Source of the DNA: an uncultured Oscillospiraceae bacterium
GTDB lineage: Bacteria; Bacillota; Clostridia; Oscillospirales; Oscillospiraceae
Direction of reading: 5' to 3'
NCBI GenBank assembly: GCA_947632155.1
Contig: CANROF010000029.1
Coordinates: 1-33,613 of the forward strand
DNA: 33,613 nucleotides
Shown here: positions 1-33,613 of the stretch, piece after piece
Layout: each line of letters opens with the position of its first letter
Position numbering within the stretch: the first letter of the stretch is position 1
The notes under the pieces: generated by a model
Databases searched by the model: none
What the model was told of the DNA's origin: nothing
Seen by the model: the letters and a program-made list of their open reading frames with translations, nothing else
Program-made: the position numbers and the translations under genes

Positions 1-17
1 ATTATACCACAAACAAA

Positions 18-49
18 AGAGAGCCGCCACCCCTGGCGACTCTCTTTTT
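18..49 (+). terminator. Rho-independent terminator
   Basis: Arms AGAGAGCCGCCA and TGGCGACTCTCT pair with one C/A mismatch around a short C loop, followed by a run of T. It probably ends a gene lying before the window. Confidence 0.75.
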
Positions 50-91
50 CTGTGTGGGGACTTTTTTCACAGCCCCACCGGCCGCAGTTTT

Positions 92-126
92 GCCCCCGCC
101 GTCTTTCGACGCGGGGGCTTTTTTTG
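92..126 (+). terminator. Rho-independent terminator
   Basis: A GC-rich hairpin (GCCCCCG arm, CGTC-TTTC-GACG tip, one bulged C) is followed by seven T. It is the second terminator in a row and insulates the degV promoter from upstream transcription. Confidence 0.75.
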
Positions 127-155
127 CGCACGGTGTTCCGTTTATCCCCGGGCAC

Positions 156-184
156 TTGACACCCGGGGCGGGGGAGTTTATACT
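156..184 (+). promoter_or_regulatory. Sigma-A promoter of degV
   Basis: A perfect -35 TTGACA (156-161), a 17-base spacer and -10 TATACT (179-184) lie 33 bases before the degV start codon. Confidence 0.85.
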
Positions 185-196
185 GTAAACACAGTA
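181..196. promoter_or_regulatory. Candidate operator at the degV promoter
   Basis: Perfect 6-bp inverted repeat TACTGT/ACAGTA with a 4-base spacer, overlapping the -10 box and probable start site. This is where a repressor would act. The cognate regulator cannot be named; the spacing differs from the E. coli LexA box. Confidence 0.45.
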
Positions 197-216
197 AAAA
201 TCAGGGGGCGGAGAGC

Positions 217-1080
217 ATGAGGATAAAAATCACCGCGGACAGCACCTGTGACCTGTCGCCGGAGCTGGTGGAGAGCCGCGGCATCACCGTTACGCCCTTG
301 AGCGTCACCGTGGCGGGCGGGGTCTACCGGGACGGCGTGGATATAACGCCGGAGGGGCTGTATGAGAAGATCGCCGCCTGCGGCCAGCTCGGCGTCACCT
401 CCGCCGTCAACGTCCAGGACTATCTGGACGTATTCGGGGCGCTTTTGAGGGAGTACGACGCCATTGTGCATTTTACCATCAGCGCCTCCATGTCCTCCTG
501 CTATCAGAACGCCTGCATCGCCGCCCGGGAGCTGGGGAACGTCTACGTGGTGGACAGCAAAAATCTCTCCACCGGCATCGGGCATCTGGTGCTGGACGCC
601 TGCGACATGGCCGCGGCCGGGGTAGAGCCCGGGGAGATCCAGCGCGCGCTGGACGAAAAGCGGGAGCGGCTGGACGTGAGCTTCGTGGTGGACACGCTGG
701 ATTACCTGCGCCGGGGCGGGCGCTGTACGGCCCTGGCGGCCATGGGCGCCAACCTTTTGAAGCTCCACCCGTGCATCTACGTCCGGGACGGCGCCATGGG
801 CGTGGGGAAGAAGTACCGCGGGAAGCTGGCCGCCTGCATCGAGGCGTACATACGCGACAGGCTCGCCGACCCCGGGAGCGTGGACGCCCGCCGGGTGTTC
901 ATCACGGATTCCGGCGTCAGCCAGGAGTGCCGGGACATCGCCGAGCGGACCGTCCGGGAGCTCGTGCCCTTTGAGGAGGTCATCCACACCCGCGCCGGGT
1001 GTACCGTGTCCTCCCACAGTGGCCCCGGGACGCTGGGCATACTTTTCTATCGGAAAAGCCCTGGCGGGCTTTCCCGATAA
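217..1080 (+). CDS. DegV family fatty-acid-binding protein
   Basis: A 287-residue DegV-fold protein. Family members bind a single fatty acid between two domains, and in Firmicutes related FakB proteins present it to the kinase FakA; no fakA is visible here, so the partner is unknown. Visible family features are the start MRIKITADSTCDL, the SMSSCYQNA segment near residue 90, the YLRRGGR motif in the middle and the closing GPGTLGILFY. The ATG follows a GGGGGCGGAG ribosome binding site. After the normal family end the protein carries about nine extra residues (RKSPGGLSR). These and the stop codon are encoded by the hairpin of an intergenic repeat (1048-1115), so the C-terminus appears to have been captured from the repeat. 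Confidence 0.9.
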   Translation: MRIKITADSTCDLSPELVESRGITVTPLSVTVAGGVYRDGVDITPEGLYEKIAACGQLGVTSAVNVQDYLDVFGALLREYDAIVHFTISASMSSCYQNACIAARELGNVYVVDSKNLSTGIGHLVLDACDMAAAGVEPGEIQRALDEKRERLDVSFVVDTLDYLRRGGRCTALAAMGANLLKLHPCIYVRDGAMGVGKKYRGKLAACIEAYIRDRLADPGSVDARRVFITDSGVSQECRDIAERTVRELVPFEEVIHTRAGCTVSSHSGPGTLGILFYRKSPGGLSR

Positions 1081-1115
1081 GGGGAACAAAAATATTGAGA
1101 TTGAGTTTTTTGACA
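1048..1115 (+). repeat. R1 element copy E, internally deleted
   Basis: The first hairpin (arms TATCGGAAAAGCCC and GGGCTTTCCCGATA) and the short GGGGAAC segment match the start of the full R1 copies. The sequence then jumps directly to the R1 end (AAAAATATTGA, then TTTTTTGACA at 1106-1115). Hairpins 2, 3 and most of 4 are missing. It overlaps the 3' end of degV. Confidence 0.8.
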
Positions 1116-1122
1116 AGCTGCG

Positions 1123-1152
1123 GCGCCGCCTCCGTGTGAGGCGGCGCTTTTT
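1123..1152 (+). terminator. Rho-independent terminator of degV
   Basis: Perfect 10-bp stem GCGCCGCCTC/GAGGCGGCGC with loop CGTGT, followed by five T. Confidence 0.9.
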
Positions 1153-1164
1153 GATTTATAATTT

Positions 1165-1213
1165 GCAAGAATATGCCATAATTCTTGCGGCGGTGGCGGT
1201 TCTATTTTATAAT
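1165..1213 (+). promoter_or_regulatory. Promoter and candidate operator of the MFS gene
   Basis: TTGCGG (1185-1190), a 17-base spacer and TATAAT (1208-1213) form a promoter. A perfect inverted repeat GCAAGAAT/ATTCTTGC (1165-1172 and 1181-1188, 8-base spacer) ends inside the -35 box, a typical place for a regulator site. The regulator is not encoded nearby. Confidence 0.6.
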
Positions 1214-1256
1214 AAATGATGAAAAAACGGCCCTTTGGCCGGGGGGAGGCAGCAAA

Positions 1257-2549
1257 ATGAGCAAGATCAGCCGCAAAAACTGGGCGCTCATCTGGATTCT
1301 CGGCATGGCCGGGCAGATCTGCTGGAACATCGAAAATTCCTGGTTTAACAACTTCGTCTACGACCGCATCGCGCCGGACCCGTCCATCGTCTCGTGGATG
1401 GTGGGCGTCAGCGCGGCGGTGACCACCTTCTGCACGTTCCTGGTGGGGACCTGGAGCGACCGGCTGGGGCGGCGCAAGCCCTTTATCTGCGCCGGGTACA
1501 TCCTCTGGGGGCTCTTCACCTTCCTCTTCGGCGTCACAGAGAAGCTGCCGCGGGACCCGCTGTTCATCGCCGCCGCGGCGGTGGTCATCGCCGACGCCGT
1601 TATGAGCTTCTTCGGCTCTGTGGGCAACGACTCGGGCTTCTCCGCCTGGACCACGGACATATCCGACACATCAAACCGCGGAAAGCTCGGCGGCGTGCTG
1701 GCGGTGATGCCCGTCTTTGCCACCATCTTCGGCGCGGTGGTGTCCGGGGTGCTCATCGAATGGATGGGCTTTTTCGCGTTCTTCGCCATGATGGGCGCAC
1801 TCGTGGCCGCCATCGGCGTTTTCGCCATCTTCACCCTCCGGGACGCCCCCACGCTGAGCCCCAAGCGGGACGAGCGGGGCTTTTTCCGGCAGTTCATGGA
1901 GGTCTTCAACTGGAGGACCGTCACGGGCAACCGGGAGCTTTTCTGGGTGTTTCTGGTGATGACCGTCTATTTCATCGGCTTCAACGTCTATTTCCCGTAT
2001 ATTACCATCTACTTTGTCAACTACCTGGGCTACGACTACGGCATGACCGGCGTCATCCAGGGGGTGGGGCTGCTGGCGGCGTCGCTGCTGACCATCCCGG
2101 CGGCGAAATTCATCGACCGGGGCCGGCCGGCGGAGGTCATTTTGGCGGCCCTGGGCTTCAACACCGTGGGGCTGGTGCTGGTCAGCGTCTCGGAGGCTAT
2201 GCCGGTGCTGCTGGCCGGCGTCTTCGGCGCGGGGGTGGGGTACATTCTGGTGCTCCAGTCCCTGACGGCGTGGATGAAAAACCTCTATCCCGAGCACCAG
2301 CGCGGGCAGTTTGAGGGGATAAAGCAGATCTTCTTCGTCTGCGTCCCCATGATCGTGGGCCCCGCCATCGCCACCCAGGTCATCGACCGCCTGGGGGTGG
2401 AGATGGTGGTCAACGGCGTGCCCGGGATGGTGCCGCGCCCCAACCTCTTCGCCATCTCCGCGGCGCTGACCGCGGTGACGCTTCTGCCTCTGCTGGTGGC
2501 CGGAAGGCTGTGCCGCCGGAGGCTTTCAAACGAGAGGAGAGAAAAATAA
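1257..2549 (+). CDS. MFS transporter, probable sugar/cation symporter type
   Basis: A 430-residue, roughly 12-segment membrane protein of the major facilitator superfamily. The loop between segments 2 and 3 has the diagnostic GTWSDRLGRRKPFI motif, and a related loop (FIDRGRPAEV) follows in the second half. The early ENSWFNNFVYDRIAPDP segment resembles glycoside/SLC45-like MFS proteins, suggesting a sugar or glycoside substrate; this is inference. The start was moved from the longer open frame at 1185 to the ATG at 1257 because it follows GGGGGGAGG and gives a normal family N-terminus. Its stop overlaps the next start by one base (TAATG), so the two genes are translationally coupled. Confidence 0.85.
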   Translation: MSKISRKNWALIWILGMAGQICWNIENSWFNNFVYDRIAPDPSIVSWMVGVSAAVTTFCTFLVGTWSDRLGRRKPFICAGYILWGLFTFLFGVTEKLPRDPLFIAAAAVVIADAVMSFFGSVGNDSGFSAWTTDISDTSNRGKLGGVLAVMPVFATIFGAVVSGVLIEWMGFFAFFAMMGALVAAIGVFAIFTLRDAPTLSPKRDERGFFRQFMEVFNWRTVTGNRELFWVFLVMTVYFIGFNVYFPYITIYFVNYLGYDYGMTGVIQGVGLLAASLLTIPAAKFIDRGRPAEVILAALGFNTVGLVLVSVSEAMPVLLAGVFGAGVGYILVLQSLTAWMKNLYPEHQRGQFEGIKQIFFVCVPMIVGPAIATQVIDRLGVEMVVNGVPGMVPRPNLFAISAALTAVTLLPLLVAGRLCRRRLSNERREK

Positions 2550-3568
2550 TGGAAAAAGAACTCACACAAAAGGGCCCTGTGCTGGACAAAAAGGGCCGCC
2601 CCATCCCGGGATTTTCCAGGAGGAGCACCTTAGAATACCGCCGGAGCGCCATCAAGGCCCCGCCCTGGCGGATAAAGGAGTGGGATTTTTACCAGATCTC
2701 CAACGCGAACCTGTGCCTCCAGATGACCATCGGCCACGCGGCCTACGCCGGGCAGGTGAGCTTGATGCTCTTTGATTTTATAAAGGGCGAGAAGTACCTG
2801 GACGTGTGCTATACCCTGCCCCTGATCTTCGGGCGGCTCCACATGCCGGAGAACGCCGAGCGGGACAACACGCTCTCCTGGTCAAATGGCGGCTTCGCCA
2901 TGCGCTTTGAGGCCGCGGGGGACGCCCGGACGCTGACCTGCCGCCGCGCCGCCGCGAAGGGCGAGCCGGAGCTGGAGGCCCGCATCCGCCTTGTCCGGAA
3001 AAACCCGGATTCCCTGGTGATCAACCTGCCCTTTGACGAGTACGCCCACGCCTTTTACTACAACCAGAAGATCAACTGCATGACCGCGGAGGGGACCGTC
3101 CGCTCCGGGGAGCGGACCTGGACCTTCGACGCCGCCGACTCCTTCGGCATCCTGGACTGGGGCCGGGGCGTGTGGCCCTTCCACAACGAGTGGTACTGGA
3201 GCAACGGCGCGGGGTATCTGGACGGGGAGCTCTTCGGCTTCAACCTGGGCTGCGGCTTCGGCAACACCGACACCGCCAGCGAAAATATGCTCTTTTATAA
3301 GGGCCGGTCCCACAAGCTGGGCAAGGTGGACTTCACCCTGGGCCGGGAGTATATGGACCCCTGGCGCCTCACGGACCGGGAGGGGCGCCTGGACCTTAAG
3401 CTGACCCCCACCTACGACCGGACCACGAAAATCAAGCTTCTCTGGGTGGACAACTGCACCCACCAGATGTTCGGCGCTTTCGAGGGCCACGCCGTCCTGG
3501 ACGACGGTACCCGGCTGGAGGTCAAAAACGTCCTCTCCTTCGCCGAGCACGCGGTGAATAACTGGTGA
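2549..3568 (+). CDS. DUF2804 domain protein
   Basis: A 339-residue soluble protein of the DUF2804 family. Its N-terminus (LLDKKG-like start, then LEYRRSAIKAPPWRIKEWDFY) and the glycine- and tryptophan-rich centre with WGRGVWPFHNEWYW are typical. The biochemical function of the family is not established. The chosen ATG shares a base with the upstream MFS stop and has GAGAGGAGAG before it; a longer frame from 2510 would run inside the transporter gene. Tight coupling to a transporter suggests that the two act on the same imported compound, which is inference. Confidence 0.8.
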   Translation: MEKELTQKGPVLDKKGRPIPGFSRRSTLEYRRSAIKAPPWRIKEWDFYQISNANLCLQMTIGHAAYAGQVSLMLFDFIKGEKYLDVCYTLPLIFGRLHMPENAERDNTLSWSNGGFAMRFEAAGDARTLTCRRAAAKGEPELEARIRLVRKNPDSLVINLPFDEYAHAFYYNQKINCMTAEGTVRSGERTWTFDAADSFGILDWGRGVWPFHNEWYWSNGAGYLDGELFGFNLGCGFGNTDTASENMLFYKGRSHKLGKVDFTLGREYMDPWRLTDREGRLDLKLTPTYDRTTKIKLLWVDNCTHQMFGAFEGHAVLDDGTRLEVKNVLSFAEHAVNNW

Positions 3569-3683
3569 TCACGCGAAAAAGACGGCGGATGTCTGCCGGG
3601 TGACGACCCTATCGAAAGGGAAAATTGTACAAGTTATAGGAAAACTCCGGAGGGGGACGGTGAAATAGAGGCAGTTTAGCACC
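3569..3683. other. Intergenic region before the glgA promoter
   Basis: No gene is visible. Two small hairpins occur (GGC/GCC around 3584-3600 and CCC/GGG around 3608-3621), but there is no convincing T tract and no riboswitch that I recognise. Confidence 0.4.
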
Positions 3684-3713
3684 TTGAATCCGGCGCGTTC
3701 GGTGTGATATAAT
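3684..3713 (+). promoter_or_regulatory. Promoter of glgA
   Basis: TTGAAT (3684-3689), an 18-base spacer and a perfect TATAAT (3708-3713), about 70 bases before the chosen start codon. Confidence 0.7.
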
Positions 3714-3782
3714 CAGGGTGACAGCGCATGGCTGTTGGATAAAATGGAAATGAATGACAATATTACGCTGTGGAGGTGCCAC

Positions 3783-5696
3783 ATGTCAGTTGAAAAAGAG
3801 GAAAAGGCCGCGAAGGCCGCCTCCCCCGCCCCGGAGGAGCCCAAGCCCGCCAAAAAGCCCGCCCGGACAAAGGCGTCCGGCGAGACGAAAACCGTAAAGG
3901 CCGTAAAGCCGTCCACTCCGGAGGCCAAGCCCGCCGGGGCGAAAGCCGCCGAGGCCAAGGCCGCAAAGCCCGCGGCCTCCCGCAAGCCCAAGGCGGACAA
4001 GCCCGCCGATGCCAAGCCCGCCGCCGGGGACAAGCCCCGGGCCAAGAGGGCCCGCGTCCCCAAGCCCGCGCCGGCGGAGGAAGCGCCGTCGGAGGCCGCC
4101 CCTGTTGAGGCCGTCTCCGCTGAGGAAGCCCCCGTCCGGGAGGCGACCCCCGCCCCGGAAGTCCCTGTTCAGGAGCCCGCCGCCGTCGAGGAGGTCCCCG
4201 TCGAGGAAGCCTCCGCCCCCGGGCCGGAGCCTGTGCCGGAGACGCCCAGGCGCAGCGTGGCGTTCATCGGCTCGGAGTGCTGGCCGTTTGTGAAGACCGG
4301 TGGCCTGGGCGACGTGATGTACGCCCTGCCCCGGGCGCTGGTGAGGCAAAACTGCGACGTGAAGGTCATCCTCCCCCGTTACCGCTGCATCCCCTGGCAG
4401 TACCAGGAGAAGATGGTCTACCGCGGGGCCTTCGGGATGGACCTTACCGCCGACGGCCGGTCTTTTTACGTGGGCATCATGGAGTACGTCTGGGACGGCG
4501 TGGTCTACGATTTTATAGACAACGAGGAATTCTTCAGCGCCGGGAATCCCTACACCAATCTTGTGGACGACATCCCCAAGTACTGCTACTTCTCCAAGGC
4601 GGCCCTGGCGGCGCTGAACTTCCTCGACTGGACCCCCGACGTCATCCACTGTCACGACTGGCAGGCGGCCCTGGTGCCGGTGTACCTCCGGACGCTCTTT
4701 GCCGGGACGAAGCTGGCCCGGTCCAAAGCGGTCCTCACGATACACAACCTGAAATTCCAGGGCGTCTACAACATCCCCACCATCCGCTACTGGTCGGGAC
4801 TGCCAGACTACGTATTCAACAAGGACGCCCTGACGGTGAAGTGGGTGGACGCCAACATGCTCAAGGGGGGCCTGACCTACTCCAACGCCATCACCACGGT
4901 GAGCCCCACCTACGCCTGGGAGATCCAGACCCCGGAGTACGGCGAGGGCCTGGACGCCCACCTTCGCTACCACTCCGGGAAGCTCCGGGGCATCGTCAAC
5001 GGCATCGACTACGGCATGTGGGACCCCCGGACGGACGAAAACCTCCGGGTCAACTACGACATCACCGATTTTTTGGAGCGCAAGCGGCAAAATAAGCTGG
5101 CCCTCCAGGAGGAGCTGGGCCTGGAGCGGGATGAGGGAAAATTTGTCATCGGCCTCATCTCCCGCCTCACCGACCAGAAGGGCCTGGACCTGGTGACGGC
5201 CATCATGCCGCAGCTTTTGGACGGCAACACCCAGGTGGTGATTCTGGGCACCGGCGAGCCGGGCTACGAGGACGCCTTCCGGTATTTTGAGGCCGCCAAC
5301 CGCGGCACGGTCTGCGCCAACATTATGTACGACGAGGGCCGCTCCCACCGCATCTACGCCGGCGCGGACGCGCTGCTGGTGCCCTCGCGCTTTGAGCCCT
5401 GCGGCCTTACGCAGCTCAACGCCATGCGCTACGGCACCGTGCCCGTCGTCCGGGAGACAGGGGGGCTTCGGGACACGGTGGAGCCCTACAACATCTTCGA
5501 CAACACCGGCAACGGCTTCACCTTTGACCGGTACGACCCGTGGCTGCTGCTGGACGCCGTCAACCGCGCCAAGACCCTCTACTTCACCAACCGCTGGTGC
5601 TGGGACGAGATGGTCCGCCGCGACATGGCCAAGGACGTCTCCTGGGACCGCTCCGCCGCCCAGTACAAGGACCTCTACCTGCAGCTTACCTACTGA
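3783..5696 (+). CDS. glgA: Glycogen synthase (GT5) with a low-complexity N-terminal extension
   Basis: A 637-residue protein. From about residue 156 it is a complete GT-B glycogen/starch synthase, which transfers glucose from ADP-glucose to a growing alpha-1,4-glucan. Visible family motifs are the ADP-glucose loop KTGGLGDV (about 171), HCHDWQAA, TIHNLKFQG, VNGIDYGMWDP, ISRLTDQKGLDL and the C-terminal PSRFEPCGLTQLNAM. Residues 1 to about 155 are almost only Ala, Lys, Pro and Glu: first basic (AK-rich), then acidic (EEAPV-like repeats). Normal GlgA is about 480 residues, so this part is an add-on. The ATG at 3783 follows GGAGGT with 5-base spacing; an upstream in-frame ATG at 3735 has no such site. 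No other glg gene lies beside it. Confidence 0.92.
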   Translation: MSVEKEEKAAKAASPAPEEPKPAKKPARTKASGETKTVKAVKPSTPEAKPAGAKAAEAKAAKPAASRKPKADKPADAKPAAGDKPRAKRARVPKPAPAEEAPSEAAPVEAVSAEEAPVREATPAPEVPVQEPAAVEEVPVEEASAPGPEPVPETPRRSVAFIGSECWPFVKTGGLGDVMYALPRALVRQNCDVKVILPRYRCIPWQYQEKMVYRGAFGMDLTADGRSFYVGIMEYVWDGVVYDFIDNEEFFSAGNPYTNLVDDIPKYCYFSKAALAALNFLDWTPDVIHCHDWQAALVPVYLRTLFAGTKLARSKAVLTIHNLKFQGVYNIPTIRYWSGLPDYVFNKDALTVKWVDANMLKGGLTYSNAITTVSPTYAWEIQTPEYGEGLDAHLRYHSGKLRGIVNGIDYGMWDPRTDENLRVNYDITDFLERKRQNKLALQEELGLERDEGKFVIGLISRLTDQKGLDLVTAIMPQLLDGNTQVVILGTGEPGYEDAFRYFEAANRGTVCANIMYDEGRSHRIYAGADALLVPSRFEPCGLTQLNAMRYGTVPVVRETGGLRDTVEPYNIFDNTGNGFTFDRYDPWLLLDAVNRAKTLYFTNRWCWDEMVRRDMAKDVSWDRSAAQYKDLYLQLTY

Positions 5697-5712
5697 CCCC
5701 GCCCGACACACG

Positions 5713-5740
5713 AACGCCTCCCGGTGACCGGGAGGCGTTT
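5713..5740 (+). terminator. Terminator of glgA
   Basis: Perfect 12-bp stem AACGCCTCCCGG/CCGGGAGGCGTT with loop TGA and a short T tract, 17 bases after the glgA stop. An R1 element begins directly behind it. Confidence 0.85.
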
Positions 5741-5744
5741 ATGC

Positions 5745-5941
5745 TGTCGAAAAAGCCCTGGCGGGCTTTTCCGACAGGGGGGACGTGCGGAAAATTTTTC
5801 TGAATTCTGCGGAATTCAGAAAAATTTTCCTGCTGTTTTGCTCCGCGCACGGCCCGTAGGGCCGCACACTCCGCAAAACAAAAGGTATTTTTTCCGACGC
5901 GCATGTCGCCGGAAAAAATATTGAGTTTGAGTTTTTTGACA
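5745..5941 (+). repeat. R1 element copy A (197 bp, four hairpins)
   Basis: Ends TGTCGAAAAA and TTTTTTGACA form a 10-bp terminal inverted repeat with one mismatch. Inside are four hairpins. H1 is 5745-5776. H2 is 5789-5830, with perfect 19-bp arms and loop TGCG. H3 is 5834-5880, closed by TGTTTTGC/GCAAAACA. H4 is 5888-5918, TTTTTTCCG/CGGAAAAAA around a CGCATGTC loop. No meaningful protein is encoded. The flanks TATGC and GCATA extend the pairing beyond the terminal repeat. Confidence 0.85.
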
Positions 5942-5963
5942 CGCATAAGCCCCTGATCCTGCT

Positions 5964-6016
5964 GTACGGGCCGCCGCCCACGGCGGCCCATCTTCGATTC
6001 ACCACCCGGTTACCTT
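5964..6016 (+). repeat. R2 palindromic repeat, single end
   Basis: Perfect 9-bp hairpin GGGCCGCCG/CGGCGGCCC (5968-5989), followed by a CATCTTCGATTCACC segment similar to the copies near 26791 and, in reverse, near 9060. Confidence 0.6.
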
Positions 6017-6024
6017 ATCTCCGC

Positions 6025-6053
6025 TTGAAACGCGGCGGGGGGTCTGGTATAAT
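6025..6053 (+). promoter_or_regulatory. Promoter of the ROK kinase gene
   Basis: TTGAAA (6025-6030), a 17-base spacer and perfect TATAAT (6048-6053). The leader to the GTG start is about 110 bases. Confidence 0.8.
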
Positions 6054-6074
6054 ATCCGCAAAGCGGATATTATA
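6048..6074. promoter_or_regulatory. Perfect 27-bp palindrome over -10 and start site
   Basis: Arms TATAATATCCGC and GCGGATATTATA pair without mismatch around AAA. The left arm contains the -10 box, so a dimeric repressor bound here would block transcription. If transcribed, only its right part would be in the RNA. Confidence 0.65.
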
Positions 6075-6083
6075 TTTGATCAA

Positions 6084-6128
6084 CGCCGTTTTTCTCCCCG
6101 GCTTCGCCGGGAACCGAAAAACATGGCG
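6084..6128 (+). other. Leader hairpin of the ROK kinase mRNA
   Basis: CGCC-GTTTTTC pairs with GAAAAAC-(AT)-GGCG, and inside it CCCGGC-TTC-GCCGGG forms an inner stem. It lies in the 5' leader, 40 bases before the start codon, with no T tract. Its role is unknown. Confidence 0.5.
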
Positions 6129-6168
6129 ACTATACCGCATGAGAAATCTACCACGGGAGGACGGGGAC

Positions 6169-7110
6169 GTGAGATACTGCTATGGCGTGGACCTGGGCGG
6201 GACGGCTGTAAAGATCGGGTTTTTTGACGGTCAGGGGCGGCTTCTGGCCAGGTGGGAGATTCCCACCCGGCGGGAGGACGGCGGGCGGAGCATACCCGCG
6301 GACATAGCCGGCGCCGTTTTGGCGGACATGGCCCGGCGGGGCCTGGAGAAAGGCGGCTGCCTGGGTCTGGGCGTCGGCATCCCGGGGCAGGTGTGGCCCG
6401 ACGGCACGGCGGACGCGGAAAATCTGGGCTGGGAGCGCTTTCCCATCGTCTCCGGGCTCGCGGACCGGACCGGCCTTCGCGTCGCGGCCGACAACGACGC
6501 CAACGCCGCGGCCATGGGGGAGTACCGCAGCGGCGGCGGCCGGGGCTGCCGGAGCGTCCTCTTCGTCACCCTGGGCACCGGCGTGGGCGGGGGGATGATC
6601 ATCGACGGCAGGAGCCTGCGCGGCGCCCACGAGGCCGGCGGCGAGCTGGGCCACATCCAGGTGGAGCCCGGGGAGACGCGGCTGTGCGCCTGCGGGAATC
6701 GCGGGTGCCTGGAGCAGTACGCCTCCGCCTCCGGCTGCGTCCGGCTGGCCCGGGAGGCGCTGGAGGCCACGGAGGAGCCCTCGGTCCTGCGCTCCATGGG
6801 GGAGCTGGACGCCAGGGCCGTCTGGGACGCGGCCAGAGCCGGGGACGGCCCGGCGCTGAGGGCCGCGGACAGATACTGCATGTACCTGGCCCGGGGCCTG
6901 GCCGCGGCGGCCAACACCGTGGACCCGGAGGTCATCGTCATCGGCGGCGGCGTCTCCGGCGCGGGACAGCTCCTTGCCGACATGACCGCGGAGCACTACA
7001 GGCGCCTGGCGTTCACCCCCTGCAAGGCCACGCCCATCGTCATAGCCCGGCTGGGCAACGACGCCGGCATCTACGGCTGCGCCGCCATGGCCCTGGGGCA
7101 ATTCAGTTAA
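6169..7110 (+). CDS. ROK family sugar kinase, probable glucokinase
   Basis: A 313-residue ROK protein of normal kinase length with no N-terminal helix-turn-helix, so an enzyme rather than a ROK repressor. Seen are the ATP phosphate-binding DLGGT (8-12), the catalytic Asp in ADNDANAA (D110), the GTGVGGG loop (137-142) and the ROK zinc site with H162 and the cluster CACGNRGC (C173, C175, C180). Glucose is the most likely substrate; N-acetyl-hexosamines are possible. I chose the GTG at 6169, which follows CGGGAGG by 8 bases; upstream in-frame ATGs would add sequence unlike ROK kinases. The gene with its promoter lies between two same-orientation R1 elements. Confidence 0.88.
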   Translation: MRYCYGVDLGGTAVKIGFFDGQGRLLARWEIPTRREDGGRSIPADIAGAVLADMARRGLEKGGCLGLGVGIPGQVWPDGTADAENLGWERFPIVSGLADRTGLRVAADNDANAAAMGEYRSGGGRGCRSVLFVTLGTGVGGGMIIDGRSLRGAHEAGGELGHIQVEPGETRLCACGNRGCLEQYASASGCVRLAREALEATEEPSVLRSMGELDARAVWDAARAGDGPALRAADRYCMYLARGLAAAANTVDPEVIVIGGGVSGAGQLLADMTAEHYRRLAFTPCKATPIVIARLGNDAGIYGCAAMALGQFS

Positions 7111-7131
7111 GCAAGATCCGAGCCTCATACA

Positions 7132-7397
7132 CAGACTGTCGAAAAAGGCCTTTGGCCTTTTTCCGACAAGGGGAACGTGCGGGAAATTTTTCTGAATTCT
7201 TCGGAATTCAGAAAAATTTCCCTGCTGTTGCTCTGCGCGCGCCCCGTTGGGGCACTACGACTCGCTAAGAGCCGCCGCATAGCGGCGGTTGCTCGCTTGC
7301 ATGGCGCCTGCGGGCGCCAACTTGTGCGACAAAAGGTATTTTTTCCGACGCACATGTCGCCGGAAAAAATATTGATGTGGGGTTTGTCAACAGTCTG
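7132..7397 (+). repeat. R1 element copy B (core 7137-7392, enlarged third hairpin)
   Basis: Same order as copy A: H1 TGTCGAAAAAGGCC, H2 (7181-7222, loop TTCG), a closing TGTTGC/GCGACA H3, then H4 with a CACATGTC loop. H3 carries about 60 extra bases with two further perfect stems (GCCGCCGC/GCGGCGG and GGCGCC/GGCGCC). The outermost bases CAGACTGT and ACAGTCTG pair perfectly, extending the terminal repeat. Confidence 0.8.
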
Positions 7398-7558
7398 ATA
7401 CTAATCCCTGATTAAAAGCTCAAACCGAGCGGCGAGGATTTTTCGCGTCAGACGAGGAAGACTGCGCAGGGAATACTTTCGTATTTCCAAGCAGGCTGAC
7501 GAAGTATGGCGCGAAATAGACCGCCGCGAATTTGAGATTTTGATCAGGGATTAGTATC
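7397..7558. repeat. R3 element: 162-bp inverted-repeat sequence
   Basis: The ends match as an inverted repeat: the first 16 bases GATACTAATCCCTGAT are perfect, and similarity continues with few mismatches through AAAA, CTCAAA and a GC-rich stretch for about 50 bases per arm. The centre holds a small hairpin (GGAATAC-TTTC-GTATTCC-like). It abuts R1 copy B, sharing one base. It has MITE-like form; no coding sequence is evident. Confidence 0.7.
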
Positions 7559-7568
7559 ATATAGCATC

Positions 7569-7602
7569 AAAAAGGACTACAGTTTTTTCCGTAGTCCTTT
7601 TT
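7569..7602. terminator. Bidirectional terminator
   Basis: AAAAAGGACTAC pairs with GTAGTCCTTTTT around a 10-base loop. T tracts occur on both strands. On the minus strand it ends the lipoprotein gene, 22 bases after its stop. Confidence 0.85.
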
Positions 7603-7623
7603 GTTTATGTATTTTGGAATATT

Positions 7624-8538
7624 TTAAATTCCGGCAGCTATTTTCAAACTCGTAATTGCCTTCGTTATATTGCTGAGCATCCCATCAGTTGCCGATGAAA
7701 AGGAGGTATAACTCCCGCTGGGAGATTGTATCAGGTTGAAAAGGGCAGTATATTCTGTGTAGGCATTTATTACGGCTTCGTAGGTTCTATCATCCAAGCT
7801 GTAAGAGCTCACGCCCTCAATACTTGCGGATATAGAAGCGTAATTTTCCGCTACATCTTCAAGGCTGTCCACAAATGACCGGGAGAAGGCTTCATCCAGT
7901 CCTCCCCGTCGGTATTCTTTTCCGGAATACAGTGCGCTCAAGGCCATATTAAAGTCTGCATTTTTGCTATCAATCGCCTTACCCCAGACGTAAAGGATTG
8001 CTGTCCGCATGGTGGAACAGTATGAGCTCCCGGTTTGAAGGAGTGACACCAAATCCGAAAGAGCCGCTTTCTTCTCGGCTTCCAGCTTTTCAATCAGTGC
8101 CTTTTCAGCATCCGTCAGCGTGGAATAATTCCCGACACTTTGCTTTTCATCCTCTGAAAGGGCGTCATATAAAGAACGCGCGTTTTCAATTGCCTCGGCA
8201 TTTAAGGAATCAGTGCTGAGAGCGCTAATGGCATCCTCTACCTGTTCAACTCTTCTTTTCGATTCCTGCGCAGCCTCTTCAGCTCTCTTTATCGCCTCCA
8301 GTGCGGCTTCGGCATCAATGAGCGTCTGGTAGTTGGTCACGCTGCCCTTGTCTTCGTCAGAGAGAACATCATACTGCTCTCTGGCGTGGGTAATGGCCTC
8401 CTCAGCCGGGCTGTTCAGATCAATCTCTCCTATCGCATCTTCCACAGATTTGACGGCTGTGTTTACACCATTGGAGCAGGCGGTTAAAAATAATAGAAGA
8501 AGTGCGAGAATAAGTGATAAAGATTTTGTTTTACGCAT
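7624..8538 (-). CDS. Lipoprotein with two helical repeats
   Basis: A 304-residue predicted lipoprotein: basic start MRKTK, hydrophobic stretch, lipobox LTAC with the lipidated Cys at 21. Two similar segments follow (about 32-85 and 99-150), both of the form VEDAI, Ala/Glu-rich helix, ARxxYDxLSxEDK, V-NY-TL-DAE. Such repeats occur in Firmicutes surface proteins but give no defined function. The rest is helical without a family I recognise. The start at 8538 has AAGGAG 8 bases before it; an ATG six codons upstream lacks one. Base composition is clearly less GC-rich than in neighbouring core genes, suggesting acquisition. It is divergent from the XRE gene and shares its operators. Confidence 0.75.
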   Translation of the reverse strand: MRKTKSLSLILALLLLFLTACSNGVNTAVKSVEDAIGEIDLNSPAEEAITHAREQYDVLSDEDKGSVTNYQTLIDAEAALEAIKRAEEAAQESKRRVEQVEDAISALSTDSLNAEAIENARSLYDALSEDEKQSVGNYSTLTDAEKALIEKLEAEKKAALSDLVSLLQTGSSYCSTMRTAILYVWGKAIDSKNADFNMALSALYSGKEYRRGGLDEAFSRSFVDSLEDVAENYASISASIEGVSSYSLDDRTYEAVINAYTEYTALFNLIQSPSGSYTSFSSATDGMLSNITKAITSLKIAAGI

Positions 8539-8603
8539 ACGGTTATCTCCTTGCATTACAATATTTTTCTAATACATTTTGAATATGGTTGCCCTGCCAA
8601 ATA

Positions 8604-8649
8604 ATAATACTCAAAATTTGAGTAAAAGTCAATACTCAAAATTAGAGTA
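8604..8649. promoter_or_regulatory. Divergent control region with twin palindromic operators
   Basis: Operator 1, TACTCAAAATTTGAGTA (8608-8624), is a perfect palindrome. Operator 2, TACTCAAAATTAGAGTA (8633-8649), differs at one base; the centres are 25 bp apart. On the minus strand TTGACT (8632-8627), a 17-base spacer and TATTAT (8609-8604) form the lipoprotein promoter, with operator 1 in its spacer and -10 and operator 2 just upstream of its -35. The adjacent XRE protein is the obvious candidate binder. Confidence 0.8.
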
Positions 8650-8687
8650 AAGTATCATTGCCTCATACTAACTGTGGGAGTGATGAT

Positions 8688-8909
8688 ATGGATTACAGGG
8701 AAAGAATTAAAAATATACGCGAGGACAGGGACTTGACACAGCGGGACGTGGGAAAAGTGCTGAACAAATCGCAGCAAGGATACAATCACATTGAAATGGG
8801 CCGTGCAGAGATGAAAATCGACGACCTGATAGCTCTTTGCAAGTTCTACGACTTGTCTGCTGATTATTTGATCGGCCTTATAAATGAGCCGGTTTCCTAC
8901 AATCGTTGA
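8688..8909 (+). CDS. XRE/Cro-type transcriptional regulator
   Basis: A 73-residue protein that is essentially one Cro/C1-type helix-turn-helix domain: an RERIKNIREDRDLTQ start, recognition region VGKVLNKSQQGYNHIEMGR, then the YDLSADYLIGL end seen in many clostridial XRE repressors. There is no sensor domain. The start at 8688 has GGGAGTG before it; a longer frame from 8658 lacks a site. It probably represses itself and the divergent lipoprotein gene through the two TACTCAAA palindromes. That pairing is inferred from position. Confidence 0.85.
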   Translation: MDYRERIKNIREDRDLTQRDVGKVLNKSQQGYNHIEMGRAEMKIDDLIALCKFYDLSADYLIGLINEPVSYNR

Positions 8910-9186
8910 AAAATATATCTTTCAAAGAATTCTTCCTGTGGGAGGTCAAGCCGTGAAAAAGTGTTGCGCGGGTCGATATGGTATTCAACCCAGCCCGTAC
9001 AGCGGAGATGGGGGATTTATCGTTTGACGGAAGACGGGCGCGAATCGGAAAGACGGGCCGATGTGGTCGTCGGCCCCTGCATGAACGATTTCGCGGGTAT
9101 CGGAAATATTCCAAATCCCTCGTAGGGGCATTTTTGTTGTATGCTATAATATAATGACATTGGGCGCGGGGTTTTATAAAAAATAC
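8910..9186. other. Intergenic region with a reversed R2 repeat
   Basis: No gene is seen. On the minus strand, 9080-9022 reads like the R2 copy at 26791 (GGGGCCGACGACCACATCGG, later CCGTCAAACG). A second fragment CGTAGGGGC lies at 9121-9129. Two overlapping TATAAT hexamers (9145-9155) lack a good -35. Confidence 0.6.
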
Positions 9187-9215
9187 TTGCCAATAACGGA
9201 AATATGCGCTAATAT
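9187..9215 (+). promoter_or_regulatory. Probable promoter of the SLH protein gene
   Basis: TTGCCA (9187-9192), a 17-base spacer and TAATAT (9210-9215). It implies a leader of about 290 bases containing GC-rich inverted repeats (for example CCCGGAGGG against the CCCCCCGGG stretch, 9242-9279, closed by CGGC/GCCG). Confidence 0.5.
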
Positions 9216-9510
9216 ACTGTTTGGATAACAAAAAAGCGGCAGCCCGGAGGGAATGGCACTCCCCCCGGGCCTGCGCGGGCGATGTAGCCGTCCACACAAC
9301 AGAATTCTCTGCACCAATGTCTATTGTAACTTGCGAAAGGCTTTTTTGCAAGCATAATCGGCCTGTGTAGCTGTATTCGCGCGTGTGTCGGGGACCTTTA
9401 TGCCTGCCGCGCGCGATTTTTGTTGTCCCCGAAGGCGCGGCCGGGGTACATATTCGCCCCGGCCCCGGCCCGAGGGGCGCGTCCATATTATTTACAAGGA
9501 GGAAAGACAC

Positions 9511-11217
9511 ATGAAAAAACGCGCTCTGCCCCTGCTTTTGGCACTGATCCTGCTCCTGGCCCTGGCCGTTCCCGTCCACGCCGCGGATACGCCGGAGATT
9601 CATTGGTTTGAGGGGGAGTACCCCGATGAGGTCGCTTACCTGTACACCCGCAAGGGCTATCCCTGGCAGTCCAACCGCAACGATCCCGGCGAGTTCAGCA
9701 CCATGAGCCTGGGGGATCAGTACATTTTCAACGCCGCCAACAACACCGTCCGCCGCCGCTCTGAGGAGGTGGAGAACGCCGAATACGACGTGGTGTGGTA
9801 CTACTCCGAGCGGCCCAACATAGTTATCAAGGAAATCTCCGGCGGCCTTCTGTATGGCTACGCCGACGATACCGGCAAGGTCGTCATCCCGCTCCAGTAT
9901 TCTTCTGCTTATGAATTCCACAACGGCATCGCGCTGGTGGAGGACGCTGACCAAAACTATTTGCTCATCGACACCACGGGCAAGGTGGTAAAGGCGTTGC
10001 CCTACGACGAAGTCAACTACGATGACGGCTATTACATTGTTACAAACTATGGCGATTCGTGGACTTACGGCGTCATTAACAGCAAGGGCGAGCCGGTCAT
10101 TGGCATGACCGACAAGCATATCTATGACATATGCGGGAATTTGGTCCTCTTCTGGGAAAACAATACGTATGCCGGCGCCATGAACATGAAGGGCGAGGTG
10201 GTCATCCCCGCCAAGTATATCTACATCTATCACCGGCACGGCGTCGTGATATGCGAGGATTACAGGGAGGACCCGGAAAACCATTATTACGTTTACCCCC
10301 ACGCCGTTTATGACACCAAGGGGAACCTGATAACGCCCCTGTGCGATAAGGGCTTTTATCTCATCCACGACGGCTATGACTACAACTACAACCGCGAGAA
10401 TAATCACTATGTTATAACGGACAGCGCCGATAAGACGGTGCTGGACACCGAATGCTACGTCCACGACAGCGGCTGGGGCCTCATCGCCGGGTATATGGTA
10501 AACGACGAGGATCAGGAGGCGATGGCGCTTCCTACGGGCCACGACTACCACGTCTGGAACAGCAAGGGCGAGCTCATCATCGACGGGCTGGACAACGTGC
10601 TGCTGTCGGGCAAGTACGTCTTTGTGCTCAAGGACGGCAAGGTGGGCTACTTCCTGAACCCCTGCTATAAGGACCACACCTCCAAGAGCATGACGGACAT
10701 CACCGCCGTCAACAGTTGGGCCGCCCCCGGCGTCGATTGGGCCCTGTCCAACGGCTACGCGCTGCCCACCACCTCCACGTTCTTCGGCGTCAATCTGGGC
10801 TGCCCCCGCTGGGAGGTCGTCTACGTCATCTGGCAGGCCGCGGGATGCAAGGAGCCCACCATCACTCAGTGCCCCTTCAACGACGTCTCCGAGAGCGACG
10901 AATATTATAAGGCCGTCCTGTGGGCGTATGAGAACAAGGTGACCTCCGGCAAGAGCGCCGCCGCCTTCGGCCCCGACGACACCGTCACCCGCGCCCAGGC
11001 CGTGACCATGATCTATAAGGCCGCCAACGCCCCCGCCGTCACCGGCTCCAATCCCTTCACCGACGTGCCGGCAGGACAGTACTTCGCCGATCCCGTGATC
11101 TGGGCCTCCGCCAACGGCGTCTGCGGCGGCAAGACCGACACCACCTTCGTCCCCCACAGCCCCGTCACCCGCGGCGAGATGATGGCTTTCCTCTACAAGT
11201 GGAACAGCATGAAATAA
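9511..11217 (+). CDS. Secreted WG-repeat protein with C-terminal SLH domains
   Basis: A 568-residue exported protein. Residues 1-24 are a signal peptide ending VHA. The middle contains WG-type beta repeats, recognisable as units such as GYADDTGKVVIPLQY, GVINSKGEPVIG and GAMNMKGEVVIPAKY. Two S-layer homology domains close the protein (about 456-505 starting FNDVSE and 515-565 starting FTDVPAGQYFADPVIWA), which should anchor it to cell-wall polymer. Only two SLH units are seen, whereas three is usual. The start at 9511 follows AAGGAGG by 8 bases; the longer open frame from 9385 has no such site and would bury the signal peptide. It is monocistronic, with its own terminator. Its ligand is unknown. 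Confidence 0.85.
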   Translation: MKKRALPLLLALILLLALAVPVHAADTPEIHWFEGEYPDEVAYLYTRKGYPWQSNRNDPGEFSTMSLGDQYIFNAANNTVRRRSEEVENAEYDVVWYYSERPNIVIKEISGGLLYGYADDTGKVVIPLQYSSAYEFHNGIALVEDADQNYLLIDTTGKVVKALPYDEVNYDDGYYIVTNYGDSWTYGVINSKGEPVIGMTDKHIYDICGNLVLFWENNTYAGAMNMKGEVVIPAKYIYIYHRHGVVICEDYREDPENHYYVYPHAVYDTKGNLITPLCDKGFYLIHDGYDYNYNRENNHYVITDSADKTVLDTECYVHDSGWGLIAGYMVNDEDQEAMALPTGHDYHVWNSKGELIIDGLDNVLLSGKYVFVLKDGKVGYFLNPCYKDHTSKSMTDITAVNSWAAPGVDWALSNGYALPTTSTFFGVNLGCPRWEVVYVIWQAAGCKEPTITQCPFNDVSESDEYYKAVLWAYENKVTSGKSAAAFGPDDTVTRAQAVTMIYKAANAPAVTGSNPFTDVPAGQYFADPVIWASANGVCGGKTDTTFVPHSPVTRGEMMAFLYKWNSMK

Positions 11218-11238
11218 AAATTCCCCCATACACATACC

Positions 11239-11266
11239 CCCCGGCGCCCCAAGGCGCCGGGGTTTT
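11239..11266 (+). terminator. Terminator of the SLH protein gene
   Basis: Perfect 10-bp stem CCCCGGCGCC/GGCGCCGGGG, loop CCAA, then TTTT. It lies between the converging SLH and sleB genes; the T tract serves only the plus strand. Confidence 0.85.
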
Positions 11267-11292
11267 GCGTTGATGGGGGGCGGCTTGGGGGG

Positions 11293-11973
11293 TCACATGC
11301 AGAATTTGTGTTTGCCGATGGTGACGATCTCGGGGCGGGACCAGATCCAGGCGCTGGTGGCGGTGGCGGGGTTGAAGTAGTAGATGGCCCCGCCGGAGGG
11401 GTCCCAGCCGTTGAGGGCGTCCCGGGCCGCCCGGTAGGCGCTCTCGGTGACGGGCTCGTCCCACTGGCCGTCGTCCAGGCAGGAGAAGGCGCCCTTCTGG
11501 TAGATGACGCCGGACATGGTGGAGGGGAAGGACGGGTGCTCCATGCGATTGAGGACCACCGCCCCCACGGCCACCTGGCCGGAGTAGGGCTCGCCCCGGG
11601 CCTCGGCGGAGATGAGCCGCGCCAGCAGGTTCACGTCGCTGGACCCGCCGCCGGAGCTGCCGCCGGAGCCGGAGGGCAGCCCTATGGCCGCCAGAGTGGC
11701 GGGGCCCGCCACGCCGTCGGCGGTGAGGCCGTTCTTTTTCTGGAATTTCTTTACCGCCTCCTCGGTCCGGGCGCCGTAGACGCCGTCCACCGCGCCGGAG
11801 TAGTAGCCCCAGTCGGAGAGGCGCCGCTGTATTTTTTTCACCGTCTCGCCGGAGGAGCCGCGCCGCCAGCTATCCGCGAAGGCGTCCGGGGCGGTCTGCG
11901 CCAGGGCGATGAGCGCTATGTTCAGCAGGAACACCAGCGCCAGGGCCGAGAGAAGCTTTTGCTTTTTGTCCAT
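11293..11973 (-). CDS. sleB: Spore cortex-lytic enzyme SleB-like
   Basis: A 226-residue exported hydrolase. Residues 1-34 are a signal sequence or anchor. A peptidoglycan-binding domain (about 36-97, with VKKIQRRLSDWGYY and DGVYGARTEEAVKKFQ) and a Gly/Ser linker follow. The Hydrolase_2/SleB catalytic domain is 113-226; its AEARGEPYSGQ motif holds the likely catalytic Glu124. SleB proteins are lytic transglycosylases that open cortex peptidoglycan during germination. Its ATG shares a base with the gerB stop (TGATG). A longer overlapping frame to 12942 is only an extension into gerB sequence in another frame. Placement as last gene of a germinant-receptor operon supports the role. Confidence 0.88.
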   Translation of the reverse strand: MDKKQKLLSALALVFLLNIALIALAQTAPDAFADSWRRGSSGETVKKIQRRLSDWGYYSGAVDGVYGARTEEAVKKFQKKNGLTADGVAGPATLAAIGLPSGSGGSSGGGSSDVNLLARLISAEARGEPYSGQVAVGAVVLNRMEHPSFPSTMSGVIYQKGAFSCLDDGQWDEPVTESAYRAARDALNGWDPSGGAIYYFNPATATSAWIWSRPEIVTIGKHKFCM

Positions 11974-13061
11974 CAGTATTTCCTCCTTAATTTTCCGATC
12001 CCCATCACCGCGGGGACAAGGATGACCGCTGCAAAAAGATTGACGCAGGGGACGATAAAGTCCGACCACGCCTGAAGGGTAAAGGCGTTTTTCGTGATGA
12101 GGAACGCCGCCGCGCAGGACAGCGCCGCCGAGGGCGGCACAAAGGCCCCGCGGCGCCGGACGCCGGTGACGGTCCGCCATATTTCGGAGACGATCATCAG
12201 AATCGCCGCCAAAAAGATGAAGTCCGTGACGACCCAGACGGCCACCACCACCGCCTCCACCCGCTCCACGATGCCCAGGACCCGGAGATTCCGGATGACC
12301 ATGAAAAAGGCGTTCTCCATGGTCACGGACAGCTTGTCCCCCAGCGTCCCCAGGGTGAAAAAGGTGACGCCGAAGGCGGTGGCCACCAGAAGCGCCAGCC
12401 AGTTGACCCTCCGCGGCCGCTCCCCCCGGGGCCGCCGGACGTGGCCGGTGAGGAAGAGGAAATAGACAAAGGCCGAGAGGACGTTGAAGATGGGCGCCGC
12501 GCCGTAGAGGACCTTCCCGGCGTCCCGGTAGGTCACGGGCAGCAGGAACTCGGCCGTCACGTCGGGGATGGCGGAGAGCAGCACCACCGCGATGACCAGG
12601 ATCAGCACGGGCATCAGCACCTCGGCGGTGCGGGAGAGCGTCTTGGTCTTTCCCGAGGCGGTGATGAGCGCCACCAGGAACATCACCACGATAAAGACGG
12701 TGACGCTCCCGTTGGGGTAGACCGTGGCTAAAAGCCGCTCCGCGGCGCTCCGTGCCACGAAGCCGCCGTAAAAGGTGAGCCACAGGGCGAAGAGGACGCC
12801 GAAGAGCCTGCCCCCCACCGGCCCCAGGCTGAGCTGGGCCATGTCCTGGAGCCCCACCCCCTCCGGGGCGTTTTTCCGGGCGAAGCGGGTGAAGGCCGCC
12901 AGCGCCGCCCCCGCCGGCAGAGCCGCCAGAGGGGACAGCCACGCCGCCCGCCCCGCCAGCGCCACCGAGGACGACGGGAGTATCCGAATCATGGGCGACA
13001 GGAGGCTCACAAAGATGAGGACCGTCAACTGCCTCTCAGTAACCGTATCATTTTTTCCCAC
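11973..13061 (-). CDS. gerB: Germinant receptor B subunit (GerAB-type transporter-like)
   Basis: A 362-residue integral membrane protein with about ten segments, of the GerAB/endospore germination permease family in the amino-acid transporter superfamily. B subunits bind germinant in the inner spore membrane. The N-terminus ERQLTVLIFVSLLSPMIRILPSS is typical. The start is a GTG at 13061, inside the end of gerC (37-base overlap), with GGAGGGGG upstream; the overlap suggests coupled translation. The stop overlaps the sleB start. The germinant cannot be read from sequence. Confidence 0.85.
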   Translation of the reverse strand: MGKNDTVTERQLTVLIFVSLLSPMIRILPSSSVALAGRAAWLSPLAALPAGAALAAFTRFARKNAPEGVGLQDMAQLSLGPVGGRLFGVLFALWLTFYGGFVARSAAERLLATVYPNGSVTVFIVVMFLVALITASGKTKTLSRTAEVLMPVLILVIAVVLLSAIPDVTAEFLLPVTYRDAGKVLYGAAPIFNVLSAFVYFLFLTGHVRRPRGERPRRVNWLALLVATAFGVTFFTLGTLGDKLSVTMENAFFMVIRNLRVLGIVERVEAVVVAVWVVTDFIFLAAILMIVSEIWRTVTGVRRRGAFVPPSAALSCAAAFLITKNAFTLQAWSDFIVPCVNLFAAVILVPAVMGIGKLRRKY

Positions 13062-14230
13062 GGGTCTTCCCCCTCCTTCGCGTCCTCGGGCGGATCGACG
13101 ATGTCGTAAGTCCTCTGGAGCGTGCTCTCCGCCTCCACCTCCACCGGAAGGCCGGGGAAGGTGTCCGCCCAGTTTTTCAGGGCCGGCGCGGCCTTCAGCG
13201 GCTCCCGGCGGTGGATGATGCTCTCCAGGTCGAGATAGTCAAGGCCCAGCGCCTGTGACCGCGCCACGGCGCTCTCCGCCGCCCGGCGGAAGAGCCGGGA
13301 GAGCTCCGCCTCCGCCGCCTCCCGCACAGTCCTGTCCTCAAGGTCCGCCTCCCCGGAGACGCTGATGACGTTGGCCTCCAATTCAAGGCGTATCTCCACC
13401 CGGTCCAGGGCCCCGTCCCGCTCAAACCGCGGCCGGATACTTGCCGCCGCGCTGTCCACCGACACGGTGAGGGCCCCTTCCGGCAGCGGGAGGTCCACGA
13501 TTCGGGACTTGTACTTCCGCAAAAGCAGCATGGCCCCAAGCGTCTCCTCGTCGGACAGGAAATCAAGGCCCCCGCCCTCCCGGACCACGGCGAAGCCCGC
13601 GGGGGCGATGTTGAGGTCGCCCCGGGCCTCAAAAAGCTTCTCCTCCTTTTGCGCCCGGACGCACTGGACCAGGGCGCAGCCGTTGTCCGCCAGGGACGAG
13701 GCGATCTCCCGGCAGGTGAAGAAATACCCGTCGCCCACCCTTGCGATGTTCCTGGAAAGGCCCGCTATGACGTCCGGGGCCGGGGTGTCCTCCCCGGTGA
13801 GGCCGTGGAGAAGGTCCCGGGCCGTGCCGTCCCGGACGATGAGGATGCCCGTGTCCAGGCGCATCTCGGAAAAGCGCTCGATATAGTCCAGGCACTCGCC
13901 CAGCCTCTCCCGGGCCAGCTCCTCACCGATGAGCATGTTCTCCGTGTGGGAGAGGACGGCGTCCCGGCCCAGCGGGAGAAGCGCCAGCTCCCCCAGGGCC
14001 GCGCCCAGGCTCTTGCCCGTATTCTCGTACATCCGGGCCGACGACTCCTCCCCGGCGGTGCCGCAGACGGCCACGTTGACGCCGTCCGCCTCCTTGTCCG
14101 CCGCGACGGTGCGCACAAGCTCTATATTCTCGATCCTGCGGTAGTTGGAGAGGATCGTAAGCCCCGAGGAGCAGCCGCCAAGTGAAAGGGCGAGGGAGAG
14201 GGCCGCCGCCGCCAAAACCGTCTTTTTCAC
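13025..14230 (-). CDS. gerC: Germinant receptor C subunit, Ger(x)C lipoprotein
   Basis: A 401-residue lipoprotein: signal sequence with lipobox SLGGC (Cys about 19), then a Ger(x)C family body starting with the expected YRRIENIELVRTVAADKE region and an RLDTGILIVRDGTARDLL segment. C subunits sit on the outer face of the inner spore membrane with A and B. The start codon is GTG at 14230, overlapping the gerA stop in GTGA, so translation is coupled. Confidence 0.88.
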   Translation of the reverse strand: MKKTVLAAAALSLALSLGGCSSGLTILSNYRRIENIELVRTVAADKEADGVNVAVCGTAGEESSARMYENTGKSLGAALGELALLPLGRDAVLSHTENMLIGEELARERLGECLDYIERFSEMRLDTGILIVRDGTARDLLHGLTGEDTPAPDVIAGLSRNIARVGDGYFFTCREIASSLADNGCALVQCVRAQKEEKLFEARGDLNIAPAGFAVVREGGGLDFLSDEETLGAMLLLRKYKSRIVDLPLPEGALTVSVDSAAASIRPRFERDGALDRVEIRLELEANVISVSGEADLEDRTVREAAEAELSRLFRRAAESAVARSQALGLDYLDLESIIHRREPLKAAPALKNWADTFPGLPVEVEAESTLQRTYDIVDPPEDAKEGEDPWEKMIRLLRGS

Positions 14231-15726
14231 AGCTTCGCCTCCCCGCCGTCGGCCGTCCCCAGCTCCGGCTCCCGGTCGCGCTTCACCGTCATGCTCCGCC
14301 GCAGGAGCGCCCGGGTGAGGTGCCGCCCCTCGGACCCGGCGAAGGGCGACATATACGGGACGCCGTAGCTCTCCAGGGAGGAGAGATGATAGACCAAAAG
14401 CGCGCAGCCCATGGCCACGCCGAACATCCCCAGGGCTATGGCCGCCAGCACCAGCAGGAAGCGGCAGAGCCTCAGCGCCGAGCCCATGTCCAGATTTGGC
14501 ATGGTGTACCCGGCTATCCCCGCCAGGGCGATGACCACCACCACAACGGGGGAGACGACGCTGGCCTCCACCGCCGACTGGCCCACGATGAGCGCCCCGA
14601 TGATGCTCACCGTCTCGCCGATGGGACTCGGGAGGCGTATCCCGGCCTCCTGCAGGAGCTCGAAGGCCAGGAGCATCAATATGACCTCCATGGCCGTGGA
14701 AAAGGGCACCGAGGCGTGGGCCTCGATCATGGACTGCAAAAGGCGGGTGGGGATCATCTCCTGGTGGTACATGGCCACCGCCACGTAGAAGGCCGGGGCC
14801 AGGAGCGTCAGCGCCACGGAGATATACCGCAGGAGCGTCAGCGCCGAGGCCACGATGAAGTGGCCGGAGTGGTCCTCCGGGACCTTCATGAACTGGGAAA
14901 ACGTCCCGGGCACCAAAAAGCCCAGGGGCAGGCCGTCCACCAAAAGGCCCACGCGCCCTTCCAGAATATTCATGCAGAACTTGTCCGACCGCTCCGTGGA
15001 GATGACCTGGGGGAAGGGGGAGCGGTAGTTGTCCACGATGTTTTCCTCGATGACGGCGCTGGTCAGGGCCCCCTCCGTGTGGATGCGCTCCACCCGGCGG
15101 GACGCCTCCGCCACGAGCTCCGGATTTGTGAAGCCGTCGATATACACCAGCGTCACCGAAGTCTCGGCCCGCGTACCCAGGGTGAATTCCTTTATTTTAA
15201 GATGGGGGTTCCGGAGCTTCCGGCGCACTAAGGTGGAGTTTATCTTCATCGTCTCCACAAAGGCGTCCTTGGCGCCCTTGACTACCTTCTCCTCCTTGGG
15301 GGCCTCCACGCCCCGGCGCTGCTGGCTCTTGACCTCGAAGGTCACGGCGGCCCGCTCGGCGTCGAAGATGAGGGCGCAGAAGCCGTTCAAAAGGTCCCCC
15401 GCCGCGTCGCCTAATTTCTCCCGGTGCTTGGCGGTGTAGACGTACACCGACCCGCCCAGCATCCTGGACACCGCCGCCGCATCCCGGACACCGGCGAAGC
15501 GCTCCGGGTCCGTCAGCGGCTTTATCACCTGCTCCGCCACGTCCGAGCCGGACACCAGCCCGTCAATGAAGCACAGCGTAACGGGATTTTCCGTATCCCC
15601 GCCCAAGTGGAGCGTCCGCGCCTCAAAATCGTAGCACCCCCGGAATACCGCCTCCACCGCCGCCGCCGTGACAGGCGCGTCCTCGGCAAGCTCCGGCGCC
15701 GGAGGGGCCTTTTTTTCTCTGAACAT
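14227..15726 (-). CDS. gerA: Germinant receptor A subunit (GerA family)
   Basis: A 499-residue protein: a soluble N-terminal part of about 270 residues, then several membrane segments and a short cytoplasmic tail. The DGLV motif early (LCFIDGLVSGSDV), the NPHLKIKEFTLGTRAETSVTLVYIDG segment, and VGLLVDGLPLGFLVPGTFSQFM at the start of the membrane part are characteristic of GerA. It is first in the operon gerA-gerC-gerB-sleB, in which all junctions overlap. The ATG at 15726 has only a G-rich weak ribosome site (GGGGGTGCGGG). I could not find a convincing sigma-G promoter upstream. Confidence 0.9.
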   Translation of the reverse strand: MFREKKAPPAPELAEDAPVTAAAVEAVFRGCYDFEARTLHLGGDTENPVTLCFIDGLVSGSDVAEQVIKPLTDPERFAGVRDAAAVSRMLGGSVYVYTAKHREKLGDAAGDLLNGFCALIFDAERAAVTFEVKSQQRRGVEAPKEEKVVKGAKDAFVETMKINSTLVRRKLRNPHLKIKEFTLGTRAETSVTLVYIDGFTNPELVAEASRRVERIHTEGALTSAVIEENIVDNYRSPFPQVISTERSDKFCMNILEGRVGLLVDGLPLGFLVPGTFSQFMKVPEDHSGHFIVASALTLLRYISVALTLLAPAFYVAVAMYHQEMIPTRLLQSMIEAHASVPFSTAMEVILMLLAFELLQEAGIRLPSPIGETVSIIGALIVGQSAVEASVVSPVVVVVIALAGIAGYTMPNLDMGSALRLCRFLLVLAAIALGMFGVAMGCALLVYHLSSLESYGVPYMSPFAGSEGRHLTRALLRRSMTVKRDREPELGTADGGEAKL

Positions 15727-15833
15727 CCCGCACCCCCTGGTTCATATTCGGTTCAAAATAAACTTCGTGATTATTCTTGCCGTTCACAGTCCATATTAAT
15801 TTTGTAAAATTTGCACGGACGGCAAGGAAATCC

Positions 15834-15862
15834 TTGACATTCCGGGCCTCCGGTGATAAAAT
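15834..15862 (+). promoter_or_regulatory. Promoter of the GNAT gene
   Basis: Perfect TTGACA (15834-15839), a 17-base spacer and TAAAAT (15857-15862), 50 bases before the start codon. Confidence 0.85.
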
Positions 15863-15912
15863 CATGCAAATATTGAAAAAATACGCCGGTTTATTCGAAG
15901 GGGGGCGGGCGA

Positions 15913-16482
15913 ATGTATCTTGAGACAGCGCGGCTCATACTGCGCCGGATGGAGGAATCCGATTATTCCGACATGCGGGAGTACATCGCCGACCCGGAGC
16001 GGTGCCGGATGATGGGCGACTGGCGCCCCCGGAACGAGGCGGAGACGCGGGAGGCCTTTGAGTGGCTGATGGCCAACGAAAAGCGCTTTTACGCCATGGT
16101 TCTGAAGAGCGAAAACAAGTGCGTGGGCTACATCATCGTGAGCAATTTCCCGGATGTGGAAAATCTGCCGGAGCTGGCGGGGCTGGTGGGGCGCTCCCTG
16201 GCCTTCTATGTGGCCAGGGCCTACCGCCGCCGGGGCTATGCCCAGGAGGCCCTGGAGGCCACCATCGGGTATCTCTTTGAAAGGCGCGGCGTGGACTACG
16301 TAAACTCCGGCTACTTCACCTTCAACGAGCCCTCCCGGCGGCTCCACGAGAAGCTGGGCTTCACGCCCATCGAGAGGACCCAGGTGCCCCTCCCGGAGGG
16401 CGGGACGGCCGCGGGGGTGGAGACGGTGATCATGAGCCCCGCCCACCGGGCGCGGTTTGAGGGCCGCGTATCGGAAAAATAG
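15913..16482 (+). CDS. GNAT acetyltransferase, RimJ/RimL-like
   Basis: A 189-residue GNAT-fold N-acetyltransferase. It opens with the typical LETARLILRRMEESDYSDM, has the acetyl-CoA-binding signature ARAYRRRGYAQEAL (R-x-x-G-x-A) in the middle, and the NEPSRRLHEKLGF motif near the end. This resembles acetyltransferases acting on protein N-termini or small amines. The actual substrate is unknown. ATG 15913 follows AAGGGGGGCGG. The gene is monocistronic, divergent from the ger operon. Confidence 0.85.
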   Translation: MYLETARLILRRMEESDYSDMREYIADPERCRMMGDWRPRNEAETREAFEWLMANEKRFYAMVLKSENKCVGYIIVSNFPDVENLPELAGLVGRSLAFYVARAYRRRGYAQEALEATIGYLFERRGVDYVNSGYFTFNEPSRRLHEKLGFTPIERTQVPLPEGGTAAGVETVIMSPAHRARFEGRVSEK

Positions 16483-16486
16483 AGCC

Positions 16487-16517
16487 TTTCCGCCCCCCGG
16501 CTTGCGGGGGCGGAAAA
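16487..16517. other. GC-rich hairpin after the GNAT gene
   Basis: TTTCCGCCCCC pairs with GGGGGCGGAAA around a short loop, five bases after the GNAT stop. It is followed by A rather than T on the plus strand, so it is not a classical intrinsic terminator for this gene. Confidence 0.5.
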
Positions 16518-16523
16518 AAATGA

Positions 16524-16553
16524 TTGACAACCCGGGGCAATATAGGGTAAAAT
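16524..16553 (+). promoter_or_regulatory. Probable promoter of the rpmH operon
   Basis: TTGACA (16524-16529), an 18-base spacer and TAAAAT (16548-16553). Transcripts would run through R1 copy C before reaching rpmH, giving a leader of about 305 bases. No equally good promoter lies between R1-C and rpmH. Confidence 0.65.
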
Positions 16554-16566
16554 AACATGTCCAGGT

Positions 16567-16762
16567 TGTCAAAAAACTCAATTTCAATATTTTTTCCAAG
16601 GACATGCGCCTTGGAAAAAATCCCTTTTGTCGCACAAGCGTGCGCCCTTTGGGCGTGCGCGCAGGGCGACAGCAGGGAAGTTTTCGCTGAATTTCGCAAA
16701 ATTCAGCGAAAATTTCCCGCACGTTCCCCTTGTCGGAAAAGCCCGTCAGGGCTTTTTCGACA
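16567..16762 (-). repeat. R1 element copy C (196 bp, reversed)
   Basis: On the minus strand it matches copies A and B: TGTCGAAAAAGCCC hairpin first, GGGGAACGTGCGGG spacer, H2 with loop TGCG, H3 closed by TGTCGC/GCGACA, H4 TTTTTTCCAAGG/CCTTGGAAAAAA with a CGCATGTC loop, end TTTTTTGACA. It sits between promoter and rpmH, antisense to it. An AACATGTC octamer flanks it on both sides (16554-16561, 16768-16775), possibly by chance. Confidence 0.85.
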
Positions 16763-16864
16763 GGCTGAACATGTCTGCGGAGTTTTTTCCGCGTCCGTCC
16801 GCTACTGCTTCGGGCGCAAGCCCGATGTCGAGTATATCATTTTATTTTATGGAGGTGTAAACGA

Positions 16865-16999
16865 ATGAAGAGGACCTATCAGCCCAAGAAGCTCCACCGT
16901 TCCAAGGAGCACGGCTTCCGCAAGAGGATGGCCACCGCCAACGGCCGCAAGGTTTTGGCCCGCCGCCGCGCCAAGGGCCGCGCCAGACTCACCCACTGA
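16865..16999 (+). CDS. rpmH: 50S ribosomal protein L34
   Basis: A 44-residue, strongly basic protein with the nearly invariant L34 sequence: MKRTYQPKK start, HGFRKRMAT centre, [14 protein letters not shown] end. ATG 16865 follows GGAGGT with 8-base spacing. It is first gene of the conserved rpmH-rnpA-yidD-yidC-jag order, but no dnaA is found upstream; the preceding gene is a GNAT enzyme. Confidence 0.97.
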
Positions 17000-17106
17000 T
17001 GAGGAAGGCGCAGCACGCGGTATCCAAATAATGGCGTTTTTTAAGGGCGGGGAGACTCGCCCTATGAGGCTATGCGGAGATTTTTCCCGCGAGGTAGAGG
17101 TGGAGC

Positions 17107-17442
17107 ATGGAGTTTTCCGCGTCACTCAAGGAAAATTTTGAGTTCCGCCGGCTCTACGCGAAGGGCAGGAGCGCGGCGGGGCGGGAGCTTGTGCTGTACG
17201 CCCGGCGGAGAGGCCGGGACACCAACCGCCTGGGCGTGACGGTCAGCGCCAAGCTGGGCTGCGCCGTGCGGCGCAACCGCGTCCGCCGGAGGCTCCGGGA
17301 GGCGTACCGCCTCAACGAGAGCCGCTTTGTCCGGGGCGTGGACATGGTGATCGTGGTCCGGGGCCGGGGCATGGACGCCCCCTACCGGGTCCTGGAGCGG
17401 GAGCTTCTGGCGCTGGCGGAAAAGCTCGGGATACTGGCATGA
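17107..17442 (+). CDS. rnpA: Ribonuclease P protein component
   Basis: A 111-residue basic protein, which assists the RNase P RNA in 5' maturation of tRNA. Family features are the [15 protein letters not shown] start, [21 protein letters not shown] (the RNR-type RNA-binding motif) and the REAYR continuation. The ATG follows GAGGTAGAGGTGGAG. Its stop overlaps the yidD start in ATGA. Confidence 0.95.
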
Positions 17443-17651
17443 AAAAATTACTTATCGCCGCCATACGCTTCTACCGGAAAAACATCTCCCCCCTGCGCCC
17501 GCCGTGCTGCCGGTATTATCCCACCTGCTCGGCCTACGCCATGGAGGCCATTGAAAAATACGGCGCGCTGAAGGGCGGCTGGCTGGCCCTTCGCCGGATA
17601 CTGCGCTGCAACCCTTTCAGCAGGCACGACCCCTATGACCCCGTACCATAA
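17439..17651 (+). CDS. yidD: Membrane protein insertion efficiency factor YidD
   Basis: A 70-residue protein with the family signature: amphipathic [18 protein letters not shown] start, the cysteine motif [12 protein letters not shown], and the [19 protein letters not shown] end. YidD works at the membrane with YidC, encoded just downstream. The start overlaps the rnpA stop by four bases. Confidence 0.95.
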
Positions 17652-17675
17652 CACAACAGGAATCGGAGTGAACAC

Positions 17676-18968
17676 ATGTTAGATACCATCGCAAGGCCCT
17701 TTGGCCTGCTTCTGATGTTCCTCTACAACATCACCCACAACTACCTGGCGGCCATCGTGCTCTTTACGGTCATCGTCAAGCTCATCCTCATGCCCTTCCA
17801 GATGAAGAGCAAGAAGGGCATGATGCGCCAGCAGCTCCTCCAGCCGGAGATCCAGGAGATCCAGAAAAAGCACGCCGGCAATCAGCAGAAGCAGTCGGAG
17901 GAGATGCAGCGGGTCTACCGTGAGGCCGGAGTCAGCCCCATGTCCGGGTGCCTCTGGTCGCTGCTGCCCCTCCCCGTGATGCTGGCCCTCTATCAGGCGG
18001 TGCGCAAGCCGCTGACCGTCATGATGGGCGTGCCCAAGGCGCTCCTGGCCTCCGGCGGGGCGATCTACGAGAAGCTCCAGGAGCTGGGCTACGGCGTGGC
18101 GCAGCTCACCCAGTCCCAGATCGGCGCCGCCGAGTTCATCAACAGTCACTACGCGCAGTTCGCCGGCATCGACCCGCACTTAAAGCCCATGACCTTTACG
18201 GTCTTCGGGCTGGACCTTTCGGCCATACCGAGCTGGAGGATATGGTCCTTTGACTGGTCCTCCTTCGAAAAGCTCTGGCCGGCGCTGGGGCTCTTCTTTA
18301 TCCCGGTGCTGGCGGCGCTCTTCATGTGGCTGTCCACCAAAATATCCACCGCCCTTCAGAAAAAGCTCCCCGGAGCCAACGTGGAGCAGCTCGAGAAGTC
18401 CAGCAACTCCCTGATGATGATCATCATCGGGCCCGTCATGTCGCTGTGGTTCGCCTTTGTGCTCCCGGCGGCCATGGGCGTGTACTGGATCGTCAACTCC
18501 GTGGTCAGTATCGTGGTGGACGTGTTCCTCACAAAGCTCTACGCCAAGACCATGCTGGCGGACTTTGCCGAGGCGGAGGCCAGGCGCAAGGCCAGGGAGG
18601 CGGAGCTGGAGGCCAAGCGGGCCGAGGCGGAGCGCCGCCGCGCCGAGAGCTCGGAGCTCCAGACAGACAACACCTCGAAGAAAAAACAGCAGAACAAGAA
18701 AAAGCAGGAATCCGCCCAGAAGGCCCTGGAGTATCAGCGGGCCATGAACCCGGAGGAGCCCGCCTACGAGCCCAGCCGCGTGGGGACGCGCCGCTACGCC
18801 CGCGGCCGCGGATACGACCCGGACCGCTATTCCTATAACGGCATAACCGGCGCCGTGGAGGAGACTTCCAGCATCGACGAGGGCATCTCCCAGGAGCTGG
18901 AGGAGAAGCTTCGCCGCGCCGCGGAGCCTGCCCCCGCCCAGGACGACGACGCGGGAAACGAAGAATAA
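17676..18968 (+). CDS. yidC: Membrane protein insertase YidC/SpoIIIJ
   Basis: A 430-residue Oxa1/YidC-type insertase, which moves membrane proteins from ribosome or Sec into the bilayer. There are about five membrane segments in the first 290 residues. VKLILMPFQMKSKKGM includes the usual charged residue (here Lys) in the first core segment, followed by the coiled cytoplasmic loop LQPEIQEIQKKHAGNQQKQ. The loop between segments 1 and 2 of the second half is longer than in Bacillus. The last 140 residues are charged and low in complexity (KAREAELEAKRAEAERRR, then KKKQQNKKKQ), as in other insertases where the tail binds ribosomes. No lipobox is visible. Confidence 0.94.
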   Translation: MLDTIARPFGLLLMFLYNITHNYLAAIVLFTVIVKLILMPFQMKSKKGMMRQQLLQPEIQEIQKKHAGNQQKQSEEMQRVYREAGVSPMSGCLWSLLPLPVMLALYQAVRKPLTVMMGVPKALLASGGAIYEKLQELGYGVAQLTQSQIGAAEFINSHYAQFAGIDPHLKPMTFTVFGLDLSAIPSWRIWSFDWSSFEKLWPALGLFFIPVLAALFMWLSTKISTALQKKLPGANVEQLEKSSNSLMMIIIGPVMSLWFAFVLPAAMGVYWIVNSVVSIVVDVFLTKLYAKTMLADFAEAEARRKAREAELEAKRAEAERRRAESSELQTDNTSKKKQQNKKKQESAQKALEYQRAMNPEEPAYEPSRVGTRRYARGRGYDPDRYSYNGITGAVEETSSIDEGISQELEEKLRRAAEPAPAQDDDAGNEE

Positions 18969-18982
18969 AAGGAAGGCAATAA

Positions 18983-19969
18983 ATGACAAAATCTATCATA
19001 AAGACCGGCCGCACCCAGGACGAGGCCGTTGAGGCCGCCCTCCGGGAGATCGGCAAGACCCGGGACGAGGTCCATGTGGAGCTCTTGGAACGCGCCAAGT
19101 CCGGTTTTCTGGGCTTCGGAAGCACCCCCGCCAAGGTCCAGGTGACCTGGGAGGAGCCCGACCCCGCCCCCGCGCCCGCCCCGAAGCCCGCCGCCAGACC
19201 CGCGGCACCCAAGCCCGCCGCACCCAAGCCCGCGGCGGCCCCCGCGCCCAAGGCCGCGCCCGCCGTCCCCGCGGGGGTGGAAAACGCCGACACCGCCAAG
19301 GTGGAGGAATTCCTGCGGGGCCTCTTTGAGCGCATGGGCGTGGAGGCACAGGCCGTCGCCCGCTGCGGCGGGGAGGACAACACCATCTCGGTGGAGCTCA
19401 CCGGCGCCAAGGTGGGGGCCCTCATCGGCCGCCGCGGCGAGACGCTGGACGCCATCCAGCACCTGACCAATTACGTGCTGAACTCCGGCTCCGAGGAGCG
19501 CACCCGCGTCAACATCGACGCGGAGAACTACCGCGCCAAGCGCGCCGACGCCCTGACGGGCCTTGCCCGCAAGACCGCCGCCCGGGTGGTCCGGTATCGC
19601 CGCAGCCAGACGCTGGAGCCCATGAACGCCTACGAGCGCCACGTCATCCACACGGCGCTTCAGGATTTTGAGGGCGTCACCACCTATTCCACCGGCACCG
19701 AGCCCAACCGCCGTGTGGTCATAGCCTACGACCCCGCCACCGCGCCCGCGGACGCCGGCCGGGAGAGGAACGACGGCGACAGGCCCGCCTACCGCCGGGA
19801 CGACAGGCGCGACGGCCGCCGGGATGACCGCCGCCGGGATGACCGCCGCCGGGACAGCCGCCCGCCCAGAAGGTCCCCATCCGGTTACCAGAGCCGCCCG
19901 GCCTACCCCGGCGCCTCCCCTGACCCCGAAAAGCCCCCGGTGGACAAAACTGTCCGGGAGTGGAACTAA
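18983..19969 (+). CDS. jag: Jag/KhpB RNA-binding protein
   Basis: A 328-residue protein. It has a Jag-N domain (1-52, KSGFLGFGS), an Ala/Pro/Lys linker (about 58-98), a KH domain with GxxG as GALIGRRGETLDAIQ (about 150), an R3H domain with PMNAYERHVIH, and an unusual tail rich in Arg and Asp (RRDDRR-type repeats, about 270-300). Jag/KhpB binds RNA, often with KhpA, and influences cell-wall growth. It follows yidC by 14 bases. The linker is longer than in Bacillus and the RD-rich tail is an addition. Confidence 0.93.
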   Translation: MTKSIIKTGRTQDEAVEAALREIGKTRDEVHVELLERAKSGFLGFGSTPAKVQVTWEEPDPAPAPAPKPAARPAAPKPAAPKPAAAPAPKAAPAVPAGVENADTAKVEEFLRGLFERMGVEAQAVARCGGEDNTISVELTGAKVGALIGRRGETLDAIQHLTNYVLNSGSEERTRVNIDAENYRAKRADALTGLARKTAARVVRYRRSQTLEPMNAYERHVIHTALQDFEGVTTYSTGTEPNRRVVIAYDPATAPADAGRERNDGDRPAYRRDDRRDGRRDDRRRDDRRRDSRPPRRSPSGYQSRPAYPGASPDPEKPPVDKTVREWN

Positions 19970-19993
19970 AACTTAATTTAGGAGGAATTTATC

Positions 19994-20221
19994 ATGTTCG
20001 AGGAAATTCGCGACATCATGGTCAGCACCCTGGACCTTGACGAGGAAAAGGTCACGGAGGACACCAATCTCCGCACCGACCTGGACATTGATTCTCTTGA
20101 CCTTGTGGAATTCGTCTCCGAGGTCGAGGACCACTTCGGTATTATGATACCCCAGGATTCCCTCCAGGACATCGAGACGATCGGCCAGTTTGCGAAGCTG
20201 GTGGAGAGTCTGGCGAAGTAA
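19994..20221 (+). CDS. acpP: Acyl carrier protein
   Basis: A 75-residue acidic protein with the phosphopantetheine attachment motif DIDSLDLVEF (the Ser is modified) and the usual four-helix length. It carries acyl chains in fatty acid synthesis. GGAGGAA precedes the ATG. It lies 24 bases after jag, where most Firmicutes have mnmE/mnmG; no other fatty-acid gene is present, so this may be a stand-alone copy. Confidence 0.95.
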   Translation: MFEEIRDIMVSTLDLDEEKVTEDTNLRTDLDIDSLDLVEFVSEVEDHFGIMIPQDSLQDIETIGQFAKLVESLAK

Positions 20222-20241
20222 GTCCAATCTGTTAAAAGCCC

Positions 20242-20277
20242 GCCGCCCGGAGATCGGCTCTCCGGGCGGCTTGCGTT
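20242..20277 (+). terminator. Terminator after acpP
   Basis: Perfect 12-bp stem GCCGCCCGGAGA/TCTCCGGGCGGC, loop TCGGC, followed by a weak T-rich stretch (TTGCGTT). Confidence 0.65.
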
Positions 20278-20298
20278 GACGGCGAACGGAGTGACGGT

Positions 20299-22719
20299 AT
20301 GAAAAAGACACGTAATCAGGCGGACAGAGTACAGCGGCGCGTGAGGGCCCTCCAGAGCTGGGCGCTCCTTGTGCTGTACGCGTCCATGATCATGAAGGCC
20401 CTGACGGGGTTTATCCCGGCGCTGGCGTTCCCGGCCGGAGTGGTGCTGCTGATCTTCTTCCTCATGGAGCTGGCGCTGCTGCCGCCGCTGGGGATGGTCC
20501 TGATGAGCCTTTTTGTCAGCGCCCTTTTCTTCATCCTCCCCAATTTGCTGCCCTTCCTCATCGGCCTTGCCGCGGGGTCCGTGCTGCTGCTGGCGGCGGG
20601 CGTCATCGTTTCCATGCTGCTCAGCGGCATCCTCGTCACCGTGGTGGGGGGCGTGGTGGTGTCCGTGGAGCTCATCAGCGCCGCGGCGCCCCTGGCCATC
20701 GCCATGACCGCCGCGGGAGCCGCCGCCGCAGCCGGAGCCGCGGTGGGGGCCGGGACCGTGGCGGGCGCCGGAGCCGCCGTCATGTCCGGGAAGGGCCGCC
20801 CCGCCACAAAGGGCCGGGCTGTTATGAAGGCCGTCGGGAGCCTCCTGGTGCTGGCGGCCATCGGCTGGCCGGCGCTGTCCTGCACCCAGGCCCTCCCCGG
20901 GGTGCTGGCCTGCAAGCCCGCCGCCATCGCGGGCCGGGCGGCCATGAACTATTTTAACTACAACGCCAATAAGGACCTCAAATGGCTCTTCGAGGACCCA
21001 AATGAGCGGGTCTTCCACAGCGGCTTTTATGAGGGCTTCATCAATAACGGCACCAACGACCTGACCCAGGGCGGCAAGAGCATGGCCGCCCAGAGCGGCG
21101 GGTATATGGCGGCCCTCATGGACGGGGTGGTCTACGTGAATACCGCGGATATGGGGGAGCTCGTGGTGGCCCGGGCGTATCTGCCCCGGAAAACCGACGC
21201 CCTGGTCCTTGTGAACAACCGGGCCTTCGTCTTCGGCCGCGACCGGGTCTTCTGCGTGGCCCCCGGGGGGAGCTGGACCTGGAAAGACACCCATTGGACC
21301 CGCGACTTCGAGGGCCTTGACCGGGAGGCGCAGTTTGACCGCCTCTACGACATCTTAGAGCGGCAGAACACCGATGAGCGCCGGAGCTTTTCCTACGAGG
21401 AGGTGGGCGCGGTGGCCTACGCCCAGCGAAACGGGCTGCTGCTCAACTACGACGGCGATACCCACAGCGCCTGGTTTGCCTCCCGGGCCAAGGACGGCGC
21501 CGTCACCGTGTACCTCCAGACCGCCCCGGGCGTCCGCCGGGAGCAGGTGACCTTCACGCCGGAGTCCGAGGGCGAGGGCCTTCCCTACGTGATGATCGGC
21601 ACCCAGGGCATCCTCTACATCAAGGGCGACCGGGTGCTCTTCCTGGACCGGAACGAGGGCTGGGCGGAGTTCACCCACTTCAGCGCCCCGCCCCTGGAGA
21701 GCGGGAAGCCCTGCGGCGTGCTGGCCATAAACTACGCGGACTTTGGCGGCGAGGGGGAGTACATCACGTACCTGGGCCAGGGGAACAGGATTTTCGTGGA
21801 CACGGCCCTCATGGGCAAGGTGGGCACCCAGTGGCTGGACTTTGACAGCAGCTTCAACAAGGTCACCGCGGCCGCCGGGGGCTGGCTCTACTCCCTGCGG
21901 TATGAGGACACGCCGCTCACGCGCCTCACCTTCATCAAGGACGTGAACCGGCAGCAGCGGGAGCAGGGCACCTCCGGCTGGGGCTGGACGGAAGTGAACC
22001 TTGAAAGGTGGGACTACACCCGCCTGGAGCTCCGAAAGGACGTCTTCCTCCCGGAGGACCCCGGCGAGGGAGAGGCCCCTGGCGAGGGAGAGGACCCCGG
22101 CGAGGGAGAGGACCCCGGCGAGGGGGACGCCCCTGACGCGCCGGAGGACCTCTACGCGCTCTACCCCGCGCCGGAGCTGGAGGACAGCCGCTACGGCTCC
22201 GGGCCCTACGACCGGACGCGCATCGCCGCCTCGGTGTACGGCAAGTACTCCGGGCCCGGGGAGCACTTCTATTTCAGCTACCCCCAGGGCGTCTATGACA
22301 GCGTGGACTACGCCATCGAAAACGGCGGGGCGGATATCGAGATCGTCTTCACCGGCGGCGGCGGCAGCGGCCTTACGGTGACGGCCCAGCCCCTGCCGGA
22401 GGGGACGGAGGACCTGCGGGCCTTCGCCGAGGCGCTGAGCGAGGCCCGGGCCGCCGGCATATACAACGGCCGGGTGAACAGGCTGACGGAGTATTCCGAC
22501 GGCGTCTGCCGCTTCCGGGTGGAAGGCTGGACCGACTCCGGCGCCGGGGTCAAGTGCTTCATCTCCGGGGAGGTCAACGCGGACAGCATCTTCCTCATGA
22601 CCCTCACCTATCCCGTGGGCGCCGACGACCAGGACGCGGAGGTGAAGAGCTACTTTGCCCAAAAAATGGATTACCTCTGCGGCTTCGGCCTCACCACCAA
22701 GGCCCCGAAGCTGAACTGA
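20299..22719 (+). CDS. Large membrane-anchored protein of unknown function
   Basis: An 806-residue protein I do not recognise. Residues about 20-160 and 172-210 are strongly hydrophobic (about six membrane segments), with an Ala/Gly-rich block AAAAAGAAVGAGTVAGAGAAV and a basic loop SGKGRPATKGRA between them. The remaining 600 residues are soluble, with many aromatic and Gly residues in short beta-like strands (YMAALMDGVVYVNTAD, LVLVNNRAFVFGRDRVF), suggestive of a propeller or beta-rich domain. An acidic GEGEDP repeat linker (about 589-612) precedes a final domain of about 190 residues. The start has a weak GGAGTG site. It is probably its own transcription unit between two terminators. Confidence 0.7.
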   Translation: MKKTRNQADRVQRRVRALQSWALLVLYASMIMKALTGFIPALAFPAGVVLLIFFLMELALLPPLGMVLMSLFVSALFFILPNLLPFLIGLAAGSVLLLAAGVIVSMLLSGILVTVVGGVVVSVELISAAAPLAIAMTAAGAAAAAGAAVGAGTVAGAGAAVMSGKGRPATKGRAVMKAVGSLLVLAAIGWPALSCTQALPGVLACKPAAIAGRAAMNYFNYNANKDLKWLFEDPNERVFHSGFYEGFINNGTNDLTQGGKSMAAQSGGYMAALMDGVVYVNTADMGELVVARAYLPRKTDALVLVNNRAFVFGRDRVFCVAPGGSWTWKDTHWTRDFEGLDREAQFDRLYDILERQNTDERRSFSYEEVGAVAYAQRNGLLLNYDGDTHSAWFASRAKDGAVTVYLQTAPGVRREQVTFTPESEGEGLPYVMIGTQGILYIKGDRVLFLDRNEGWAEFTHFSAPPLESGKPCGVLAINYADFGGEGEYITYLGQGNRIFVDTALMGKVGTQWLDFDSSFNKVTAAAGGWLYSLRYEDTPLTRLTFIKDVNRQQREQGTSGWGWTEVNLERWDYTRLELRKDVFLPEDPGEGEAPGEGEDPGEGEDPGEGDAPDAPEDLYALYPAPELEDSRYGSGPYDRTRIAASVYGKYSGPGEHFYFSYPQGVYDSVDYAIENGGADIEIVFTGGGGSGLTVTAQPLPEGTEDLRAFAEALSEARAAGIYNGRVNRLTEYSDGVCRFRVEGWTDSGAGVKCFISGEVNADSIFLMTLTYPVGADDQDAEVKSYFAQKMDYLCGFGLTTKAPKLN
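22063..22134 (+). repeat. 18-bp tandem repeat inside a CDS
   Basis: Four copies of an 18-bp unit, GGCGAGGGAGAGGACCCC with minor changes, encode GEGEAP, GEGEDP, GEGEDP, GEGDAP. Copies 2 and 3 are identical, so the linker can expand or contract in frame. Confidence 0.9.
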
Positions 22720-22720
22720 C

Positions 22721-22758
22721 AAAAAGCCCGCCTGAAGAGTTTCCTCCGGGCGGGTTTT
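22721..22758 (+). terminator. Rho-independent terminator
   Basis: AAAAGCCCGCC pairs with GGGCGGGTTTT around a 15-base loop, just after the stop of the 806-residue gene. R1 copy D starts five bases later. Confidence 0.8.
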
Positions 22759-22762
22759 AGGT

Positions 22763-22961
22763 TGTCAAAAAACTCAATTTCAATATTTTTTCCAAGGACA
22801 TGTGCCTTGGAAAAAATACCTTTTGTTTTGCGGAGTGTGCGGCCCTCCGGGCCGTGCGCGGAGCAAAACAGCAGGGAAGTTTTCGCTGAATTTCGCAAAA
22901 TTCAGCGAAAATTTCCCGCACGTTCCCCTTGTCGGAAAAGCCCGTCAGGGCTTTTTCGACA
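22763..22961 (-). repeat. R1 element copy D (199 bp, reversed)
   Basis: Nearly identical to copy C in H1, H2 and ends. H3 is closed by TGTTTTGC/GCAAAACA like copy A, and the H4 loop reads CACATGTC like copy B. It lies between two converging genes, 7 bases from the stop of the S24-like gene. Confidence 0.85.
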
Positions 22962-22968
22962 GGCTGTT

Positions 22969-23328
22969 CTATTCGATCCCCGGCAGGGGGATGCTCAAGC
23001 GGGGGAGAACGGCGCCGAAGAGCTGGACGGGGGCGGTCCCGGCGGGGACGGTGATGTCCAGGTCCCGGCGGGCGCGGTTGGCGGCCAGGAGGTAGATGTT
23101 CCCCTCGCTGTCCTCCACGTACTGCCGGCAGACCATCCGGCCGTTTACGCAGAACACCCCCGCGTCCCCGGGCTCCAGGGGCGCGCGGCGGGAGACGTAC
23201 ACCGTCGCGCCCCGCCTTATGTAGGGCTCCATGGAGTCGTCGGTGATGACCACGGAGAAATCCGCCCGGGACGCCGGGCCCTCCGGGCGGCGGCGGAGCT
23301 CAGGCGTCAGGGAGCCGCGGGCGCTCAA
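22969..23328 (-). CDS. S24/LexA-like peptidase domain protein without DNA-binding domain
   Basis: A 119-residue protein consisting only of an S24-type (LexA/signal-peptidase fold) domain. The nucleophile motif ITDDSMEPYI has Ser32, followed by the expected GATVYVSRRAPLEPGDAGVFCVNGRM and the GNIYLLAANRARRDL strand. The catalytic Lys expected in the VxK-QY strand appears as Arg68 (VCRQYV), so autocleavage may be lost. There is no helix-turn-helix, unlike LexA or phage repressors. The start is TTG at 23328, overlapping the stop of the DUF4867 gene in TTGA. It is last gene of the xylB operon; its role there is unknown. Confidence 0.7.
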   Translation of the reverse strand: MSARGSLTPELRRRPEGPASRADFSVVITDDSMEPYIRRGATVYVSRRAPLEPGDAGVFCVNGRMVCRQYVEDSEGNIYLLAANRARRDLDITVPAGTAPVQLFGAVLPRLSIPLPGIE

Positions 23329-23960
23329 AGAAGCCCCTCAATGTCGATGTTCTCGCCGGAAAGGCCGATGTGTGCGCCGCCCTTGGCCTCGTCGGAGTCC
23401 GGGTGGGCGTAGAGCCACTTGTTGCGGGCGGTGAGGTACGTGTCCTCCTCGTTGAGGGGCGCGGCGCCGGGGGCCTCGGTGTTGGTGCCCCGGGGCAGGA
23501 CCACCGCCACGCGGAAGCCCTCCGCGGGGTCGGTGTGGCAGGGCGCGTAGTGGAGGGTAGTGGCGTAGACCTCCACAAACACCCCGGCGGGGACGCGGAA
23601 GGCGCGCACCTTGGCGGTGTCCAGGACGCCGTCCACGATCTCCTCCATCTTCGCCAGCAGCAGCACGAAGTCGTGCTCGCCCAGGTTGATCTCGCTGTCC
23701 CGGTGGTACTCCAGGCAGTTGAGGCGCGTGTTGAAGCCCCAGCACATGCCCAGCTCCACCGGCATCCCGCCGAAGGCGTTATTCTGGAGCTGTCCCAGAA
23801 GGCAGGTGGCCTCCAGCACCGGGATGGAGGGCAGATAGGCCGTGCCGGAGGCGGGCATGGGCACCGTCTTCATGGCGGAGATGAGGCACGCGGCGTCATA
23901 GCCGGTGAGGACCCGGCCGTAGGGCTTGAATTCCGGGTCGTAAACGGAGAGAATCTTCAT
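23325..23960 (-). CDS. DUF4867 family protein
   Basis: A 211-residue protein resembling the DUF4867 family, whose members lie beside sugar kinases and isomerases in Firmicutes. It shows GYDAACLISAM near the start, the conserved CLEYHRDSEINLG core and the HYAPCHTDPAEGFRVAVVLPRGTN segment. The His-rich cupin-like pattern suggests a sugar-phosphate or metal-binding fold (inference). AAAGGAG precedes the ATG. It lies 46 bases after xylB and overlaps the S24-like gene. Confidence 0.75.
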   Translation of the reverse strand: MKILSVYDPEFKPYGRVLTGYDAACLISAMKTVPMPASGTAYLPSIPVLEATCLLGQLQNNAFGGMPVELGMCWGFNTRLNCLEYHRDSEINLGEHDFVLLLAKMEEIVDGVLDTAKVRAFRVPAGVFVEVYATTLHYAPCHTDPAEGFRVAVVLPRGTNTEAPGAAPLNEEDTYLTARNKWLYAHPDSDEAKGGAHIGLSGENIDIEGLL

Positions 23961-24006
23961 ATTTTTTGCTCCTTTCTGAATATGCTCCGAATAATTTCCA
24001 AATCAA

Positions 24007-25485
24007 TCACTTGAGCTTTGGGAAGAGGGCCTTCATGGCGGGGTAGATCCGGCGAAATTGCCCGTAGCGCTCCTCATAGCGGGCCGCCAGCTCCGGCTCA
24101 GGCTCCGCCGCGGGGGAGACGGTTATGAGGGCCCGGCAGGCCTCCTGCACGGACGCGTATTTCCCGCAGCCCACCATGGCCAGGATGGCTCCGCCGTAGC
24201 CGGGGCCCTGCTCCGTGGCGGCCATGTCCAGGGGGAGGTCCAGGACGTTGGCCAGGATCCGCCGCCACAGCGGCGATTTGGCGCCGCCGCCGCAGATATT
24301 GGAGCGGGGGATCTTGATTCCCAGCCCCCGGGCCACCTCCAGGCTGTCCCGAATGGCAAAAGCCACGCCCTCCAGCACGGCCTGGGTCATATCCTCCCGG
24401 GAGGTGTCCATGGTGAGGCCCACAAAGACGCCCCGGGCGTCGGTGTCGTTTATGGGGCTGCGCTCGCCCATGAGATACGGCAGGAAAAAGACGTGATTCC
24501 GGCCCAGCTTGTCCGACGCGATCTTCGCCTGCTCCCCGGCGTAGTCCGCGTCGCCCAAAATGCCGTCCATCCACCACTTGTTGCAGCTCGCGGCGGAGAG
24601 CATACACCCCATGAGATGGAAGCCCCCGTCCGCGTGGGCGAAGGAGTGGAGGGCGTTGTGGGGGTCCACGCCGAAGCGGTCCGAGGATATGAACACCGTT
24701 CCGGAGGTGCCCAGGGATATGTTGCACCCCCCGGCGCCCACGGTGCCGGTGCCCACCGCCGCGGCGGCGTTGTCCCCGGCTCCGGCGCAGACCAGCACCG
24801 ACTCCGGAAGCCCCAGAGCCGCCGCCGCGCCGGCCTTCAGCGTGCCCACGCCCTGCCAGCTCTCGTAAAGCCGCGGGAGCTGCGCCTCCGAAACGCCGCA
24901 GATGTCCAGCATCTCCCCGGACCAGCGCTTGTGCTCCACGTCCAGGAGCAGCATCCCGGAGGCGTCGGAATAGTCCGTGGCGTGGACGCCCGTGAGCTTA
25001 TAGACCAGGTAGTCCTTGGGCAGCATGATCTTGGCGATTTTTTTGAAGTTCTCCGGCTCGTTTTCACGCATCCACAAAAGCTTTGGCGCGGTGAAGCCGG
25101 CAAAGGCGATGTTGGCGGTGCAGCGGCTCAGCGTCTCCCGGCCGACCACATCGTTGAGGTAGTCCACCTCCCTGGCCGTCCGGCCGTCGTTCCAGAGGAT
25201 GGCGGGGCGGATGACGTTGTCCTTCTCGTCCAGCGCCACCAGGCCGTGCATCTGGCCACCCAGGCCGATGCCCCGGACCGAGCCCGCGTCCGCGCCGGAG
25301 AGGAGCTCCGGCACGCCGGAGCGCACCGCGTCCCACCAGTCCTCCGGCCGCTGCTCGCTCCAGCCCGGGTGGGGGAAGCTCAGGGGGTACTCCCGGGTGA
25401 CCTCCCGCACCACCCGGCCGCCGGCCTCCACCAGCAGCAGCTTCACCGCCGAGGTGCCCAGGTCGATACCGATATAAAGGTCCAT
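24007..25485 (-). CDS. xylB: Xylulokinase
   Basis: A 492-residue FGGY-family kinase of normal length, phosphorylating D-xylulose with ATP to enter the pentose phosphate pathway. It has the N-terminal phosphate loop IGIDLGTSAVK, the xylulose-binding GGQMHGLV (about 77), WNDGRTARE, the second phosphate loop SLGTSGTVF, and the C-terminal GGGAKSPLWRRILANVL. These together fit xylulokinase better than other FGGY kinases. AAGGAG precedes the ATG. It is first gene of an operon with DUF4867 and an S24-like protein. No xylose isomerase is in the window. Confidence 0.93.
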   Translation of the reverse strand: MDLYIGIDLGTSAVKLLLVEAGGRVVREVTREYPLSFPHPGWSEQRPEDWWDAVRSGVPELLSGADAGSVRGIGLGGQMHGLVALDEKDNVIRPAILWNDGRTAREVDYLNDVVGRETLSRCTANIAFAGFTAPKLLWMRENEPENFKKIAKIMLPKDYLVYKLTGVHATDYSDASGMLLLDVEHKRWSGEMLDICGVSEAQLPRLYESWQGVGTLKAGAAAALGLPESVLVCAGAGDNAAAAVGTGTVGAGGCNISLGTSGTVFISSDRFGVDPHNALHSFAHADGGFHLMGCMLSAASCNKWWMDGILGDADYAGEQAKIASDKLGRNHVFFLPYLMGERSPINDTDARGVFVGLTMDTSREDMTQAVLEGVAFAIRDSLEVARGLGIKIPRSNICGGGAKSPLWRRILANVLDLPLDMAATEQGPGYGGAILAMVGCGKYASVQEACRALITVSPAAEPEPELAARYEERYGQFRRIYPAMKALFPKLK

Positions 25486-25517
25486 TTTCGCCGTCTCCTT
25501 TTTATTGATTTTTCCAT

Positions 25518-25546
25518 ATTATACTCCTTTTTCGCCCTGAGGTAAA
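25518..25546 (-). promoter_or_regulatory. Promoter of the xylB operon
   Basis: On the minus strand, TTTACC (25546-25541), a 17-base spacer and perfect TATAAT (25523-25518), 33 bases before the xylB ATG. Confidence 0.75.
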
Positions 25547-25576
25547 GTCCCGCCGGCGTTCTTCGCGCATTTTTTG

Positions 25577-25605
25577 TTGTATCCGCGCCGGAGGTGGTGT
25601 ATAAT
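25577..25605 (+). promoter_or_regulatory. Promoter of ddl
   Basis: TTGTAT (25577-25582), a 17-base spacer and perfect TATAAT (25600-25605), about 90 bases before ddl. Confidence 0.7.
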
Positions 25606-25696
25606 CAGGTTGGGGGACCTTTGAGCAGATCGCCGCGCGCTTCCCGGCGCTTCGATTTATTCAGAGTCCCTTGGAATAACATCAAGGAGGTTTCAA

Positions 25697-26731
25697 ATGG
25701 ACATAATCGTGCTTTGCGGGGGCCTCTCCACCGAGAGGGACGTTTCGAAAAAAAGCGGCGCCTTGATAGCCCGGGCCCTCCGGGAAAACGGCCACCGCGT
25801 GGCCCTTATAGACGCCTTTTACGGCTACACCGGGGAATATGACGATCCCCGGGAGATATTTGACCGCCCGGAGGACGCCGCCGGGGCGGAGATAACGGAG
25901 GAGGTCCCGGATCTGGCGGCGCTTCTGGCCTCCCGGAAGCAAAACAACGCCAGCCGCGTGGGGGACAACCTCATCGAGGTCTGCCGCGCCGCGGACATCG
26001 TCTTTCTGGGCCTCCACGGCGCCGACGGCGAGGACGGGCGGCTCCAGGCCATGTTCGACATCGCCGGGATACGCTATACCGGCTCCGGCCACCTGGGCTC
26101 CGCCTGCGCCATGGACAAGGAGACGGCAAAAAAGCTGATGGCCGCCGCCGGCGTCAACGTGGCGGAGGGCTGGAACGTCAACGCCCGGGACGCCGAAGGC
26201 TCCGCGCCGTGCCTGCCCTGCGTGGTGAAGCCCCGCTCCGGCGGCTCCTCCGTGGGCACCTCCATCGCCCGCACGCAGGAGGAGTACGCCCAGGCGCTGA
26301 AGCTGGGCTTTGCCTACTCTGACGACCTTTTGGTGGAGCGGTACATACAGGGCCGGGAGATTGGCGTGGGCGTTTTGGCCGGGGAGGCCCTGCCGCCCAT
26401 CGAGATCCGGCCCAAGAGCGGCTTTTTCGACTACAAAAACAAGTACCAGGACGGCGCCACCGACGAGATCTGCCCCATCCCGGACCTGACGCGGGACCTG
26501 GACGAGGCCCTGCGCGCCGCCGCCGTCAGGGTCTATGACGCCCTGGGGCTGGAGGTCTACGCCCGCATGGACTTCATCGTTGACGGGACCGGCAGGATCT
26601 GGTGCCTGGAGGCCAACACCCTCCCCGGCATGACCCCCGCCAGCCTCCTGCCCAAGGAAGCCCGCGCCGCCGGGATAGGCTATAACGACCTGTGCGAGAG
26701 GATCATAGCGGAATCGATGAAACGCTTCTAA
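25697..26731 (+). CDS. ddl: D-alanine--D-alanine ligase
   Basis: A 344-residue ATP-grasp ligase joining two D-Ala in the cytoplasm for peptidoglycan precursors. It has the N-terminal LCGGLSTERDVS motif, LHGADGEDG, the YTGSGHLGSACAMDK segment, VVKPRSGGSSVGTS, ERYIQGREIGVGVL, and the metal/substrate end MDFIVDGTGRIWCLEANTLPGMTPASLLP. The product MurF substrate is used by the next gene, murF. AAGGAGG lies 6 bases before the ATG. The usual Ddl specificity residues cannot be judged without alignment. Confidence 0.93.
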   Translation: MDIIVLCGGLSTERDVSKKSGALIARALRENGHRVALIDAFYGYTGEYDDPREIFDRPEDAAGAEITEEVPDLAALLASRKQNNASRVGDNLIEVCRAADIVFLGLHGADGEDGRLQAMFDIAGIRYTGSGHLGSACAMDKETAKKLMAAAGVNVAEGWNVNARDAEGSAPCLPCVVKPRSGGSSVGTSIARTQEEYAQALKLGFAYSDDLLVERYIQGREIGVGVLAGEALPPIEIRPKSGFFDYKNKYQDGATDEICPIPDLTRDLDEALRAAAVRVYDALGLEVYARMDFIVDGTGRIWCLEANTLPGMTPASLLPKEARAAGIGYNDLCERIIAESMKRF

Positions 26732-26753
26732 AAGCGCGGCGATTCCGAATACC

Positions 26754-27330
26754 CCCAAATCAACGCGAAAACCCCTCAACCCCGCCGTAGGGGCCGATGA
26801 CCACATCGGCCCATCTCCCAATTCACCGCCCATTTACCGTCAAACGCGCAACGTCCCCGTCCCCCGGGTTTTTGCCATGTTCCGTTGAATGGAGGCGGGA
26901 ACAAATCGGCGGGACGGGTCGCCGGGACGGCGACCCCTACAGGAAGATTTTCGGCTGTATTACACCTTGCAATATGCCGCGATTATGTGTCATCCCAAAA
27001 TCAACGTGAAAACCAACCAAACCAGCCGTAGGGGCCGCCGTCCCCGGCGGCCCGCGCCCCGTTCCACCACCAAATCCCGTCAAACGCGCAACGTCCCCGT
27101 CCCCCGGGTTTTTGCCATGTTCCGTTGAATGGAGGCGGGAACAAATCGGCGGGACGGGTCGCCGGGACGGCGACCCCTACAGGAAGATTTTCGGCTGTAT
27201 TACACCTTGCAATATGCCGCGATTATGTGTCATCCCAAAATCAACGTGAAAACCAACCAAACCAGCCGTAGGGGCCGCCGTCCCCGGCGGCCCGCGCCCC
27301 GTTCCGCCACCCAAATCCCGTCAAACGCTC
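26754..27330. repeat. 240-bp tandem repeat built from R2 palindromes
   Basis: Two adjacent 240-bp units (26841-27080 and 27081-27320) are identical over their first 225 bases. A diverged partial unit precedes them from 26754. Each unit contains an inverted pair of hairpins: GTAGGGGCCG-type at 26787, 27027 and 27267, and the reverse type ending CCCCTAC at 26940 and 27180. Each pair thus forms an approximately 154-bp element with GTAGGGG ends. A frame of 79 or 115 residues across it is a by-product of the duplication, not a gene. This fills the ddl-murF gap. Confidence 0.85.
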
Positions 27331-27354
27331 ACCCCCACCCCCACCCCCACCCCC
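27331..27354. repeat. (ACCCCC)x4 tract
   Basis: Four exact hexamers. The minus strand carries four runs of five G separated by single T, a strong G-quadruplex pattern in the template strand 40 bases before murF. Confidence 0.9.
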
Positions 27355-27393
27355 GGCCCTATGGCCGGAAACAGCAAAAAAGGAGGCACCGCC

Positions 27394-28779
27394 ATGAAAA
27401 TGAAATCACTCACCCTGGACAAGATCGCCGAGGTCACCGGCGGAAAATATGTGGGCCCCGCGCGTTTTCGGAATGACCGCATCACCTGCGTCTCCATGGA
27501 CAGCCGGGAGATCGACAGGGGCGGGCTTTTCGTGTGCATCAAGGGCCAGCGCGTGGACGGCCACAGCTTTGCCCGGGACGCGGTGGAGAAAAACGGCGCC
27601 CTGGCCTGCCTCTCTGAGCGGGCGCTGCCGGACCTGCCCTGCGTGGTGGTGGAGGACACGAGGAAGGCCCTCCGGGACCTGGCGGAGTACTACCGGAGCC
27701 TCTTCACCATCCCCGTGGTGGGCATCGTGGGCTCCGTGGGCAAGACCACGGCCAAGGAGCTCTGCGCCCGGGTCCTGTCCCGGCGCTTCCTGACGCTGAA
27801 GACCCCGGCCAACCTCAATAACGAGCTGGGCGTCCCCCTGACGCTGCTGGGCCTCCGGGAGGAGCACGAGGCCGCCGTCATCGAAATGGGCATCTCCGAC
27901 TTTGGCGAGATGCGAAGGCTGGCCAAAATGGTCCGGCCCGACATCTGCGTCTTCACCTCCGTGGGCTACTGCCATCTGGAAAGGTTAGGCGACCTCCGGG
28001 GCGTTTTGAAGGCCAAATCCGAGGTCTTTGAGTATATGGACTCCGACGCCGTCACCGTCCTCAACGGCGACGACGAGCTCCTGCGGGACCTGGACACCGG
28101 CACCCGCCGGGTGCGGTACGGCGCCGGGGAGTGGAACGACGTCCGGGCGGAGAACGTGGAAAATCTGGGCTTCGACGGCGTCTCCTGCGACATATGCTTC
28201 GAGGACGAGCGCGTTTTCACCCTGATCCCCGCCTTCGGCAGCCACATCATCTACGGCGCCCTGGCCGCCGCCGCGGTGGGCCGCATCCTGGGCCAGGGCG
28301 GCGAGGAGATCCTGCGCGGCATCGCCGACTACCGCCCCGTGGGAGGCCGGGCCAGCGTCACGGACACCGGCTTTGTCACCATCATCGACGACTGCTACAA
28401 CGCAAATCCCAACTCCATGGCCGCCGCCATACGGTCCCTCAGCACCATCCGGTCCTTGAGCGCCCCCCACGGCAAGCGCGTGGCGATCTTGGGCGACATG
28501 AAGGAGCTGGGGGCGGATTCTGCCCACCTCCACCGGCTCATGGGCAAGCTGGCCGCGGAGTGCCGCATCGACTCCGTGGTCTGCTGCGGCGAGGAGGCCA
28601 AGAGCATCTACGACGCGTATCTGGCCGCCGGCGGCGGGAAGGCCCGGTATTATCTGCGCCGGGAGGACTTCCTCCCCGACATCCCCGAGGCCGTGGAGCG
28701 CGGCGACGTGGTGCTGGTGAAGGCCAGCCACTCCATGGGCTTTGAGGACATCGTGGAGCGGCTTTCGAAGCTCCGATGA
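27394..28779 (+). CDS. murF: UDP-MurNAc-tripeptide--D-Ala-D-Ala ligase
   Basis: A 461-residue Mur ligase that adds the D-Ala-D-Ala dipeptide made by Ddl to UDP-MurNAc-tripeptide. It has a MurF-type N-terminal domain (SMDSREIDRGGLFVCIKGQRVDGH), the ATP loop GSVGKTT (113-119), KTPANLNNELGVPLTLL, VIEMGISDFGEM, and the C-terminal DDCYNANPNSMAAAI and VLVKASHSMGFEDIV motifs. The ATG at 27394 follows AGGAGG by 7 bases; an in-frame ATG at 27361 lies right after the C-rich tract and lacks a site. Its stop overlaps the next start in ATGA. Confidence 0.94.
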   Translation: MKMKSLTLDKIAEVTGGKYVGPARFRNDRITCVSMDSREIDRGGLFVCIKGQRVDGHSFARDAVEKNGALACLSERALPDLPCVVVEDTRKALRDLAEYYRSLFTIPVVGIVGSVGKTTAKELCARVLSRRFLTLKTPANLNNELGVPLTLLGLREEHEAAVIEMGISDFGEMRRLAKMVRPDICVFTSVGYCHLERLGDLRGVLKAKSEVFEYMDSDAVTVLNGDDELLRDLDTGTRRVRYGAGEWNDVRAENVENLGFDGVSCDICFEDERVFTLIPAFGSHIIYGALAAAAVGRILGQGGEEILRGIADYRPVGGRASVTDTGFVTIIDDCYNANPNSMAAAIRSLSTIRSLSAPHGKRVAILGDMKELGADSAHLHRLMGKLAAECRIDSVVCCGEEAKSIYDAYLAAGGGKARYYLRREDFLPDIPEAVERGDVVLVKASHSMGFEDIVERLSKLR

Positions 28780-29708
28780 AGCTCCGATACGATGCCGGGG
28801 AGGCGGACGCCGGGCGGAAGGTCTACCACATCCTGAAAAATACCCTGGGCCTCTCCGCCGGGGCCGTCAAGAGGCTCAAGTACGCCTCCGCCGTGACGGT
28901 CAACGGCCGGCCCGCCTTTATGGACCGCCGCGTGGAGCCCGGGGACACGGTGGAGGCGGAGCTTGACCGGGCCGAGGCCGCCCCGGATTTCCCTCCGGAG
29001 CGGGGCGAGCTGGAGATTCTTTTTGAAAACCCGGCGCTTCTGGCCATAAACAAGCCCGCGGGGATGCTCGCCCACCCCTCCCGGGGCAGATACACCGGCA
29101 CGGCGGCCAATTTCGCGGCGGGGTATCTCCTGGAAACGGCGGGCTCGGCGGTGTGCCACGCGGTGAACAGGCTGGACCGGGACACCAGCGGCGTCATGGT
29201 GTTCGCCAAAAACGCCCACTTCAAGGCCAGAGCCATGGAGGCGCTGCGCGCGCCGGAGGCGGAGAAGGAATATCTGGCGTATCTCTGCGGCGCCCTCCCG
29301 GAGGAGCGCGGCGTTATCGACCTGCCCATCGACCGGGAGCGCGAGGGCTTCCAGAAGCGCGTCGTCCGGGACTCCGGCAAGCGGGCGGTGACGGAGTATG
29401 AGACGCTGGGCCGGACGGAAATCTACGGCCGGACCGTCACGAAGGTCCGCCTCGCCCTCCGGACGGGCCGCACCCACCAGATACGGGTCCACTGTGCCCA
29501 TCTCGGCGCGCCGGTGCTGGGGGACGGGCTCTACGGCACGGCGGCGTCCGCGGAGCTTGCGGAGCGCCTGGGCCTCACGGCGCACCTGCTCCACGCGCGG
29601 CGCCTTTCCTTCACGGAGCCCCTGACCGGGGAGCCGCTGACGCTGAAGGCCCCGGTCATGAGGGCGGATATGATAAAATGCGGTGAATTTTTCGAAAATA
29701 GCTATTGA
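28776..29708 (+). CDS. RluA-family pseudouridine synthase
   Basis: A 310-residue enzyme that converts specific uridines in rRNA or tRNA to pseudouridine. An S4-like RNA-binding domain (about 12-62) comes before the catalytic domain with INKPAGMLAHPS, the active-site motif HAVNRLDRDTSG (catalytic Asp134), EKEYLAYLCG and GRTHQIRVHCAHLGAPVLGDGLYG. RluD-like architecture; the exact target site cannot be read. It is translationally coupled to murF. The stop codon overlaps the -35 box of the tRNA promoter. Confidence 0.92.
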   Translation: MKLRYDAGEADAGRKVYHILKNTLGLSAGAVKRLKYASAVTVNGRPAFMDRRVEPGDTVEAELDRAEAAPDFPPERGELEILFENPALLAINKPAGMLAHPSRGRYTGTAANFAAGYLLETAGSAVCHAVNRLDRDTSGVMVFAKNAHFKARAMEALRAPEAEKEYLAYLCGALPEERGVIDLPIDREREGFQKRVVRDSGKRAVTEYETLGRTEIYGRTVTKVRLALRTGRTHQIRVHCAHLGAPVLGDGLYGTAASAELAERLGLTAHLLHARRLSFTEPLTGEPLTLKAPVMRADMIKCGEFFENSY

Positions 29709-29733
29709 CAAACAAGTGCGGATAGTATAAAAT
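29705..29733 (+). promoter_or_regulatory. Promoter of the tRNA pair
   Basis: TTGACA (29705-29710), a 17-base spacer and TAAAAT (29728-29733), 48 bases before tRNA-Asp. Confidence 0.85.
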
Positions 29734-29781
29734 AATCGAGCGCCGTTAAGGAAAGCACATGTTTTTGAATAAAGCGCACAC

Positions 29782-29858
<77 letters not shown>

Positions 29859-29860
29859 AC

Positions 29861-29936
<76 letters not shown>

Positions 29937-29942
29937 AGTGGT

Positions 29943-29991
29943 AAGCTACATTTCAGCCTTACAAAGAGACTGGAATGTAGCTTATTTCTTT
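29943..29991 (+). terminator. Terminator of the tRNA operon
   Basis: AAGCTACATTTCAG pairs with CTGGAATGTAGCTT (13 of 14), followed by ATTTCTTT. Confidence 0.75.
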
Positions 29992-29994
29992 ATC

Positions 29995-30045
29995 AAAACC
30001 TCCGTGTTATACTGCGCTTACGGATGCAGAAAACACGGAGGTTTT
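29995..30045 (+). promoter_or_regulatory. Inverted repeat hiding the recombinase ribosome site
   Basis: Perfect 14-bp arms AAAACCTCCGTGTT (29995-30008) and AACACGGAGGTTTT (30032-30045). The right arm contains the GGAGG site (30037-30041) of the recombinase. A TATACT -10-like box (30008-30013) lies at the start of the loop, so a transcript starting there would lack the left arm while a read-through transcript would fold and hide the site. Confidence 0.75.
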
Positions 30046-30048
30046 GTT

Positions 30049-30969
30049 ATGTCCAAATATGTAGTAGAAATTCCCGGACGCGAGCAGCCGGGACCGATAT
30101 GGGAACAGCGGCTACGGGTGGCGGCTTATTGCCGGGTCAGTACGGAGCACGAGGAACAGCAGTACAGTTTGAAAAATCAAATTGAGTATTACACAGAGTA
30201 CATCCGACAAAATCCCTATTGGCACTTTGTTGCTGTCTATTATGACATCGGATCCGGCTTGAGGACTGGCAATCGGCCTGGCTACCGGCAGATGCTGAAA
30301 GACTGTGACAAGCGAAAAATCGACCTGATCCTTGTTAAAACGCTCAGCCGTTTTGGCAGGGATACTTTGGAAACAATCAAACAAATACGGGGGTTAAGAC
30401 AAATGAATATCGGAGTATACATCGAGACCGGCGGCATCAATACATTGACCGCCAGCAATCTTCTTATCGAGCAATTGGCCGCCATTGACCAAGCGGAGAG
30501 CTGGTCAAGGAGCAGGGACATCAAGTTTGGCCTTCGGCAGCGTATGATGGAAGGTAAAACAATTCTCAACCACACTCGCTTCCTCGGCTACACCAAAGGC
30601 CCAGACGGCGTTTTGCAAATCGTCCCGGAAGAAGCTGAAATTGTGAGAAAGATTTTTGATCTGTATGTCCAAGGGAACGGTGTTCGAAAAATCAAAAAGC
30701 ATCTGGAATCCCACGGCATTAAGACAGTCACCGGCAAAACCGAGTGGAGCACCTCTACCATCGACCGGATGCTCAGTAACGAGAAATACGCCGGAGATGT
30801 GCTGATGCAAAAAACCTATACGCCGGATTTCCTGACGGGCAAAAAGAAAAAGAATCGTGGGCAGGTGGAGATGTACCTGGTGGAGAACGCCCACGAACCA
30901 ATCATCGGCAGGGAGACGTTTGATAGGGTGCAGGAGATGAAGGGGCATATCAAAAAGCAGGGCAATTAG
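30049..30969 (+). CDS. Short large-serine-recombinase-type protein
   Basis: A 306-residue serine recombinase. The N-terminal resolvase domain has the catalytic Ser31 in YCRVST, the GSGLRTGNRPGYRQML segment, and KTLSRFGRDTLE. The recombinase DNA-binding domain follows (FLGYTKGPDG, EEAEIVRKIFDLYVQGNGVRKIKKHL, WSTSTIDRMLSNEKYAGDVLMQKTYTPDFLTGK). It ends soon after HEPIIGRETFDRVQEM, where typical 500-residue members continue with a zinc ribbon and coiled coil, so it is either truncated or a short type. The ATG at 30049 follows GGAGG by 7 bases; the in-frame start at 29938 is unlikely. It lies 112 bases after tRNA-Thr. Confidence 0.85.
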   Translation: MSKYVVEIPGREQPGPIWEQRLRVAAYCRVSTEHEEQQYSLKNQIEYYTEYIRQNPYWHFVAVYYDIGSGLRTGNRPGYRQMLKDCDKRKIDLILVKTLSRFGRDTLETIKQIRGLRQMNIGVYIETGGINTLTASNLLIEQLAAIDQAESWSRSRDIKFGLRQRMMEGKTILNHTRFLGYTKGPDGVLQIVPEEAEIVRKIFDLYVQGNGVRKIKKHLESHGIKTVTGKTEWSTSTIDRMLSNEKYAGDVLMQKTYTPDFLTGKKKKNRGQVEMYLVENAHEPIIGRETFDRVQEMKGHIKKQGN

Positions 30970-31020
30970 TACCAATAGCAATTCAAACCCATTGCGTGGC
31001 AAGACGGTTTGAAAAATTGA

Positions 31021-31069
31021 ACGCGACCCCACTTTCGAAATTTTTTCTCAAAAACGGGGTCGCGTCTAT
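31021..31069 (+). terminator. Terminator after the recombinase
   Basis: Perfect 10-bp stem ACGCGACCCC/GGGGTCGCGT with a 25-base loop, then CTATTTA. Confidence 0.7.
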
Positions 31070-31070
31070 T

Positions 31071-31387
31071 TAAAGGCTATTGCGGAAGTATAAGAATTTG
31101 AAAACGGTAGGATAAGGTTGCTATTAAGACTCACCATTTTCGCAAGCTAATTTTCACGACAAGCACAGTTTTAGACGGTGGTTTCTTATAAAAATCTGTT
31201 GTTTATTGCTACACACATTGTGAATACTCAATTTGTTTTTCCTATATAGAGCAGGCGGTGGCCTGCTCGTTCTTTATGCGGGGAGGTTGTCAGTGAGATA
31301 CTCCACCGACACGCCCTATCGGGTGTCGGCTTTGTAGTTGGGGCGGGGGTTTGGCCATTCGATGTAACCCTACGACGCGACATTAAT
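31071..31387. other. AT-rich non-coding stretch with two terminator-like hairpins
   Basis: No open frame is convincing. At 31249-31275, GAGCAGGC-GGTG-GCCTGCTC is followed by GTTCTTT. At 31306-31333, CCGACAC pairs with GTGTCGG before CTTTG. A G-rich GGGGAGG site between them precedes no start codon. It looks like a leftover of a mobile element. Confidence 0.5.
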
Positions 31388-31576
31388 CTAATTTGAGTCC
31401 TCTATAATCAGCCGCTCCATCCTATGTAACTCAATGAAATCCATAGCTACTTGTTTATTAGTTCCTTCAATGGAAATGAACTCCGGGGCGATGAAACAGC
31501 GGGCAACAGCTCCTTTGATAGCTTTTTTGGCTTTAGAGAACTCCTGCGTTGCCCTAAGGGCATCGTCATATGACAT
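31388..31576 (-). CDS. Small hypothetical protein
   Basis: A 62-residue frame starting MSYDDALRATQEFSKAKK and ending RLIIEDSN, with GGAGA 6 bases before the ATG at 31576. The composition is mixed, with an amphipathic first half and no membrane segment. I do not recognise it. It sits alone on the minus strand in the mobile island, so it could be a remnant. Confidence 0.45.
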   Translation of the reverse strand: MSYDDALRATQEFSKAKKAIKGAVARCFIAPEFISIEGTNKQVAMDFIELHRMERLIIEDSN

Positions 31577-31648
31577 TGTATGTCTCCGTTGGACGAAGAC
31601 TGATGGCAAAGAGCGCGCGGAGTCCTGCTCCGCTCCTGACCAAGTCAT

Positions 31649-32053
31649 TTTCCGCCAACTTGAACACTAAAGTAATTATAAAACAGACATTTTGACAAAA
31701 TTTTTTTAGCTGTAACAAAAAATTACCTTGAAGACATTAATAGGTAGTGACGTTATACAATTCGTCATCCACGAAACGTAGTCTTTTGTTACTTTGAACC
31801 CCAAAAATCTTAAGAGCGGTGAAAGTGGGCAACTGTGCGAACTGAACGTCAGTGTCCAAATAGACTGTTACAAATTAACATAATGAATAAGTGAAGAAAA
31901 TGTTGTATGCAAGAAAAAAATACCCCAGCTATAATTACCCTGCTTTAGCGTAAGTTAATGCCCTTTAACTTTAAATGAATTTCATTCATTGTGACTCAAG
32001 CCTTGGAAAGTCCACGTTAAGTTAGATAGCATATTGACTCATAAAAGGAACGA
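31649..32053. other. AT-rich stretch without a visible gene
   Basis: No open frame, tRNA or strong terminator is seen. Several AT-rich promoter-like hexamers occur, but none is positioned with a gene except possibly those before the broken fic gene. Confidence 0.5.
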
Positions 32054-32450
32054 TTGGATAAACGGTGCCCTTTGGGGGACCTAAAGCAGCTACAGGTTGA
32101 ATTTCTTGTGGAGTACACCTATAATTCTAACGCTATTAAAGGCAATACCTTGACCCTGCGGGAGACAGCTCTTGCGTTGGAAGATCTTACGATTGACCAA
32201 AGGCCACCCAAGGAACATCTGGAAATCTGGAGGAAGTTGGTCATAAGGAGGCTTCCTTGTATGAGCAGGAGCTAGTGCGTGATAAAATTCCATTTTTGAA
32301 AGCCATCATTCTGATCCAACCATGGTTTCTAAATTGATGGAAAAGTTGGTCAAAGAATTCGAAGTCATTACGCTGCATCTGTTTGAAAAAGTAACACTGC
32401 TCAATCTGCAAATTAATGGTATCCACCCGTTAACTATATGTTGTAAATAA
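32054..32450 (+). pseudogene. Fic family protein, decayed
   Basis: The first part, from a TTG at 32054, encodes FLVEYTYNSNAIKGNTLTLRE, the typical N-terminal region of bacterial Fic (AMP-transferase) proteins, including the S-N-A-I-x-G-N inhibitory-helix-like motif. It loses frame near 32225. The continuation VGHKEASLYEQELVRDKIPFL lies in a second frame (32233-32337), and LHLFEKVTLLNLQINGIHP in a third (32337-32450). The coding trace stops exactly where the catalytic HPFxDGNGRxxR motif should follow. The gene is therefore frameshifted at least twice and lacks its active site. Confidence 0.75.
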
Positions 32451-32470
32451 TCACACCAGGAGGTTATACT

Positions 32471-33541
32471 ATGCAGTTTATTATCAACACGATTATTTCT
32501 TTAAGTTATGCAGTTATTGTAGCAATTATATCATCAATGGGTGGTAATGTACTTAATGCGGAAACATTGCATTTTGCTCTGTTTGATTTTTTCATGGTCC
32601 AAATTTTTTTACTTGTTATAGAAATCTATCGGGGTGTCTCATCGGAAGAAATGAAATTCCTTAAAAAGCCAAATTATCGAAAGTATATCGAGGGATTAAT
32701 GGAATTTGATAAGAGCGGCAATGCAAGTCCAATAAAGGAAAAACTAGTCCTTTCATCCTTAAGCAAATGCCTTGAATACTGTCGGATGAAAGAAAATCAA
32801 GATGTTCGACTGTCTATTACGGCCATGAAAGAAGTCAAAGATATGTTAGTAGTATCTTCAAAGGAGCGCAAATATTTCTGCCGTATGGAACATTTTCAAA
32901 CTTCGGATATAGACAACTTTGATTTCGTTATTATTTTTTATAACACTTATTCTGAATTATATCCGTTTGAGCAACATTTTGGGAAATTACTTGCTAGCAA
33001 AAAAGTAACATTCTATCGAAAACATGAAGAAACTAATATTGCGTCTTATTACTTATTTGATGAGAATTACACCATTGTAGAAGAGAAAGATAGTAACTAT
33101 ATTTTATACTCGAATCGCGAAATTGTTCTTGAATATATAAAGGACTTTGCTGCACATCGACTAAAATCCGTACCTCTTGGTAAAACACAAAGTCAAGACT
33201 CATTATTTCTTAATCAAGCAATAAAGGAATTTTATGGTGATGGAAATATTCCAAATATTCATTTAGATAAAATCCCTACAGGTATTGGAAGAAAAATACT
33301 AGATCTTGGTACGGGTGCAGGGAGATTATTGAACTATTTTACAGATGCATCCAAGTATGAAGTTATTGCAATGGACAAGGACAAGACCGCGTTAGAAGAA
33401 TGTAAGCGTAATTTTAGAGAGTATTCACACATTGAATATGTATGGGATAAATTTGATGAAAACAGTTTTCAGTCCAATCAATTTGACATTATAATTGCAT
33501 TTAATTCACTATATCATACTGACCGTGCAAATATATCGTAA
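32471..33541 (+). CDS. Membrane-anchored SAM methyltransferase, truncated at its C-terminus
   Basis: A 356-residue protein. Two hydrophobic segments lie at the N-terminus (about 3-25 and 35-55), then a middle part without recognised motifs. A class I SAM-dependent methyltransferase core follows: motif I ILDLGTGAGRLL (about 276), the acidic end of strand 2 in VIAMDKDK, and FDIIIAFNSLYHTDR (motif IV region). The stop comes just after this, where about 60 more residues of the fold would normally follow, and the sequence turns more GC-rich there. AGGAGG lies 7 bases before the ATG. Base composition is very AT-rich compared with the chromosome, indicating transfer. The substrate is unknown. Confidence 0.7.
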   Translation: MQFIINTIISLSYAVIVAIISSMGGNVLNAETLHFALFDFFMVQIFLLVIEIYRGVSSEEMKFLKKPNYRKYIEGLMEFDKSGNASPIKEKLVLSSLSKCLEYCRMKENQDVRLSITAMKEVKDMLVVSSKERKYFCRMEHFQTSDIDNFDFVIIFYNTYSELYPFEQHFGKLLASKKVTFYRKHEETNIASYYLFDENYTIVEEKDSNYILYSNREIVLEYIKDFAAHRLKSVPLGKTQSQDSLFLNQAIKEFYGDGNIPNIHLDKIPTGIGRKILDLGTGAGRLLNYFTDASKYEVIAMDKDKTALEECKRNFREYSHIEYVWDKFDENSFQSNQFDIIIAFNSLYHTDRANIS

Positions 33542-33613
33542 CCGCTCAATAACCTCCCGCCTCCCAAAAGGCCCCCAGGTGTGAGATAATAAGCTCAAAA
33601 ACTGCAATTGCAG
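33542..33613. other. End of window beyond the island
   Basis: C-rich sequence follows the methyltransferase stop. No gene is visible. The last 12 bases, CTGCAATTGCAG, are a perfect palindrome. Confidence 0.4.

What the first reader, a model, noticed from the sequence alone, without database searches (positions are those of the whole stretch)
5745..5941. R1: a family of ~200-bp four-hairpin elements with covarying stems
Four full copies (5745-5941, 7137-7392, 16567-16762, 22763-22961) and one deleted copy (1048-1115) share ends TGTCRAAAAA and four consecutive hairpins. Stem sequences change with pairing kept. H4 is CCG/CGG in A and B but CCAAGG/CCTTGG in C and D. H3 closes with TTTTGC/GCAAAA or TCGC/GCGA. 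H2 has TTTTTCTG or TTTTCGCTG with matching partners. By contrast the H4 loop CRCATGTC and the linker GGGGAACGTGCGGG stay fixed. Selection on folded RNA or single-stranded DNA is the simplest reading. The form recalls MITEs or REP/BIME elements mobilised by a transposase elsewhere.
Basis: partly seen in the sequence, partly recalled or inferred. Interest (0 to 1): 0.82.

Follow-up and report, generated by a model that had tools for sequence, protein, structure and literature searches.

The report
Mobile four-hairpin element, spread by IS1182
A gut-type bacterium carries over a hundred copies of a 200-base chain of four hairpins that seems to jump with a borrowed IS1182 transposase, often duplicating a whole hairpin as it lands, and it belongs to a wider family, some of whose members sit between essential genes such as gyrB and gyrA.

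Summary
In detail: four full copies and one deleted copy, and 145 linker matches genome-wide against 6 for the reversed control. Stems covary (26 of 41 pairs changed on both sides; no shuffle of 500 reaches the observed values). Copies with TGTCRAAAAA ends are insertions: the ends extend to CAGNNTGTCRAAAAA, and in 33 of 66 copies at least 12 flanking bases, often a hairpin, repeat on both sides (0% in shuffled pairings). An IS1182-family insertion sequence with the same ends and hairpin duplications occurs in the genus (end found in 10 of 34 genomes, not in this one). The covariation does not look like ordinary RNA compensation: G·U cells (19) equal A·C cells (21) of 4,089, and arms change in blocks, suggesting upkeep at the DNA level. 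A relative with similar H3 and H4 but no H2 was found in 44 of 82 genera sampled in the family and in five other families of the order, but in none of 247 other genomes of a phylum-wide sample. Members lie between atpG/atpD, gyrB/gyrA and ilvH/ilvC here, and groES/groEL in a relative. No Rfam match. The interior's function is unproven.

The parts
5745..5941 (+). Copy A (full, class 1). H1 about 5745-5776, linker 5777-5790, H2 about 5789-5830, H3 about 5836-5878, H4 about 5887-5919, tail 5920-5941
   Evidence: no target duplication found
7137..7392 (+). Copy B (full, class 1), H3 enlarged by extra hairpin branches; a second repeat (7396-7559) abuts its 3' end
   Evidence: no target duplication found
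16567..16762 (-). Copy C (full, class 1), H4 of the AAGG type; 8-base duplication GACATGTT flush with CAGCC and ACCTG on both sides
22763..22961 (-). Copy D (full, class 1), H4 of the AAGG type, between convergent genes
   Evidence: no target duplication found
1048..1115 (+). Deleted copy: H1, start of linker and 3' tail; H2-H4 missing

Best explanation
R1 is a non-autonomous transposable element within a family of hairpin-chain elements found in several families of the order. Its class-1 copies are mobilised in trans by an IS1182-family DDE transposase that recognises CAGNNTGTCRAAAAA ends and prefers palindromes, often terminator-like hairpins, apparently joining at the 5' feet of the hairpin so that the whole hairpin is duplicated on both sides (shown: ends, duplications, and an IS with the same ends and duplications; inferred: action in trans and the strand chemistry, the latter from the model of Wan et al. 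2017 for IS1272). Its own stems are kept almost perfectly complementary mainly by DNA-level events, that is copying of one arm from the other by template switching and exchange of whole hairpins between copies (inferred from blockwise change, absence of G·U excess and free assortment). The conserved segments between and within the hairpins mark a further function. I think a structure in the mRNA just after a stop codon is the likeliest, because long-form copies sit in the sense direction between genes of essential operons; this last step is inference only.
For: Ends and duplications: 66 class-1 copies with both ends located; a flank-to-flank repeat of at least 9 nt in 40 of 66 (2.3% in shuffled pairings), at least 12 nt in 33 of 66 (0%); in 22 of those 40 both copies of the repeat lie 3-8 bases from TGTC/GACA, that is flush or nearly flush with CAGNN/NNCTG (counted from its list). 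Window copy C has an 8-base flush duplication. Autonomous partner: same ends on a ~1.5-kb IS with perfect duplications of 21-31 bp in the five copies with both ends in view, L342, L344, L347, L351, L352; transposase of L347: NF033551 IS1182, 385 bits, cut-off 270, PF13751 and PF05598; IS end in 10 of 34 genus genomes, in some of them only partly. Family copies also repeat flanks: 10 of 36 with at least 15 nt, 0 of 347 control pairings. Empty/occupied: nusB/tsaD-like junction, 2 full, 2 deletion derivatives, 26 empty of 30. Covariation. DNA-level signature: Watson-Crick 4,028, G·U 19, A·C 21, other 21 of 4,089 cells, against G·U 28, A·C 0 of 356 in 16 tRNAs; 143 of 309 double-changed cells in A1 and 54 of 101 in A4 cannot pass through a single G·U. 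Operon positions with Pfam names.
Against: The own genome has no match to the partner IS end at E up to 0.001; its own IS1182-type elements have another end, GGGGCTGTGAAAAAA. Window copies A, B and D lack a recognisable target duplication, as do 26 of the 66 copies at the 9-nt level. Stem cells are counts over related copies, not independent events; R-scape was not available. The tRNA control is small (16) and only marked pairs were counted, so its zero for A·C is partly by construction. Terminator-like stems might avoid G·U for stability. The share of double changes that a single G·U step could explain (54% and 47%) is not far below the 61% reported for instantaneous changes in rRNA (PMC8794818, passage). 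At atpG/atpD the element occurs in both orientations, which speaks against a strict sense-RNA role. Ends of class-2 copies were not matched to any IS.
Confidence: 0.72

Rival explanations
1. A structured regulatory RNA family (intercistronic or 3'-UTR element, for example setting the expression ratio of neighbouring genes or stabilising mRNA), with covariation due to selection on the RNA; mobility is only how it spreads.
For: Loops and segments between stems conserved while stems vary; sense orientation relative to the gene it follows where only one neighbouring gene ends at the element, 27:8 in own class 1 and 14:3 in the family, 41:11 together; own class 2 up/down genes ++ in 9 of 11; positions atpG/atpD, gyrB/gyrA, ilvH/ilvC, groES/groEL, phosphorylase/glgC-like, with H1 touching or overlapping the stop codon in 8 of 9 read.
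Against: No G·U excess; many species of the genus do without it at the same junctions: 26 of 30 at nusB, 16 of 29 at atpD; antisense copies at atpG/atpD in L400, L404, L409, L426; tandem-gene bias of class 1 by the codon-based count is weak (19 ++ to 10 --).
Confidence: 0.3
2. The hairpins are ordinary bidirectional transcription terminators gathered by insertion at gene ends, and conservation only reflects recent amplification.
For: Class 1 rarely lies between divergent genes (-+ 2 of 78) and sits at 3' ends; terminator-like hairpins are frequent targets.
Against: H3 internal-loop and H4-loop motifs are shared between genera at 59% mean column identity; copies lie inside essential operons in both orientations.
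Confidence: 0.12
3. A REP/BIME-like element moved by a Y1 (RAYT) transposase.
For: Intergenic palindromes in high copy.
Against: Terminal inverted repeats, long target duplications and an IS1182 partner with the same ends. No Y1 search was made.
Confidence: 0.03

Closest known systems
IS1182 family, IS1272 of staphylococci (Wan et al. 2017, PMC5678879; abstract and passages read)
   Same: Transposase family; target is an inverted repeat/stem-loop rather than a sequence; [quoted passage not shown]
   Different: IS1272 replaces the stem-loop and its new insertions leave no duplication; R1 has no transposase and carries an unrelated structured interior
Bacterial MITEs and small mobile repeats (Correia/NEMIS, ERIC/IRU, RUP, YPAL; review PMC2229807, abstract and outline seen; their details recalled)
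   Same: Short, non-coding, high-copy, terminal inverted repeats, target duplications, partner IS elsewhere
   Different: Interior is four or more modular hairpins with conserved segments, with relatives in other genera; duplications are often whole hairpins
BOX elements of pneumococci (PMC3049150; search listing only; details recalled)
   Same: Modular stem-loop intergenic repeats
   Different: Other organisms; no comparison of sequence was made here
Hairpins made or mended by replication template switching (PMC8794818; abstract and passages read)
   Same: Multibase, apparently simultaneous compensatory changes restoring Watson-Crick pairs
   Different: Shown there for RNA genes, mainly rRNA; here it is an inference for a mobile element

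Membership tests
MITE (non-autonomous DDE element), class 1 | Short, no transposase gene | tested here: met
   about 200-256 nt hairpin chain
MITE (non-autonomous DDE element), class 1 | Terminal inverted repeats | tested here: met
   CAGNNTGTCRAAAAA; CTG at the right end in 55 of 66, CAG at the left in 33 of 66
MITE (non-autonomous DDE element), class 1 | Target site duplication | tested here: met
   40 of 66 with at least 9 nt, control 2.3%; in the window copy C only
MITE (non-autonomous DDE element), class 1 | An autonomous IS with the same ends | tested here: met
   In 10 of 34 genus genomes, but no match in the own genome
MITE (non-autonomous DDE element), class 2 | Ends shared with an IS | not tested
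   insertion with ATGA on both sides shown at nusB, ends not matched
IS1182-mobilised element | Partner transposase of the IS1182 family | tested here: met
   NF033551 385 bits, cut-off 270
IS1182-mobilised element | Mobilisation in trans demonstrated | not testable with these tools
   needs a transposition assay
REP/BIME | No target duplication | tested here: not met
   duplications present
REP/BIME | Y1 transposase partner | not tested
   no Y1 search made
Known RNA family (Rfam 15) | Match at gathering score | tested here: not met
   none on the element in the window, in 17 family loci or in 8 further loci; E-value mode on 5600-7450 gave 22 sub-threshold matches, best E 0.016
Structured RNA | Covarying stems | tested here: met
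   26 of 41 and 19 of 22 pairs with double changes, controls
Structured RNA | G·U tolerated, exceeding A·C | tested here: not met
   19 against 21 of 4,089 cells; A1 19 against 31 of 2,459, A4 4 against 4 of 635

The most novel reading that the evidence does not exclude
An undescribed class of modular hairpin elements, spread through an order, is both a transposon passenger and a domesticated mRNA element: carried by IS1182 transposases from hairpin to hairpin, renewed by template switching and hairpin exchange so that stems change wholesale while the segments between them stay, and retained between genes of essential operons (gyrB/gyrA, atpG/atpD, groES/groEL, ilvH/ilvC) where it acts in the transcript right after a stop codon.
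Probability: 0.3. Interest if true: 0.87.

Novelty: new variant of a known kind. Interest (0 to 1): 0.72.

Why it matters
It ties together things rarely seen at once: a hairpin-targeting transposase that duplicates whole hairpins, a passenger whose stems are replaced in blocks while segments between them stay, and its presence between essential genes. Covariation is usually taken as proof of selected RNA; here the absence of G·U excess gives a concrete case where palindromes may be kept at the DNA level, testable because there are many copies. I found no description in the listings of my searches of the held library and no Rfam family; the candidate tables of PMC8040213 (structured RNAs of human microbiomes; passages only) could not be opened.

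Tried and rejected
Rfam at gathering score and by E-value: nothing on the element. Own-genome IS1182-type transposases (PF13751; PF05598) were first suspected as partners, but their ends (GGGGCTGTGAAAAAA) do not match R1; they land beside it. Named relatives by the ROK gene: 80 loci kept, best 63% identity, none carries R1 by a linker scan (this scan would miss the H2-less family form). ROK loci in the genus: no R1 motif beside the gene in 29 of 29 relatives (one motif 580 bases away in L330 is a chance coding match), but synteny was not proven and the proteins are at most 67% identical. 'Class 2' (other H1, between genes) was first taken as non-mobile; the nusB junction shows it also inserts. 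My codon-based gene finder misses some window genes and was used only for neighbour strands; a simpler stop-based count was made as a check. Terminator-only and REP readings rejected as above. Rows dropped: 12 of 103 linker-matched copies could not be parsed; two chimeric copies (L020-, L040-) were taken out of class 2; 12 of 78 class-1 copies lacked a located end or enough flank; 1 of 37 family hits lacked flank. For the orientation count, copies with genes ending on both sides (39 own class 1, 16 family) or on neither (4 and 4) were set aside.

Full report
The observation. The layout is H1, linker GGGGAACGTGCGG, H2, CCTGCYGT, H3, ACAAAAGG, H4, then a tail ending TTTTTTGACA. In the whole genome (2.5 Mb, 89 contigs; the window is contig 29) the linker has 145 matches at up to 3 mismatches against 6 for the reversed pattern. 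103 oriented copies were recovered, 91 fully parsed: 78 with the TGTCRAAAA type of H1 ('class 1') and 13 others, of which two are chimeric, leaving 11 'class 2'.

Covariation. On 60 copies (29 from genus relatives, 31 own) RNAalifold gives 41 pairs, 26 with double changes. 97.8% of cells pair against 84.2% shuffled, 314 double-change cells against 76, covariation score 0.371 against 0.117, none of 500 shuffles as high; sliding partners by one to three columns gives 43-63%.

But what keeps it? On 110 own-genome model hits (101 distinct rows) there are 4,028 Watson-Crick, 19 G·U, 21 A·C and 21 other cells of 4,089. If the sense RNA were selected, G·U should exceed A·C. In 16 tRNAs from the fetched loci G·U is 28 and A·C 0 of 356 (small, and partly by construction of the tool). 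In A1 the numbers are 19 and 31 of 2,459, and in the deeper family alignment (29 sequences, mean column identity 59%) 4 and 4 of 635. Of double-changed cells 143 of 309 and 54 of 101 could not pass through one G·U; for comparison the rRNA study gives 61% of instantaneous changes as of the G·U-compatible type (PMC8794818, passage), so this part of the argument is weak on its own. Hairpin types assort freely: H3 (TTTTGC, CGCCC) by H4 (GACG, AAGG) gives 16, 18, 10 and 37 of the four combinations. I read this as DNA-level upkeep: template switching between arms, as described by Monttinen and Loytynoja (PMC8794818), and exchange of whole hairpins between copies.

Mobility. Outside TGTC the class-1 ends extend to CAGNN...NNCTG (CAG in 33, CTG in 55 of 66). 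Beyond them flanks repeat: at least 9 nt in 40 of 66 (2.3% in control), at least 12 nt in 33 of 66 (0%), up to 35 nt; 20 of 40 duplications contain a stem arm of 6 or more, against 5.5% shuffled. Examples include whole terminator-like hairpins, a parS-like palindrome (L061) and a non-palindromic stretch (L046). In the window copy C has GACATGTT flush on both sides; A, B and D have none that I can recognise. A scan of fetched loci for the same ends not belonging to R1 found one near a contig end. The last 123 bases of that contig hit 10 of 34 genus genomes, in some (for example G015, G017, G025) only in part. The five copies with both ends in view are about 1.5 kb with a long transposase frame and perfect duplications: L344 31 bp, L347 31, L342 23, L352 23, L351 21. 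The protein of L347 is IS1182 family (NF033551, 385 bits). The staphylococcal member IS1272 targets stem-loops, and its authors drew a pathway in which joining at the 5' feet duplicates the loop (PMC5678879). The own genome has no match to this IS end; its IS1182-type elements end in GGGGCTGTGAAAAAA. So the partner may be lost, diverged or unassembled.

Occupied and empty sites. At the nusB/tsaD-like junction (Pfam NusB and TsaD) 30 genus loci were read: two hold a full class-2 element (L279, L288), two a deletion derivative (L282, L283), 26 are empty, most with overlapping ATGA, which is found on both sides of the insert. L279 and L288 have quite different H3 arms at this one site. Beside the window's ROK gene none of 29 relatives has R1. 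At atpG/atpD 29 of 30 loci could be read by eye (the script's own tag was not used): sense long form in L399 (own), L401, L411, L416, decayed in L413 and L405; R1 with H2 in L403 (sense) and L404 (antisense); antisense family-type in L400 (which keeps the start of a sense copy), L402 (remnant), L409, L426; other hairpins in L414; none in the other 16 (in L406 and L410 the upstream gene differs).

Range. Linker matches: 26 of 34 genus genomes at up to 2 mismatches; those of G001-G005, one or two each, look like chance. Model R1: 71 of 150 family genomes, 44 of 82 genera, own genus included, at E up to 1e-5; 37 hits from other genera were read. They lack H2 and its linker, mostly share the H3 GCGCGCAC...GCACACT and H4 CGACGYACAYGYCG motifs, and in most of them an extra hairpin H5 and an ACUCUGCGAGGC-like H6 follow H4. 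They too insert with long duplications: 10 of 36 with at least 15 nt, 0 of 347 control. Model R2, from the family alignment, hits 36 of 247 order genomes, in five families besides this one, and 2 of 249 in a phylum-wide sample, the own genome and one of its family. The other 247 serve as a negative control. Both runs used stricter filters and scored 11 candidates a genome.

Long forms in operons. Four of the eleven own-genome hits of R2 were read. L396 lies between atpG and atpD, L394 between gyrB and gyrA, L392 between ilvH and ilvC, L398 between a KDPG-type aldolase and a PfkB kinase. Class-2 R1 copy L080 lies between a glycogen phosphorylase and a glgC-like gene; in a family relative L272 lies between groES and groEL (Pfam names). 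In 8 of the 9 loci read the stop codon of the upstream gene touches or lies inside H1.

Orientation. Where only one neighbouring gene ends at the element, it follows that gene in the sense direction in 27 against 8 own class-1 and 14 against 3 family cases. Transposase target preference could also cause this, and the ORF test is crude.

Conclusion. Shown: a high-copy, covarying hairpin chain; IS1182-type ends, target duplications and a matching autonomous IS in the genus; related elements in several families of the order. Inferred: trans mobilisation, DNA-level upkeep of stems, and a role of the interior in mRNA.

Noticed in passing
window 7396-7559: A second palindromic repeat (ends TGATACTAATCCCTGATTAAAA) abuts copy B; related copies appear in L017, L111 and L198, and the IS in L342 sits inside a similar one.
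   Followed up: partly
window 26753-27328: A 240-bp unit repeated 2.4 times in tandem with G+C-rich hairpins.
   Followed up: no
L111-L115, L198 (own genome): IS1182-type IS with ends GGGGCTGTGAAAAAA and a terminal hairpin, often at contig ends and in L112 and L115 directly beside an R1 copy; L198 is a truncated copy keeping DUF772.
   Followed up: partly
L061 (own genome C40): An R1 insertion duplicated a parS-like palindrome TGTTTCACGTGAAACA (name recalled).
   Followed up: no
L264 1292-1369: Rfam Gut-1 RNA (RF01706, 65.3 bits) lies about 130 nt downstream of a family element, on the opposite strand.
   Followed up: no
copy B H3; loci L007, L036, L057, L058, L060, L068, L071, L076, L079, L083, L090, L106: H3 can carry the same extra multi-hairpin insert (motif GCTAAGAGCCGCC or GCCAAGAGCCGCC present in each of these loci); several genus relatives have another large H3 insert.
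   Followed up: partly
L279, L288: The insert separates nusB and tsaD-like genes that overlap or abut in relatives; by eye no clear Shine-Dalgarno sequence precedes the downstream start.
   Followed up: no
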